NCBI RefSeq assembly: GCF_000213805.1
Contig: NC_015556.1
Coordinates: 3,053,001 to 3,117,000, forward strand
DNA: 64,000 bases
Origin: Pseudomonas fulva 12-X
GTDB lineage: Bacteria; Pseudomonadota; Gammaproteobacteria; Pseudomonadales; Pseudomonadaceae
Direction of reading: 5' to 3'
In this document: one piece after another, positions 1-64,000 of the stretch
Layout: each line of letters begins with the position of its first letter
Numbering within the stretch: the first letter of the stretch is position 1
Program-made: the position numbers and the translations under genes
The notes under the pieces: generated by a model
Databases searched by the model: none
What the model was told of the DNA's origin: nothing
What the model saw: the letters and a program-made list of their open reading frames with translations, nothing else

Positions 1-1742
1 AACGCATAGAGCACGCCGACGTGGCCGCTGAGCTTCTCGCCCTGGTTGTCGTCTTTGCCGCTGATCTCGTCATCGATGGACACGTCGTACCAATCCTGGC
101 GCAGGCCGAAGGACAGGTTCCAGTTGTCGATTTCGACCAGGTCCTGCAGATACAGACCGGTCTGCTTCTGCCGCCGCAAGGCATCGTTGATCGAACGCAG
201 GGCCGTCAGCTCGCCGTAATCATGCACCGGGTCGAACACATCGATGGGCGCGCCTGCGGTGTCACTCTGGGCGGCGATCTTGTTCTTCGAGTACTGATAA
301 TCCAGGCCGAGCACCAGGGTGTGCTGGGCCGCGCCGGTGGCGAAATCGGCCTGCAGCATGTTGTCGACGATCCAGGCGTGCAGCTGCTCCTGGCCGCCAC
401 TGTAGCCGCGGCGCAGCTGGTTGCCACTGACGTAACCGGAACCCCAGACCTGGCTGTTCGAGACCCTGGCATCCAGGTAACGGAAGTTTTGCCGAGCGCT
501 CCAGGTGTCGTTGAAGCGATGCTCCAGCTCATAACCGAGCATCTGCTGGGTGCGGGTGAACTCGTCGAGCGCCGGGTCGCCCTCGAAGAAGCTGCTCGAG
601 ATGCGCCGCCCATCACGTTTATGCACGGTACCGGAGGCCGGCAGGCTGCCGTGATAGCCGCCATTGGGGTCGTCCTGCAGGTAGGCGTAGAGCGTCAGGA
701 AGGTGTCTTCACTGAGGTTCAGTGCCAGGCTGGGCATCAGCGCATAGCGCGTCTCGGTCACGTGATCGGCCTGGGCATCGGCGTCCTTGGCCAGGCCGAC
801 TACGCGGTAGGCGATGTTCTCGTTCAGCGGCCCGGTGACATCGAACCCGAGGGACTTGCGATTGTTGTTGCCGTAGGACAGGTCCACCCGGCCGGACTGG
901 CTGAACTCCGGTCGCTTGGTGCTGATGGCCGCCAGGCCGCCCGGGTTGCTGCGCCCGTACAGCACCGAAGACGGTCCCTTGAGAATGTCGATGCGCTCGA
1001 TGAAGTACGGGTCGATCTGCAGGCTGCTGTAGGAGCCGGGATCGCCCATGGACTTGAGGCCATCGATGGTGATGTTGTCCACCGAGCCGTCGTTAATGCC
1101 GCGAATCGCCAGGTAGTCGTAGCGGTGAGTGTTGCCGTAGGGGTTGGTCAGCACGCCCGGGCTGTAGCGCATCGCATCGGCGGCAGTGAGCGCGCCCTGG
1201 CGCTCGATCTGCTCGCGGGTGACCACCGACACGCTTTGCGCGGTTTTTGCCAGCGCCTTGCTGGTCTTGGTCGACACGCTGCTGTGGGTGGCGTTGTAGC
1301 CATCCATGCTGCCCAGCGCGTTGCCTAGGGCGAAGGCGCGCACATCGGTGCTCTCCAGTTCCAGCGAGCCGGTGCCACTCTGCGCGGCGACCTCCAGCGA
1401 GTAGCCGCCGTGGCCATCGGCAACCGCCTGCAGGCCGCTGCCCTGCAGCAGGCGCGCGAAGCCCTCGTCGACACCCGCCTCGCCCTGCAGGCCCGGGCTC
1501 TGCTTGCCGGCAGTCAGCTGCGCATCGACCGACAGCAGCACGCCCGCCTCCGCTGCGAAACGGCTTAGCGCCGCCGACAGCGGCCCGGCTGGAATCTGGT
1601 AGCTGTGCGGCGCCTGCTGGTGGCTGCCGGCCTCGGTGGCCTGGGCGTGCACGAACAGCGGCGAACAGGCTGCCAGAGTCAGGGTGGCCAGGCGGATCGA
1701 GCGGCGCAGAGCAAGGGGCGAAAAGCGGAGCGGTGAAGACAT
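1..1742 (-). CDS. TonB-dependent siderophore receptor with N-terminal STN signalling domain (partial, C-terminus outside window)
   Basis: Outer-membrane receptor that imports ferric-siderophore with energy from TonB-ExbB-ExbD and signals to a cognate FecR/sigma pair. About 580 codons are visible, open to the left edge. The start is an ATG with GAGGA about 8 nt upstream. Residues 1-35 form a signal peptide. An STN (secretin/TonB short N-terminal) domain follows, and then a plug domain containing the stretches SVSVVTREQIERQG and VLYGRSNPGG. The first beta-barrel strands come next. The ECF sigma and FecR genes lie immediately upstream on the same strand, which fits a trans-envelope signalling receptor. 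The upstream gap at 1829-1846 holds an AT-rich motif (AAGAATAATTTC) resembling a Fur box or iron-ECF promoter. The siderophore cannot be named from sequence. Confidence 0.92.
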   Translation of the reverse strand, partial: MSSPLRFSPLALRRSIRLATLTLAACSPLFVHAQATEAGSHQQAPHSYQIPAGPLSAALSRFAAEAGVLLSVDAQLTAGKQSPGLQGEAGVDEGFARLLQGSGLQAVADGHGGYSLEVAAQSGTGSLELESTDVRAFALGNALGSMDGYNATHSSVSTKTSKALAKTAQSVSVVTREQIERQGALTAADAMRYSPGVLTNPYGNTHRYDYLAIRGINDGSVDNITIDGLKSMGDPGSYSSLQIDPYFIERIDILKGPSSVLYGRSNPGGLAAISTKRPEFSQSGRVDLSYGNNNRKSLGFDVTGPLNENIAYRVVGLAKDADAQADHVTETRYALMPSLALNLSEDTFLTLYAYLQDDPNGGYHGSLPASGTVHKRDGRRISSSFFEGDPALDEFTRTQQMLGYELEHRFNDTWSARQNFRYLDARVSNSQVWGSGYVSGNQLRRGYSGGQEQLHAWIVDNMLQADFATGAAQHTLVLGLDYQYSKNKIAAQSDTAGAPIDVFDPVHDYGELTALRSINDALRRQKQTGLYLQDLVEIDNWNLSFGLRQDWYDVSIDDEISGKDDNQGEKLSGHVGVLYA

Positions 1743-1857
1743 GCAGCAATCCTCGAGACATCGCCCGCGCAGGGTGCGCAAGGGCCGGATGCAGGGAGGC
1801 CAAGCGAGATCGAAAAAGGGGAACCGCATTCGCAAGAATAATTTCACCGGCGGGCCA

Positions 1858-2805
1858 TCAGCCGGTCAGCGGCTCTACCGTCACCCACCAGGGCAAACGC
1901 CGATTGACGCGGATCGGCAGGCTGTCGGCCAGGGCGTCGAGAATGCGCCCGGTGTCGCCCAACGGATAGGCGCCGACCAGGCGCAGATCGGCCACCCTCG
2001 GATCGCAGCCCAAGTAACCGGACACGTAGTCGGCCAGCTCGGCGATGAAATCGCCCAGGCGCCGGTCATCAGCCAGCAACATACCGCGGCTCCAGGCCTG
2101 GCGTGCCGGGTCCGCCGGCTCACTGGTTGAGATCGCATCAGCGCTGAAGCGCACCTGCTGACCGGCCTTCAGCACCTGGGCGCCGCGAGCGCTGGACGGC
2201 TCGATGCACACAGCCCCGGCGAACACGCTGAGCTGGGTGAAACCCTCGCCTTCGCGCACGCTGAACCGCGTACCGAGCGCCTGCAGACGACCGTGCCGGG
2301 TGTCGAGCAGCAACGGGCGTGGGTCCTTGGCGGTGTCGAGCAGGATCTCGCCCTGCAGCAGCCGCAACAAGCGGGTCGAGGTGCTGTAATCGATGTCCAC
2401 GGCGGTGCGGCTGCCCAACCAGAGTTGGCTGCCATCGGCCAGGCGCAGATCCCGGATTTCCCCGGTGCCGGTACGCTCGCTGGCCAACCAGCTGCGCCAG
2501 GGCCGGCCCTGCCCAGCTGCTGCCAACAACCCAGCGCCACCCAGCACGGCGAGCAGCCCGAGCACCTGCCGCCGGTTGCGCCCTTGATGGCGCAAGGCCT
2601 GGGCCGCGGCGCGGCGGTGAGTATCGGCCGGCAGCCTGGCGAACTGGCTGCTGATCGCCTCCACCCGCTGCCAGGCCGCCGCATGTTCGGGCCGAGCCGC
2701 CAGCCATTGCTGCCAGGCACGCTGCTGCTGGGCGCTGACTGGCGGATCGGCCAGCACCGCGAACCACTCGGCAGCCTGCTGCAAGGCAGCGTGATCGGGC
2801 GCCAC
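1858..2805 (-). CDS. FecR-family anti-sigma factor / signal transducer
   Basis: Inner-membrane regulator that relays siderophore occupancy of the TonB receptor to the ECF sigma factor encoded just upstream. It has 315 aa. An N-terminal cytoplasmic DUF4880-type region (about residues 8-60, with EWF and RPEHAAAW stretches) precedes a single membrane segment near residues 80-98. A periplasmic FecR domain (about 110-205) and a C-terminal secretin-like region (about 240-315) follow. The start is GTG, placed 3 nt after the sigma-factor stop codon, with a GAGG sequence inside the end of the sigma gene, so the two are translationally coupled. FecR family membership is clear; the ligand system is inferred from neighbours. 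Confidence 0.9.
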   Translation of the reverse strand: MAPDHAALQQAAEWFAVLADPPVSAQQQRAWQQWLAARPEHAAAWQRVEAISSQFARLPADTHRRAAAQALRHQGRNRRQVLGLLAVLGGAGLLAAAGQGRPWRSWLASERTGTGEIRDLRLADGSQLWLGSRTAVDIDYSTSTRLLRLLQGEILLDTAKDPRPLLLDTRHGRLQALGTRFSVREGEGFTQLSVFAGAVCIEPSSARGAQVLKAGQQVRFSADAISTSEPADPARQAWSRGMLLADDRRLGDFIAELADYVSGYLGCDPRVADLRLVGAYPLGDTGRILDALADSLPIRVNRRLPWWVTVEPLTG

Positions 2806-2808
2806 GGC

Positions 2809-3315
2809 TCAACCCTCGGCTAACAGCAGGCACTGCAGCATGGCCTGGGCCATGTACTTCTTGACCATGCGCTCGGACACCTGCAGCCGCGTGGCGATGG
2901 CTGCGTAGGTCAGACCGTCGAGCTGGGAAAGCAGGAACGCCTCGCGCACCTTGGCAGGCAGGCGCAGCAACATGGCATCGATGGCCAACAGGGTTTCGAT
3001 GATCAGTTCGGTGGTTTCCGGCGACGGTGCCTGCGGCTCCGGCTGCAGGGCCAGGGCTTCGAGGTAGGCGCGTTCGATCGCCTGGCGACGCCAGTGGTTG
3101 ACCAGCAGCGAATGGGCGATGGTCGAGAGATAAGCCCGCGGCTCACGCAGCGAGGGCACTTCACGGTGCTTGGCGAGCAGGCGCACGAAGGTGTCCTGAG
3201 CCAGATCCGCGGCGTTCTCCGCACAGCCCATGCGTTTGCGCAGCCAGCCGTTCAGCCAGCCGCTGTGCTCGAGATACAGCTGCTGCAAGGACTGTTGGGG
3301 GGAAGCGAACGACAT
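2809..3315 (-). CDS. FecI-like ECF RNA polymerase sigma factor
   Basis: Iron-starvation (FecI group) sigma-70 factor expected to transcribe the TonB receptor gene downstream. It has 168 aa from the chosen start MSFASPQQ; weaker in-frame starts lie 11 and 4 codons upstream. Region 2 includes DLAQDTFVRLL and AYLSTIAHSLLVNHWRR. Region 4 carries the helix-turn-helix LTYAAIATRLQVSERMVKKY. The gene heads the sigma/FecR/receptor cluster, with a candidate Fur box 35-52 bp upstream of the start, so iron repression through Fur is likely. Confidence 0.93.
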   Translation of the reverse strand: MSFASPQQSLQQLYLEHSGWLNGWLRKRMGCAENAADLAQDTFVRLLAKHREVPSLREPRAYLSTIAHSLLVNHWRRQAIERAYLEALALQPEPQAPSPETTELIIETLLAIDAMLLRLPAKVREAFLLSQLDGLTYAAIATRLQVSERMVKKYMAQAMLQCLLLAEG

Positions 3316-3349
3316 CGAGCACACCATCACCGTGCGGGGATAACGCACG

Positions 3350-3367
3350 AATGGTAATGCTTCTCAG
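3350..3367. promoter_or_regulatory. candidate Fur box upstream of the ECF sigma gene
   Basis: AATGGTAATGCTTCTCAG matches the inverted-repeat Fur pattern AATGAGAATGATTCTCAT at 14 of 18 positions by eye. It lies 35-52 bp upstream of the sigma-factor start, where repression of an iron-starvation sigma gene would be expected. No binding evidence; a pattern match only. Confidence 0.5.
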
Positions 3368-3419
3368 AAACAAATTACAGGTATTCCTAACTCTGCCAGC
3401 GTGGGGCCTCTGGCACCAC

Positions 3420-4019
3420 TCAGAGGCTGATCGGCCGGCGGCCTGCCAGGGCGTGGGCCAGAGTGCCACCATCGACCAGCTCCAGCTCGCCACCCAGCGG
3501 CATGCCATGGGCGATGCGCGAGGCGACCATGCCCTTGCCGGCCAGCAGCTGGGCGATGTAATGAGCCGTCGCTTCACCCTCCACCGTCGGGTTGGTGGCC
3601 AGAATCACTTCACTGAACTGCCCCGCCTCGATGCGTGCCAGCAGTTCGGGAATGCCGATGGCCTCCGGCCCCAGGCCATCGAGGGGCGACAGGTGGCCCT
3701 TGAGCACGAAGTAACGACCGCGAAAACCGGTGTGCTCGACGGCATACACGTCCATCGGCCCTTCCACCACGCACAGCAGGCTGTCGTCGCGGCGCGGGTC
3801 TTCGCAAATCTGGCAAAGCTCGCTCTCGCTCAGGCTGCGGCACGACTTGCAATAACCCACGCCCTCCATCGCCTGGCTCAGTGCCTGGGCCAGCCGCTGA
3901 GCACCATTACGGTCGCGCTCGAGCAATTGCAGCGCCATGCGCTGGGCGGTCTTCTGGCCGACACCGGGCAGAATGCGCAGCGATTCGATCAGTTGGCGGA
4001 TCAGGGGGCTGAAGCTCAT
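3420..4019 (-). CDS. recR: recombination mediator RecR
   Basis: RecR acts with RecF and RecO to load RecA on SSB-coated single-stranded gaps. It has 199 aa from [10 protein letters not shown], the family's usual length; an upstream in-frame extension has no family similarity. A helix-hairpin-helix occupies about residues 10-50 ([13 protein letters not shown]). A four-cysteine zinc motif is at C57, C60, C69 and C72. The Toprim domain spans about 80-175 ([20 protein letters not shown]). It is the last gene of the dnaX-ybaB-recR operon, a very conserved order in proteobacteria. Confidence 0.97.
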
Positions 4020-4102
4020 GGGGCGAGTGCTCGAAGAGGGTGAAGCGAGAGGAAATGAAAAGTGAAACGCTGCTAAGAATGCTGCAAATCGTAGACCGCA
4101 GC

Positions 4103-4157
4103 CGCGTAGGATGGGTGAAACCCATCGACGATTGATGGGTTTCACCCATCCTACGCG
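4103..4157. repeat. perfect 24-bp inverted repeat with 7-bp loop (REP-like palindrome)
   Basis: The arm CGCGTAGGATGGGTGAAACC (continuing to 4126) is repeated exactly in inverted orientation at 4134-4157 around a 7-bp loop. It lies between recR and ybaB and would form a strong RNA hairpin within the dnaX-ybaB-recR transcript. Its intergenic position and perfect symmetry fit a dispersed palindromic repeat rather than a terminator, since no T-tract follows on either side. Confidence 0.8.
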
Positions 4158-4192
4158 GTCCGGCGCATCCTAAGGGGCGGACCATACCCATA

Positions 4193-4215
4193 TCGCGGGC
4201 ATGGCCCGCTCCCAC
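4193..4215. repeat. Pseudomonas REP singlet
   Basis: TCGCGGGCATGGCCCGCTCC plus CAC, an imperfect palindrome typical of Pseudomonas extragenic REP sequences. The identical 23-mer recurs, in both orientations, at 11616-11638 and 11746-11768. Confidence 0.8.
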
Positions 4216-4227
4216 GTAGAAGCGGAC

Positions 4228-4554
4228 TTAGAACGGCATCTTGAAGCCGGGCGGCAGCTGCATACCCGCCGTCATGCCAGACATCTTGTCCTGGCTGTTG
4301 GCTTCGATCTTGCGCACGGCGTCGTTGACGGCGGCGGCGATCAGGTCTTCGAGGATTTCCTTGTCTTCCTGCATCAGGCTGTCGTCGAGGCTGACGCGCT
4401 TGACATCGTGGCGACCGGTCATCACCACGCTGACCAGGCCGGCGCCGGACTGGCCGGTAACCTCGGCGTTGGCCAGCTCTTCCTGCATCTTCTGCATCTT
4501 TTCCTGCATCTGCTGCGCCTGCTTCATCAGGCCGGCCATGCCACCTTTCATCAT
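4228..4554 (-). CDS. ybaB: YbaB/EbfC nucleoid-associated protein
   Basis: Small DNA-binding nucleoid-associated protein of the YbaB/EbfC family, which acts as a dimer. It has 108 aa. The N-terminal half is a long Met/Gln-rich helix ([18 protein letters not shown]) and the C-terminus ends LPPGFKMPF, as in pseudomonad members. It is encoded between dnaX and recR, 17 bp after dnaX. Co-expression with replication and recombination genes is universal for this family, but its exact role is not defined. Confidence 0.95.
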
Positions 4555-4571
4555 GATGTTGTCCTCGGTAG

Positions 4572-6692
4572 TCAGGGATTAACGACGTTATCGACGGGTT
4601 CGATACTGCCCGCACGCACGGAGGCGGCGAACTGGGAAATCATTTGCTGCACCAGCGGATCGTTCTGGATCGACGCCTCGGCCTCACGCTGGCGATTGGC
4701 GCGCTTGCGGGCGGCGGCCTGGGCCGGGGTTTCCTGCTCGGGCTTGATCAGCTCGATGCTCAGCTGCAGCTCGCGGCCATGGTAGGCGTTAAGCGCATCA
4801 TTCAGCCGGCGCTGCTGGGTGGCGTTGAACAGTGCACTGTGACCGGGGTCCAGGTGCAAGAGCCACTTGTCGCCTTCGGCGGCAATCAACGTGCAATTGG
4901 CGGCGATGCTGCCGGTCATGCCGCTCAGGCCGAGCTTGGGGAAAATTTCCAGCCACTCGGCGGCCAAACCCGTGGCTGGCATCGCGGCCGGCTCCGGCTC
5001 TGGTTCGGCTTGGGGCTGATCATCGCCGAGCGCATCGGCGAAATCGTAATCCAGGTTGTCGACGTCCATCGCCACGTAGTCGTAGTCGCCGGGTGGCGGC
5101 TCGTCATCGCTGTCCGGCGGGTTGAGGTCGCTGGTGTCGATAACCGGTACCTCGGCCAGCTCCGGAACGGGCAGCTCGGCGACAGGTTCGGGCTGCGGCT
5201 CGGCTACGGCGGCAGGCTGTTGCGGCGCGGGTGCTGCGGCGACCGGCTCGGGGGACGGCGCAGGCGCATGTACTGGTGCTGGCGCTTCGCTGACCGGCGC
5301 GACGGGAGCCGCGGGCTCGGCTGCGGCGGGCAGCTCTTCCCACGGCGGCGTGACGGCCGGTACCGTGGCAACGGGTGCAGCCACTGCGGGCGCAACGACA
5401 ACTGGCGCAGCGGGCGGCTCGACAGCGGCCGGCGACGGCTGGCTGGGCGCGACTGCTTGAACTGGCGCGGCTGGTTCCTGAGGCGCAGCGCTGGCAATGG
5501 CTGGCGACGCAGCAAGTGCTGCGTCGGCCACCGGGGTTACCTGGGGATCAGCCTTGGCCTGGCTGATCCCCAGTGGCTTTAGCGCCACCTTCGGGGCATC
5601 GCCCTCGCCGGCCGGCCTGAATGCCAGCATGCGTAGCAGCACCATCTCGAAGCCGCTACGCGGGTCCGGCGCCAGCGGCAGGTCGCGGCGGCCGATCAGG
5701 CCCATCTGGTAATAGAACTGTACGTCTTCGGCGGGCAGCGCCTGGGCCAGGCCCAGCACGCGTTCGCGGTCGCCCTGGCCATTGTCCACCGCATCAGGCA
5801 GCGCCTGGGCGATGGCCACGCGGTGCAGCACGTTGAGCATCTCGGCCAGCACGCCACTCCAGTCCGGCCCCTGCTCGGCGAGCTGACGCACCGCTTCGAT
5901 CAGGCCGCGGGCGTCGCCTTCGATCAGCGCATGCAGCACGCCATACACCTGACCGTGGTCGAGGGTGCCGAGCATGGAACGCACGTCCGCCGCCAGCACC
6001 TTGCCCTCGCCAAAGGCGATGGCCTGGTCGGTGAGGCTCATGGCGTCGCGCATCGAGCCGTCGGCAGCGCGGCCGAGCAGCCACAGTGCGTCGTCCTCGA
6101 AGGGAATGTTTTCGGCGCCCAGTACATGGCTCAGGTGCTCGACCACGCGCTCGGGCGGCATGTTCTTCAGGGAGAACTGCAGGCAGCGCGACAGCACGGT
6201 GACCGGCAGCTTCTGCGGGTCGGTGGTGGCGAGCAGGAACTTGACGTGGGGCGGGGGCTCTTCGAGCGTCTTGAGCAGCGCGTTGAAGGAGCTGGTGGAC
6301 AGCATGTGCACTTCGTCGATCAGGTAGACCTTGAAGCGCCCACGGCTGGGCGAGTACTGCACGTTGTCGAGCAGCTCGCGGGTGTCCTCCACCTTCGTGC
6401 GGCTGGCGGCGTCCACTTCGATCAGATCGACGAAGCGCCCCTCATCGATCTCCCGGCACACCGAACAGGTGCCGCAGGGCGTGGAGCTGATTCCGGTTTC
6501 ACAGTTCAGGCACTTGGCGATGATGCGCGCGATGGTGGTCTTGCCCACCCCGCGGGTGCCGGTGAACAGGTAGGCATGGTGCAGGCGCTGGCTGTCGAGG
6601 GCGTTGATCAGCGCTTTCAGCACATGGGTCTGCCCGACCATCTCGCGAAACGAACGCGGGCGCCATTTGCGTGCAAGAACCTGATAACTCAT
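4572..6692 (-). CDS. dnaX: DNA polymerase III subunits gamma/tau
   Basis: Clamp-loader ATPase that also couples core polymerases and helicase at the fork. It has 706 aa. The AAA+ N-terminus has Walker [10 protein letters not shown] (residues 45-53), zinc-binding cysteines at 64, 73, 76 and 79, a Walker B stretch YLIDEVHML and the sensor LSRC. A Pro/Ala/Glu-rich linker of about 170 residues (roughly 375-550) precedes the conserved tau C-terminal domain ending [17 protein letters not shown] see no run of six A followed by G that would serve as the E. coli-type slippery site, so a frameshifted gamma form is not supported here. Confidence 0.97.
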
Positions 6693-7266
6693 TGAAAACC
6701 GTCGCCAGAGGAAAGCAAAAGAGCGCTAATGCTAGCTCAAGTCGGCCTGTCAGTGCGACGCCGATCAGCGCACATAAAAAGATCGAATCAGGGCTGGCTA
6801 ATTTTTATACAGCGGCGTATAGTCCGCCCCGTTCGTACCACGCTGCAAGTCATCCGGCCCCTGGGCCTTCCCGATGGTTTCCTGGCAATCGGCATCCAAT
6901 CGATGCACGCATAGCTGCCAAGACCCCCTCCGCTGACTGATCTGGCCGTCTCGCTCATGCGCTGACCTCGCCAGTCTTCCGAAGTACAGACCCGCTCCAG
7001 CAAACCGTTGAAGAATCCGCTGCGCTGCCATTGCTGCGCTGAAGCCAGGCTTATTCAAAGTGCTCGTTTACCGCACTTTCTCGCCAGTCTTCGCCTCGCA
7101 CCGACCGCCTCGCTCAGGTTTTCAACGCTCCGCTGGTTCCCCTTATAAAGGTGGAACTTAAAAGCGCGCAGCTCGCTCCGATAACCAATCCCGTTGGCAT
7201 AAGCCCGCGACCGGAGCCCTATTTTTATGGCGCGAATATGCGCCTGCAGTAAGGAAACACCCGAAT
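6693..7266. other. 574-bp gap upstream of dnaX without a convincing gene
   Basis: This stretch separates dnaX (minus) from a small plus-strand gene. On the minus strand a weak reading frame with TTG starts only (about 6790-7058) shows no family I recognise and may be a decayed gene. A 13-bp direct repeat, CTCGCCAGTCTTC, occurs at 6967-6979 and 7080-7092. AT-rich tracts near 6775-6830 and 7205-7230 could carry promoters for the two flanking genes. No tRNA or 4.5S RNA signature was found. Confidence 0.5.
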
Positions 7267-7488
7267 ATGAATACCAATCAACAAATCCAGACCGCTATCC
7301 ATACCCTGTCCAATGCTTTCGCCCCGCTGGCCTGCCATATTCTGGCGCCGCGCAAGGGCAGCTTCAGCTTCACCGTGGTGGACCACACCGGCGTCGCTCA
7401 GCACACCCAGCGCCTCTATCCCGGTCAGTACAACGCCGACACCCTGCCGGGGGTCATCGAGCGTACGCGCCAGGCACTGCGTCGCTGA
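7267..7488 (+). CDS. small conserved hypothetical protein, possibly DUF3509-related
   Basis: A 73-aa soluble protein of unknown function. An ATG follows AAGGAA at about 12 nt. The layout (FAPLACHI, P.KGSFSFTVVD, then a basic helix with ERTRQAL) parallels the next gene (FAPLRATF, P.GSVVLSLID, DIRLEL), suggesting the two are distant tandem paralogues. No signal peptide or membrane segment is seen. Function not assignable. Confidence 0.65.
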   Translation: MNTNQQIQTAIHTLSNAFAPLACHILAPRKGSFSFTVVDHTGVAQHTQRLYPGQYNADTLPGVIERTRQALRR

Positions 7489-7603
7489 TCATCGAGATAA
7501 AAGCGAAAATTTTCGAACATAAGCGAACGAAAACGCGCCCATCGTCGAACTAAATGATTTTCAGTCACTCATAGGGGTTCCTACGTAAAACTGGAGTTCG
7601 TCA

Positions 7604-7891
7604 ATGGAAAATGGTCATCGACAGCTTGTCGAGAAGCTATTCGCCCCACTACGTGCCACCTTCAGTCGGCCTCGCCCGGACGGTAGCGTCGTTCTCTCCC
7701 TGATCGATGAAGCGGACACCACCGCCTACAGCCGGGTCTTGCAGAAACTGCAGATCAACGACTCGAACGCTTTCAATCAAAGTCTCGAAGACATCCGCCT
7801 GGAGCTGGCTGTCAGAGCCGGCAACATCCCGGCCGAGATGCGCAAAGTGCTCAAGGAGCAGGACAGCATCATCAGCTACCACCACGCCTGA
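7604..7891 (+). CDS. DUF3509-like hypothetical protein
   Basis: A 95-aa soluble protein resembling the Pseudomonas-restricted DUF3509 family from memory; no biochemical function is known. It contains RPRPDGSVVLSLID and a C-terminal helix EMRKVLKEQDSII. It starts with ATG after CTGGAG and ends just before a strong hairpin terminator, so it is the end of its transcript. It may share ancestry with the gene at 7267-7488. Confidence 0.75.
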   Translation: MENGHRQLVEKLFAPLRATFSRPRPDGSVVLSLIDEADTTAYSRVLQKLQINDSNAFNQSLEDIRLELAVRAGNIPAEMRKVLKEQDSIISYHHA

Positions 7892-7905
7892 TCGCCGTCC
7901 CAACC

Positions 7906-7937
7906 GAAGCCCCGCAGCCCACAAGGCGCGGGGCTTC
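7906..7937 (+). terminator. rho-independent terminator
   Basis: GAAGCCCCGC and GCGGGGCTTC form a 10-bp stem, followed by GTCGTTT. It ends the small plus-strand transcript and could also work for the convergent gene at 7951-8526. Confidence 0.8.
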
Positions 7938-7950
7938 GTCGTTTCCAGGG

Positions 7951-8526
7951 TTAGCCTGGCGTGAAGCGGTAATGCCCCGTGACGGGAAAGCGAAACAGGA
8001 TGGCCTCCTCCCGCGTTCCGGCGCCGATGTTGTGCAGGATCAGTGGCTCGCCCGCCGAGGACAGCCGGTCGGACACGATGCCGATATGGGTCTGGCCGCG
8101 GCCCAGATCCCAGGTGACGATATCGCCGGCTCGGTAATCGCCGGCTTCGCGACCTATCTGCAGCGCCATGCCCTGGCGCTTGAACCAGGTCATCAGATTG
8201 GGAACGCGGCGGTGGTCGATGTTGGGATCCGGGCGCTTGAGTCCCCACTGCTTCGGGTATGCGGAAAAATTCGCCGCCATGTCTTCGTGTACCGCCTTCT
8301 GCAAATCCAGGCCCTGCAGGCGCAGGGCGCGGATCACCACATCGGTGCACACGCCGGTCTCTATCGGCACGTCGCCGCCGGGATAGGCGAGGCGCCGGTA
8401 GGCGGAGTCGTAGGACAAAGTCACGCCCACCTGCTCGCGCGCACCGCTCACCAGCGCTGCCGGCTCGATGGCGGCCACCTGCAGGCTCAGCAGACAGCTC
8501 AGCAACAACAATCCGGATCTCAGCAC
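7951..8526 (-). CDS. DUF1287 family secreted protein (YijF-like)
   Basis: A 191-aa protein with an N-terminal signal peptide (LLLLSCLLSLQVAA, residues 5-18) and a DUF1287 domain. The domain has NlpC/P60-like papain features: a cysteine in TGVCTDVVIRAL and a histidine in GRGQTHIGIVSD. A cell-wall hydrolase activity is plausible from this fold but unproven. It starts with GTG, with a perfect AGGAGG 6 nt upstream; no better start exists. It stands alone, convergent with the small genes on its left. Confidence 0.88.
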   Translation of the reverse strand: MLRSGLLLLSCLLSLQVAAIEPAALVSGAREQVGVTLSYDSAYRRLAYPGGDVPIETGVCTDVVIRALRLQGLDLQKAVHEDMAANFSAYPKQWGLKRPDPNIDHRRVPNLMTWFKRQGMALQIGREAGDYRAGDIVTWDLGRGQTHIGIVSDRLSSAGEPLILHNIGAGTREEAILFRFPVTGHYRFTPG

Positions 8527-8701
8527 TCCACGCCTCCTTTCATCGCGAAACCGTTCGACACGCTCTCTTCTTTATCCGGTAATTTTTTGCGACAGTATGG
8601 CTGGGCACGGTTGAAGCCTTATTGGGATGCCCCCATCACTAAACAGCGTCGTCATGCAGGGATGCCAGTCGCAATGCGCCCCACCTGATGAGGAGACCAC
8701 C

Positions 8702-8878
8702 ATGAGTAGCACCGACAAGCAGCAGTCACCGCAGTCCGATACGTCATGTGAGCTCGCCCACGGCGCGCTGATCGACCCCAACGGTCGTGAAATTCCAATT
8801 ACCGAAAGCATGATCCAGCAGGCCTGCAACGAGCTCGACAACGGCACCGCGGCCGAACGCAAAGATCCGTCTCACTGA
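8702..8878 (+). CDS. small conserved hypothetical protein (58 aa)
   Basis: A 58-aa acidic protein. The start MSSTDKQQ follows a good TGAGGAG ribosome-binding site; a longer in-frame reading would begin at 8627 without one. It contains PNGREIPITESMIQQACNEL, a regular helix-forming sequence. No cysteines, membrane segment or known domain recognised. It is convergent with pdxB, 18 bp away. Confidence 0.7.
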   Translation: MSSTDKQQSPQSDTSCELAHGALIDPNGREIPITESMIQQACNELDNGTAAERKDPSH

Positions 8879-8896
8879 CCGTTCAGCTGCGCATCG

Positions 8897-10048
8897 TCAC
8901 TTCACGCTGATCACGCGCGCACCCAGCGCGCTGATCAGCGCGCTCAGCGGCTCGTCCGAGCCCAGCAGCTCCACCTCCAGCCCCTCTATTTCACGCCGCA
9001 CCGGATAGCGCTTGCGCAGCAGGTCGAACCCGGCCTTGCGCGCCTGCTCGTCCACCACCAGGCTGCGGCGCAGATCGGCGTCGTCACGACGCGGGTCATA
9101 GATCGCCCGGCAAACCGTGCCCAACGTCCAATCCGGATCGCTGCCAGCGGCGATGCTCAAGCGCTGCAGCCAACGTGGCGGCGTCAACGAATCCAGCGAA
9201 ATCGTCGGTTCGATGCCTTGGGCGCGGCAGAACGCCTGATAGATCTGCGCGGTGCCGCGCAGCTTGCCTTCCAGGCTGTAGCCGGCGATGTGCGGCGTGG
9301 CGATATGACACAGCGCGGCCAGTTCGAGATCGACCAGTGGCTCGCCCTCCCAGACGTCCAGCACCACATGCAGATCGGCGCCGCGTTGCAGCAACGCACA
9401 GAGCGCCGCGGTATCGAGCACCTCACCGCGGCTGGCGTTGAGCAGCCAGGTGCCCGGGCGCAGTTGCTCCAGCAGATCGGCGTCCAGCAGATGGCGGGTG
9501 GCGAACTCTCCATCGCGCGTCAGCGGGGTGTGCAGGCTGATCACGTCGCACTGCTCGATGATCTGCTGCAGGCTCACATAGTCGCCGCCCTCAGCGCGCT
9601 GCCGGGGCGGGTCGCACACCAGCACGCGCCAGCCAAGGCCGCGCAGCACCCTGATCAGCCGCTCGCCCACCTGCCCGGCGCCGACCACGCCATAGGTACG
9701 CTGCGCCAGCTCAGCGCCCAGGCGTTCGCCGAGCACCAGGAGGCTGCCGAGCACGTAGTCGACCACCCCGCGGGCGTTGCAGCCCGGCGCGCTGCTCCAG
9801 GCGATGCCAGCTTCGCTGAAATAATCGAGATCCAGGTGATCGGTGCCGATGGTGCAGGTGCCGACGAAGCGCACCGGGCTGCCCTGCAGCATCGCGTGGT
9901 CGACGCAGGTGACCGAGCGCACCAGCAGAAGATCGGCGTTGGCCACCGCCGCGCGGTCGATGGCGCGGCCAGGCAGCCGCTGAATCTCACCGAAACCGGC
10001 AAAAAACTCGTCGAGCAGGGGGATGTTTTCGTCAGCAACGATGCGCAT
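8897..10048 (-). CDS. pdxB: erythronate-4-phosphate dehydrogenase
   Basis: Second step of DXP-dependent pyridoxal 5'-phosphate synthesis: NAD-dependent oxidation of 4-phosphoerythronate. It has 383 aa from [12 protein letters not shown]. It is a D-isomer 2-hydroxyacid dehydrogenase: nucleotide-binding [12 protein letters not shown], catalytic Arg in [11 protein letters not shown], Glu in [10 protein letters not shown] and His in TPHIAGYS. The C-terminal PdxB dimerisation domain covers about residues 290-383. Divergent from the MATE gene with about 115 bp between them. Confidence 0.96.
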
Positions 10049-10162
10049 GGCAGTTCTCCACAAACCGGCGGGCATTCTACTCGCAAGTGCGGCATTTTGC
10101 CTTTCCTGACCGATCCGTCAGCCGGTAAACTGCGCGGTTTTCTCTGCCCTGTGAACCTTGTC

Positions 10163-11554
10163 ATGCCTGCCCAATCCCGCCTGCAACGGGTGCGCACCGA
10201 ACTGCGCACGCTGCTGGCTCTCGCCACGCCGATCATCATCGCGCAACTGGCGTACACCTCGATCGGCTTCGTCGATACCGTGATGTCCGGCCGTTTCAGC
10301 GCTCGCGACCTGGCCGCCGTGGCCCTGGGCAACTCGATCTGGGTGCCGGTGTTCCTGCTGATGACCGGCATTCTGCTGGCCACCACGCCCAAGGTGGCGC
10401 AGCGTTTCGGTGCTGGCCAACTCGACGAGATCGGCCCGCTGGTGCGCCAAGCGCTCTGGTTGGCGCTGGCGGTCGGCAGTGTGGCGGGCGTTTTGTTGTG
10501 GAACGCGGAGTTCGCCCTGCGCATGATGAAAGTCGATGAAGACCTGATCGAACCCGCCATGGGCTACCTGCACGGCGTGGCCTTCGGTTTCCCGTGCGTG
10601 GCGCTGTACCACGTGTTGCGCTGCTACAGCGACGGCATGGGTCGCACACGACCGAGCATGGTGATCGGCCTGCTCGGCCTGCTGCTGAACATCCCCCTCA
10701 ATTACGTGCTGATTTACGGCAAGCTCGGCATCCCGCCACTTGGCAGCGTGGGTTGCGGCTGGGCCACGGCGGGCGTGATGGCCTTCATGCTGCTGGCGAT
10801 GATCGTCTGGGTTCGGCGCGCCTCGGCCTACCGGCAAACCACGCCGCTGCGCCGCTTCGAGCCACCACGCTGGGCGCCGATCAAGCGCTTGATGGGTATC
10901 GGCATGCCTATTGGTATCTCGGTATTTGCCGAGGCCAGCATCTTTTCGGTGATCGCGCTGCTGATCGGCAGCCTGGGCGCTACCGTGGTGGCCGGCCACC
11001 AGATCGCCCTGAACTTCGCCTCGCTGGTATTCATGATCCCCTACTCCATCGGCATGGCCGCCACCGTTCGCATCGGCCAGGCGCTGGGCCGCGGCGCCCC
11101 GCGTGACGCGCGCTTCGCCGCCGGCGTGAGCATGGTTACCGCCCTTGCGTACGCCTGTGTATCGGCGAGCTGCATGTTGCTGCTGCGCGAGGACATTGCC
11201 GCGATCTACACACCGGCAACCGAGGTCATCGCCCTGGCGGCGAGCCTGATCGTCTATGCCGCGCTGTTCCAGTTCTCCGATGCCATCCAGGTCACGGCGG
11301 CAGGTGCATTGCGTGGCTATCAGGACACCCGGGCGACCATGATCATGACGCTGTTCGCCTACTGGGGTATCGGCCTGCCAGTCGGTTATGTGCTCGGCCT
11401 GACCGACCTGTTCGGCCCGGCCAGCGGCCCGGCAGGATTGTGGGAAGGCCTGATCGTCGGCCTGACCTGCGCCGCGTTGATGCTCACCCTGCGCCTGAAA
11501 AGCAGCGCTGGGCAGCGGATTCGGATGAAGTCGGTTGCAGCTACTTCGGCTTAA
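10163..11554 (+). CDS. MATE family multidrug efflux transporter (NorM/PmpM-like)
   Basis: Cation-coupled exporter of cationic drugs in the inner membrane. It has 463 aa with about twelve predicted helices and two MatE repeats (residues about 25-185 and 250-410). Family hallmarks are LATPIIIAQLAYTSIGFVDT at the N-terminus and LVFMIPYSIGMAATVRIGQALG in the second half. The start MPAQSRLQRV is chosen because the frame continues far upstream only antisense to pdxB. It resembles the H+-driven PmpM of P. aeruginosa, but the coupling ion cannot be read from sequence. Confidence 0.93.
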   Translation: MPAQSRLQRVRTELRTLLALATPIIIAQLAYTSIGFVDTVMSGRFSARDLAAVALGNSIWVPVFLLMTGILLATTPKVAQRFGAGQLDEIGPLVRQALWLALAVGSVAGVLLWNAEFALRMMKVDEDLIEPAMGYLHGVAFGFPCVALYHVLRCYSDGMGRTRPSMVIGLLGLLLNIPLNYVLIYGKLGIPPLGSVGCGWATAGVMAFMLLAMIVWVRRASAYRQTTPLRRFEPPRWAPIKRLMGIGMPIGISVFAEASIFSVIALLIGSLGATVVAGHQIALNFASLVFMIPYSIGMAATVRIGQALGRGAPRDARFAAGVSMVTALAYACVSASCMLLLREDIAAIYTPATEVIALAASLIVYAALFQFSDAIQVTAAGALRGYQDTRATMIMTLFAYWGIGLPVGYVLGLTDLFGPASGPAGLWEGLIVGLTCAALMLTLRLKSSAGQRIRMKSVAATSA

Positions 11555-11615
11555 TGCAGTGATTTTCCTGGGTATCGCTGCGCTCATAATAGTAAGCAAC
11601 AGACAGCGATCCCTT

Positions 11616-11768
11616 GTGGGAGCGGGCCATGCCCGCGAACGGCAGGTGTGGGCTACGCGCCTGCTCTGGTTTCCCCAAAAGTAGGTCGCCCTATAGCTCA
11701 GGTCACCCGATCAAGCCGGACTCCATCGCGCCCCATCCAATCGAATCGCGGGCATGGCCCGCTCCCAC
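11616..11768. repeat. REP doublet in inverted orientation (REPIN-like)
   Basis: The 23-mer beginning GTGGGAGCGGGCCATGCCCG (11616-11638) and its exact inverse complement (11746-11768) flank about 107 bp between the MATE and TusA-like genes. Two inverted REPs of this size are the form called REPIN in Pseudomonas, mobilised in trans by a RAYT transposase. None is encoded in this window. Confidence 0.8.
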
Positions 11769-11803
11769 AGGTAGGGTGTCGATGACTGCCATCCGCGAAC
11801 CGC

Positions 11804-12046
11804 TCAATCAGCCTTCTTGCGAATCCAGTACAGGTAGGTCTCGGCATCCTGCGTTTGCTCCACCAGTTCATGACCGAGAAACACGCAGAACTTGGGGATG
11901 TCGCGCTGGGTCGAGGGGTCGGTGGCGATGACCTTGAGCAGGCCGCCGGCCGGCAGGTCGCGCACCTTGTTGTGCAGCATCATCACCGGCTCTGGGCAGA
12001 ACAGGCCGGTGGCGTCGAGGGTGTCGTCAGGGGTCGAATCGAGCAT
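11804..12046 (-). CDS. TusA-family sulfurtransferase
   Basis: An 80-aa SirA/TusA fold protein that relays persulfide sulfur. The conserved motif is [14 protein letters not shown], with the active-site cysteine in CPEP near residue 14. The start [14 protein letters not shown] fits the family's 75-80 aa; an upstream extension is unlikely. It is 76 bp downstream of rlmM on the same strand, so co-transcription is possible. Whether it serves tRNA 2-thiouridine synthesis (TusA proper) or another sulfur pathway is not decided by sequence alone. Confidence 0.9.
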
Positions 12047-12122
12047 CACGGGCTCCGCTTGATCATTCTTGCTGCGTTCGGAAGTGGCCGCCGGCACGGG
12101 CAGCTCACCATTCAAATTCGCT

Positions 12123-13178
12123 CTATTTGCTCAGCCGGCGCAGGTGGCAGGTCACTTCCTCGCGGTCGTGGTACAGCTGCTTGCAGGCGATGCTCGCCTT
12201 GACCTTGCGCGCGGCCAGGCCTTCGGCGATGCGCTCGAGCAGGCGCTGCACCTCGGCGTAGCGCTGCTTCATCGGCAACTTGAGGTTGACCACCGCCTCG
12301 CGGCAATGGCCCTCGCCGATCCAGGCTTCCAGCAGCGCGGCGCTGCGCGCGGGCTTCTCGACGATATCGCAGACCATCCAGTCCACCGGCTGCTTGGGCT
12401 TCCAGGTGAAGCCGTCGACCATCAGGTGCTTGACCAGGCCGGTGTCCATCAGGCTTTCGGCCATCGGGCCGTTGTCGATGGCGGTCACCAGCATGCCGCG
12501 GCGCACCAGTTGGTAAGTCCAGCCGCCCGGTGCGGCGCCCAGGTCGACGCCGGTCATCTCGTCCGACAGGCGCTCGTCCCACTGCTCGCGCGGAATGAAG
12601 GTATGCCAGGCCTCTTCGAGTTTCAGGGTCGAGCGGCTGGGCGCCTCGCGGGGGAACTTGAGGCGCGGAATGCCCATGGGCCAGATCGCCGAGTTGTTTG
12701 GCGCGGCCATGCCGAGAAATACCTCGCGGCCACTCTTGAAGGTCAACAGCAGGCGCGGCGCACGGGCGTTCTCCGCCAGCTTGCCGGCGCCGGTCAGGGC
12801 CTTGCGCAGCGGGCCTTCGAACTTCTTGCAGAAGCCAGACAGCTCCTTACCGTCGTTGGTGTCGAACACCTCCAGCCACAGGCTGCCGAAGGTCGGCAGC
12901 GGCGCCATGTGCTCGAGCAGCACGCTGATGCGATCCTTTTCGGGCAGCTCGATGAAGGTGCCGCGCGCCCACTGGCGGATGAAGATCAACTGGCTGAAAC
13001 GCAGCCCGGCCATCAGCCGCTCGGCGCCCGCCTCGTCACTGCAGATGAATTCGGCGCAGGCGGTGTCCGGCTTGGCCTTGGCGTAGCCGGGCACCTCAAG
13101 ACGCGCCGCATGCTCGGATATCTCCGAACACACCTCGTTCTCGAAGCCGGGGCGGCAGTGCAGCAACAAAGTCTTCAT
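12123..13178 (-). CDS. rlmM: 23S rRNA (cytidine2498-2'-O)-methyltransferase
   Basis: RlmM (YgdE) methylates the 2'-O of C2498 in 23S rRNA. It has 351 aa, with an N-terminal THUMP-like RNA-binding region (residues 1-170) and a Rossmann SAM-binding core starting [16 protein letters not shown] near residue 215. The acidic MVCDIVEKP motif and a downstream LKLPMKQR stretch supply the catalytic aspartate and lysine of the RrmJ/FtsJ type. Stands divergently from acnA. Confidence 0.95.
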
Positions 13179-13421
13179 CAGGGCTCCTCTTTGGGCCAGG
13201 CATGATAGCGAAAACCGGAACCCAGGGCCTCAGTTCCCTGTCCAGAGAACAGCATCCCGGCATCGCCGGCTGCGCCCGCGGGCTATGCTCGAAAGGCGCA
13301 CGATCAGGCGACGGCTCACCGCAAGCCGCACGAGCCTGGCCAAGGGAATCATCGCGCAGGGCCGCAGAGCCCCTGCCAAACCAGAACGGCTTGTACCGTG
13401 CAAGCCACAAGGAGATGCACG

Positions 13422-16160
<2,739 letters not shown>

Positions 16161-16489
16161 CGATCACCCGCGCAGCGTCGCTGCGCGGGACTCTCCATAA
16201 CCCGGGTCGAGCCCAGCGACACCCGGGTTTCTTTTGCTCGCTCGAACTGCCCGCCCACCCTCGACCAATGGACCGTCGTTTTACCGGCGCCAAAACGTCC
16301 CACACCTTGAAAGTTGGGTACACTGCAGGCCTGCCACGCGTAAGCGATAACCATAAAAGCGTTGCCTGTAGGATCGGCCTTGTACGGCCACATGGGGGCC
16401 CTCCCCATAGTTGTAGTCTGTAGGCATTTGGATCCTCACTCGCCTGCCCTACTTTCCCCAGGTCTCGCACTGACATCAGGGTAGATGCC
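16161..16489. other. 329-bp acnA-aer gap with two hairpins
   Basis: After the acnA stop there is a GC-rich hairpin (CCCGCGCAGCG / GCTGCGCGGG, 16167-16189) and then a terminator-type hairpin (16199-16235). The remaining ~250 bp before aer should hold the aer promoter. I looked for the Anr pattern TTGAT-N4-ATCAA there and found no good match. Confidence 0.6.
16199..16235 (+). terminator. rho-independent terminator of acnA
   Basis: AACCCGGGT and ACCCGGGTT pair around a 13-nt loop and are followed by TCTTTT. Confidence 0.85.
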
Positions 16490-18055
16490 ATGCGTAACAA
16501 CCAGCCCATCACCGGTAACGAGCGGACTTTCCCGGCGCAGCAACGCCTGATCTCGACCACCGACCTCAAGGGCCAGATCACCTACTGCAACGAAGCCTTC
16601 ATCGAGATCAGCGGCTTCTCCCGCGACGAGCTGATCCGTGCGCCGCACAACCTGGTGCGCCACCCGGACGTGCCGCCCGCCGTGTTCGCCCATATGTGGG
16701 AAACCCTGAAAGCCGGCCGACCATGGATGGGCATCGTCAAGAACCGCTGCAAGAATGGCGACCACTACTGGGTCAACGCCTACGTGGTGCCGGTGCTGGA
16801 TGATGGCAAGGTCACCGGCTACGAGTCGGTGCGCAGCAAGCCCACTGCCGAGCAGGTGCAACGTGCCCAGGCGCTCTACGCCCGCATCAACGCCGGCAAG
16901 GCAGCGATCCCCAGCCGCGACCGCTGGCTGCCGGTGGTGCAGAACTGGCTGCCGTTCATTCTGGTCAGCCAGGTCGGCTTTCTGGTCGGCGCCTGGCTGA
17001 ACAGTACCTGGGGCTTCGTCGCCGCCGCCGCGCTGTCGATTCCTCTCGGCCTGCTCGGCCTGGCCTGGCAGAGCCGCGGTATCAAACGCCTGCTGCAACT
17101 GGCCGAACAAAGTACCTCCGACCCGCTGATCGCCCAGATGTACACCGACAACGGCGGCGTCGAAGGCCGCCTGGAACTGTCCATCCTCAGCCAGGAAGCA
17201 CGCCTGAAAACCTGCCTCACCCGCCTGCAGGACAGCGCCGAGAACCTCGCCAAGCAGGCGGCCCAGGCCGACGTGCTGGCCCACAACAGCTCCACGGGGC
17301 TACAGCGCCAACGCGAGGAAACCGACCAGGTCGCCACTGCCGTCAACGAAATGGCCGCCACCACCCTGGAAGTGGCCAACAACGTGGCGCGCACCGCCAT
17401 CGCCACTCAGGAAGCCAACCGCCTGACCCAGCAAGGCCGCGGCATCGCCAGCGAAACCCGCGAAGCGATCCAGCGCCTGTCCCTGTCGGTGGGCGAAACC
17501 GGCGAAACCGTCACCCGCCTCGCCCAGGACAGCAACGAGATTGGCGGCGTGGTCGACGTGATCAAAGGCATCGCCGACCAGACCAACCTGCTGGCCCTCA
17601 ACGCCGCCATCGAAGCCGCCCGAGCCGGCGAAATGGGCCGAGGCTTCGCCGTGGTCGCCGACGAAGTCCGCTCCCTGGCGCAACGCACCGCCGAATCTAC
17701 CGGGCAGATCCATGCCCTGATCGCCAAACTGCAACGCACCGCCGACGAAGCCGTGCTGACCATGGATATCGGCCGCAAACAGGCCGACGAAGGCGTCGAA
17801 CGCGTACAACAGGCCGACCAGGCCCTGGCCGGGATCAGCGACGCGGTAGCCAATATCAACGAAATGGCCGACCAGATCGCCGCCGCCGCCGAAGAACAAA
17901 GTGCCGTGGCCGACGAAATCAGCCGCAATATCACCACCATCGCGCAGCTGTCCGATCAGACGGCCGGCGAGGCGCAAAGCACGGCGTTGTTGAGTGAGGA
18001 GCTCACAAGTACGGCGCAGGGGCAGTATTCGTTGGTGGCGCGGTTTAATCGGTAG
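16490..18055 (+). CDS. aer: aerotaxis receptor (PAS-MCP)
   Basis: Membrane-anchored energy/oxygen taxis transducer signalling through CheW/CheA. It has 521 aa. The N-terminal FAD-type PAS domain (residues about 15-115) holds the Aer signature [15 protein letters not shown] short hydrophobic anchor lies at about 150-195 ([15 protein letters not shown] ... [12 protein letters not shown]), with no periplasmic sensor domain. A signalling domain follows, with the conserved hairpin tip [20 protein letters not shown] near residue 365. It sits downstream of acnA and close to the cbb3 genes. Aer in P. aeruginosa is Anr-controlled, but no Anr box is evident here. Confidence 0.95.
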
Positions 18056-18062
18056 GCAATTG

Positions 18063-18088
18063 AGGCGCAGCGAAATGTTGCGCCTTTT
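18063..18088 (+). terminator. rho-independent terminator of aer
   Basis: AGGCGCA and TGCGCCT form a 7-bp stem with a 9-nt loop, followed by TTT, starting 8 bp after the aer stop. Confidence 0.7.
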
Positions 18089-18144
18089 CGCTGGCCTTAC
18101 GCCCGGGGACGACGTCAGGCTCGGCACCTATCGACATACCGAAA

Positions 18145-18239
18145 GCGTGGTGTATAACTCGCCAAGCATCCCAGCACCTCGCTGTATGTCGCGAGCTAGA
18201 CGGGCTCGGCAAAAGGGCATGGGATGTTGTACACCACGC
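18145..18239. repeat. imperfect two-stem palindrome upstream of the cassette array, possible attI-region remnant
   Basis: GCGTGGTGTATAAC (18145-18158) pairs with GTTGTACACCACGC (18226-18239) with one mismatch, and CATCCCA (18167-18173) pairs with TGGGATG (18220-18226). A related direct copy, GTTATGCACCAC, lies at 18253-18264. These GTT-headed motifs precede the first cassette core site at 18281. The structure is seen directly; the attI reading is inference. A decayed attC or an unrelated repeat is equally possible. Confidence 0.4.
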
Positions 18240-18294
18240 CCCGTCCGGAAAAGTTATGCACCACTTGGTGTCTATTTATAGTTAGAGCTACGCA

Positions 18295-18558
18295 ATGAAT
18301 CTTTGCCAATGTCCATGCTGCGACTACTTCACCCTAGCCGTAGGTGAAGATTATGAAATATGCGCTGTATGCTTTTGGGAGAATGATTACTTTGGTATTG
18401 AGGAACCAGATTTAGAATCAGGTGCAAATCATGGCCTTACTATTCGCCAAGCAAGAGCAAATTTTGCAACCTTTGGGGCATGCCATCCAAGCATGGTTAA
18501 AAATGTCATACGCCCCGAACAAAGAGAAAAATATGCATATAAAACACGTACACTATAG
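18295..18558 (+). CDS. cysteine-rich CPCC-type protein (cassette 1)
   Basis: An 87-aa protein with CQCPCCDYFTL at residues 4-14 and a second pair in CAVCFWEND (residues 23-31). It resembles the CPCC cysteine-rich family, likely a small zinc-binding fold. The central ANHGLTIRQARANFATFGAC stretch is typical of that family. The ATG is only 13 nt after the cassette core site and no clear Shine-Dalgarno is seen. The TAG stop ends just before the attC. Function unknown; such proteins occur in polymorphic-toxin neighbourhoods and cassette arrays. Confidence 0.85.
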   Translation: MNLCQCPCCDYFTLAVGEDYEICAVCFWENDYFGIEEPDLESGANHGLTIRQARANFATFGACHPSMVKNVIRPEQREKYAYKTRTL

Positions 18559-18634
18559 CTCTAACTAGTGGTTTAAATCGTTCACCTCGCTCACTGGGAC
18601 GGGCTAAATCCCGCGCCTTAACCAAACATTAGCC
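18559..18634 (+). mobile_element. attC recombination site 1
   Basis: 76 bp. The left core is CTCTAAC (18559-18565) and the right core ATTAGCC (18628-18634; GTT changed to ATT). The left-arm stretch GTGGTTTAA is complementary to right-arm TTAACCAAA, and the centre holds CTGGGACGGGCTAAATCCCG. It is closely related to the sites at 19123 and 19559. The altered first base of the right core may reduce activity. Confidence 0.88.
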
Positions 18635-18639
18635 ACCCT

Positions 18640-19128
18640 ATGAAAATAATCGAAACGCATCAGTTTCACCTGACAGTATCAATGAGCGATTTAGTGCGTT
18701 GGCGTGGCAACGGCGACGATGACTTTGAGGCCAACACAGAAATTCAGTCGGCAATTGAGTTTTTAGGTCTAGATGTGGACATAAACCATCTATATAAGAA
18801 ATATTTTTATCAAACAGAAATCGGCCAAGGCGATGTATATGCTTTCTTAAACAGGAATGAGCCTAAAAACCTCTTTGCAATTGACATGTACCGAGACCTC
18901 ACGGATCAACTAGACATAGTTTCTATCTTTGTTAGCGCCTCCCCGAAACTAGCTCCAGTCGTCAAGGCCAAGCTAAGAAATTTATTTGATTCGGCTTCAT
19001 GCCAGGTCGCATACGAAGAAGCCAGCAGTCTTCCTAAGCTTCAACAATTGCTTAACAACAATAAATACCCACTCGCCACTGAAGAAAATGGCTATATGCA
19101 GAATTTAATTGTGCAACAGTGCGGCTAA
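18640..19128 (+). CDS. hypothetical protein (cassette 2)
   Basis: A 162-aa soluble acidic protein with no domain I recognise. It has an alternating beta/helix look (HQFHLTVSMSDLVRW, FAIDMYRDLTDQLDIVSIFV, KAKLRNLFDSA) and no signal peptide or membrane span. The ATG begins only 6 nt after the attC1 right core and lacks a visible Shine-Dalgarno. The TAA stop lies inside the R'' core of attC2. Codon use is AT-rich compared with the flanking genes, supporting foreign origin. Confidence 0.8.
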   Translation: MKIIETHQFHLTVSMSDLVRWRGNGDDDFEANTEIQSAIEFLGLDVDINHLYKKYFYQTEIGQGDVYAFLNRNEPKNLFAIDMYRDLTDQLDIVSIFVSASPKLAPVVKAKLRNLFDSASCQVAYEEASSLPKLQQLLNNNKYPLATEENGYMQNLIVQQCG

Positions 19129-19198
19129 CAACTCGTTCAAATCGTTCGCTGCGCTCACTGGGACGGGCTAAAGCCCGCCTCTTAACCAAATGTTAGAA
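19123..19198 (+). mobile_element. attC recombination site 2
   Basis: 76 bp. The left core is GGCTAAC (19123-19129) and the right core GTTAGAA (19192-19198). The central hairpin CGGGCTAAAGCCCG is perfect. It shares CACTGGGACGGGCTAAA with attC1 and most of the right arm CTTAACCAAA. The cassette-2 stop codon is embedded in the left core. Confidence 0.92.
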
Positions 19199-19223
19199 AA
19201 CATCGGAGGCACGTCGAACCTTC

Positions 19224-19538
19224 ATGAGCAAAAAAGCGAAATCCGGAGGCGCTCAAAAACGCCAGCAGGAAAAAGAAAGAGACCTTGCAAAAGCAGAGAA
19301 ACGACGTGCTCTTGAGAAAGAACGAGCAGCAGAGCAGCTTAAAAAGACAGTTAAATTTCTACGCAGCGGAAAAGTAAAACTCAAAAAGAGTAAGCAAAAG
19401 CAAGGCGTGCTCAGCACGTTCACTTCAATGCCATGCCAACCAAAGATCAGAAGAGAAGATGTTGTAATTGATGAACACACTTCACCAAAGAAAGAACAGA
19501 ACCCATATCGCCTCGAAGGTGATACTGGTTGGGTCTAA
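19224..19538 (+). CDS. lysine-rich hypothetical protein (cassette 3)
   Basis: A 104-aa protein. Residues 1-60 are a charged Lys/Glu/Arg-rich helix or coiled coil (KERDLAKAEKRRALEKERAA). The C-terminal half has the ordered stretch TSMPCQPKIRREDVVIDEHT and ends YRLEGDTGWV. A GGAGG sequence lies about 15 nt before the ATG. No enzymatic motif. The basic helical N-terminus could bind nucleic acid, but that is speculation. The stop is 20 bp before attC3. Confidence 0.75.
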   Translation: MSKKAKSGGAQKRQQEKERDLAKAEKRRALEKERAAEQLKKTVKFLRSGKVKLKKSKQKQGVLSTFTSMPCQPKIRREDVVIDEHTSPKKEQNPYRLEGDTGWV

Positions 19539-19558
19539 TAAAATCGAGGTGAATGCTT

Positions 19559-19635
19559 TTCTAACAATGCGCTCAAAGCGTTCACTTCGTTCGCTGGGAC
19601 GGGCTAAAGCCCGTCCTCTTAGCTTAACGTTAGCT
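19559..19635 (+). mobile_element. attC recombination site 3 (last in array)
   Basis: 77 bp. The left core is TTCTAAC (19559-19565) and the right core GTTAGCT (19629-19635). The same centre, CTGGGACGGGCTAAAGCCCG, is present. The sequence after it begins TTAGCTATTC, but no attC with the matching R'' (GAATAGCTAA) follows. The cassette array therefore ends here and chromosomal or decayed sequence begins. Confidence 0.92.
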
Positions 19636-19713
19636 ATTCAAGGAATAGTATTTTGTTTAATTATTCGCCCGGCCTAGATCGATATATTGAGCAAAGACGA
19701 AAGAAGGTAGCAA

Positions 19714-19789
19714 GTAAGGTGGATGACGCTCTTTTCATCCACCATTGCACTCTGAAACTGGTGGACGGATAAAGCGTCGTCCACCCTAC
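19714..19789. repeat. palindromic GTAGGGTGGA-family repeat, copy 1
   Basis: The left end GTAAGGTGGATGACGC and right end GCGTCGTCCACCCTAC are inverted complements with few mismatches. Internal ends TTTCATCCACCATTGC and GGTGGACGGATAAAGC fold similarly. About 76 bp; no coding capacity. MITE-like. Confidence 0.75.
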
Positions 19790-19841
19790 GAAACTGGCTG
19801 ACCACGTACCTCGATTGCTTAATCCAGGGCAACTTTAGCAA

Positions 19842-19929
19842 GTAGGGTGGATGACGCCTTTTTCATCCACCATTGCAATTTTGAAGTGGTGGACGGATAA
19901 GACTTCAGCTACGCGTTTCGCTATCCTAC
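19842..19929. repeat. palindromic GTAGGGTGGA-family repeat, copy 2
   Basis: GTAGGGTGGATGACGCC, then CATCCACCATTGC and GTGGTGGACGGATAAG as in copy 1. The right end has decayed (CGCTATCCTAC). It lies 52 bp from copy 1. Together with attC3 these elements fill the gap 19539-19999. Confidence 0.7.
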
Positions 19930-19999
19930 AAACCTTAGGTAATGCATGCCTGACGATGTTTTGGACTCTCCCCTTCAAACAGTGCCTAAGGTCAACTCA

Positions 20000-20494
20000 A
20001 TGCTCACCCACAACACCCTTAAATACAAAGCCTGGGCAGACCGTCGAACGCTGGACGCGGTCGCTCAACTCGATCCATTGGCGCAGTCCGAAGCGCTGGC
20101 CTTCGCGCGGCAGCAGCTCAACCATATGGTTCGAGTTGAAGAGCTGTTTCGCGCACGGTTGCTTGGGGAGCCGGCGCCCCATGACAGTACCAACACCGAT
20201 ACCCTGCCCCAGCTCGATGAGCTGGATCGCCGGCTGATGGCGGCCAATCGGTGGTTGGCCGCGTACCTCGATGGCCTCACGCCTGGGCAGCTTCAGGAGC
20301 CTATTCGCTTCGTTTTCGTGGATGGCAAGCAGGGCATGCTGAGCCGTGAGGAAGCGATCTTTCATCTGGTCAACCATGGCACCTATCATCGCGGCGCCAT
20401 CGGCCATGCCCTTGACCGGGCGGACGGCAACCGACCCGCCGACACCTACACGGTGTTTATTCATGAGTCAGAGCCTGAGCGTAGAAACGCCTGA
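20000..20494 (+). CDS. DinB-family protein (putative metal-dependent enzyme)
   Basis: A 164-aa four-helix DinB/YfiT-like protein. The family's three metal-binding histidines are visible: one in QQLNHMVRVEELF and two in HLVNHGTYHRGAIG. The start MLTHNTLKYKAWADRRTLDAV matches the usual family N-terminus; an ATG 54 bp upstream would add an atypical leader. Family members use bacillithiol, mycothiol or other thiols, or are uncharacterised, so the substrate is unknown. It is the first of a run of small plus-strand genes after the cassette array. Confidence 0.88.
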   Translation: MLTHNTLKYKAWADRRTLDAVAQLDPLAQSEALAFARQQLNHMVRVEELFRARLLGEPAPHDSTNTDTLPQLDELDRRLMAANRWLAAYLDGLTPGQLQEPIRFVFVDGKQGMLSREEAIFHLVNHGTYHRGAIGHALDRADGNRPADTYTVFIHESEPERRNA

Positions 20495-20536
20495 GGCATA
20501 CTCCCCGTTCGATACAGACTCACCACCCGGCGCACC

Positions 20537-20875
20537 ATGACCAATCCACAAAACCAACTGAATGAACTGATCGCTCACCTAGCGGCGCTCACAGATATTC
20601 TCGCCCTCGACCCAGATAGCCACTGGGGCACGCATTTCCGCAATTGCCTAGCGACCGCCAGAGCGCTGGCGGGCAGCAGTCACGTTGGGGATGAACTGAC
20701 CGGCCTGGCGTGTTCGGTGATGTCCGTTTACGGCGGCATGGGCAGCTTCAACGATTACGCGCCGTGGCAGAATGGTCGCTTCATTGCCGGCATGGAGTCG
20801 CTGGATGAGGCGTCTAACCGCGTCTATATGGCGGCCCAGGCGATAAGGCTGCGCGATGCCACAGACGTAGACTGA
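20537..20875 (+). CDS. hypothetical protein (112 aa)
   Basis: A small, helical soluble protein. The motif HWGTHFRNCLATARAL followed by VMSVYGGMGSFNDYAP resembles, from memory, the uncharacterised DUF6966 family; I am not certain of that assignment. The start follows 42 bp after the DinB gene. No metal or active-site motif can be identified. Confidence 0.7.
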   Translation: MTNPQNQLNELIAHLAALTDILALDPDSHWGTHFRNCLATARALAGSSHVGDELTGLACSVMSVYGGMGSFNDYAPWQNGRFIAGMESLDEASNRVYMAAQAIRLRDATDVD

Positions 20876-20912
20876 CTTGCCGCATAGACCACAGCAAAGG
20901 CCACCTGAATCG

Positions 20913-21248
20913 ATGTCCATCACTAGCCTATCCGACCTATTCCAAACCGAGCCCATCACTTGGGGCTGCCGGGGTGATCCCTATCTGTGGCAGGAAATGA
21001 GCGAGGTGCTGGCCACCCTGCCGCTTCCGCCAAGCGAGGCGCAACTGGCCGAAATCCTCGAGGCCACCTTCGAACGCCTGGTTGGCTTGCCGACAAGCGC
21101 GGAAGTGTCCACGGTGTTCGTCGAGCGGCACGCCCATGGCGGCATGTCGTCGGGCCATATTAGCCTGAAGTTCTGGCGCGAGACGGCCGTACCCTTGTTG
21201 CTCGCGCGCTACCATGCAGCCTTTATCCTCGGCGACGCGCGTTCTTAA
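20913..21248 (+). CDS. hypothetical protein (111 aa)
   Basis: A soluble protein of unknown function. The chosen start is MSITSLSDLFQTEPITWGCRG; an earlier in-frame start would add 12 residues overlapping the preceding stop region. It contains GDPYLWQEM and a C-terminal block VERHAHGGMSSGHISLKFWR with a His/Gly-rich segment. Reminiscent of small immunity-like proteins, but no family is recognised with confidence. Confidence 0.65.
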   Translation: MSITSLSDLFQTEPITWGCRGDPYLWQEMSEVLATLPLPPSEAQLAEILEATFERLVGLPTSAEVSTVFVERHAHGGMSSGHISLKFWRETAVPLLLARYHAAFILGDARS

Positions 21249-21305
21249 TCACCCGGCAGCCGTTTATCGCAGGCTCCGTATCATGCCCAGCAAAGGACCC
21301 ATCGA

Positions 21306-21728
21306 ATGACCGACACCGCCTACTCCCTCGTGCACGCCACTCCGTCGGCGGAAACCTATCGCCACCTGCGCACTGCAGCCGGGCTGAGCGGCAAGACCGT
21401 CGAGGCGGCAAGTCGCGGCCTGCCCAATAGTCTGTTCGCCGTGCAGGTGCTCTGCGCCGGCGAGCCGGTGGGCATGGGCCGGGTGATCGGCGATGGCGGC
21501 GCGTTCTATCAGGTGGTGGATATCGCCGTGCTGCCGGAGCATCAAGGCCGCGGCCTGGGGAAAATGATCATGGCGGCGATCAGCGATTACATCGCGCGCG
21601 AGGTCCCGGAGTCAGGCTACGTCAGTTTGATCGCCGACGGCGAAGCGTACCGCCTGTACCAGCAGTTCGGCTTTGCGCTGACGGCACCGGCAAGCCAGGG
21701 CATGGCCCTGAAGAAAACCGCAGGCTGA
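21306..21728 (+). CDS. GNAT family N-acetyltransferase
   Basis: A 140-aa acetyl-CoA-dependent acetyltransferase. Motif A is present as IAVLPEHQGRGLGKMIMAAI, with the Q-x-x-G-x-G acetyl-CoA loop. A C-terminal YRLYQQFGF motif B is also seen. The acceptor is unknown; the size suits small-molecule acetylation. Member of the small plus-strand gene run. Confidence 0.9.
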   Translation: MTDTAYSLVHATPSAETYRHLRTAAGLSGKTVEAASRGLPNSLFAVQVLCAGEPVGMGRVIGDGGAFYQVVDIAVLPEHQGRGLGKMIMAAISDYIAREVPESGYVSLIADGEAYRLYQQFGFALTAPASQGMALKKTAG

Positions 21729-21757
21729 AGCGCTCGACACTTACCACAGGTACCCAG

Positions 21758-21919
21758 ATGAATCGCCGCAAGAAGATCAAGCAGTTGCTGGAGGCCCACG
21801 CCAAGAAGGCCAATGCCAAGCTGGCACCCAAGAGCAACAAGCCCAAATACATCAGCAAGGCGGATCGGGCGAAGCTGGAAGCCGAGGCGACTGAAAGCCC
21901 GAGCAGCGCCGTCGAGTAA
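21758..21919 (+). CDS. DUF2986-like small basic protein (53 aa)
   Basis: A short gene reading MNRRKKIKQLLEAHAKKANA, then KLAPKSNKPKYISKADRAKL and an acidic tail, ending in TAA. The sequence corresponds to the small DUF2986 family of gammaproteobacteria as I remember it. Lys/Ala-rich and highly charged, it may bind nucleic acid, but no function is known. It begins 30 bp after the acetyltransferase. Confidence 0.75.
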   Translation: MNRRKKIKQLLEAHAKKANAKLAPKSNKPKYISKADRAKLEAEATESPSSAVE

Positions 21920-22011
21920 CGCAAACTGCTTCATTTGTTTTCCATAAGGCATAGAGCTGCGTGACTGAAGCCACACTGGCAATGGCTACCCACTAACAAG
22001 GACGCCCTGCC

Positions 22012-22317
22012 ATGAGCCAGAACGCATACAACCGCCTGCGCAGCCAGGTGGATTTTCTGGAATCACTGCTCGCCGTGCTGGTGATCGCCCTGTTCGCGCT
22101 GGCTATCGTTGGCGCTCCGGATTTCGCGGTAATCACTCTGGCCGTGATCATCGGCGGCGGCCTGCTCAATCTGTATCGCCAGCATCAGTTACTGGAGCGT
22201 TATAGCTGCCCCAATTGTGGCGAGTCGCCCCATCACAGGGTCGACGAGCGGGCCGGCTATTACCATGACCCGGCGACCGCGAACTGCCTGCATTGTGGGC
22301 AGCGACTGAAGGAATAA
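22012..22317 (+). CDS. small membrane protein with C-terminal zinc ribbon
   Basis: A 101-aa protein. Two hydrophobic helices lie at about residues 16-35 and 38-53. A cytoplasmic tail carries two CxxC pairs (YSCPNCGES and ANCLHCGQR), a likely zinc ribbon. The start follows AAGGA at about 9 nt. Function unknown. Confidence 0.8.
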   Translation: MSQNAYNRLRSQVDFLESLLAVLVIALFALAIVGAPDFAVITLAVIIGGGLLNLYRQHQLLERYSCPNCGESPHHRVDERAGYYHDPATANCLHCGQRLKE

Positions 22318-22320
22318 TAT

Positions 22321-22390
22321 GTAGTGTGGATGATGCCTTCCATTCACCATCGCGATTTCAAAACAGTAGACGGATGAGACATCGCACCAC
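22321..22390. repeat. palindromic GTAGGGTGGA-family repeat, degenerate copy 3
   Basis: GTAGTGTGGATGATGCC at the left and GATGAGACATCGCACCAC at the right retain the outline of copies 1 and 2 at 19.7-19.9 kb, with many substitutions. Confidence 0.55.
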
Positions 22391-22437
22391 AATGATTCCG
22401 ATATCTACTTTAACTTGCGCTCTCTGCGGACAACTTT

Positions 22438-22773
22438 ATGCCACATTGCATTATTGAACACTCGGCCTCTCTGAACGGCGATGCTCTTCTACCCTTGATA
22501 TTTTCTGGAGCATTGAATACCGGACTCTTTGAATCTGATGGCAGCGATATAAAAGTCCGATCCATCGCTTACCAAAGCTATCTCACGGGGCCAGAAAGAA
22601 GCGATTTCGTCCATGTCACGATAAAAATCTTGTCCGGCAGAACCACCGAGCAGAAACAGATACTGTCGAAATCCGTGCTCGCTCAGTTGCAAACGATCGA
22701 ACGGCCTCACTGCTCGCTCACTGTTGAAGTCGCGGATATTGATCGCGCCAGCTATTCAAAAGTGGTGAGTTGA
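22438..22773 (+). CDS. 5-carboxymethyl-2-hydroxymuconate isomerase family protein
   Basis: A 111-aa tautomerase-superfamily protein of the CHMI type. The N-terminus MPHCIIEHSASL gives the catalytic Pro1 after Met removal. LTGPERSDFVHVTIKILSGR is the conserved middle strand. CHMI acts in homoprotocatechuate degradation, but no hpa genes are nearby, so the actual substrate is uncertain. Base composition is somewhat more AT-rich than its neighbours. Confidence 0.85.
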   Translation: MPHCIIEHSASLNGDALLPLIFSGALNTGLFESDGSDIKVRSIAYQSYLTGPERSDFVHVTIKILSGRTTEQKQILSKSVLAQLQTIERPHCSLTVEVADIDRASYSKVVS

Positions 22774-22840
22774 AAGCGGACAGCAATCCTTATCTGCTTC
22801 GTCCCGAGATCGCTCAACGCCTTATCAGCGATCTCAGAAC

Positions 22841-22884
22841 GGTGGACGGATCGGGCCGCGTAGGTGAAGCGTCGTCTACCCTAC
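22841..22884. repeat. GTAGGGTGGA-family repeat, half copy 4
   Basis: GGTGGACGGATCGGGCC ... GCGTCGTCTACCCTAC corresponds to the right half of copy 1; the left half is missing. Confidence 0.6.
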
Positions 22885-22895
22885 AAACTGGACGA

Positions 22896-23267
22896 TCAAG
22901 GCGCCGACCGCGGCCCGGCGCAGCGGCTCTTGTTCCACTCGTCCGTCAGCAAGCTTGGCACCACGCCCTGGCCGGGAATGGCGACGAAGCCCATGGGCGC
23001 GGTGCGCTTTCCGTCTTTACCGATATAACTGAACCGGCCGCAGGTGCCGTGGTGGTCACTGAGGATCAGTGTTGCGGGGTCGGCGCCGGCGCCGCGCACG
23101 TAGTCCTTCATCATCTCGACGGATGCTGGATTCGCCGGCACGCCCGCCAGGTACCACTTGCTCTTGCCCAGCAGCATGATCAGGCACAACAGGATGCCCG
23201 CCCATAGCGCCAGGCGTTTGAAGCGCTTGGCGCTTCGGTGAATCTGCAGCACGTCGCGGTAATGCAT
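22896..23267 (-). CDS. hypothetical single-pass membrane protein
   Basis: A 123-aa protein. A basic N-terminus (HRSAKRFKR) precedes one membrane helix (LALWAGILLCLIMLL, about residues 19-34) and an extracytoplasmic domain with two cysteines (GTCGRFSYIGKDG and SRCAGPRSAP) that may form a disulfide. The start MHYRDVLQ is preferred; a start 9 codons upstream is possible. No family assigned. Confidence 0.7.
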   Translation of the reverse strand: MHYRDVLQIHRSAKRFKRLALWAGILLCLIMLLGKSKWYLAGVPANPASVEMMKDYVRGAGADPATLILSDHHGTCGRFSYIGKDGKRTAPMGFVAIPGQGVVPSLLTDEWNKSRCAGPRSAP

Positions 23268-23345
23268 CCCTGATTTCCTGCCTCCCAATCCCAACTGCCG
23301 ATGTTAACCAGCGAGGTGCATCAGGGCTGCGACGCAGGCCTGCTT

Positions 23346-24056
23346 TCAGCGCTTCTTGGCGTGCTCGCGCAGAAAGCCCGCCACCGCATCCGCCGCCGAC
23401 TCCAGATGCTGTTCGTGGCTGTAGCCGGACACCTTCAGCGGTTTGAGGTCGTGGTCGCCCGCCGTCAGCCAGCACAGTTCAATGGCCGCCGAGAGTTGGT
23501 AACCGGCCACGGTGTGGCGGTCGCCCATGGCGTCGCGTTCGCCCTGCACGATGAGGGTCGGCGTTTTCAGGTCGGCCAGGTGCGCGGTGCGCGGTTTGTC
23601 GGCCTTGCCGATGGCGTGGAAGGGGTAGCCCAGGCAAACCAGGCCGTCAGCATCCAGTTCGTCGGCCAGCAGACTGGCCATGCGCCCGCCCATGGATTTG
23701 CCGCCAATGGCCAACGGCCCCGTGACCTGGTGTCGCACGGCGGCGTATACGGCTCGCCAGCAGTCGAGCAGTTTCGCCTGGGGGTTGGGTGGGCGTTTCT
23801 TGCCGTCCTGTCGGCGCGCGGCCATGTAGTCGAACTCGAAGCGCACCACCGTCAGCCCGCGGGCGGCGAGCTTCTCGGCCATCAGGTTCATGAAGTCGCT
23901 GTCCATCGGCGCGCCGGCGCCGTGGGCGAGGATCAGGGTGGCCTGGCTGGCGCCCGTCGGCCGATCCCAGAGCAGCGCTGGCGCTGGGCTTTCCTGTGCC
24001 TGTTGACCGGCGTCAATACCGCTTCGCTGCCCTTCTCGCATGCTTGCCTCGCTCAT
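23346..24056 (-). CDS. alpha/beta hydrolase (KANL3/Tex30-like)
   Basis: A 236-aa hydrolase. The nucleophile elbow is [11 protein letters not shown] (serine near residue 115). The oxyanion-side motif is [13 protein letters not shown], the acid lies in [10 protein letters not shown], and the histidine in the C-terminal [11 protein letters not shown]. Bacterial members of this dienelactone-hydrolase-like group have no settled substrate. It is divergent from ccoN, and its 5' end overlaps the candidate Anr box at 24003-24016. Confidence 0.88.
24003..24016 (+). promoter_or_regulatory. candidate Anr/FNR box for the first cco operon
   Basis: TTGACCGGCGTCAA matches TTGAT-N4-ATCAA at 8 of 10 positions. 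It lies within the 5' end of the divergent hydrolase gene, 125 bp before ccoN. An activator centred at -41.5 would place the transcription start near 24051. The -10 hexamer at that spacing is weak. Inference from pattern and from known Anr control of one cco operon in P. aeruginosa. Confidence 0.45.
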
Positions 24057-24140
24057 AAAAAAGCCCTTTTTCGTGTACGGATTTGTCCGTGCGCGGGGGC
24101 TGCAGATGATCTGCCCATAACCGTGGATGGAAACCCAGAC

Positions 24141-25580
24141 ATGAACACAACAACCAGTTCCGCCTATAACTACAAGGTGGTTCGCCAATTCGCCATCATG
24201 ACGGTGGTGTGGGGCATAGTCGGGATGGGGCTCGGCGTGCTTATCGCAGCGCAGCTCGCCTGGCCGTGGCTCAACTTCGACCTGCCGTGGACCAGCTTCG
24301 GTCGCCTGCGGCCCCTGCACACCAACGCGGTGATCTTCGCCTTCGGCGGCTGCGCCCTGTTCGCCACCAGTTACTATGCCGTACAGCGCACCTCCCAGGC
24401 CACGCTGTTTGCACCGAAGCTGGCGGCTTTCACGTTCTGGGGCTGGCAACTGGTGATCCTGCTGGCGGCCATCACCCTGCCGCTGGGCTACACCAGTTCC
24501 AAGGAATACGCCGAGCTGGAATGGCCGATCGACATTCTGATCACCATCGTCTGGGTCAGCTACGCGATCGTGTTCTTCGGCACCATCATCAAGCGCAACG
24601 TCAGCCACATCTATGTGGGCAACTGGTTCTTCGGCGGGTTCATCCTCACCGTGGCGCTGCTGCACGTGGTCAACAACCTGGAAGTACCGGTCACCCTGAC
24701 CAAGTCCTACTCACTGTACGCCGGTGCCACCGACGCGATGATCCAGTGGTGGTACGGCCACAACGCGGTGGGCTTCTTCCTGACCGCAGGCTTCCTGGGG
24801 ATGATGTACTACTTCGTGCCCAAGCAGGCCGGGCGTCCGGTGTATTCCTATCGCCTGTCGATCGTGCACTTCTGGGCGCTGATCACCCTGTACATCTGGG
24901 CCGGCCCGCACCACTTGCACTACACCGCGCTGCCGGACTGGGCCCAGAGCCTGGGCATGGTGATGTCCCTGGTGCTGCTGGCACCGAGCTGGGGCGGCAT
25001 GATCAACGGCATGATGACCCTGTCGGGCGCCTGGCATAAGTTGCGCACCGACCCGATCCTGCGCTTTTTGGTCGTCTCCCTGGCGTTCTACGGCATGTCG
25101 ACCTTCGAAGGCCCGATGATGGCCATCAAGACCGTCAACGCCCTCTCCCACTACACCGACTGGACCATCGGCCACGTGCACGCCGGCGCCCTGGGCTGGG
25201 TCGCCATGGTGTCGATCGGCTCGCTGTATCACCTGATTCCCAAAGTGTTCGGTCGCGAGCAGATGCACAGCATCGGCCTGATCAACGCGCACTTCTGGCT
25301 CGCCACCATCGGCACCGTGCTGTACATCGCCTCGATGTGGGTCAACGGCATCGCCCAGGGCCTGATGTGGCGCGCGGTGAACAGCGACGGCACGCTTACC
25401 TACTCCTTCGTCGAGGCGCTGGAAGCCAGCCACCCCGGCTTCGTAGTGCGGGTGATCGGCGGCGCGATCTTCTTCACCGGCATGCTGCTGATGGCCTGGA
25501 ACACCTGGCAGACCGTGCGCGCCAGCAAGCCGGAAGAACTGGAAGCTGCCGCTCTGTATTCGGTTGAGGGAGCCCACTGA
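24141..25580 (+). CDS. ccoN: cytochrome cbb3 oxidase catalytic subunit I (first operon)
   Basis: Catalytic subunit of the high-affinity terminal oxidase: reduces O2 at a heme b3-CuB centre and pumps protons. It has 479 aa and 12 membrane helices. Ligand histidines are visible: H60 ([12 protein letters not shown]), H207 ([11 protein letters not shown]), H257/H258 (GPHHLHY) and H345/H347 ([10 protein letters not shown]). By position relative to ccoG this operon corresponds to cco2 of P. aeruginosa. The stop overlaps the ccoO start (TGATG). It shares a 90-bp identical block with the second ccoN. Confidence 0.98.
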
Positions 25581-26188
25581 TGAAACACGAAATCGTCGAA
25601 AAGAACGTCGGCCTGATGGCCCTGCTGATGGTGTTCGCCGTCAGCATCGGCGGGCTGACGCAGATCGTCCCGCTGTTCTTCCAGGACGTGGTCAACGAGC
25701 CGGTCGCGGGCATGAAGCCCTACACCGCGCTGCAGCTCGAGGGCCGCGACGTGTACATCAAGGAAGGCTGCGTGGGTTGCCACTCACAGATGATCCGCCC
25801 GTTCCGCGCCGAGACCGAGCGCTACGGCCACTACTCGGTAGCCGGCGAAAGCGTCTGGGACCACCCCTTCCTGTGGGGCTCCAAGCGTACCGGGCCAGAC
25901 CTGGCCAGGGTCGGCGGCCGCTACTCGGACGAGTGGCACCGCGCGCATCTCTACAACCCGCGCAACGTGGTGCCGGAATCGAAGATGCCGTCCTACCCCT
26001 GGCTGGTCGAGAACGTGCTCGACGGCAAGGACACGCCCAAAAAGCTCAAGGCCATGCAATTTCTCGGCGTGCCCTACACGGATGACGACATCGCCGGTGC
26101 CAGCGCTGCGGTGAAAGGCAAGACCGAGATGGACGCCCTGGTCGCCTACCTGCAAGTGCTCGGCACTGCGCTGAAGAACAAGAGGTGA
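25580..26188 (+). CDS. ccoO: cytochrome cbb3 oxidase monoheme subunit II (first operon)
   Basis: Membrane-anchored cytochrome c subunit carrying electrons toward CcoN. It has 202 aa, with an N-terminal membrane anchor (about residues 10-32) and one heme c motif [12 protein letters not shown] (C64, C67, H68). The distal ligand methionine is probably in [10 protein letters not shown]. Translationally coupled to ccoN. Confidence 0.97.
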
Positions 26189-26192
26189 TCCC

Positions 26193-26378
26193 ATGCTTAC
26201 CGACCTGATCGACATCGGCATGGTGCGCGGCATCGGTACCGCCCTGGTACTGATCGCCTTCACCTGCGTGACGCTGTGGGCTTACAGCGGCAAGCGCGCC
26301 AAGGCCTTCGAGGATGCGGCGAACCTGCCCTTCGCCGATGAACCCAACAAAGCAGCAGTAAGGAAAGACACCCCATGA
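26193..26378 (+). CDS. ccoQ: cbb3 oxidase small subunit CcoQ (first operon)
   Basis: A 61-aa single-span protein stabilising the cbb3 complex. The membrane helix is at about residues 12-32 ([20 protein letters not shown]), followed by a cytosolic tail NLPFADEP conserved in its paralogue. The stop overlaps the ccoP start. Confidence 0.93.
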
Positions 26379-27304
26379 GCACTTTCTGGAGCTGGTATAT
26401 CACGCTGCTGACCCTCGGCAGCCTGGTCGCGTTGTTCTGGCTGCTGTTCGCCACACGCAAGGGGGAACGCAAGAACACCACCGACCAGACCATGGGCCAT
26501 TCCTTCGACGGCATCGAGGAGTACGACAACCCGCTGCCGCGCTGGTGGTTCATGCTGTTTCTCGGCACGCTGATCTTCGCCGCCGGTTACCTGGCGCTGT
26601 ATCCGGGGCTGGGCAACTTCAAAGGGCTGCTACCCGGCTATGAAGACGGCTGGACCCAGGTCGCCCAGTGGGAGCGCGAAGTGGCCAAGGCCGACGCCCA
26701 GTACGGGCCGATCTTCGCCAAGTACTCGGCCATGCCCCTGGAGCAGGTCGCCCAGGACGAACAGGCGCTGAAGATGGGCGGCCGGCTGTTCGCCACCTAC
26801 TGCTCGATCTGCCACGGCTCGGACGCCAAGGGCGCGGTGGGATTTCCCAACCTGACCGACGAGAACTGGCGCTGGGGCGGCGACGCCGAAACCATCAAGA
26901 CCACCATCCTCAACGGGCGTATCGGCGTGATGCCGGCCTGGGGCCAGGTACTCGGTGACGACGGCGTACGCAACGTCGCCGGCTACGTGCGCCATGAACT
27001 GGCGGGCCTGCCGCTGGCCGAGGGCAGCAATATCGACCTGGAACAGGGCAAACAGCTGTTCTCCACCACCTGCGTGGCCTGCCACGGCCCGGCAGGCACC
27101 GGCACGGCGGCCATGGGCGCACCGGACCTGACTCACCCGGGTGGCTGGATCTACGGCTCGAGCCTGGCGCAACTGCAGCAGACCATCCGCTATGGCCGCA
27201 ACGGCCAGATGCCGGCCCAGGAGCACTACCTGGGCAACGACAAGGTGCACCTGCTGGCGGCTTATGTGCTGAGCCTGAGTCGCACCAAGGACGCTGCCAA
27301 ATAA
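26375..27304 (+). CDS. ccoP: cytochrome cbb3 oxidase diheme subunit III (first operon)
   Basis: Diheme cytochrome c subunit accepting electrons from soluble c-type cytochromes. It has 309 aa, with two N-terminal membrane helices (about 8-26 and 57-76) and two heme motifs, CSICH (C143-C146-H147) and CVACH (C233-C236-H237). The ATG start overlaps the end of ccoQ. It is the last gene of the operon; a palindromic repeat follows within 20 bp. Confidence 0.97.
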
Positions 27305-27323
27305 CCCCGTCACCTACCGCGCC

Positions 27324-27394
27324 GTAGCCTGGCGTTGAGCGAAGCAATACCCAGGGATCGATTCCCGGGTTTCGCTTCGCTCTACCCAGGCTAC
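27324..27394. repeat. palindromic GTAGCCTGG-family repeat
   Basis: GTAGCCTGGCGTTGAGCGAA and TTCGCTTCGCTCTACCCAGG (then CTAC) are near-inverse arms around a short loop, giving a ~71-bp hairpin between the two cco operons. It may also act as a transcription attenuator. A related element lies at 46420-46484. Confidence 0.75.
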
Positions 27395-27414
27395 AAAAGC
27401 CGATCATTGATTCC

Positions 27415-27446
27415 GTAGCCTGGCGTTGAGCGCAGCGAAACCCAGG
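27415..27446. repeat. half copy of the GTAGCCTGG-family repeat
   Basis: GTAGCCTGGCGTTGAGCGCA, then GCGAAACCCAGG, repeats the left arm of the element at 27324-27394 in direct orientation, 20 bp away. The remaining gap to ccoN (27447-27621) should hold the promoter of the second operon; I see no Anr box there. Confidence 0.7.
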
Positions 27447-27621
27447 AAACCATCCCCAATCCCCCGCTTGCCCGAGCACTGTCCGCGCCAGCCAAGGCTG
27501 CTGACAGAACCCTTGCACCACATTTCCCACGCATTGCGCCGCCCCAGCCGGTCGGGGATACTCGCGCCGCCTGAAATGCCTGTTGCCTCGCGGCAGCGCC
27601 CAGCCCAGCGTGGAACCCAGC

Positions 27622-29076
27622 ATGAGCCCAGCAAGCAGTCCGGCTGCCTACAACTACAAGGTGGTGCGCCAGTTCGCGGTGATGACCGTGGTCTGGGGCG
27701 TGGTCGGCATGGCGCTGGGGGTGTTCATCGCCGCGCAACTGGTATGGCCGCAACTGAATTTCGACCTGCCCTGGACCAGCTTCGGCCGCCTGCGGCCGCT
27801 GCACACCAATGCGGTGATCTTCGCCTTTGGCGGCTGCGCGCTGTTCGCCACCAGCTATTACGTGGTGCAGCGCACCTGCCAGGTGCGGCTGGCGTCCGAC
27901 CGCCTGGCGGCCTTCACCTTCTGGGGCTGGCAGGCGGTGATCGTCTCGGCGGTGATCAGCCTGCCAATGGGCTACACCAGCAGCAAGGAGTACGCCGAGC
28001 TGGAGTGGCCGATCGATATCCTCCTGGGCATCGTCTGGTTCGCCTATATCGGCGTGTTCTTCGGCACCCTGTTCAAGCGCCGCACCCGGCATATCTACGT
28101 GGCCAACTGGTTCTTCGGCGCCTTCATCCTGGTCACCGGCATGCTGCACCTGGTCAACAGCGCCGCTGTGCCGGTCAGCCTGTTCAAGTCCTACTCGGTG
28201 TACGCCGGTGCCACGGACGCGATGATCCAGTGGTGGTACGGCCACAACGCGGTGGGCTTCTTCCTGACCACCGGCTTTCTGGGGATGATGTACTACTTCG
28301 TGCCCAAGCAGGCCAACCGGCCGATCTACTCGTACCGGCTGTCCATCGTGCACTTCTGGGCGCTGATCACCCTGTATATCTGGGCCGGCCCGCACCACCT
28401 GCACTACACCGCCCTGCCGGACTGGGCCCAGAGCCTGGGCATGGTGATGTCGATCATCCTCCTGGCACCGAGCTGGGGCGGCATGATCAACGGCATGATG
28501 ACCCTGTCGGGCGCCTGGCATAAGTTGCGCACCGACCCGATCCTGCGCTTTCTGGTCGTCTCCCTGGCGTTCTACGGCATGTCCACCTTCGAGGGGCCGA
28601 TGATGGCCATCAAGACGGTCAACGCACTGTCGCACTACACCGACTGGACCATCGGCCACGTGCACGCTGGCGCCCTCGGCTGGGTGGCGATGATCACCAT
28701 CGGCTCGCTGTATCACCTGATTCCCCGGATGTTCGGCCGCGAGCAGATGCACAGCCTGGCGGCGATCCACCTGCATTTCTGGCTGGCGACCATCGGCACC
28801 GTGCTGTACATCGTCGCCATGTGGGTCAACGGCATCACCCAGGGCCTGATGTGGCGCGCGGTGCAGGAAGACGGCACGCTCACCTACTCGTTCATCGAGT
28901 CGGTGACGGCCAGCCACTGGGGCTACGTGGTGCGCATGCTCGGCGGTGCGATCTTCTTCAGCGGCATGCTGCTGATGGCCTGGAACACCTGGCGCACCAT
29001 TCGCGGTGCGCAACCGGCCGACTACGATGCCGGCGCGCGAATTCCCCTGGCGCAAAACGGGGAGATCGGCCGATGA
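27622..29076 (+). CDS. ccoN: cytochrome cbb3 oxidase catalytic subunit I (second operon)
   Basis: Second catalytic subunit paralogue, 484 aa from [15 protein letters not shown], with the same heme and CuB histidine motifs as the first ([36 protein letters not shown]). It differs mainly at the termini and in a few helices (for example [14 protein letters not shown]). Being next to ccoG it corresponds in position to cco1 of P. aeruginosa. The stop overlaps the ccoO start (ATGA). Confidence 0.98.
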
Positions 29077-29681
29077 AGCACGACCTGATCGAAAAGAACC
29101 TCGGCCTGATGACCCTGCTGATGGTCATCGCCGTGAGCATCGGCGGCCTCACCCAGATCGTCCCGCTGTTCTTCCAGGACGTGGTCAACGAGCCGGTGGC
29201 CGGCATGCGGCCCTACACCGCGCTGCAGCTCGAGGGCCGCGACATCTATATTCGCGAAGGCTGCGTGGGTTGCCATTCGCAGATGATCCGCCCGTTCCGC
29301 GCCGAAACCGAGCGCTACGGCCATTATTCGGTAGCTGGCGAAAGCGTCTGGGATCACCCCTTCCTGTGGGGTTCCAAGCGCACCGGCCCGGACCTGGCGC
29401 GAATCGGAGGGCGCTACTCGGACGAGTGGCACCGCGCCCACCTGATCAACCCGCGCGACCTGGTGCCGGAGTCGAAGATGCCCGCCTATCCCTGGCTGGC
29501 CGAGCGCACGCTCGATGGCGCCCTGAGCGCCGAAAAGCTCAAGGTCATGCAGGGCTTCGGCATTCCCTACAGCGACGACGACATCGCCAAGGCCCGCGAG
29601 GCGGTGGCCGGCAAGAGCGAGCTGGACGCACTGATCGCCTACCTGCAGGTGCTCGGCACCTCGATTCCCAACAAGCGGTGA
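29073..29681 (+). CDS. ccoO: cytochrome cbb3 oxidase monoheme subunit II (second operon)
   Basis: A 202-aa paralogue of the 25580-26188 gene, with the same anchor and heme motif [12 protein letters not shown] (C64, C67, H68). It diverges mostly in the C-terminal third ([20 protein letters not shown]). The start ATG overlaps the ccoN stop. Confidence 0.97.
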
Positions 29682-29685
29682 CGCC

Positions 29686-29889
29686 ATGCCAGCCTTCCTG
29701 ACCGACATCGGCACCATCCGCGGCATTGGCACCGCCGTGGTGTTCATTGCCTTCGTCGCCGTGGTGCTCTGGGCCTACAGCAGCAAGCGCAAGTCCAGCT
29801 TCGACGAAGAGGCCAACCTACCCTTCGCCGACGAGCGGCCGCCGAGCGCCAGCCAGCAGAACCACAAGCTCGAGGACGACAAACCTTGA
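29686..29889 (+). CDS. ccoQ: cbb3 oxidase small subunit CcoQ (second operon)
   Basis: A 67-aa single-span protein (helix about residues 11-30, [18 protein letters not shown]) with the conserved tail NLPFADE. The Gln/Glu-rich end is longer than in its paralogue. The TGA stop overlaps the ccoP TTG start. Confidence 0.92.
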
Positions 29890-30833
29890 GCACCTTCTGG
29901 AGCCTGTTCATCGCGCTGGCCACCCTCGGCACGCTGCTGGGCCTGGCCTGGCTGCTCATCGCCACCCGCAAGGGCCAGCGGCCGGGCGACAGCGAGCAGA
30001 CCACGGGGCACAGCTTCGACGGCATCGAGGAATACGACAACCCGCTGCCGCGCTGGTGGTTCCTGCTGTTTCTCGGCACCCTGGCATTCGCCTTCGGCTA
30101 CCTGCTGCTCTATCCCGGGCTGGGCAACTTCAAGGGCCTGCTGCCCGGCTATGACGAAGGCTGGACCCAGGTCAGCCAGTGGCAGCGCGAGATGGCCGCC
30201 GCCGACGCACGCTACGGCCCGCTGTTCGCCGGCTACGCGGCCACCCCCATCAGCGAACTGGCCAGGGACGAGAAGGCGCTGAAAATCGGTGGTCGGTTGT
30301 TCGCCAACAACTGCGCCGTATGCCACGGCGCCGATGCCAAAGGTGCCTTTGGTTTTCCCAACCTGACCGATGACGACTGGCTGTACGGCGGCGACCCGGA
30401 AACCATCAAGACCTCCATCATGCAGGGCCGCCAGGGCGTGATGCCGGCCTGGCAGGAGATTCTCGGCGACGCGGGCGTGCGCGACGTGACCGCCTACGTG
30501 CGCAGCCTCTCGAACCTGGAAAACCCGGCGCATGTCGCCGTCGACCTGGACGCGGGCAAACAGCTGTTCGCCACCAATTGCGCCATGTGCCACGGTCCCG
30601 ACGGCAAGGGCCTGCAGGTGCTCGGCGCACCGAATCTGACGGACAAGGTGTGGCTGTACGGTTCAAGCTTCGCCCAGGTGCAGCAGACCATTCGCTATGG
30701 GCGCAGCGGCAAGATGCCGGCGCAGGCGGAATTTCTCGGCAACGACAAGGTGCACCTGTTGGCCGCCTACGTGTACAGCCTGTCGCAGCGCGACAAAGCG
30801 CCGGCAGAGGTGCAAAACCGGAAGAAAGATTGA
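29886..30833 (+). CDS. ccoP: cytochrome cbb3 oxidase diheme subunit III (second operon), TTG start
   Basis: A 315-aa diheme subunit with CAVCH (C143-C146-H147) and CAMCH (C232-C235-H236) and two N-terminal helices. The N-terminus STFWS is identical to the first CcoP, whose start is ATG. Here the corresponding codon is TTG (29886-29888), overlapping the ccoQ stop as TTGA. A weaker start codon may lower its translation or rely on coupling. A candidate Anr box for ccoG begins 6 bp after the stop. Confidence 0.96.
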
Positions 30834-30838
30834 GTGCA

Positions 30839-30852
30839 CTGATCTGGGTCAG
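30839..30852 (+). promoter_or_regulatory. candidate Anr/FNR box and -10 for ccoG
   Basis: CTGATCTGGGTCAG matches TTGAT-N4-ATCAA at 7 of 10 positions. A -10-like TAGCAT lies at 30875-30880, which puts the box at about -41.5 of a start near 30887. The hemN promoter has the same layout and the same CCCCTAG context, supporting a real class-II Anr promoter. Confidence 0.55.
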
Positions 30853-31013
30853 GACGGCTCCGGCTTACTGCCCCTAGCATGGCCCTGCACCTACCCTGCG
30901 ACGGGTAGCCGCAAGCCCGATCCGGCGTTGCGGCGTACCATCGGCGCAGCGAACGATCGCGACCGGCACGTATCGGCCGCGGCAGGCCCGACCAACCGTT
31001 GTGGTAGCCCTCG

Positions 31014-32420
31014 ATGAGCCAACAGATCCCCGTCAAGAACGTCACGCCGCCGGCCGGCGAGACCATCGACCTCTATGCCAGTCGCGAGAAGATCCACACC
31101 CGCGCGTTCAGCGGCTTCTACCGCAACCTGCGGCGTGCTGGCGGTGCTCTGCTGTTCGTCCTCTACTTCGGCACCGTGTGGCTGAACTGGAACGGCCACC
31201 AGGCGGTGTGGTGGAACCTGCCGGAGCGCAAGTTCCACATCTTCGGCGCCACCTACTGGCCTCAGGATTTCGTGCTGCTCTCGGCACTGCTGATCATCGC
31301 CGCCTTCGGGCTGTTCTTCATCACCGTGTTCGCAGGCAGAGTGTGGTGCGGCTACACCTGCCCGCAGAGCGTGTTCACCTGGATATTCATGTGGGCGGAA
31401 AAGGTCACCGAGGGCGACCGCAACCAGCGCATGAAGCTGGAAAAGGCGCCGATGAGTGCCAACAAGTTCGCTCGTCGCTTCGCCAAGCACAGCATCTGGC
31501 TGGGCGTTTCCCTGGTCACCGCACTGACCTTCGTCGGCTACTTTGCGCCAATCCGCGAACTGCTCGCCGAACTGGTCACCTTCGAGGCCAGCGGCTGGGC
31601 GCTGTTCTGGATCGCCTTCTTCACCCTCGCCACCTACGGCAATGCCGGCTGGCTGCGCGAGCAGGTGTGCATCCACATGTGCCCCTATGCGCGCTTCCAG
31701 AGCGTGATGTTCGACCAGGACACGCTGATCGTCTCCTACGACCCGCGCCGTGGCGAAACCCGCGGCCCGCGCAAGAAGACCGCCGACCACAAGGCCCAGG
31801 GCCTGGGCGACTGCATCGACTGCACCCTGTGCGTGCAGGTGTGCCCGACCGGCATCGACATTCGCGACGGTCTGCAGATCGAGTGCATCGGTTGCGCCGC
31901 GTGCATCGACGCCTGCGACGCCGTCATGGACAAGATGAACTACCCGCGCGGGCTGATCAGCTACACCACCGAACACAATCTCTCGGGGCAGAAGACGCGC
32001 CTGCTGCGCCCTCGGCTGATCGGCTACGCCATCGCCCTTCTGGCCATGCTGGCGGTATTCGCCTGGGCAGTGAGCAACCGCTCGCTGGTCGAGCTGGACG
32101 TGCTCAAGGATCGGGTACTCTACCGCGAGAACGAGCTGGGCCGCATCGAGAACGTCTACACCCTGAAGATCATGAACAAGGCTCAGCAGGACGTCGTCTA
32201 CCGCATCGACGCCGACGGCCTGGACGGCCTGGTCTACGAAGGCCGCCGCGAAGTCCGCGCCCTGGCCGGCGAGGTGCTGGCGATCCCGGTGGAGCTGTCC
32301 ATCGACGCCGAGAAACTGCCGTCGAGCACCAACGAGATCACCTTCCACATCCGAGCCACCGATGACGACAGCATCCACAACGACGCCAGCAGCCGCTTTA
32401 TCGGCCCGAGCGTAAGATAG
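31014..32420 (+). CDS. ccoG: cbb3 oxidase maturation protein CcoG (FixG/RdxA)
   Basis: Membrane iron-sulfur protein; CcoG reduces Cu(II) for delivery of copper to cbb3. It has 468 aa with about five membrane helices, the motifs [14 protein letters not shown] and [16 protein letters not shown], a dicluster ferredoxin domain ([17 protein letters not shown] and [12 protein letters not shown]), and a C-terminal immunoglobulin-like domain (residues about 350-468). It heads the ccoGHIS group after the second cco operon. Confidence 0.97.
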
Positions 32421-32430
32421 CAGGCCAACC

Positions 32431-32937
32431 ATGAACGAAGACCTCCATCCCGCCCCCTGGTACAAGCAGTTCTGGCCCTGGTTCCTGATCGCCCTGCTCG
32501 GCTACTCGGTGATCCAGGGGCTGACCCTGCTGACCGTCGCCACGCGCAATCCGCCGGGATTGATCTCCGACGACTACTACGACGTCGGCAAGGGCATCAA
32601 CCAATCCCTGGAGCGCGAGAACCTGGCGCTGCGCCTCAAGCTGCAGGCGACACTGGACCTGGACGACGAACGCGGCATCGCCGAGCTGCAACTGCACGGC
32701 GCCAGCGCGCCCGCGCAACTGGTGCTCAACCTGGTATCGCCGACACAACCGGAGCGCGACCGCCGTGTGGTGCTGCAACATCAAGGCCAGGGCCTGTACC
32801 GCGGCAACCTGCAGGACAGCGTGCGGGGCCGCCGCTTCGTCGAGCTGATCGGCCAGGAAGGCGGCCAGGACTGGCGCCTGTTCGAGGAAGAAACCCTCGA
32901 AGCCGGCAAGCGCATCCAGCTCGGGGATGAACGCTGA
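32431..32937 (+). CDS. ccoH: cbb3 oxidase assembly protein CcoH (FixH)
   Basis: A 168-aa FixH-family assembly factor of the cbb3 complex. It has one N-terminal membrane helix (about 15-37) followed by the conserved [18 protein letters not shown] and a periplasmic domain. It starts 10 bp after ccoG. Its TGA stop overlaps the probable CTG start of ccoI. Confidence 0.93.
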
Positions 32938-35375
32938 TCGACACCTCCCTTGCCACCGGCGCGCCGCTCGAGCGCAGCAGCCCGGCGCCCTGCTACCACT
33001 GCGGCCTGCCGGTGCCGGCGGGCAGCCACTTTTCAGCTGTGGTGCTGGGCCAGTCGCGCGAGATGTGCTGCCCAGGCTGCCAGGCGGTGGCCGAAACCAT
33101 CGTGCAGAATGGCCTGGAGCATTACTACAGCCATCGCAGCGAAGCGGCCCACAATCCCCAACAGTTGCCCCAGGCGCTGCCCGACGAGCTGGCCCTGTAT
33201 GACCGCCGCGACGTGCAGCAGCCCTTCGTCGAACAAAGCGGCGAGTCGAGCGAAACCAGCCTGCTGATCGAGGGCATCAGTTGCGCGGCCTGCGGCTGGC
33301 TGATCGAAAAGCACCTCGCTGCCCTGCCCGGCGTGGTCGAGGCGCACCTGAACCTGTCCAACCATCGCCTGCGGGTACGCTGGAGCGCCAGCGCCCTGCC
33401 CTTGAGCGAACTGCTCGGCGAAGTGCGGCGCATCGGCTACGCCGCCCATCCCTGGCAGGCCGATGCCGCCGCCGAGCAGCTGACCCGCGAGAATCGCCGC
33501 GCGATGCGCCAGCTGGGCGTCGCCGGGCTTCTCTGGATGCAGGTGATGATGGCCAGCATGGCCACCTGGCCGGAATTCAACGTCGACCTGAGCCCCGAGC
33601 TGGACAGCATCCTGCGCTGGGTCAGCCTGTTTCTCACCACGCCCATCGTCTTCTACTGCTGCGGCCAATTCTTCCGTGGCGCGCTGCGCGACCTGCGCAC
33701 CCGCCACCTGAGCATGGACGTCTCGGTGTCGCTGGCCATCGGCGGCGCCTACGCGGCGGGCATCTGGTCCACGGTCATGGGCCATGGCGAGTTGTATTTC
33801 GATGCCGTGGGCATGTTCGCCCTGTTCCTGCTCAGCGGTCGCTACCTGGAACGCCGCGCCCGGGAGCGCACCGCGGCGGCTACCGCGCAACTGGTCAAGC
33901 TGCTGCCGGCCTCCTGCCTGCGCCTGGATGAGCAGGGCCACAGCCAGCGCATCCTGCTCAGCGAGCTGCAACCCGGTGACCGCGTGCTGGTGCCGCCGGG
34001 CGCGCTGCTGCCGGCCGACGGCAGGGTGCTGGCCGGGCAGTCCAGCGTCGATGAGTCCCTGCTTACCGGTGAATACCTGCCGCAACCGCGCAGCGTCGGC
34101 GATGCCGTGACCGCCGGTACGCTCAATGTCGAGGGGCCGCTGACCGTCGAAGTCCAGGCGCTGGGCGACGCCACCCGGCTGTCGGCCATCGTCCGCCTGC
34201 TGGAGCGGGCACAAGGTGAGAAGCCGCGTCTGGCCGAGATCGCCGACCGGGTGGCGCAGTGGTTCCTGTTGATCGTGCTGGTGGTGGCGGTCATCGTCGG
34301 GGTTGTCTGGTGGCAGCTCGATGCGTCGCGGGCGTTCTGGGTGGTACTCGCCCTCCTCGTCGCCACCTGCCCCTGCGCCCTCGCCCTGGCGACGCCGACG
34401 GCGCTGACCACGGCCACCGGCACCCTGCACAGGCTCGGCATGCTCTTGACCCGCGGCCACGTGCTCGAAGGCCTGGAGCAGATCGACACGCTGATCGTCG
34501 ACAAGACCGGCACCCTCACCGAAGGCCGCCTGACCCTACGCGCCGTGCAACCACTCGGTGACCTGGATGGCGACACCTGCCTGGCTCTGGCCGCGGCGCT
34601 GGAAAGCCAGTCAGAACATCCGATAGGCCGCGCCTTCGGCCACGCCACGGCGCCGGTGGAAGCGCTGCAGAACGTGCCGGGGCTGGGCCTCGAAGGTGTC
34701 GTCGAGGGGCGCCGGCTGCGAATAGGCCAGGCCGATTTCGTCAGCGCGCTCAGCGCCAGCCCCACACCGGCCATCAACGGCGAACAGGGCCAATGGTTGC
34801 TGCTGGGTGACGAACAGGGGCCGCTGGCCTGGTTCGTACTCGACGACCGCCTGCGCGACGATGCGCCGGCCCTGGTCGAGGCGGCGCGCGGGCGGGGCTG
34901 GCAGATCCTGCTGCTCAGCGGCGACAGCTCGCCCATGGTCGGCGAAGTGGCCCGCCAGCTGGGTATCGAGCAGGCCCGCGGCGGGCTGACCCCGGACGCC
35001 AAGCTGGACATCCTGCGTGATCTGCAGAGGCAAGGCCGCCGCGTGCTGATGCTCGGCGATGGCGTCAACGACGTGCCGGTGCTCGCCGGCGCCGATATCA
35101 GCGTGGCCATGGGCTCGGCCTCGGACCTGGCCAAGACCAACGCCGACGCCGTGCTGCTCTCCAATCGGCTGGGCAGCCTGGTCGATGCCCTGCGCCTGGC
35201 ACGCCGCACCCGCACCATCATCATCGAGAACCTGGCCTGGGCCGGGCTGTACAATGGCCTGGTGCTGCCCTTCGCCGCCCTGGGCTGGATCACGCCGATC
35301 TGGGCCGCGCTGGGCATGTCGGCCAGCTCGTTGCTGGTGGTACTCAACGCACTGCGCCTGGGGAAAGCACCATGA
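32934..35375 (+). CDS. ccoI: copper-transporting P1B-type ATPase CcoI (FixI), probable CTG start
   Basis: Copper exporter supplying CuB for cbb3 assembly. It has 813 aa from 32934. The N-terminal zinc/copper-type motif CYHCGLPVP (about residues 21-29), CCPGCQAV and an HMA motif [10 protein letters not shown] precede eight membrane helices with [10 protein letters not shown], phosphorylation site DKTGTLTEG and [10 protein letters not shown]. No ATG, GTG or TTG occurs between the in-frame stop at 32928 and a GTG at 33012, which would cut off CYHCGLP. CTG at 32934, 4 nt after GGGGATGA and overlapping the ccoH stop, is the natural position. An A-to-C change or a sequencing error is possible. Confidence 0.93.
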
Positions 35376-35575
35376 CCGCGCTGTACATCCTGATTCCCGT
35401 CGCCCTGCTGCTGGTCGTCTTCGCCGTGTGGCTGTTCTTCTGGGCGGTGGACAGCGGCCAGTACGACGACCTCGACAGCCCGGCGCACCGCATCCTCTTC
35501 GATGACGATGACCCACGCCACCAGGCGGCGGTGAAACAGGCCAAAGACGAGCCCACGCCGAAAGAACATGACTGA
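35372..35575 (+). CDS. ccoS: cbb3 oxidase maturation protein CcoS
   Basis: A 67-aa small membrane protein required for cofactor insertion into CcoN. One helix spans about residues 3-24 (LYILIPVALLLVVFAVWLFFW), followed by FWAVDSGQYDDLDSPAHRIL, the CcoS signature. ATGA overlap with ccoI. Confidence 0.95.
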   Translation: MTALYILIPVALLLVVFAVWLFFWAVDSGQYDDLDSPAHRILFDDDDPRHQAAVKQAKDEPTPKEHD

Positions 35576-36251
35576 CCTGCTGCCGCAACTGCTCTCCGCC
35601 CTGATGCTCGGCCTGCTCGGCGGCGGCCATTGCCTGGGCATGTGCGGCGGGCTGATGGGCGCGCTGACCCTGGCCATCCCCGCCGAGCGGCGCCACCAGC
35701 GCCTGCGCTTGCTGGTCGCCTACAACACCGGGCGCATCCTCAGCTACACGACTGCCGGGCTGCTGCTCGGCCTGGCCGGGTGGGCGTTGGCCAGCGGCCC
35801 GCTCGCCACCCTAATGCGCAGCATCGCCGGCCTGCTGCTGATCGCCATGGGCCTTTACCTGGCTGGCTGGTGGAGCGGCCTGACGCGTATCGAAGCGCTG
35901 GGCCGCGGCCTCTGGCGGCACCTGCAACCGATCACCCGACGCTGCATGCCGATCACCAGCGCGCCGCGGGCCCTGGTGCTCGGCGGCCTGTGGGGCTGGC
36001 TGCCCTGCGGCCTGGTGTACAGCACCCTGCTGTGGGCGGCGAGCCAGGGTGATGCCCTGCGTAGCGCCACGCTGATGTTCACCTTCGGCCTCGGCACCCT
36101 GCCGGTGCTGCTGGCCACCGGGCTCGCGGCCGAGCGCCTGGTCAGCCTGCTACGCCGGCGTGGCGTGCGCATCGCCGGCGGCCTGCTGGTGATCCTGTTC
36201 GGCCTGTGGACCCTGCCCGGCCCTCATCAGCATTGGCTGATGGGGCATTGA
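35568..36251 (+). CDS. sulfite exporter TauE/SafE-type membrane protein
   Basis: A 227-aa protein with six membrane helices, related to the UreH/DsbD-like group within TauE/SafE. The N-terminal GGGHCLGMCGG and a second PCGLVYSTL cysteine motif suggest thiol or metal handling. The 8-bp overlap with ccoS and its conserved place at the end of ccoGHIS argue for a role in cbb3 copper maturation; this is inference from context. Confidence 0.85.
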   Translation: MTDLLPQLLSALMLGLLGGGHCLGMCGGLMGALTLAIPAERRHQRLRLLVAYNTGRILSYTTAGLLLGLAGWALASGPLATLMRSIAGLLLIAMGLYLAGWWSGLTRIEALGRGLWRHLQPITRRCMPITSAPRALVLGGLWGWLPCGLVYSTLLWAASQGDALRSATLMFTFGLGTLPVLLATGLAAERLVSLLRRRGVRIAGGLLVILFGLWTLPGPHQHWLMGH

Positions 36252-36298
36252 CTGCCAATCCGCCGATAGCCGAGCGGTCGCGCTCCTGCTGCGACCCC

Positions 36299-36312
36299 AT
36301 GACTCAGATCAA
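36299..36312 (+). promoter_or_regulatory. Anr/FNR box and -10 of hemN
   Basis: ATGACTCAGATCAA matches TTGAT-N4-ATCAA at 8 of 10 positions. TAGACT at 36335-36340 is correctly spaced as a -10, placing the box at about -41.5. Anr control of hemN is established in P. aeruginosa. Confidence 0.7.
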
Positions 36313-36372
36313 AAAGCCCCGCCCATACGCCCCCTAGACTGCTGAGCATTCAACGCTGAAGCGGAATTCGCC

Positions 36373-37755
36373 ATGCTCGACGCCATCCAGTGGGACTGCG
36401 ACCTGATCCGCCGCTACGATCAAGCCGGCCCGCGCTACACCTCCTACCCGACCGCCGTACAGTTCCACGACGGCGTCGGCTCCTTCGACCTGCTGCACGC
36501 CCTGCGCGAGAGTCGCCGCGCCCTGCGTCCCCTGTCGCTGTACCTGCACCTACCGTTCTGCGCCAACATCTGCTACTACTGCGCCTGCAACAAGGTAATC
36601 ACCAAGGATCGCGGCCGCACCCAGCCCTACCTGCAAGCCCTGGAACGGGAGATGGCGCTGATCGGCCATCATGTCGACAAGCGCCAGCGCATCGAACAAC
36701 TGCACCTGGGCGGCGGCACCCCGACCTTTCTCAGCCATGACGAACTGCGCCAGCTGATGGCCAAGCTGCGCGAGCATTTCACCCTGCTCGACGACGATTC
36801 CGGCGACTACAGCATCGAGATCGACCCGCGCGAGGCGGACTGGTCGACCATGGGCCTGCTGCGCGAGCTGGGCTTCAACCGCGTCAGCCTCGGCGTGCAG
36901 GACCTGGACCCCAACGTGCAGCGCGCCATCAACCGCCTGCAGAGCCTGGAAGAAACCCGCGCGATCATCGAGGCGGCGCGCACCCTGCAATTTCGCTCGG
37001 TGAACATCGACCTGATCTATGGCCTGCCGCTGCAGACGCCGGAGAACTTCGCCCGTACCGTGCAGCAGGTCATCGCCCTGCAGCCCGATCGCCTGTCGCT
37101 GTTCAATTACGCCCATCTGCCGGAGCGTTTCATGCCGCAACGGCGCATCGACAGCGGGCAGTTGCCGAGCGCGGCAGCCAAGCTGGCCATGTTGCAGGGC
37201 AGCATCGAGCAGTTGGCCCGAGCCGGTTATCGCTATATCGGCATGGACCATTTCGCCCTGCCCGATGACGAGCTGGCCAGCGCCCAGGAGGACGGCAGCC
37301 TGCAGCGCAACTTCCAGGGCTATACCACCCACGGCCACTGCGACCTGATCGGCCTGGGCGTGTCGTCGATCAGCCAGATCGGCGATCTGTACTGCCAGAA
37401 CAGCTCGGACCTGGCCACCTACCAGACCAGCCTGAACAATCGCCAACTGGCGACCCAGCGCGGGCTGGGCTGCAACGCTGACGATCGCATTCGCCGCGCC
37501 GTGATCCAGCAGCTGATCTGTCATTTCCAGTTGGAGTTCGCGGACATCGAACAGCGTTTCGCCGTCACCATGCCCAGCTACTTCGCGGACGCCTGGCCGG
37601 CGCTGCAGCAGATGCACCGCGACGGTCTGATCGATTTGCGTGAAGGCAGCATCGAAGTGCTACCGGCGGGAAGGCTGCTGGTGCGCTCACTGTGCATGCT
37701 GTTCGACCGCTACCTGGGCGAGGCCAACCTGCAACGTTTTTCGCGGGTGATCTGA
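36373..37755 (+). CDS. hemN: oxygen-independent coproporphyrinogen III oxidase
   Basis: Radical-SAM enzyme making protoporphyrinogen IX without O2, needed for heme under low oxygen. It has 460 aa. The [4Fe-4S]/SAM motif is C63-x3-C67-x2-C70 in LPFCANICYYCACN. Also seen are the HemN motifs LHLGGGTPTFL and YIGMDHFALPDDEL. It is preceded by an Anr box and followed by a convergent hypothetical gene, with anr just beyond. Confidence 0.97.
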   Translation: MLDAIQWDCDLIRRYDQAGPRYTSYPTAVQFHDGVGSFDLLHALRESRRALRPLSLYLHLPFCANICYYCACNKVITKDRGRTQPYLQALEREMALIGHHVDKRQRIEQLHLGGGTPTFLSHDELRQLMAKLREHFTLLDDDSGDYSIEIDPREADWSTMGLLRELGFNRVSLGVQDLDPNVQRAINRLQSLEETRAIIEAARTLQFRSVNIDLIYGLPLQTPENFARTVQQVIALQPDRLSLFNYAHLPERFMPQRRIDSGQLPSAAAKLAMLQGSIEQLARAGYRYIGMDHFALPDDELASAQEDGSLQRNFQGYTTHGHCDLIGLGVSSISQIGDLYCQNSSDLATYQTSLNNRQLATQRGLGCNADDRIRRAVIQQLICHFQLEFADIEQRFAVTMPSYFADAWPALQQMHRDGLIDLREGSIEVLPAGRLLVRSLCMLFDRYLGEANLQRFSRVI

Positions 37756-37790
37756 GCAGGGCAGCCAAGGTCGCTGCCCTACCCGCTGCC

Positions 37791-38273
37791 TCACTTGGCC
37801 AGCAGCGCGCCCACGCTGGCGCTCTGTTCGCTGGTCAGCTTCTGGTCGCGCATCACTTTCACCAACTGGGCGTTGGCGCTACTCAGGGCACCGTTAAGAG
37901 AGCCGACTTCGGTCTGCAAGGCGCGCACCTTGGCCTGCTGCGCGTCATCCTCCATATCGCCCTGAGCCATCAGTGCTTGCAGCTCGGCCATCTTCTGAGC
38001 CAGTTGCGCCTTGAGCTCGCGGATCATCTTGAGCAGCTGCTTGATCTCGTCGGGCAGATTGCTCTCGTCGATATCGGAGTTCTTGTTTTCAGCTTCCTTC
38101 GAGCGCGCCAGACCAACGGCAGACAGGCTCACCTTCACACCCGGCTCGGCGCTCTTTTCCTCGGCAGGCGCGACAGCGCTTGTCTCTGCCGTCTCGGCAG
38201 GCGCTGCTGCTAACGGCGCCGCACTTGGCGCAACGTAACCGCGCTCACTCGCACCACTGGTCGCCACTTGCAT
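37791..38273 (-). CDS. hypothetical coiled-coil protein between hemN and anr
   Basis: A 160-aa protein. The N-terminal 70 residues are Ala/Ser/Pro/Glu-rich and probably disordered. The C-terminal half is a predicted coiled coil (LLKMIRELKAQLAQKMAELQ, VRALQTEVGSLNGALSSANA). No signal peptide. A related hypothetical gene sits at the same place in other pseudomonads (PA1545 region, from memory). Chosen start MQVATSGASERG; a start 7 codons earlier is possible. Divergent from anr. Confidence 0.7.
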   Translation of the reverse strand: MQVATSGASERGYVAPSAAPLAAAPAETAETSAVAPAEEKSAEPGVKVSLSAVGLARSKEAENKNSDIDESNLPDEIKQLLKMIRELKAQLAQKMAELQALMAQGDMEDDAQQAKVRALQTEVGSLNGALSSANAQLVKVMRDQKLTSEQSASVGALLAK

Positions 38274-38415
38274 CACACCACTCCCTGCTTCCAATTGATC
38301 GATACAGAGCTATCGGCAGGCGGCTGCGACACTTGAGCACCCTGCGGCAGGTGGCCGCGCACCCCTCTGGTGCGTTACCCTTACAACTTCTGAGTGATTA
38401 CCTAGGGATAAGGGC

Positions 38416-39150
38416 ATGTCCGAAAGTATCAAGCTGCGCACGACTCATCAGACTCATTGCAAGGACTGCAGCCTCGCCAGCCTCTGCCTGCCCCTGTCCC
38501 TGGATCTCGAGGACATGGACGCCCTCGACGACATCGTCAAACGCGGCCGCCCGCTGAAGAAAGGCGAATTTCTGTTCCGCCAGGGCGACACCTTCAACTC
38601 GGTGTTCGCCGTGCGTTCCGGCGCCCTGAAGACCTTCAGCCTGAGCGACGCCGGTGAAGAACAGATCACCGGCTTCCACCTGCCCAGCGAGCTGGTCGGC
38701 CTGTCCGGCATGGATACCGAGCTGTATCCGGTGTCGGCCCAGGCGCTGGAAACCACCTCGGTCTGCGAGATTCCCTTCGAACGCCTCGATGAGCTGTCGG
38801 TGAGCCTGCCGCAGTTGCGCCGCCAGCTGATGCGCATCATGAGCCGCGAGATCCGCGACGATCAGCAGATGATGCTGCTGCTCTCCAAGAAGACCGCCGA
38901 CGAGCGCATCGCCACCTTCCTAGTCAACCTGTCCGCGCGCTTCAGCGCCCGTGGCTTCTCGGCCAACCAGTTCCGCCTCGCCATGTCGCGAAACGAGATC
39001 GGCAACCACCTGGGCCTGGCCGTGGAAACCGTGTCGCGGGTGTTCACGCGCTTCCAGCAGAGCAACCTGATCGAAGCCGAAGGCAAGGAAGTGCATATTC
39101 TCGACCCGATCGAGCTGTGCGCCCTGGCAGGTGGTAACCTTAACGGCTGA
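38416..39150 (+). CDS. anr: anaerobic transcriptional regulator Anr (FNR family)
   Basis: Oxygen-sensing global activator; a [4Fe-4S] cluster keeps it dimeric and DNA-binding in low O2. It has 244 aa. Cluster cysteines are C15, C18 and C24 ([11 protein letters not shown]) plus C117. A cyclic-nucleotide-type beta-barrel spans about 30-130. The recognition helix [14 protein letters not shown] carries the E..SR residues that read TTGAT half sites. Its likely targets in this window are hemN, ccoG and the first cco operon. Confidence 0.98.
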
Positions 39151-39176
39151 TACTCCCGTTAAGGATTCACCCTGCC

Positions 39177-39725
39177 ATGATCTTTGATGAATTCACCATC
39201 AAGACCCTTATCCGCCCGGTCAACGACTTCCCCAAACCGGGCGTGGTATTTCGCGACATCACGCCGCTGTTCCAGTCCCCTCGCGCCCTGCGTATGGTCA
39301 TCGACAGCCTGATCCAGCGCTACGTCGAAGCGGACTTCACCCACGTCGGGGCGATGGATGCACGGGGTTTTCTGATCGGATCGATTCTCTCCTACGAGCT
39401 GAACAAGCCGCTGGTGCTGTTTCGCAAGCAGGGCAAGCTGCCGGCCGACGTGCTCAGCCAGGGCTACCAGACCGAATACGGCGAAGCCTTCCTGGAGGCC
39501 CACGCCGACAGCCTGTGCGAAGGCGACAAGGTGCTGATCGTCGACGACCTGATCGCCACCGGCGGCACCCTGCTGGCCGCCGTGCAACTGGTCAAGCGCA
39601 TGGGCGCCGAGCTGTACGAAGCGGCAGCGATCATCGACCTGCCGGAACTCGGCGGCTCGCGCAAACTGCAGGACATGGGCATTCCCACCTTCACCCTGAC
39701 CGCCTTCGCCCTCGACGAGCGTTGA
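39177..39725 (+). CDS. apt: adenine phosphoribosyltransferase
   Basis: Purine salvage: adenine + PRPP to AMP. It has 182 aa; the PRPP-binding loop is [14 protein letters not shown] and the N-terminal [16 protein letters not shown] is the Apt signature. It starts 26 bp after anr and is probably cotranscribed. A bidirectional terminator follows. Confidence 0.97.
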
Positions 39726-39740
39726 GAGCCAGTGATCGCC

Positions 39741-39778
39741 CAATAAAAAGCCCGGCCAAGTGCCGGGCTTTTTATTGG
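39741..39778. terminator. bidirectional rho-independent terminator between apt and sppA-like gene
   Basis: CAATAAAAAGCCCGGC and GCCGGGCTTTTTATTGG are near-perfect inverse arms, with T-tracts on both strands. It serves the convergent apt and peptidase genes. Confidence 0.92.
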
Positions 39779-39786
39779 TACAGCCA

Positions 39787-40764
39787 TTAACGCAGCGTCG
39801 GCCCCTGGAAGCCCATCCACAACGCCAGATGCTCGGCAACGCTGGCACCGAGCTTCTTGGTGAAGCGATCCAGCGGGCTTTCCTGCACGGTGAAGTCGAC
39901 CATTTCTTCCTGGCCGATCACCTCGCGGGCGACGTAGCTGGTGCTGCCCAGCCCGTCGATCAGACCGAGACTCAGCGCCTGCTCGCCGGACCAGATCAGG
40001 CCGGAGAACAGCTCGGGATGCTCGGCGTCCTTGAGGCGATCGCCACGGCCCTTCTTCACGCTGTCGATGAACTGCTTGTGGGTGGTGTCCAGCACCGTTT
40101 TCCAGAAACGGGTTTCCTCGTCCTTCTGCGGCTGGAATGGGTCGAGAAATGCCTTGTGTTCACCCGAGGTGTACACGCGGCGCTCGACGCCCAATTTCTC
40201 CATGGTGTCGACGAAGCCGAAACTGGCTGCCGTGACGCCGATGGAGCCCACCAGACTGGCTTTGTCAGCGTAGATCTGGTCCGCGGCGCTGGCGATGTAA
40301 TACGCACCGGACGCGCCTAGGTCGGAAATCACCGCGTAGACCTTGATGTTCGGGTTCTCGCCACGCAGGCGGCGGATCTCGTCGTACACATAGCCCGACT
40401 GCACCGGGCTGCCACCTGGGCTGTTGATGCGCAGGATCACGCCCTTGGTGTTCGTATCCTTGAAGGCAGCGCGCAGGCTGCCGACGATGTTGTCGGCGCT
40501 GGCCGCTTCCTTGTCGGCGATCATCCCGCGCACTTCGATGACCGCGGTATGGGGCGAACTGCTGCCGCTGCCCTGGTTGCTGATCAGCGGCGAGAACAGC
40601 GCCAGGGCGCCGAACAGGTAGATGAAGGTCAGCAGCTTGAAGAAGATTCCCCAGCGGCGCGAGCGGCGCTGCTCATGGACGCTGGCCAGCAAGGTCTTTT
40701 CAAGGAGCTTCCAGCTCTTCGGGTCGCTCTCGGAGACCGATAACGTCTTTCTCTCACCCCACAT
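39787..40764 (-). CDS. sppA: S49 family signal peptide peptidase (SppA-like)
   Basis: Membrane serine protease degrading leftover signal peptides. It has 325 aa, the single-domain form. One membrane helix lies at about residues 44-64 (LTFIYLFGALALFSPL). The nucleophile is in LGASGAYYIASAADQIY and the general-base lysine probably in YTSGEHKAFLDPFQ. The ATG start has GAGGAG 9 nt upstream and overlaps the HAD gene by 11 bp. Confidence 0.93.
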   Translation of the reverse strand: MWGERKTLSVSESDPKSWKLLEKTLLASVHEQRRSRRWGIFFKLLTFIYLFGALALFSPLISNQGSGSSSPHTAVIEVRGMIADKEAASADNIVGSLRAAFKDTNTKGVILRINSPGGSPVQSGYVYDEIRRLRGENPNIKVYAVISDLGASGAYYIASAADQIYADKASLVGSIGVTAASFGFVDTMEKLGVERRVYTSGEHKAFLDPFQPQKDEETRFWKTVLDTTHKQFIDSVKKGRGDRLKDAEHPELFSGLIWSGEQALSLGLIDGLGSTSYVAREVIGQEEMVDFTVQESPLDRFTKKLGASVAEHLALWMGFQGPTLR

Positions 40765-41449
40765 GCTCAATCTCCTCGGTTCGGGTCTCGGCTACCGTGC
40801 AGCTCAGCCAGGTACTCAATTGCGTGAAATGGTTGATCGACAATTTCGGCTCATAACGGCTCAGCGCTTCCAGCGTCTGTGCGCCGTAGCCCACTGCCAC
40901 CGAATGCATGCCCGCGCGCTGGGCCATTTCCAGATCGAACGACGAATCGCCGACCATCAGTGCCTGCTCGGCGCTCACCCCGCAATGCTGCAGAATCTCG
41001 TGCAACATCCGCGGGTCCGGTTTGCTGGCCGTCTCATCGGCGCAGCGGGTGATATCGAAATAATCCTGCCAGCCCAGGGTGTCGAGAATCCGCTGCAGGC
41101 CACGGCGACTCTTGCCGGTGGCGACCGCCAGCTGATAGCCCTGCTCGCGGAACCTCGCCAGGCTCTGCTCTACACCCTCGAAGAACGCCGAAGGCGTCTG
41201 GTCCAGAGCCACGTAGCACTCGCTGTAGGCGGCATGGAAGCGTTCGACGTGCGCCGCTTCGCCGAGTTCCGGATAAAGGGTGGTGATCGCTTGCGGCAGC
41301 GCCAGGCCGATGATGCCCTTGACCGCCTCGTCGCTGCGCCGCGGCACGCCGCACAGATCGGCGGCCTGGTGCATGGCGATGACGATGCGGGCGATGGAGT
41401 CGACCAGGGTGCCATCCCAGTCGAAGATCAGCAGCTGATAGTCACGCAC
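40754..41449 (-). CDS. HAD-IA family phosphatase
   Basis: A 231-aa haloacid dehalogenase-type hydrolase resembling phosphoglycolate phosphatases. Motif I is DWDGTLVDS (nucleophile Asp). Motif II lies in [10 protein letters not shown], the lysine in ASKPDPRML, and motif IV in [13 protein letters not shown] start overlapping the rluC stop. Substrate unknown; the order rluC-HAD-sppA is conserved in pseudomonads. Confidence 0.92.
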
Positions 41450-42395
41450 TCAGGCGCTCCACGGTGCGTGCCCACATCTCGTCGACCGGCGCCTCGAGCT
41501 TCAGCACGCCGCCCTCGGGCAGCGGGACGTGCAGCTCGTAGGCGTGCAGGAACAGGCGCTTGCCGCCCAGCTCGCGAATCTCGCGGGTGAAGTCGTCATC
41601 GCCATACTTGCTGTCACCGGCGATGCAATGACCGCCGTACTGGGCGTGCACGCGAATCTGGTGGGTACGGCCGGTCACCGGTTTGGCTTCGATCAGGGTG
41701 GCGAACTCGCCGAAGCGGCGCAGCACGCGGAACACGGTCAGCGCTTCCTTGCCTTCCGGGTTGACCTCGACCATGCGCTCGCCGGAACGCAGGTTGCTCT
41801 TGAGCAGCGGCGCGTTGATCTGCTTCTTGGCGGTCGCCCAGTGGCCACGCACCAGCGCCATGTAGCGCTTGTCGACGCCATCGCCGCGCAGTTGCTCGTG
41901 CAGGTGGCGCAGCATGCTGCGCTTCTTGGCGATCATCAGCAGGCCCGAGGTATCGCGGTCCAGGCGGTGCACCAGTTCCAGGTCCTTGGCGTCCGGGCGC
42001 AGCTGGCGAAACGCCTCGATCACCCCGTAATTGAGGCCGCTGCCACCATGCACGGCGATGCCGGCCGGCTTGTTGATCACGATCAGCGCCTTGTCTTCGT
42101 AGACGATGGCCGCTTCCAGACGCTGCAACAGGCCCTGGGCCAGCGGCTCCGGCTCATCGCGCTCGGCCAGGCGCAGCGGCGGCACGCGCACGATGTCACC
42201 AGCCTGCAGCTTGTATTCAGGCTTGATGCGCCCCTTGTTGACCCGCACCTCACCCTTGCGCAGGATGCGGTAGATCAGGGTCTTGGGAACGCCCTTGAGT
42301 TGGTTGCGAAGGAAGTTGTCGATGCGCTGGCCGGCGAGCTCTGGCGCGACCTCGAGCAGCTGTACGCCGGAGGTTGGGGGAGTAGGTGTCGTCAT
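41442..42395 (-). CDS. rluC: 23S rRNA pseudouridine(955/2504/2580) synthase
   Basis: RluC isomerises three uridines of 23S rRNA. It has 317 aa from [10 protein letters not shown]; upstream Met codons lie in the promoter region. An S4 RNA-binding domain spans about residues 18-75, and the catalytic [11 protein letters not shown] motif contains the active aspartate. Divergent from rne, as commonly seen. Confidence 0.95.
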
Positions 42396-42422
42396 GGCCG
42401 CGATCATACAATTTTTATGGAT

Positions 42423-42451
42423 TTGAAGCACTTAATCATTGCTGCTATAGT
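42423..42451 (+). promoter_or_regulatory. rne: sigma-70 promoter of rne
   Basis: TTGAAG (42423-42428), 17-bp spacer, TATAGT (42446-42451). It predicts transcription starting near 42458, about 686 nt before the rne start codon. Confidence 0.7.
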
Positions 42452-42457
42452 CGCGAA

Positions 42458-43143
42458 TGCCGTCAAAAGCGGCCTGATTCGCGGATGTTGCCAAACCGCC
42501 ATCGCGAATCGAGCAACCCACTTCAGGACATAAGGCCGTCCGACGGGCATCTCAAAGAGCGAAAGGCCAGCATGGCTGCTCGAGAAACTCGGAAACAAGG
42601 CCTGAGACACAGATGCGTGACCTGCCCAACTGGACGGTCGCGGTAATGCCAACCCGCTGCGGATTTTCGTGAGCGGCACCCGATTTTCAGCGATACGTGT
42701 AAAGGTGGAGATGCACAACGGTCGGCCTGCGTAGCAAAGAGCTTCATCTAAAGACGCGTCATATCGTCCGCTACCGACCCTTGATTCCTCCTCCTGACTG
42801 AGAACCTGTTTAGGGTCTCGCGAGCTAGCGCCACGCAAGACGCTACGTTAGTAACAGCCCCCGTTCGGGGCGGCCGAGGAAGCGACCCTTACCCACGTGG
42901 TAAACGGATTTTCCAGACCGGTTTCAACGCAGCAAGGCCGATGCTTAGCCGATCACAAGCGAGTTCTGAGGGCTTTCTGTCACATACAGCAAGCAGGAGA
43001 CGTCCGTCGCGGCCCAGCACAACTGGCTGCTGCCGCTAGACACTGAAGCGATTTACGCCCGCTTCTGACGCACCTGACACCGACCCTGAGCGTCGTGTGT
43101 GCCTAACGCGGCTTCCGGCAGCACCGGAAACCACTGGTACCAC
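42458..43143 (+). promoter_or_regulatory. rne: long 5' leader of rne
   Basis: No credible protein gene occupies this ~690-bp stretch. Hairpins such as CCCC-GTTC-GGGG (42859-42870) and TTACCCACGTGGTAA near 42890 are visible. In enterobacteria the rne leader mediates autoregulation by RNase E. A similar role here is inferred from length, position and structure; the enterobacterial hp2 sequence itself is not recognisable. Confidence 0.6.
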
Positions 43144-46100
43144 ATGAAAAGAATGCTGATTAACGCAACTCAACCCGAAGAGTTGCGTGTTGCGCTGGTA
43201 GATGGCCAGCGCCTGTACGACCTGGACATCGAGTCCGGCGCCCGCGTACAGAAGAAATCCAACATCTACAAAGGTCGTATCACCCGCGTAGAACCCAGCC
43301 TCGAAGCGGCATTCGTCGACTTCGGCTCCGAGCGTCACGGCTTCCTCCCCCTCAAAGAAATCTCCCGCGAATACTTCTCCAAAGCCCCCGAAGGCCGCGT
43401 CAACATCAAGGACGTGCTCAAGGAAGGCCAGGAAGTCATCGTTCAGGTCGAAAAAGAAGAACGTGGCAACAAGGGCGCAGCCCTGACCACCTTCATCAGC
43501 CTCGCCGGCCGCTACCTGGTGCTGATGCCCAACAACCCGCGTGCCGGTGGCATCAGCCGCCGCATCGAAGGTGAAGAGCGCAACGAACTGCGTGAAGCGC
43601 TGAACGGCCTCGACATCCCGGGCGACATGGGCCTGATCGTGCGCACTGCCGGCCTGGGCCGCAGCAGCGAAGAAATGCAGTGGGACCTCGATTACCTGCT
43701 GCAACTGTGGAGCGCCATCAAGGAAGCCTCCCAGGACCGCCCTGCCCCGTTCCTGATCTACCAGGAAAGCAACGTCATCATCCGCGCCATCCGCGACTAC
43801 CTGCGCCAGGACATCGGCGAAGTACTGGTCGATAGCGTCGAAGCCCAGGAAGAAGCCCTGACCTTCATCCGCCAGGTGATGCCGCAGTACGCCAGCAAGA
43901 TCAAGCTGTACGAAGACAGCGTGCCGCTGTTCAACCGCTTCCAGATCGAAAGCCAGATAGAAACCGCCTTCCAGCGTGAAGTGAAGCTGCCGTCCGGTGG
44001 CTCGATCTACATCGACCCGACCGAAGCCCTGGTGTCCATCGATATCAACTCGGCGCGCGCCACCAAAGGCAGCGACATCGAAGAAACCGCCCTGCAGACC
44101 AACCTGGAAGCGGCCGAAGAGATCGCCCGCCAGCTGCGCCTGCGTGACATCGGCGGCCTGATCGTCATCGACTTCATCGACATGACCCCGGCCAAGAACC
44201 AGCGCGCTGTCGAAGAGAAGGTCCGCGAAGCCCTGGAAGCCGACCGCGCCCGCGTCCAGGTCGGCCGCATCTCGCGCTTCGGCCTGCTGGAAATGTCCCG
44301 TCAGCGCCTGCGTCCGTCCCTGGGCGAAAGCAGTGGCATCGTCTGCCCGCGCTGCAACGGTCAGGGCATCATCCGCGACGTCGAGTCGCTGTCGCTGGCC
44401 ATCCTGCGCCTGATCGAAGAAGAAGCCCTGAAAGACCGTACCGCCGAGGTTCGCGCCCAGGTGCCGATCCCGGTCGCGGCCTTCCTGCTCAACGAGAAGC
44501 GCAACTCGATCACCAAGATCGAACTGCGTACCCGTGCGCGCATCGTGATCCTGCCGAACGATCACCTGGAAACCCCGCACTTCGAAGTGCAGCGTATCCG
44601 TGACGACAGCCCGGAAGCCCAGAGCGCCCAGACCAGCTACGAAATGGCCACGGTCGAAGCCGAAGAGGAAAAACCAGCAGCCGCTACCCGCACCCTGGTT
44701 CGCCAGGAAGCCGCCATCAAGGCCGCCCCACCGCGCACCGCGCCGGCTCCGGTCAGCGAGGCCGCGCCAGCTGCTCCGGTTGCTGCCGCAGCGCCTGCCG
44801 GTGGCCTGTTCAAAGGCCTGGTGAAATCCCTGGTGGGCCTGTTCGCCGGCGCCGAAGAGCAGAAGCCGACCGTGGTCGAGAAGAAGCCGGGCGAGCGCCA
44901 GCCGCGTGGTGACGAGCGTCGCAACGGTCGCCAGCAGAACCGCAACCGTGGCAACCGCCGCGACGACGATCGCAAACCACGCGAAGAGCGCCAGCCGCGC
45001 GAGGACCGTGCCGCCCGTGAAGAGCGTGCACCGCGTGAAGAGCGTCAACCGCGCGCCCCGCGTGAAGAGCGTGCACCGCGTGAAGATCGCCAGCCACGTG
45101 AGAACGTTGAAGTGCGCGAGCCGCAGGAAGTGCGTCAGTCCCGCCCGCCGCGTGAAGGCCAGGAAAACCGTCGTGAGCGTCGCCCGCGCGAAGAGCGTCA
45201 GCCGCGCGAACTGCGTGCTCCGCTGGATACCGAGCCGCAGAACGAAAATGCCGCAGTCGCAGGCGAAGAAGCCCGTGCCGAGCGCCCGCAACGCGAACCG
45301 CGTCAGCCACGCCAGCCGCGTGAAGAGCGCCAGCCGCGCGCCGAACAGGCCAAGGCCGACAGCGCTGAAGAAGAAGTACTGAACAGCGAAGAGCAGCAGG
45401 ACGACGAGCAGGACGGCAATGAAGGTGGTGATCGTCCACGTCGCCGCTCCCGTGGCCAGCGTCGCCGCAGCAACCGTCGCGAGCGTCAGCGTGATGCCGA
45501 TGGCAACCCGATCGAAGGCAGCGAAGAAAACGCCGAGCAGCCGGTCGCGGGTGCCAGCATCGCAGCCGCCGCTACCGTGGCCGCCGTGATCGCGGAAACC
45601 GAGCAACCTGCCGAGCAGAACGCCGCCAGCGAAAGCCAGCCGGCCGCCCCTGTCGAAGCCGCTCAGGCGCCTGCCGCAGTCGAAGCCGAGCAACCGGCTC
45701 CGGCCGAGCAAGCCGCTCCGGCTCCCGTAGTCGCCGAGCGCGCCGACGTGGTGGTCGAGGCTCTGCCGGAAGTTGAGCAGCCGCGTGAGCAGGCACCGGT
45801 TTTCGAAGCCGTTGCCGAGCAGCCAGCTGTTGCCGCCGAGCCAGTGAGCGAGCCGGTCGTGGCCGAAGCACCTGCCAGCGAGCAGCCAGTGGTCGAAGCG
45901 CCTGTCGCTGAACCAGCTCCTGCCACCGAAGCCGCGCCAGTCGCCGAAGTCGAAGCCGCACCTGCGGTCGAGCAAGCGCCAGCCGTAGAAGCCGAGCAGC
46001 CAGCGCCTGCGGCACCTGCCAGCAGCAATGGCCGCGCGCCGAACGATCCGCGTGAAGTGCGTCGTCGCAAACGTGAGGAAGAGCGCCTGGCTCGCGAAGC

Positions 46101-46311
46101 AGAGGAGGCTGCCAAGGCCGCCGCTGCAGCGCCTGCCGTGGTCGCAGCGGCACCGGTCGTTGAAGCGGCTCCAGCCGTGGAAAGCGAAACCGTGGTCGAT
46201 GCCCAGCCAGCCAGCGAGTCGGTCGAGCAAGCCGAACAGCCTGAGGTGATCGTCACCCCGGTCGACGAAAGCGCCCAGCGCGATCAGGATACGGCCAAGC
46301 CGCAAGCCTGA
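43144..46311 (+). CDS. rne: ribonuclease E
   Basis: Essential endoribonuclease for mRNA decay and rRNA/tRNA processing, scaffold of the degradosome. It has 1055 aa. The start [16 protein letters not shown] is conserved. An S1 domain (about 40-120), catalytic aspartates in [11 protein letters not shown] and VIDFIDM, and Zn-link CPRCNGQG (near C401/C404) form the N-terminal half. From about 510 the protein is disordered: a membrane-targeting-like helix ([17 protein letters not shown]), an Arg-rich RNA-binding block and a Pro/Ala/Glu/Val-rich tail. Confidence 0.98.
44890..45350 (+). repeat. rne: in-frame arginine-rich repeat block inside rne
   Basis: Imperfect codon-level repeats encode [16 protein letters not shown] and related units, roughly 20 copies of an 8-residue pattern. 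These form the arginine-rich RNA-binding segment; copy number probably varies between strains. Confidence 0.75.
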
Positions 46312-46330
46312 TAGCTGGCGTGTAAACAGA

Positions 46331-46356
46331 AAGGGATGCTTCGGCATCCCTTTTTT
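46331..46356 (+). terminator. rne: rho-independent terminator of rne
   Basis: AAGGGATGC-TTCG-GCATCCCTT tetraloop hairpin followed by TTTT. Confidence 0.93.
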
Positions 46357-46419
46357 ATTGCCTGCGCTTCGTGATTAGGTCGCAAGCGCCTGGATATCTG
46401 TGTAGGCCATGGACAGCCC

Positions 46420-46484
46420 TAGGTATCGCTACGCTCAACCCAGGCTACCTCTGTAGCCAGCGGTTGAGCGTAGCGATACCCGGG
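46420..46484. repeat. palindromic GTAGCCTGG-family repeat
   Basis: TAGGTATCGCTACGCTCAAC with CCAGGCTAC, then GTAGCCAGCGGTTGAGCG with TAGCGATACCCGGG: two inverted arms around CTCT. Related to the element at 27324-27394. Confidence 0.7.
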
Positions 46485-46547
46485 AGCAACGAGAAAGATG
46501 GGATAAGGAGACCTACACAGCCCCGCCAATGCGGCGGGGCTACGCAA

Positions 46548-47567
46548 TCAGAGCACGTTCGGCTCGATCTCCAGGCTGACACCAAAGCGCTCGACTATAT
46601 CCGCCTGAATGCGCTGCGCCAGGCCGAGCAATTGCTGCCCAGTGGCGTTGCCGTGATTGACCAGCACCAGCGCCTGCAGGCGATGCACGCCGGCGTCGCC
46701 GTCGCGGTAGCCCTTCCAGCCAGCCTTGTCGATCAGCCAGCCGGCGGCCAGCTTCACCTGGCCATCGGCCTGGGGGTAAGCCACCAGATCGGCATGGTCG
46801 GCCTGCAGGCGCTGCGCCAGTTCGGCGGGTACCAGCGGGTTCTTGAAGAAGCTGCCCGCGTTGCCGAGTACCGCTGGGTCCGGCAGCTTCTCGCTGCGAA
46901 TGGCACAGATGGCGCGACTGACATCCAGGGCGCTTGGCGCCTCGATGCCCTGCTCTGCCAGGCGCTGGCGCACCGGGCCGTAATCCAGATGCAGCGGCGC
47001 GTTGCGGCTCAAGGCGAAGCGTACGCGCAGGATGATCCAGCGCCCGCTCTGCTGCTTGAACAGGCTATCGCGGTAAGCGAAGGCGCAGTCCTGCAGGCTG
47101 AACTCGCGAACCTCACCGCTCTGCCGATCCAGCGCCGTCAAACCAAGGAAACAGTCCTTGAGTTCGACGCCGTAGGCACCGATATTCTGCACCGGCGAGG
47201 CGCCGACGGTGCCGGGAATCAGGCTGAGGTTCTCCAAGCCGCCAAAACCCTGGCCCAGCGTCCACAGTACGAAGTCATGCCAGGGCTCACCGGCTTCGGC
47301 TTCAATCTGCACGTGCTCGCCGTCGTCGGCCAGCACGCGAATGCCGCGGCCGACCATGCGCAGCACCAACGCCTCGACATCGGCGGTCAACAGCAGGTTG
47401 CTGCCGCCGCCGAGCACCAGCAGCGGCACCTGGCGCTCGCGTGCCGCTTCGAGCGCCTGACGAATCTGCTGCACGTCGCTCGCCTCGGCCCAGTAGCGCG
47501 CAGCCACGTCCACACCGAAGGTGTTGTAGGCCTTGAGCGATACGCCCGACTGCACCACCAGGCTCAT
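46548..47567 (-). CDS. murB: UDP-N-acetylenolpyruvoylglucosamine reductase
   Basis: FAD/NADPH enzyme completing UDP-MurNAc for peptidoglycan. It has 339 aa from MSLVVQSGVSLKAYNTFGV. The FAD-binding region has LVLGGGSNLLL and GTVGASPVQNIGAYG; the catalytic serine is in NAGSFFKNPLV. Type I MurB. The start overlaps the upstream phosphatase stop by 4 bp. Confidence 0.97.
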   Translation of the reverse strand: MSLVVQSGVSLKAYNTFGVDVAARYWAEASDVQQIRQALEAARERQVPLLVLGGGSNLLLTADVEALVLRMVGRGIRVLADDGEHVQIEAEAGEPWHDFVLWTLGQGFGGLENLSLIPGTVGASPVQNIGAYGVELKDCFLGLTALDRQSGEVREFSLQDCAFAYRDSLFKQQSGRWIILRVRFALSRNAPLHLDYGPVRQRLAEQGIEAPSALDVSRAICAIRSEKLPDPAVLGNAGSFFKNPLVPAELAQRLQADHADLVAYPQADGQVKLAAGWLIDKAGWKGYRDGDAGVHRLQALVLVNHGNATGQQLLGLAQRIQADIVERFGVSLEIEPNVL

Positions 47568-48028
47568 AACCGCCCCTTGAGTTCGATCAGCAAGGCATCG
47601 CTGGCCTGCTCGAGCAGATCCAGCACGTGCTCGAAACCTTCGCTGCCACCGTAATAGGGATCCGGCACTTCGTCCTCGGCCAACTCGAAGCGGCGCAGGT
47701 AGAGGTCCAGCTCGGCCCGCGCATTGGCAGGACGAATACATTGCAGGTCGCGCAGGTTGGCGCTGTCCATGGCCAGGATCAGGTCGAAACGGGCGAAATC
47801 GTCAGCCGAGACCTGACGACCGCGCAGGCTGGACAGGTCATAGCCACGGCGGCTGGCCGCTTGCTGGGTACGCGTATCCGGCGCCTTGCCGACGTGCCAG
47901 TCGCCGGTGCCGGCGGAATCGAGTTCGATACGCTCGGCCAGGCCGGCCTGCTGCAGGCGCTGACGCATGACCGCCTCGGCGGTGGGTGAACGGCAGATGT
48001 TACCCAGGCAGACGAACAGGACGCGCAT
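47564..48028 (-). CDS. low-molecular-weight protein tyrosine phosphatase
   Basis: A 154-aa enzyme. The active-site loop C7LGNICRS is at the N-terminus and the general acid Asp is in VPDPYYGG. Its substrate here is unknown; in other bacteria such enzymes act on exopolysaccharide tyrosine kinases or arginine phosphate. Overlaps kdsB by one base. Confidence 0.94.
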   Translation of the reverse strand: MRVLFVCLGNICRSPTAEAVMRQRLQQAGLAERIELDSAGTGDWHVGKAPDTRTQQAASRRGYDLSSLRGRQVSADDFARFDLILAMDSANLRDLQCIRPANARAELDLYLRRFELAEDEVPDPYYGGSEGFEHVLDLLEQASDALLIELKGRL

Positions 48029-48792
48029 CAGGCACCCAGCAAGCGGCGGACGCGATCCAGGTCTTCCTGGGTATCGACGCCGGCGGGCGGCGCTTCCAGC
48101 GCGTCGGCGACGTGGATACGTACGCCATGCCAGAGCGCACGCAGCTGCTCCAGGCATTCGGTGTTCTCCAGCCAGCACGGGCCCCAGGCGACGAAGTCCT
48201 GCAGGAAGCCTGTGCGGTAGGCATAGATGCCGATATGGCGGCGGTAAGGCACGCCTGCCGGCAACGCGTCACGGTCGGCGGCAAAGGCATCACGCGCCCA
48301 GGGCAACGGCGCTCGGCTGAAGGTCAGCGCCAGGCCGTTGAGGTCGCTGGCGACCTTGACCACGTTGGGATTGAACAGCGCGGCGACATCCTCGATCGGC
48401 TCGGCCAGGGTGGCGATGCCCGCCTGGGGATTGCCAGCCAGGTTGGCGGCCACCTGATCGATGATCGACGGCGGCACCAGCGGCTCGTCGCCCTGCACGT
48501 TGACCACGATGGCATCGGCTGCCAGGCCCAGCGCCGCGGCCACTTCGGCCAGGCGATCGGTACCGGAGTTATGGTCGACGCGGGTCAGCAGCACCTCGGC
48601 GCCAAAACCTTTGCACGCTTCGACGATGCGCGCATCGTCGGTGGCCACGACCACCTGGGTCGCACCGCTCTTGCAGGCCTGCTCCCAGACGTGCTGGACC
48701 ATCGGCTTGCCGGCGATGTCCTGCAGCGGTTTGCCAGGCAGACGGGTCGACGCATAACGCGCCGGAATCACCACGGTAAAGGCGTTGCTCAT
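48028..48792 (-). CDS. kdsB: 3-deoxy-manno-octulosonate cytidylyltransferase
   Basis: Activates KDO to CMP-KDO for LPS inner core. It has 254 aa; N-terminal [17 protein letters not shown] is the nucleotide-binding signature, and [12 protein letters not shown] holds the metal-binding aspartate. Part of the lpxK-kdsB block. Confidence 0.97.
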
Positions 48793-48793
48793 G

Positions 48794-48979
48794 TCACTTG
48801 TCCAGGCGCTCGTCATCGTTGAGGGTGCGGGCTTCGCTTTCCAGCATGACCGGGATGCCGTCGCGGATCGGATAGGCCACACCGGCGCCCTTGCTGATCA
48901 GTTCGGTCTTGTCCTGGCTGAGCTTGAGCGGGCCCTTGGTAATTGGGCAGGCCAGGATATCGAGCAGTTTCGGGTCCAT
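48794..48979 (-). CDS. Trm112-family small protein
   Basis: A 61-aa zinc-ribbon-like protein ([20 protein letters not shown], then [11 protein letters not shown]) of the YcaR/Trm112 type. In this bacterial version only one cysteine is retained. It is always encoded between lpxK and kdsB; its role there is not established. Confidence 0.92.
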
Positions 48980-49019
48980 GGGAAATCCTTGAGAACAGAG
49001 AGGGAGTAGACGCGCAGGC

Positions 49020-50027
49020 TTAGTGCCGTTCGCCGAGCAGACGTTCCAGCCGGGCGTCGAACCAGGCGCAGAAAGCAGCGGACGGCTGGGCATCGACAGC
49101 CAGGTACCACCAGTCGTCGGCCGCGAAGGCCCGGCATTTCACCGCATCCTTCTCGGTCATCACCAGCGGCAGCGCCGGCGAGAAATTCAGCAGCTCGGCG
49201 CTGTAGGCAGCATGGTCGGCAAAGGCATGGGCGACAGGCCGCCAGTGTAGCGCCTCGAGGGTCGTGAAGAAACGCTGCGGGTTGCCGATGCCGGCCACCG
49301 CATGCACGGCCTGGCCAGGCGGAAAGTGATCGAGCGGGCGGCGCTCGCCGCTTCGCAGGTTGATCAGCGCGCTGGGCACCAGGCTGAAGGCATAGCCGCC
49401 GGCTGGGTCTTCTGCTGCACCGTTATAAAGACAGGCATCCACGCTCTGCAGGCGCTCGGCCGGTTCGCGCAGCGGCCCGGCGGGCAGACAGCGGGCATTG
49501 CCAAGGCCGCGGGCGGCGTCGATCAGCACCAGCTCGACGTCACGAGCCAGGCGGTAATGCTGCAGGCCGTCGTCACTGAGCAACAGATCCAGCGGCTCCT
49601 CGGCGAGCAGCGCGCGGGCCGCCCGGCTGCGATCCGGGTCGATCATCAGCGGCACACCGCTGCGCTGCACGATCAGCAGGGGTTCATCCCCCGCCTGCTC
49701 GGCGCTGTGCTCGGCACGAACCCGCCAGGGCAGGCTCGGCGGCTTGGCGCCATAGCCGCGGCTGATCACGCCAACGCGCAGGCCGCGGGCCTGGCACTGC
49801 TCGACCAGCCAGAGAATCAACGGGGTTTTGCCGGTGCCGCCAACGGTGATGTTGCCCACCACGATCAGAGGCACCGGCGCGCGGTAAATCTCGCCGTCGC
49901 CCGCCAGGAAACGCTCGCGCTTGCGCTCTACCACGCGGCGGTACAGGGCCTCCAGCGGACGCAGCAGCGCCAGCGCCGGATGCCCTTGATACCAGGCTTT
50001 AACCAGACGGTCGGCAAAACTCGCCAT
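49020..50027 (-). CDS. lpxK: tetraacyldisaccharide 4'-kinase
   Basis: Phosphorylates the lipid A disaccharide at the 4' position. It has 335 aa, with an N-terminal membrane-associated helix and the P-loop [14 protein letters not shown] at about residues 57-70. Catalytic-region DDGLQHYRL and C-terminal MTEKDAVKC are conserved. ATGA-type overlap with exbD. Confidence 0.96.
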
Positions 50028-50455
50028 CAGGGTGCGGCCTGAGTCTCGACCGTGGTAATGCGCAGGTGCGCGAAGCCCAGCTTGCCGGCGGCGTCCATGG
50101 CAGTAATCACCGACTGGTGGCTGGTCTTGGCGTCGGCGCTGATGGTCAGCGGCAGGCTGTTGTCGCCGCCGGACTCCTTCTGCAGCGCTGCCATCAGGTT
50201 ATCCAGATCGTTCTTGATCAGCGCCTGGCCGTTGAGCGAAAAGGTGCCGTCGGCGGAGATCACCACTTCCAGTTGCTTGAGCTCGCTCTGCTCCGGCGGC
50301 GTGCCACTGGCCGCTTCAGGCAGGTCGACCTGCATGCGGGTCTCGCGGGTGAAGGTGGTGGTCACCACGAAGAACAGCAGGAGGATGAACACCACGTCGA
50401 TCAGCGAGGCGAGATTGATCTCGACCTGCTCGCGCCGTCTACGTCTGAACTTCAC
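50027..50455 (-). CDS. exbD: ExbD/TolR-family biopolymer transport protein
   Basis: A 142-aa protein. One N-terminal membrane helix (about 15-35) includes the proton-path aspartate in [16 protein letters not shown] periplasmic domain follows. It forms a proton-driven motor with the upstream ExbB-like protein. The link to lpxK is conserved in pseudomonads, so it may power an envelope process rather than TonB alone. Confidence 0.93.
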
Positions 50456-51108
50456 GCCTTTTTGCTCCCCTTGGCCGGCTTGGGCTCCTCGGCCAGGTCG
50501 ACGTCGCGCTCGCCCTGGACCATTTCCACCAGCTTGATGGCCTCCTGCTCCATGCCGACGACAAGTTCATCGACACGGCGCTGCAGGAAACGGTGGAAGA
50601 ACAGCGCAGGAATAGCGACGGTAAGGCCCGAAGCGGTGGTGATCAGCGCCTTGGCGATGCCACCGGCGAGCAGTGCCGGGTTGGCCATGCTGCCGCCCAT
50701 GAACGAGCTGAAGATGTCGATCATGGCGATCACCGTACCGAGCAGGCCGAGCAGCGGCGCGATCCCGGCGATGGTACCCAGCGCGTTGAGGTAGCGCTCC
50801 ATCTCGTGGATCACCCGAGCGGCGGCCTCCTCGATGCATTCCTTCATGATCTCGCGACCGTGCTTGGAATTGGCCAGGCCCGCGGCGAGAATTTCACCCA
50901 GCGGCGAGTCGGCACGCAGCTCCTTGAGCTTCTGACTATTGAGCTGCTTGTCCTTGATCCAGCGCCAGACCTGCCCCAGCAGATGAGGCGGCGTGACGCG
51001 GCTGACACGCAGCGTCCAAAGGCGTTCGGCAATGATGCCCAGGGCGGCGATTGAACACAAAATGATCGGCAGCATCACCCAGCCGCCAGATTTAACCAGT
51101 TCCCACAC
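50452..51108 (-). CDS. exbB: MotA/TolQ/ExbB proton channel family protein
   Basis: A 218-aa protein with three membrane helices (about 10-30, 110-135, 155-180). TolQ/ExbB signatures are GTIAGIAPLLGLLGTVIAMI and TTASGLTVAIPALFFH. The GTG start (WELVKSGGWVMLP) is chosen by family alignment; another GTG lies 11 codons upstream. First gene of the exbB-exbD-lpxK-kdsB-murB run. Confidence 0.92.
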   Translation of the reverse strand: MWELVKSGGWVMLPIILCSIAALGIIAERLWTLRVSRVTPPHLLGQVWRWIKDKQLNSQKLKELRADSPLGEILAAGLANSKHGREIMKECIEEAAARVIHEMERYLNALGTIAGIAPLLGLLGTVIAMIDIFSSFMGGSMANPALLAGGIAKALITTASGLTVAIPALFFHRFLQRRVDELVVGMEQEAIKLVEMVQGERDVDLAEEPKPAKGSKKA

Positions 51109-51180
51109 GGTGGCAGATCCCCTTCGCAAAAGTGGCGCCACTCTAGCATAGGGTCGTGATGTCGCCGACGGCTGCGGTTC

Positions 51181-53427
51181 TCATTTTTCCCGCCAGAAAC
51201 GCGGTATTTCACGCAGTGCCTGCGGCTCGGCAAAACTGCCGAGGTCGATACGCAGCGCACCGGTCTCCACGCTGTCGTAAGCCCGCGCCTCGAAGGCGGC
51301 GTACCGCGACAGCACGGTCGGGTGCGGGTGGCCATAGGCATTGTGGCGCCCGCGCGAATACAGCACGGCGCCCGGCTGCACGGCCTTGAGCAAGGCCCAC
51401 GAGGAAGAACTGCGGCTGCCGTGATGCGGCGCCAGCAGCCAATGAGCGCTGAGGTCGAGCCCCGACTCGATCAGCGCGCGCTCGGCCCGGGTGTCGATAT
51501 CGCCGGTCAGCAGGATACGCTCGCCGGCAGCCTCGACCACCAGCACGCAGGAGGATTGGTTGCTGTCTGCCGCTTCATTCCAGCGCCAGGTTCTGAAAGT
51601 CACACCATCCCATGTCCAGTGCTCCGCTACGCAAGGCTCGGCGCCAAGCGCAGTTGGTAGCGCAGGCGCTTCACCGCTGACCACGCGCCCCACTGACATG
51701 CCACGCGCCACCGCTTCGGCGCCGCCGGAGTGATCGTTGTAGGAATGGCTGATCAGCAGCATGTCCAGTTCGCGCACATCCAACGCCCGTAGCGACGGCA
51801 GCACCACCCGCTCGCCCATGTCGAAATCACCGAAGCTGGGGCCGGCGTCATACAGCAGCGCGTGCTGGCGGGTCAGCACCAGCATCGACAGCCCCTGACC
51901 GACATCCAGCATCCACACCTCGGCGCGCTGCTCGGCAGGCCGCTCTACCGGCGTGAACAGCAACGGCAGCAGCAGGATCAGCCCCAGAGCACGAAACGGC
52001 ACGCCGCTCGGCAATAGAATGAACAACGCGCCCAGCGCCACCAGCAGCCAGCCCCACAACGGCAGGTCACTGGGCAACCAGGCCGGCAGCCACTCGCCCA
52101 TCAGCCCAAGCAGGCGAAACAGCCACTCCAGCGACAAGCCGGCGAGCCAGAGAAGCGCCTCGCCAACCCAGGGCACCGGCAGCAGCAAGGTGCCGAGCAA
52201 GGCCACGGGCACCACGGCAAAGCCGACCCAGGGCACGGCGATCAGATTGGCCAGCGGGCTGCTGGCACTGATCGGCAGGCCGAGGGCCAGCAGCATCGGC
52301 AGCAGCCCCACGGTCATCGCCCACTGCGCGCGCCCCAAGGTGCGCCACCAGGCCCAGGCACCCAGGCGCCCGGCGAAAATCAGAATCAGCAAACCCACCG
52401 CGCCGAACGACAGCCAGAAGCCCGGCTGCAGCACGGCCAGCGGTTCGAGAAGCAGCACGGCCACCAGCGCCATCAACAAGGGCAAGGTGATGCCCAGATG
52501 ACGAAAGCGCCAGCGCCACAACAGCACCAGGCCGATCATCGCGCAGGCACGCTGCACCGGCACTTCGAAACCCGCCAGCAGGCTGTAGCCCAACGCCGAG
52601 ACGAAGCCCAGGACGCAAGCCACCGGCAGCCAGGGCAACGCCCGCGGCCACCAGCCCAGGCGGGCCAGCCAGAACACCAGACCGTAGAACATGCCGGCCA
52701 CCAGCGTCACGTGCTGACCGGAGATCACCAGCAGGTGCACGGTGCCGGTGTCCTGCAGCACCCGCCAGTCGGCGACCGACAGGCCGGAACTGTCGCCCAG
52801 CACCAGGGCGGCCAGGCCACCGGCACGGCCATGGGGATCCTTGGCGAGCATGTGCTGGCGCAAGCGGTCGCGCCACGCTGCGCTGCCGTCGGCTTCACTC
52901 AGACGTTGACCGGACTTGATGGTGCCCACGCCGCCGATACGCTGAGCCAGCAGCCAGGCTTCGTAATCGAAGGACTGCGGATTGACCAGCCCATGGGGCC
53001 GCTTGAGGTTCACCGCCAGTCGCCAGGTTTCACCGGCGCGAATCTCCGGCCCGCCGTACCAGGACAGACGCAGCAGCTGCGGCAGTTCGGCGCGCCGCGA
53101 GTGCGCCTCGGCCAGGTGAAAACGCACCACGCCTTCGCGCACATCGGGCAGGTCCACCACCCTGCCCTCCAGCCACAGCGTGCGGCCGTCCAGCGCCGGA
53201 TCCAGGCGATCATCCAGGGCCCATTGCGCCGACAGGCAGGCCCAGCTGAAGCCGAGCAGAAACAGGCCGATCAGGTGGCTGCGAAACGGCAGCAGCACGA
53301 GCCCGAGCAGAGCGGCTGCAAACAGAAAAGCGCTAGGTGGCAGTTGCGGCAGCCAGCGCAGCAGCAACAGGCCGGCGGCCAGGGCCAGCAATGCGCGGCG
53401 CAAATCTGCTGTTCGAGTCCCGTCCAT
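51181..53427 (-). CDS. comEC: DNA internalization-related competence protein ComEC/Rec2
   Basis: Inner-membrane channel for single-stranded DNA uptake. It has 748 aa from MDGTRTADL. An N-terminal OB-like DUF4131 region spans about 20-170, the multi-helix Competence domain about 200-480, and a C-terminal metallo-beta-lactamase domain follows, with SHSYNDHSGGAEAV and LAPHHGSRSSSSW. Intact, so natural transformation could be possible if type IV pili and the rest are present elsewhere. Confidence 0.94.
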   Translation of the reverse strand: MDGTRTADLRRALLALAAGLLLLRWLPQLPPSAFLFAAALLGLVLLPFRSHLIGLFLLGFSWACLSAQWALDDRLDPALDGRTLWLEGRVVDLPDVREGVVRFHLAEAHSRRAELPQLLRLSWYGGPEIRAGETWRLAVNLKRPHGLVNPQSFDYEAWLLAQRIGGVGTIKSGQRLSEADGSAAWRDRLRQHMLAKDPHGRAGGLAALVLGDSSGLSVADWRVLQDTGTVHLLVISGQHVTLVAGMFYGLVFWLARLGWWPRALPWLPVACVLGFVSALGYSLLAGFEVPVQRACAMIGLVLLWRWRFRHLGITLPLLMALVAVLLLEPLAVLQPGFWLSFGAVGLLILIFAGRLGAWAWWRTLGRAQWAMTVGLLPMLLALGLPISASSPLANLIAVPWVGFAVVPVALLGTLLLPVPWVGEALLWLAGLSLEWLFRLLGLMGEWLPAWLPSDLPLWGWLLVALGALFILLPSGVPFRALGLILLLPLLFTPVERPAEQRAEVWMLDVGQGLSMLVLTRQHALLYDAGPSFGDFDMGERVVLPSLRALDVRELDMLLISHSYNDHSGGAEAVARGMSVGRVVSGEAPALPTALGAEPCVAEHWTWDGVTFRTWRWNEAADSNQSSCVLVVEAAGERILLTGDIDTRAERALIESGLDLSAHWLLAPHHGSRSSSSWALLKAVQPGAVLYSRGRHNAYGHPHPTVLSRYAAFEARAYDSVETGALRIDLGSFAEPQALREIPRFWREK

Positions 53428-53467
53428 GGGCGTCCCGCTAGTTGACAATCAGAAGCTGCAAAAACGA

Positions 53468-53495
53468 AAAGGCCGCTATCTTAATAGCGGCCTTT
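53468..53495 (-). terminator. rho-independent terminator after lolCDE
   Basis: AAAGGCCGCTAT and ATAGCGGCCTTT form a perfect 12-bp stem with a 4-nt loop. On the minus strand it lies 35 bp after the lolE stop. Confidence 0.9.
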
Positions 53496-53529
53496 CGAGC
53501 CTAGCAGGCGGACGGTGAAGCAGCGGCCG

Positions 53530-54774
53530 TCACTCGTAACGCAATGCCTCGGCCGGCTGGGTGCGCGACGCGCGCCAGGACGGATACAGCGTGGCGAGGA
53601 AGCTCAGGCTCAGCGCCGCGGTGCAGATCAGCACCACGTCGGCGACCTGCAGCTCCGACGGCAAGGTACTGATGAAGTACACATCCGAGCTGAACACGTG
53701 CTGGCCGGTGACCCGCTCCAGCCAGCCGACCAGCTCGCTGACGTTGAGCGCCGCCAGCACGCCGAGCACGCTGCCTATCAGGGTGCCGATCACGCCGATC
53801 ACCGTGCCCTGCACCATGAAGATGCCCATGATCTGCCGCGGTGTAGCACCGAGGGTGCGCAAAATGGCGATGTCGGCGCCCTTGTCAGCAACCACCATGA
53901 TCAACGTGGCGATGATGTTGAAGGCCGCCACCGCGACGATCAGCAGCAGCAGCAGACCGATCATGGTCTTTTCCATCTTCATGGCGCTGAACAGGCTGCC
54001 CTGGGTCTGGGTCCAGTCGCTGGCGTGGTAGCCCTCGCCCAGTTTTTTGGCAATCGCCGCAGCGACCTGGGGCGACTGGTACAGATCCTTGAGTTTGAGG
54101 CGGATGCTCTGCACCGAGCCCGGATCCAGACGCTGGATCTGCGCTGCGTCGGCGACGTTGATCAGCGCCAGGGAGCTGTCCAGATCGGCGCCGACCTTGA
54201 AGATGCCGACTACGTTGAGGCGCTGCATGCGCGGCGTGATGCCGCCGGGCGCGGAGCTGACCTCGGGCACGATCAGCGCCAGGCGATCACCGATCTGCAG
54301 CTGGAAACGCCGTGCGGTGATTTCGCCGATGATCACCCCATACTCGCCTTCGCGCAGGTCGCTCAGACGGCCCTGCACCATGTGGTCGCCGATGATCGAG
54401 ACCTTCGGCTCCAGCGCCGGGTCGATGCCGTGCAGCTGGATCGGCTGCATCACGCCGCGGTAGGACAGCATGCCCTCCAGCTCGGCGAACGGCACCGCCG
54501 CCTCGACCTGGGGATTTTCCAGCGCCACCTTGGCGGTGGCCTGCCAGTCGGCCAGGGCCGGCGAGCCGGCGATTGTCGCGTGGGGCACCATACCGAGGAT
54601 GCGCGAGCTCATTTCACGGTGAAAGCCGTTCATCACCGACAGCACCACGATCATCGCCAGCACGCCCAGGGACAGGCCGATCATCGAGGTTAGGGAAATG
54701 AACGAGATGAAGTGATTACGCCGCTTGGCGCGGGTGTAACGCAGGCCGATGAAGACACTCAGCGGGCGAAACAT
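53530..54774 (-). CDS. lolE: lipoprotein-releasing ABC transporter permease LolE
   Basis: Permease that extracts outer-membrane lipoproteins from the inner membrane for LolA. It has 414 aa from [19 protein letters not shown]: a helix at about 25-45, a large periplasmic domain, and three C-terminal helices. It is paralogous to LolC at 55468-56718 and ends identically ([10 protein letters not shown]). By order (C-D-E) this is LolE. One-base overlap with lolD. Confidence 0.95.
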   Translation of the reverse strand: MFRPLSVFIGLRYTRAKRRNHFISFISLTSMIGLSLGVLAMIVVLSVMNGFHREMSSRILGMVPHATIAGSPALADWQATAKVALENPQVEAAVPFAELEGMLSYRGVMQPIQLHGIDPALEPKVSIIGDHMVQGRLSDLREGEYGVIIGEITARRFQLQIGDRLALIVPEVSSAPGGITPRMQRLNVVGIFKVGADLDSSLALINVADAAQIQRLDPGSVQSIRLKLKDLYQSPQVAAAIAKKLGEGYHASDWTQTQGSLFSAMKMEKTMIGLLLLLIVAVAAFNIIATLIMVVADKGADIAILRTLGATPRQIMGIFMVQGTVIGVIGTLIGSVLGVLAALNVSELVGWLERVTGQHVFSSDVYFISTLPSELQVADVVLICTAALSLSFLATLYPSWRASRTQPAEALRYE

Positions 54775-55475
54775 CAGGCGTTCACCAGCTTGCCGTCTTC
54801 CAGGCTCAGCACCCGGTCCATCTGCCGCGCCAGCTGCAGGTCGTGGGTCACGATCAGGAAAGCGGTCTGCGACTGGCTGCTCAGCTCGCGCATCAGTTCC
54901 TGAATGCCCTGGGCGGTGTGCGAATCCAGGTTGCCGGTGGGCTCGTCGAGCAGCACCAGGCCCGGGCGGTTGACCAGCGCCCGGGCGATGGCCACGCGCT
55001 GACGCTCGCCGCCGGACAGCTCGGCCGGTTTGTGGCTCAGGCGATGACCAAGGCCGACGCGCTCGAGCAGCTCGGTGGCACGCTGACGCGCTTCGGGAAT
55101 CGGCGTTTTGCCGATCAGCAGGGGCATGCAGACGTTTTCCAGGGCAGTGAACTCGGCCAGCAGGTGATGGAACTGGTAGACGAAGCCCAGAGCGCGGTTG
55201 CGCAGCAGGCCGCGCTGTTTCTCGTTGAGCGCCGACAGCTCCTCGCCGGCCAGCCACACGCTGCCGCTGCTCGGCGTATCCAGGCCGCCGAGCATGTTGA
55301 GCAGCGTGCTCTTGCCCGAGCCCGAGCTGCCGACGATGGCCACGCGCTCGCCGGCGAACAGCTCCAGTTGCAGATCGTCGAGCACCACCACCGATTGCGG
55401 GCCTTCTTCGTAGCGCTTGCTCAGGTTGCGGCAGCTGAGCACGGCGCCCTGCGCCTGCACGACCGGATCACTCAT
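54774..55475 (-). CDS. lolD: lipoprotein-releasing ABC transporter ATPase LolD
   Basis: A 233-aa ATPase of the LolCDE complex. Walker A is [12 protein letters not shown], the signature [15 protein letters not shown], and Walker [13 protein letters not shown]. It sits between the two permease genes with overlaps on both sides. Confidence 0.97.
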
Positions 55476-56718
55476 AACGTAATGCCTCCGCGGGCTGGGT
55501 GCGCGCCGCGCGCCAGGCCGGATAAAGAGTAGCGAGGAAACTCAACAGCAATGCCGCACCACAGACCTGCACCACGTCGGCGAGCATCAGCTGCGACGGC
55601 AGGTAGTCGATGAAATACACGTCGGCATTGAGAAACTTGAAGCCCAGCAGGCGCTCGACGCCGGCGATGATGGCGCTGATGTTCAGCGCGGCGAGAATGC
55701 CCAGCAGCGCGCCGATGGCGGTGCCGATCACGCCGATCACCGTGCCCTGCACCATGAAGGTGGCCATGATCTGCATCGGCGTGGCGCCCAGGGTACGCAG
55801 GATGGCGATATCGCCCTTCTTGTCGTTGACCACCATCACCAGGGTGGAAATGATGTTGAAGGCGGCGACGGCGACGATCAGCAGCAGCAGCAAACCGATC
55901 ATGGCCTTCTCCATGCGGATGGCCTGGTAGAGGTTGCCGTGGGTACGGGTCCAGTCGCGGGCCAGGTAATCATCCTGGCCGAAGCTCTGAGCCAGCTGCC
56001 AGGCGGTGCGCGGCGCCTGGAACAGGTCGGCGAACTTGAGGCGGATGCCCTGCACCTGATCCGGCTGATGGCGCTGCAGGCGAGCCAGATCCTGAACGTG
56101 GGTCATGGCCATGAAACCGTCGATTTCACCGGCGCCAACGTGGAAGATGCCGACCACGGTAAAGCGCTTCAGGCGCGGGAACACTCCGCCCGGGGTGACC
56201 GAAACTTCCGGCGCCACGAAGGTGATCTTGTCGCCCATGCCGACGCCGAGCTTGGCGGCGGCCTTGTCGCCGATGACGATGCCGAAGGTGCCGGGCTGCA
56301 GATCCTCAAGGCGGCCTTCGCGGAAGAAGTCGCCGATGATCGACACCTTGCGCTCCTCGGCCGGGTCCACGGCGTTGATCAGCACCTTCTGCACCTTGCC
56401 GTCGTTGGTCAGCAGGCCCTGCACCTGGCTGAACGGCGCGACCGCCAGCACCTGCGGGTTCTTCAGAGCGCGGTCGGCCAGGCGCTGCCAGTCGGTGATT
56501 GGCGTGGCGCTCTCGATGGTCGCGTGGGGCACCATGCCCAGCACCCGGGTGCGCATTTCATGGTCGAAGCCGTTCATCACCGACAGCACCAGAATCATCA
56601 CCAGCACGCCAAGCGCCAGCCCGATCATGGAAGTCAGGGAAATGAACGAAACGAAGTGGTTGCGACGCTTGGCCCGCGTGTAGCGCGTACCGAGAAAAAC
56701 GGACAGGGGTCTGAACAT
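55468..56718 (-). CDS. lolC: lipoprotein-releasing ABC transporter permease LolC
   Basis: A 416-aa permease from [20 protein letters not shown] with the same topology as LolE. The periplasmic domain between about 50 and 270 is expected to recruit LolA. First gene of lolCDE; divergent from the PilZ gene with about 95 bp between. Confidence 0.95.
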
Positions 56719-56813
56719 GTGGGGCGCTTGTTCGAGGGAAAGAGAAACGTCCTTGTGGCGGGGCCTGGCGAGCGGCCTTACACTCTGACCACCACTGCTG
56801 CCATGGGTTCGCC

Positions 56814-57386
56814 ATGTCGACTCAAGACGAAAACGATCGCCGCGAATACTACCGTATCGAGGACACGATCGCACTGGATTTCACCCCGCTGGCTGGCGCC
56901 GAAGCCCTGGCCAGTGACGAGCTTCACGATGCCTCGCCGCTGTTCAATCTGCTCAGTGAACTGCATGTGATGGATTTCGAATCCCAGCACCTGCTGCGCA
57001 ACATCAGCGAGCGTGATCGCACCCTGGCCAATTACCTGAAAGTGGTCAACAAGCGCATCGACCTGCTCGGCCAGGCCATGGCCCAGAGCCTGCTGCGCGA
57101 TATCGGCCCACCCAAGCGCGTCACGCTGTCCGAAGGTGGCATCAGCTTCTTCAACGCGCAGCCGGTGGCGGTCGACAGCCACCTGGCCCTGAAGATGGTG
57201 CTGATGCCCCAGGCGCTCGGCCTGCTGCTGCGCGCCAAGGTGCTGCACTGTAACGAGCGCGACGGCCAGTTCGAGATCGGTGCCGAGTTCGAAGCGCTGA
57301 CTGACGCACAGCGCCAGTTGCTGGCCCGGCATATCCTGCAGCGTCAGGCGCAGGAGCGCCGCCAGGCCCGCGAGGAACTCACGTGA
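56814..57386 (+). CDS. PilZ-domain protein
   Basis: A 190-aa putative c-di-GMP effector. The N-terminal DRREYYRIED supplies an R..xR-type loop. A central helix-rich segment (about 45-95) is followed by VTLSEGGISFF, the S-x-x-G part of the PilZ pocket, and beta strands to about 165. The first loop motif is not the textbook RxxxR, so ligand binding needs testing. GTGA overlap with the next gene. Confidence 0.82.
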   Translation: MSTQDENDRREYYRIEDTIALDFTPLAGAEALASDELHDASPLFNLLSELHVMDFESQHLLRNISERDRTLANYLKVVNKRIDLLGQAMAQSLLRDIGPPKRVTLSEGGISFFNAQPVAVDSHLALKMVLMPQALGLLLRAKVLHCNERDGQFEIGAEFEALTDAQRQLLARHILQRQAQERRQAREELT

Positions 57387-57679
57387 CCCCTTCCCGATTG
57401 CTGCTTTCGCTGACTCTGCTGCTGCCGCTGGCCGCCCAGGCCGACACCCTGACGATTCCCATCGGTCAGCAAGGCGCGGACCTCACCGAAGTGCCGCAAA
57501 AGGGCCAGTCCAAGCGCTCGGTGCTGGAACGCTTCGGCCTCGCCGATGAAGAACACCCCGCAGTCGGCAAGCCGCCGATCACCCGCTGGGACTACCGCGA
57601 ATTCAGCGTCTATTTCGAATACGATCATGTGATCGACAGCGTGCGTCATCTGCAACCGCGCACCACCGCCACCGAGTAA
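57383..57679 (+). CDS. small secreted hypothetical protein
   Basis: A 98-aa protein with a signal peptide (LLLSLTLLLPLAAQA, cleavage probably after AQA at about residue 20). The mature part has RSVLERFGLADEEHPAVGKP and an aromatic end YREFSVYFEYDHVIDSV. GTG start overlapping the PilZ stop. Conserved near this phosphodiesterase in pseudomonads; function unknown. Confidence 0.8.
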   Translation: MTPSRLLLSLTLLLPLAAQADTLTIPIGQQGADLTEVPQKGQSKRSVLERFGLADEEHPAVGKPPITRWDYREFSVYFEYDHVIDSVRHLQPRTTATE

Positions 57680-57688
57680 GGAGCAACC

Positions 57689-58408
57689 GTGACCCTGATC
57701 TACGGCCATCGCGGCGCCAAGGGCGAAGCCCCGGAAAATACCCTGGTCAGTTTTCAGCAGTGCCTGGAGCACGGCGTGCGCCGCTGCGAACTGGACCTGC
57801 ACCTGTCGCGTGACGGAGAGCTGATGGTCATCCATGACCCGACGCTCAAGCGCACCACAGGCCAGCGCGGCAAGGTGGTCGAGCACGACGCCGCCGAACT
57901 GGTGCACTACGACGCCCGCCGTGGCGGCCCGGGCTGGCGGCACCCCTGCCCCGTTCCACGCTTGAGCGAACTGTTCGAGCAATGCGATTTCGAGCACTGG
58001 CAGCTGGAGGTCAAGAGCGCCTCCAGGGTACGTGCCGCGCGCACGGTGGAAGCCATCGCCCTGCTCAGCCGCCGTTTCGGCCTGGACGACAAGGTCACCA
58101 TCACCTCCAGTTCCCGCGAAGTACTCAGCGCCGCCCAACGCCTGACACCGCACCTGGGCCGCGGCCTGGTCGCCGAATACGCCTGGCTGGACCCGATCAA
58201 GGTGGCACGCAACTACGGCTGCGACCTGCTCGCCCTGAACTGGACGCTGTGCACCCCGGAGCGCCTGCTCAAGGCGCAGAAAGCCGGTTTGCATGTGTCG
58301 GTATGGACGGTCAACGAACCCGCCCTGATGCGCCGCCTCGCCGACTTCGGCGCCGACAGTATCATCACCGACTTCCCCGGTATCGCCGTCAGTACGCTGC
58401 GCGGTTAA
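57689..58408 (+). CDS. glycerophosphodiester phosphodiesterase
   Basis: Cytosolic UgpQ-type GDPD hydrolysing deacylated phospholipids to glycerol-3-phosphate. It has 239 aa, a TIM barrel with the catalytic HRGAKGEAPENT (His7, Arg8, Glu) and DLHLSRDGELMVIHDP. GTG start with AAGGAG at 7 nt. No signal peptide. Confidence 0.94.
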   Translation: MTLIYGHRGAKGEAPENTLVSFQQCLEHGVRRCELDLHLSRDGELMVIHDPTLKRTTGQRGKVVEHDAAELVHYDARRGGPGWRHPCPVPRLSELFEQCDFEHWQLEVKSASRVRAARTVEAIALLSRRFGLDDKVTITSSSREVLSAAQRLTPHLGRGLVAEYAWLDPIKVARNYGCDLLALNWTLCTPERLLKAQKAGLHVSVWTVNEPALMRRLADFGADSIITDFPGIAVSTLRG

Positions 58409-58427
58409 GCGCGGCGTTTCTTGATCT

Positions 58428-58473
58428 GGGAACGGGCCATGACCGTGATTTCGCGCGCATGGCGCGCTCCCAC
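58428..58473. repeat. REP-like inverted pair (divergent variant)
   Basis: GGGAACGGGCCATGACCG and TCGCGCGCATGGCGCGCTCC (then CAC) are diverged inverted copies of the REP at 4193 and 11616, separated by a few bases. Confidence 0.65.
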
Positions 58474-58503
58474 TTTCTGCTCCAAGGTCGAGAAGGATCG
58501 AAC

Positions 58504-59022
58504 ATGCTGATCGTCTTCAGCGGCCTGCCCGGCACCGGCAAGACCACACTCGCCAAAGCTCTGGCCGCCCCTCTCGAAGCCGTTTACCTGCGTATCGACA
58601 GCATCGAACAGGCGCTACGCAATAGCGGCCTCCTCAGACGGGAGGTCGGCAGCAGCGGTTATCAGGTCGCCAATGCCATGGCGCTGGATAACCTCAAGAT
58701 GGGACTTCGGGTGATCGCCGACTGCGTCAACCCGGTCGAGGAAAGCCGCCGGGCCTGGGCTGACACCGCCGCCCTGTCGGGATGCGCGCTGTTGAACGTG
58801 CAGGTCATCTGCTCCGATCTTGATCAACATCGCCAACGCGTGGAATCCCGAGTCAGCGACGTACCGGGGCTGGTGGTGCCAGACTGGCAGTCAGTCATGA
58901 CCCACGAGTACGAACCCTGGACGCAGGCGCCACTGGCCCTCGATACCGCGCAGCTATCGACCGACGCAGCACTGGTGCTGCTCATCGAGCACATAACCGC
59001 AGCCGTACAACCCCGCGCCTGA
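58504..59022 (+). CDS. P-loop AAA/zeta-type kinase
   Basis: A 172-aa nucleotide-binding protein. Walker A GLPGTGKTTLAKAL is at residues 7-20; a DSIEQALR segment and a lid with arginines (HRQRVESR) follow. It resembles small ATP-dependent kinases of the zeta-toxin/chloramphenicol-phosphotransferase class. No antitoxin gene is adjacent, so it is probably a housekeeping or small-molecule kinase. Substrate unknown. Confidence 0.85.
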   Translation: MLIVFSGLPGTGKTTLAKALAAPLEAVYLRIDSIEQALRNSGLLRREVGSSGYQVANAMALDNLKMGLRVIADCVNPVEESRRAWADTAALSGCALLNVQVICSDLDQHRQRVESRVSDVPGLVVPDWQSVMTHEYEPWTQAPLALDTAQLSTDAALVLLIEHITAAVQPRA

Positions 59023-59047
59023 AAACCTCAACGGTCCGCCCATAAAA

Positions 59048-59073
59048 AAACCGATCCACAAAGGATCGGTTTT
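59048..59073. terminator. bidirectional rho-independent terminator
   Basis: AAACCGATCC and GGATCGGTTT form a 10-bp stem, with A-tract before and T-tract after. It separates the kinase gene from convergent sthA. Confidence 0.9.
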
Positions 59074-59168
59074 CTGGCCTGCTCAGACGCTCTCGCGGTT
59101 TGGCCAGCGCCAGTCGCGGGAGTCGGCGAACGGATCCCCGACCGGCTCAGGCCGCCGGCCGGAGCCGC

Positions 59169-60563
59169 TCAAAAAAGCCGGTTGAGCCCGTCGAACGCCG
59201 CCACCCGGTAGGCTTCGGCCATGGTCGGGTAGTTGAAGGTGGTGTTGACGAAATACTTGAGGGTATTCGCCTCGCCCTTCTGGTTCATGATCGCCTGGCC
59301 GATGTGCACGATCTCCGAGGCCTGGTAGCCGAAGCAGTGCACGCCGAGCACTTCCAGGGTTTCGCGGTGGAAGAGGATCTTCAGCATGCCCACCGGCTCG
59401 TGGGAGATCTGCGCCCGCGCCATGCTCTTGAAGAACGCCTTGCCGACTTCGTACGGAATCTTCGCCTTGGTCAGCTCGTGCTCGTTCTTGCCGATCGAGC
59501 TGATCTCGGGAATGGTGTAGATGCCGGTCGGGATGTCGTCGACGATCCGCCAGCTGCCGTTGTCGACAATGCTGCCGGCGGCGGAACGGCCCTGGTCGGC
59601 CGCGGCGCTGGCCAGGCTCGGCCAGCCGATCACGTCACCGGCAGCATAGATGTTGGGGACTTCGGTACGGTAGTGCTCGTCGACCTGCACCTGGCCACGG
59701 CTGTTGACGTTGATGCCGATGTTTTCCAAGCCCAGTTTGTCGGTGTTGCCGGTACGACCGTTACACCACAGCAGCGCATCGGCCTTGATCTTCTTGCCGG
59801 ACTTCAGGTGCAAGATCACGCCGTTGTCCAGGCCTTCGATGCGCTCGTACTCCTCGTTGTGACGAATCAGTACGTTGTTGGTGCGCAGGTGGTAGCTCAG
59901 GGCATCGGAGATTTCCGAATCCAGGAAGCTCAGCAGCTGATCGCGGTTGTCGATCAGGTCGACCAGCACGCCCAAGCCGCTGAAGATCGACGCGTACTCG
60001 CTGCCGATCACGCCGGCGCCGTAGATGATCAGGCGACGCGGAGTGTGGCTGAGGGTCAGGATGGTGTCGCTGTCGTAGACGCGCGGGTGGTTGAAATCGA
60101 CATCCGCCGGGCGGTACGGGCGCGAACCGGTGGCGATGATCACCTGTTTGGCCGACAGGGTTTCCACCACGCCATTGGGGCACACCACTTCGACGGTCTG
60201 CTCGTCGGCGAAGCTGCCGGTGCCGAAGAACACATCGATGCGATTGCGCGCGTAGTAACCGGTGCGCGATGTGACCTGCTTGGCGATCACCCGTTCGGCG
60301 CTTTTAAGCACGTCGGGGAAGGAGAACCAGCGCGGCTCGCCGATCTGGCGGAACATGGGGTTGGTGTTGAACTGCATGATCTGCCGCACCGAATGGCGCA
60401 GCGCCTTGGACGGGATGGTGCCCAGGTGGGTGCAGTTGCCGCCCACTTCGCGGCGGTCGTCGACCACCGCCACCTTGCGCCCGGCCTTGGCCGCGTTCAT
60501 CGCCGCCCCTTCACCCGCCGGGCCGGAACCCAATACCACGACATCGTAGTTGTAGACCGCCAT
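59169..60563 (-). CDS. sthA: soluble pyridine nucleotide transhydrogenase
   Basis: FAD flavoprotein balancing NADPH and NAD(H). It has 464 aa from [19 protein letters not shown]. It belongs to the disulfide-reductase fold but the redox site reads [17 protein letters not shown], lacking the second cysteine, which is diagnostic of SthA. NAD-binding region [14 protein letters not shown]-terminal dimerisation domain with [14 protein letters not shown]. Confidence 0.97.
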
Positions 60564-60682
60564 GTTCACTCCTCTGATCACGCCGTAACGCTTATCGCGC
60601 GTTATCGGCAGAACCAGGCCGAACGGGCGGCCTGGTACGCAACATTTGCTAATAGCCTACCGGGCCAGACGAAAAATGGCGA

Positions 60683-60916
60683 TCAGCGCTTGCTGGCGTC
60701 GTAGGTTTGCACGCCGGTTTCACCGCCGCCTTCGCCGTCACGGGTCACTTCCGGGCACTTCTCGCGGTCGTCGCCGCAGATCGAGCACTTCTTCTCGATA
60801 CCCAGATTGGCGATACCGCCGCACGAACCGGCGATGGGTTTGCGGCCCATCATCACCCCGACGGCCATCAGGCCGACGACGGTGAGCATGATCAGAAAAA
60901 CCATCACGAATGTCAT
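60683..60916 (-). CDS. nqrM: Na+-NQR maturation protein NqrM
   Basis: A 77-aa membrane protein needed to assemble Na+-NQR, probably by iron delivery to the NqrD/E centre. One helix (about 2-22) is followed by GSCGGIANLGIEKKCSICGD with the four conserved cysteines. It overlaps apbE and closes the nqr operon. Confidence 0.95.
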   Translation of the reverse strand: MTFVMVFLIMLTVVGLMAVGVMMGRKPIAGSCGGIANLGIEKKCSICGDDREKCPEVTRDGEGGGETGVQTYDASKR

Positions 60917-61944
60917 TTTTTGCCTCCCGCAGCGAACAGCTGCTCGAAAGTGGCGGTACTGCGTGTGACGAATCCGTCACCCTCACGGGTCACGAAGAAC
61001 GCCGCGATGCCCTCGCGCTCGGCATATTCCCAGCCCTTTTCCGGGCCAAGCACCAGCAGCATGGTGGACAGCCCATCGGCCATCAGCGCGGTGGGCGCCG
61101 CCACGGTAACCGCTGCCAGGTTGTGCTGAATAGGCGCAGCGGTCAGTGGGTCGAGGGTGTGGGAGTAACGTACGCCCTGCTCCTCGAAATAGTTGCGGTA
61201 GTCACCCGAGGTGGAGATGCCATAGCCGTCCAGTTCGAGTACGCGCTGGATGGCACGCTGATCATCGCGCGGCGCCTCGAGAGCGATGCGCCATGGCTGA
61301 CCATCAGGCTTGCGCCCTACCGCCTTGAGCTCTCCGGTGGCTTCGACCAGATAACTGCTCACCCCACGTTCGACCAGCTTGGTGATGATTCGGTCAACCG
61401 TATAGCCGGCCGCGATGCTGTTGAAGTCGACCTGCAGGTCGATGTCCTTGCACAGCCGATCGCCGTCGACATGTAGGTGATCCTGGCCGATGCGGTCGCG
61501 CACCTCCTTCAAGGCTTCGCCGTCCGGCACCACGCGCTCACCGTTGCCGTGCGGGCCGAAGCCCCACAGATCGAGCAAGGGCTCCAGGGTCAGGTCGAAC
61601 GCCCCGCCGCTGTCGCGATGCAGCGCGTTGCCAGTCTGGACCAGTTGCAGCACGCCCGCCGGCATAGGCATGCAGGTGCCGGCCGGTGCGCGGTTGAACT
61701 GCTCGATCAGTGAGTCATCACGATAGGTGGACATCTGCTCGTCGACTTCGGCGAAGATCGCCTCCACATCGGCCTTCAGCGACGCCTTGTCCGGCACGCC
61801 CTTGCCGCTGACGTACTTCACCGAATAGGTGCTGCCCTGCGCCGGGCCACCGAACTCCTCAACTGTCTCGGAAAAACCGCAGCCCACCAATGTCGAAGCC
61901 AGGGCTACGACAAGGGCGGGCTGTTTCAGAGCGGCTGCAATCAT
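60913..61944 (-). CDS. apbE: FAD:protein FMN transferase ApbE (flavinylates Nqr)
   Basis: Lipoprotein enzyme attaching FMN covalently to threonines of NqrB and NqrC. It has 343 aa, with lipobox LVGC at about residues 19-22. ApbE features are [15 protein letters not shown] and GTYSVKY-like GSTYSVKY near the start, with the metal site in [20 protein letters not shown]. Overlaps nqrF, as expected for a dedicated Nqr maturase. Confidence 0.95.
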
Positions 61945-63164
61945 CCGCCGAAATCATCGAGCAGGATGTTGTCCTGTTCGACACCCAGGTCGGTGAGCAT
62001 CTTGATCACGGCAGCGTTCATCATGGGCGGGCCGCACATGTAGAACTCGCAATCCTCGGGCGCCGGGTGATCCTTGAGGTAGTTCTCGTAGAGCACGTTG
62101 TGAATGAAGCCCTTGAGCCCCGTCCAGTTGTCTTCCGGTTGCGGGTCGGACAGCGCCAGGTGCCACTCGAAGTTGGGGTTCTCCGCCTGCAGCTGGTCGT
62201 ACTCTTCGGTATAGAAAGCCTCGCGCATCGAGCGAGCGCCGTACCAGAAACTGATCTTGCGCTTGGATTTCAGGCGTTTGAGTTGGTCGAAGATGTGCGA
62301 GCGCATCGGCGCCATGCCGGCACCGCCACCGATGAAGACCATCTCGGCGTCGGTGTCCTTGGCGAAGAATTCGCCGAACGGACCGTACACGGTGACCTTG
62401 TCACCCGGCTTGAGACTGAATACCCAGGACGACATCTTGCCCGGCGGCAGATGATCCTTGCCCGGCGGTGGCGAGGCGATGCGGATGTTGAATTTCACCA
62501 GGCCGACTTCTTCGGGATAGTTGGCCATGGAGTAGGCACGGATCACCGTCTCGTCGACCTTGGACACGTACTTCCACTGGTTGAATTTGTCCCAGTCGCC
62601 GCGGTACTCCTCCTGAATGTCGAAGTCTTTGTAGTGCACGGTGTGCGGCGGGCACTCCAGCTGCACGTAGCCACCGGCTCGGAAGTCGACGTTCTCGCCT
62701 TCCGGCAATTTGAGGGTCAGCTCCTTGATGAAGGTGGCCACGTTCGGGTTGGACTCGACCGTGCATTCCCACTTCTTCACGCCGAACACTTCTTCGGGCA
62801 CCTCGATCTTCATGTCCTGCTTGACCGGGGTCTGGCAGGACAGGCGCCAGCCCTCACGGGCCTCGCGCTTGTTGAAGTGCGACTCCTCGGTGGACAGCAT
62901 CTCGCCGCCGCCGCTTTCCACGATGCACTTGCACTGCGCACAGGTACCGCCGCCACCGCAGGCCGACGACAGGAAGATGTCGTTCTCGGCCAGGGTCTGC
63001 AGCAGCTTGCCGCCAGCCGGAACGGTGATGGTGCGCTCACCATTGATCTCGATGTTCACGTCGCCGCCGGAAACCAGACGCGCACGGGCCATGAGGATCA
63101 CGGCGACCAGTGCCACGATGACCCCGGTGAACATGGACACTGCTACCAGAATTTCAAAAGCCAT
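61941..63164 (-). CDS. nqrF: Na+-translocating NADH:quinone reductase subunit F
   Basis: Electron entry subunit: takes hydride from NADH via FAD to a [2Fe-2S] centre. It has 407 aa from [11 protein letters not shown]. An N-terminal helix (3-26) precedes the ferredoxin motif [14 protein letters not shown] (C69, C75, C78, fourth Cys in WRLSCQTPV). FAD-binding [11 protein letters not shown] and NAD-binding [16 protein letters not shown] follow. Confidence 0.98.
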
Positions 63165-63174
63165 TGGCAACCCC

Positions 63175-63783
63175 TTACAGCTGTACGCCGGAGAACGACA
63201 TGAAGCCCAGCGACATCAGGCCAACGGTGATGAAGGTCAGGCCCAGACCGCGCAAACCGGCGGGTGGGTCGCTGTACTTGAGCTTCTCGCGGATGGCGGC
63301 CAGCAGCACGATGGCCAGCGCCCACGAAACCCCGGCGCCGGCGCCATACACCACGCTCTCGGTGAAGTTGTAGTCGCGCTCGACCATGAACAGCGTGCCG
63401 CCGAAGATGGCGCAGTGCACGGTGATCAGCGGCAGGAAGATACCGAGCGCGTTGTAGAGCGCGGGCAGGTACTTGTCGAGCACCATCTCCATGATCTGCA
63501 CCACCGCGGCGATCAGGCCGATGTAGCAGATAAGACCGAGAAAGCTCAGGTCGGTATCCGGCATGCCGGCCCAGCTCAGCGCGCCTTCCTTGAGCAGGTA
63601 GACGTAGAGCAGATTGTTGAGCGGCACGGTGATGACCATCACTACGATGACCGTCAGGCCGAGCATCAGGGACGTTTCGACCTTCTTGGAAATCGCCAGA
63701 AAGGTACACATGCCCAGGAAGAACGCCAGCGCCATGTTCTCGATGAACACCGCGCGGACGAACAGGCTGATGTAATGTTCCAT
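63175..63783 (-). CDS. nqrE: Na+-NQR subunit E
   Basis: A 202-aa, six-helix subunit forming, with NqrD, the buried iron centre. Half-helix motifs [11 protein letters not shown] and [12 protein letters not shown] carry the conserved cysteines (C26 and C120 region). Confidence 0.97.
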
Positions 63784-63784
63784 A

Positions 63785-64000
63785 TCAGTAAGCCTCCTCG
63801 TTCTTCACCTGCGGCGCCATGCGGTACTCGACCTTCTCGACCTGCTCTTTCTTGTAGCTACGCAGTGCCCAGATGAACAGACCGATCAGGAAGAACGCCG
63901 ACGGCGGCAGCAGCAGCAAGCCGTTGGGCTGGTACCAGCCGCCATTGTTGACGGTGTGCATGATTTCCACGCCCAGTAGCGAGCCGGCACCGAACAGCTC
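63785..64000 (-). CDS. nqrD: Na+-NQR subunit D (partial, N-terminus outside window)
   Basis: Only the C-terminal ~71 codons are present, reading [20 protein letters not shown] and then the last membrane helix ([20 protein letters not shown]). The frame is open to the right edge. The stop lies 2 bp before the nqrE start, in the usual nqrD-nqrE order. Confidence 0.93.

Follow-up and report, generated by a model that had tools for sequence, protein, structure and literature searches.

Chromosomal integrons with attC sites of about 76 bp occur on the stutzeri/alcaligenes/mendocina side of Pseudomonas. One example, that of P. stutzeri Q, is cited in the accessible part of PMC8876359. Clusters of attC sites lacking an integron integrase are called CALINs, a term of the IntegronFinder program (PMC9024848 and PMC8618304, both available in part); according to the accessible text, the program seeks attI only for class 1. 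Off-target insertion, loss of intI, and rearrangement are the routes to a CALIN named in the available portion of PMC8618304. In Xanthomonas, position-conserved CALINs have been described, and a functional IntI can mobilise CALINs in trans (PMC12444791, accessible text). In the open-access literature, which leaves most subscription journals outside its scope, no attI without intI was found as the dock of an array; this literature included the accessible parts of PMC9024848, PMC12444791, PMC9892861, PMC12901181, PMC3607928, PMC8876359, and PMC8618304.

The window analysed here is a stretch of 64,000 nucleotides from the chromosome of Pseudomonas fulva 12-X (NC_015556.1, positions 3,053,001 to 3,117,000). 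Its cassette array resembles a CALIN in having at least two attC sites and no intI nearby; however, CALINs are defined by attC alone, whereas this array keeps an attI, found at the same place in ten genomes. With the chromosomal integrons of Pseudomonas it shares attC sites of about 76 bp that are alike within the genome and an attI of the kind found beside the intI of relatives, but intI is absent from this genome and attC sites lie at three separate loci. The Xanthomonas CALINs are comparable in that they lack an integrase and recur at particular loci away from the intI locus; no attI is reported for them in the accessible text of PMC12444791, whereas the window array has one. Cassettes away from intI are likewise known from insertion at attG sites (PMC12901181 and PMC12444791, available in part), but attG is described there as diverging from attI, and the site in the window is an attI.

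Cassette Array Between the Aer-Type and DinB-Family Genes

The array spans positions 18282-19629 and consists of three cassettes in a single orientation with one ORF each, occupying the interval between the stop codon of an Aer-type gene (18055) and a DinB-family gene (19946). The coordinates are listed in Table 1. The three attC sites of 76-77 bp, one per gene and all in one orientation, lie where the original prediction had placed them. The second was located by eye and had been missed by the pattern search. The covariance check proposed there was carried out with our own model R2 and bore out all three sites (85, 95, and 78 bits); the 32 attC sites behind R2 include five from this genome, which match by construction. 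A genome scan with R2 gave nine attC sites at three places, one of them weak (E 0.02). Those outside the window were four of the same kind at 1.9699-1.9721 Mb and, on the minus strand at 0.525-0.527 Mb, one good and one weak site. The exact core CTGGGACGGGCTAAA has four copies in the genome, three in the window array and one in the second array (1.972 Mb).

Table 1. Features of the cassette array and its flanks (positions in the window).
Feature	Position	Strand	Evidence and remarks
Aer-type gene, left flank	16490-18055	+	PAS and MCP signalling domain
Orphan attI, type alpha	18142-18286	+	Profile E 1.3e-26, model 17-160 of 162; alignment
Left conserved motif GGTGTATAAC	18149-18158	+	Alignments; beside intI, abuts the intI start codon
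First putative integrase-binding repeat GTTGTACACC	18226-18235	+	Alignment; GTTATACACC or GTTATCCACC in most relatives
Second putative integrase-binding repeat GTTATGCACC	18253-18262	+	Alignment; presumed role
Cassette 1	18282-18628	+	ORF 18295-18558, 87 aa, CPCC family PF14206
attC 1	18559-18634	+	76 bp; covariance model 85.4 bits
Cassette 2	18629-19192	+	ORF 18640-19128, 162 aa, no family match
attC 2	19123-19198	+	76 bp; covariance model 95.1 bits
Cassette 3	19193-19629	+	ORF 19224-19538, 104 aa, lysine-rich, no family match above cut-off
attC 3	19559-19635	+	77 bp; covariance model 78.0 bits
DinB-family gene, right flank	19946-20494	+	

In the attC alignment, 87.0% of the cells at the canonical R''/R' and L''/L' pairs can pair; sliding the partner by 1-3 columns lowers this to 46.4% or less. 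When letters were shuffled between attC sequences, 60 of 500 shuffles reached the observed pairing, so this measure gave no separation; the observed value for pairs changed on both sides was reached by 3 of 500. Single-strand DNA folds of the three attC bottom strands were not convincing singly (z of 0.24, -0.70, and -3.50). Pairing in attC is backed by the slid controls, not by the letter shuffles or single folds.

As predicted, the start of each window cassette is complementary to its own R'' (3/3, by eye). In a bulk test of the window and related arrays, 70 of 94 cassettes matched at all three variable positions, far beyond chance, since 2000 shuffles gave a mean of 9.5 and a maximum of 19. 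The accompanying statement that such a match arises only from a once circular cassette was too strong, 24 of the 94 cassettes not matching fully. Homologues of cassettes 1 and 2 were found on different contigs of genome G177, at 88% identity and with other neighbours. The match to cassette 1 opens at the cassette start (18282) and closes where attC 1 does (18635); the match to cassette 2 begins within the preceding attC (18562) and reaches into that cassette's own attC (19133). Eight cassette proteins of this genome gave no PADLOC match at E 0.01, and Rfam gave no more than four sub-threshold matches at the array locus. A sigma-70 consensus scan of 1.9 kb, run as a search for a Pc promoter, found one match against 2.6 expected and none inside attI.

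An integron integrase above the cut-off (TIGR02249) was absent from the whole single-contig 4.92 Mb genome, which upheld the predicted lack of intI. Five sub-threshold stretches belonged to XerD, XerC, and a 443-aa recombinase (28 bits against a cut-off of 265). A hidden intI near the window array was rejected; neither similarity nor an integrase-profile match was found beside the orphan attI. Of the parts of a complete integron, the locus has an attI beside the first cassette and no intI gene.

Orphan attI Site of the Window

The attI preceding cassette 1 was assigned to type alpha (the types alpha, beta, and gamma, the clade names A and B, and the locus names are our own labels). Its counterpart elsewhere is the stretch from the intI start codon to the first cassette. 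When this segment was searched against 398 genomes of the genus, 56 gave a match at E 0.01. Some matches were nearly whole and others covered approximately the last 68 bp, several of the latter directly adjoining intI. Nearly all aligned attI end at G|TTA, with A|TTA in G394 and one other. From this common end point and from the motif GGTGTATAAC, which abuts the intI start, the segment is interpreted as an attI plus the region normally found between attI and intI, intI itself being absent here. The cleavage point G|TT falls between 18281 and 18282, exactly where cassette 1 begins. Given this junction and the attI homology, the locus is regarded as an integron platform that keeps its attI without intI. 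The array is therefore more than a bare attC cluster: the original reading as a CALIN holds for an array without integrase but was incomplete, having overlooked the retained attI and two further attC loci.

Over its last 68 bp, the window attI is 85-91% identical to attI sites of G001 and G147 that stand beside intI or a remnant of it. In both genomes, the same Aer-type gene is followed by a conserved segment of approximately 140 bp, G|TTA, and other cassettes. Strain PA27 has 161 identical bases at attI. The profile R1 was built from 33 attI sequences of the first attI search, the window attI included, so the E-values of its members are not independent. The repeat at 18226-18235 is presumed to bind integrase by analogy with attI direct repeats. 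The window has an altered form of this first repeat and two extra bases between the repeats, changes that would be expected with no integrase left. Searching a plasmid collection with attI gave no match at E 0.01. An inverted repeat in the attI core (18258-18279; GCACCACTTGGTGT then CTATTTATAG) was picked up by a terminator scan, in which two such sites were found against 2.4 expected.

Comparison of the Locus in Related Genomes

Ten genomes in two clades have an orphan attI after the same Aer-type gene: clade A with this genome, G147 (P. straminea), G001 (URMO17WK12:I2), G358 (P. punonensis), and G394, and clade B with G303, G369, G113, G063, and G248. Over approximately 3 kb upstream, identity is 90.8-94.7% among clade A genomes and about 81-86% when the two clades are compared. 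All five clade A genomes have 214-226 bp between the Aer stop codon and the junction; in clade B, the distance is 274-278 bp in four genomes and 1947 bp in the fifth, G248. In none of the ten genomes was intI similarity or an integrase-profile match found beside the Aer-locus orphan attI.

The near strain PA27 carries the same three cassettes, and one 9.2 kb alignment at 96.8% identity spans the array. P. straminea G147, URMO17WK12:I2 (G001), P. punonensis G358, and G394 have other cassettes in the same interval; the comparison of sister strains suggested in the original prediction thus showed that these are not fixed vertical genes. Related orphan attI were found behind a helicase gene (DEAD_2, Helicase_C_2) in G270, G177, G064, G063, G008, and G324. 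Among these 16 orphan loci (ten Aer and six helicase), no two have a first cassette in common. The first cassette of G001 is the second of G394 (87% over 337 bp), a weak protein-level match of 33 residues connects G270 with G248, and the remaining first-cassette matches are attC-sized. Distal parts of the arrays are common to some pairs of loci. Docking at attI predicts this pattern, in which arrays vary next to attI and have their far ends in common. An identical 116-bp stretch occurs at contig ends in both orphan loci of G063 (L151 6029-6144 and L152 3-118); it represents either a cassette that both arrays carry or overlap in the assembly.

The Aer and helicase orphan sites have approximately 25 bp in common to the left of the start-codon position, which are not present in intI-linked sites; this points to one orphan form that may have been copied to two places. 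An exact empty site, although predicted, was not found; G164 and Pseudomonas sp. G34 have no attI in this interval, where attC-like sequence is present. In G012, G078, and G202, the left part of the element was seen by eye at the apparent Aer locus, cut before the junction and without attC. The Aer-DinB interval of P. seleniipraecipitans LMG 25475 (L111 7932-8930) contains a beta-type attI, an N-terminal intI fragment, and one cassette; a local integrase therefore existed at this locus at least once. The platform type in the interval thus differs between species, beta in P. seleniipraecipitans and alpha in the window.

In clade A, identity between genomes is 0.93 for the attI core and 0.91 for the first repeat, compared with 0.57-0.60 in the neighbouring columns; the contrast is weak in clade B (0.86 and 0.91 against 0.63-0.85 in the surroundings). 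The orphan attI were compared by lineage with four intI-side sites, of which only that of G369 stands by an intact intI. The 3' half in clade B showed an identity of 0.82-0.93 to the intI-side attI of G369 and 0.68-0.75 to those of clade A, and that in clade A showed 0.70-0.88 to its own intI-side attI and 0.64-0.74 to that of G369. Such matching would fit selection for the integrase of the lineage and, equally, gene conversion. In the 5' half, by contrast, the orphan sites cluster with one another, with identities of 0.58-0.65 between the clades and 0.40-0.53 to intI-side sites.

Distribution of Orphan attI in the Genus

Two samples of the genus, with 199 and 398 genomes, were taken by even sampling of a larger group. 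The R1 profile matched at E 1e-4 in 83 of the 398 genomes. Those attI hits with nhmmer E <=1e-5 and flanking sequence, the other hits of the 83-genome listing being left out, numbered 100 in 70 genomes: intI lay beside 20, an intI fragment of 40-550 bp beside 32, and neither beside 48. Hits were placed in the first class when intI similarity extended over 800 bp or more; the split G001 gene and the disrupted one of G185 count among them. An attC was present within 4 kb of 16/20 hits with intI, 18/32 with a fragment, and 30/48 without intI similarity; these counts are minima, the flanks being of unequal length (44-6714 bp downstream). An integrase-profile search upstream of 54 orphan stretches, one of them a reverse-strand shadow and the G272 site left out, gave no match, with a profile that missed 10 of 30 intI-side stretches.

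An orphan attI with attC and a full-length intI elsewhere were found together in 12 of the 32 genomes listed with full-length intI (G028, G060, G154, G177, G242, G248, G260, G266, G324, G369, G379, and G381), flanks having been taken for part of the 32. In five of them (G028, G177, G248, G266, and G324), full-length intI and orphan attI differ in type, while the remaining seven have an alpha-type attI beside the full-length intI; in G369 and G381, the type of the full-length intI matches the orphan attI. In G248, 394 kb of one contig separate the orphan attI from the intI, which is of the other type. An integron may be broken up in a draft assembly; the genomes assembled as single contigs are this one, G248, G266, and G381. 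With full-length intI and orphan attI apart in several genomes, docking in trans is directly testable. No intact intI was found in clade A, the gene being absent or not intact in this genome, G147, G358, and G394 and split in G001. When 17 genomes were compared internally, a cassette clearly shared between orphan and intI-side arrays was found only in G147 (85%), and hence there is no sign of recent traffic between the arrays; the identical stretches of G063 and the near-identical ones of G260 lie at contig ends.

Divergent orphan attI were observed at the end of a repeat at five loci, L221, L233, and L234 of G185 and L217 and L223 of G242. The three repeat copies of G185, approximately 1.3 kb long, are 77-93% identical. 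A C4 antisense RNA and its targets occur at all five loci.

Second Platform and Third attC Locus in the Genome

A second integrase-less array lies behind an MMPL-family gene at 1969.4-1972.1 kb (L014 14380-17077) and has a gamma-type attI at its left end. Aligned with the attI beside the G164 integrase, this site scored 67; the best of 500 shuffles reached 28. The same gamma attI was found behind the same MMPL-family gene in 4 of 11 relatives (G358, G147, G001, and G394), although the final 15 bp of the query are left unaligned in G394. The matches in the remaining seven relatives extend no further than position 636 of 901. Neither intI similarity nor an integrase-profile match was detected at the gamma loci. 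The first 1.3 kb of the five gamma arrays have only stretches of 46-62 bp in common. A cassette of the G001 Aer locus and the first cassette of the gamma array of this genome share 91% identity over 470 bp, from which it is concluded that cassettes moved between alpha and gamma platforms. One cassette of the 1969.4-1972.1 kb array encodes an Imm1-like protein (PF14430).

The third attC locus, with a gamma-like attI end, is on the minus strand at 525.4-527.5 kb (L260 4000-6500). Its score against the G164-side attI was 51, the shuffle maximum being 23. An ORF of this locus encodes a KAP-family ATPase with a weak likeness to the anti-phage protein QatA (67.9 bits, cut-off 600).

Origin of the Array

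The reading that we favour, and consider fairly likely, has the cassettes docking in trans at an orphan attI, in an array that is now frozen in this genome. The integron platform would be reduced to its docking site, the conserved attI (18142-18286), which follows the Aer-type gene and has no neighbouring integrase gene. An integrase encoded elsewhere in the chromosome of the ancestors and acting in trans would have used attI x attC recombination to join cassettes at G|TT, with every newcomer entering directly beside attI, and all integrases would later have been lost from this lineage. The different cassettes at the same orphan dock in relatives suggest that an integrase elsewhere once loaded the dock; the three cassettes are probably frozen, with no integrase left in this genome. 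We infer both catalysis in trans and upkeep of the attI site by selection. In favour of this reading are the attI homology and the G|TT junction, the constant place of the orphan attI in ten genomes, the differing first cassettes at 16 loci, the gamma platform, the 12 genomes with a full-length intI elsewhere, and the conserved attI core and first repeat of clade A. Against it count the differing types of intI and orphan attI in five of those 12 genomes, the weaker contrast in clade B, and gene conversion as another source of the matching 3' halves. Loading in trans is a deduction from history, since the locus has an intI relic in P. seleniipraecipitans, clade A has no intact intI, and little cassette sharing was seen. 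Action in trans as such is not new, being stated in the accessible text of PMC12444791; the orphan attI is the new part. If the favoured reading is true, an attI that outlives its integrase at one position in several species while its cassettes are replaced would add a fourth route to CALINs, on-target docking at an orphan attI, and the rule of one attI per integron would fail in part of the genus.

A complete integron could instead have stood at the locus, loaded in cis by its own integrase and losing intI locally, perhaps several times, with nothing acting in trans; we judge this course rather unlikely. It has in its favour the intI fragment beside the beta-type attI in the same interval of P. 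seleniipraecipitans, the remnants of 40-550 bp beside 32 of the 100 attI hits, and the listing of intI loss as a route to CALINs in the accessible parts of the review PMC8618304 and the IntegronFinder paper. However, no trace of an alpha-type intI was seen at the locus in ten genomes, where tiny remnants could escape a profile that missed 10/30; the left boundary is constant within each clade, the approximately 25 bp shared only by orphan sites would mean one orphan form copied to two places, and different first cassettes follow this shared form. Homologous recombination or gene conversion with an intI-linked array, by which the cassettes would have reached the orphan attI, seems improbable to us. 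The 3' half of the site resembles the intI-linked attI of its own lineage while the 5' half does not (0.40-0.53), and G147 has related cassettes (85%) in both arrays, but the available homology is short (about 70 bp) and single-cassette differences at the attI end, such as the cassette placed first in G001 and second in G394 (87% over 337 bp), look like docking. Off-target insertion into a non-attI site, for which attG offers a general precedent (PMC12901181 and PMC12444791, in the parts available), is highly improbable, being contradicted by homology that identifies the insertion point as attI over approximately 145 bp. Hardly any credence is given to ordinary vertical genes separated by similar repeats: PA27 does have the same array, but sister species have other cassettes in the interval and cassettes 1 and 2 occur elsewhere in G177, while the complementarity of cassette starts and R'', beyond 2000 shuffles, contradicts vertical genes and chance repeats.

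Docking in trans may extend to a distributed integron in some Pseudomonas, a proposal we advance tentatively and with some doubt. One integrase locus would be accompanied by orphan attI docks at fixed inherited positions, with cores matched to the integrase of the lineage, and arrays hundreds of kilobases apart would be filled by one enzyme. Were this true, part of the CALINs would be satellite platforms and not relics.

Other Sequence Features

In the plasmid collection, 79 records match the window array, and the ten listed matches (H1-H10) are single places of 71-78 bp that align to attC. An attC or its remnant interrupted by an insert with inverted-repeat ends was noticed by eye at L014 (approximately 15455-15560) and L067 (approximately 5720-5785). 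Between the array and the DinB-family gene, the window contains two repeats of the TAGGGTGGATGACGC...GTCGTCCACCC type (19706-19796 and 19836-19905), a type that is also present in the sister loci.
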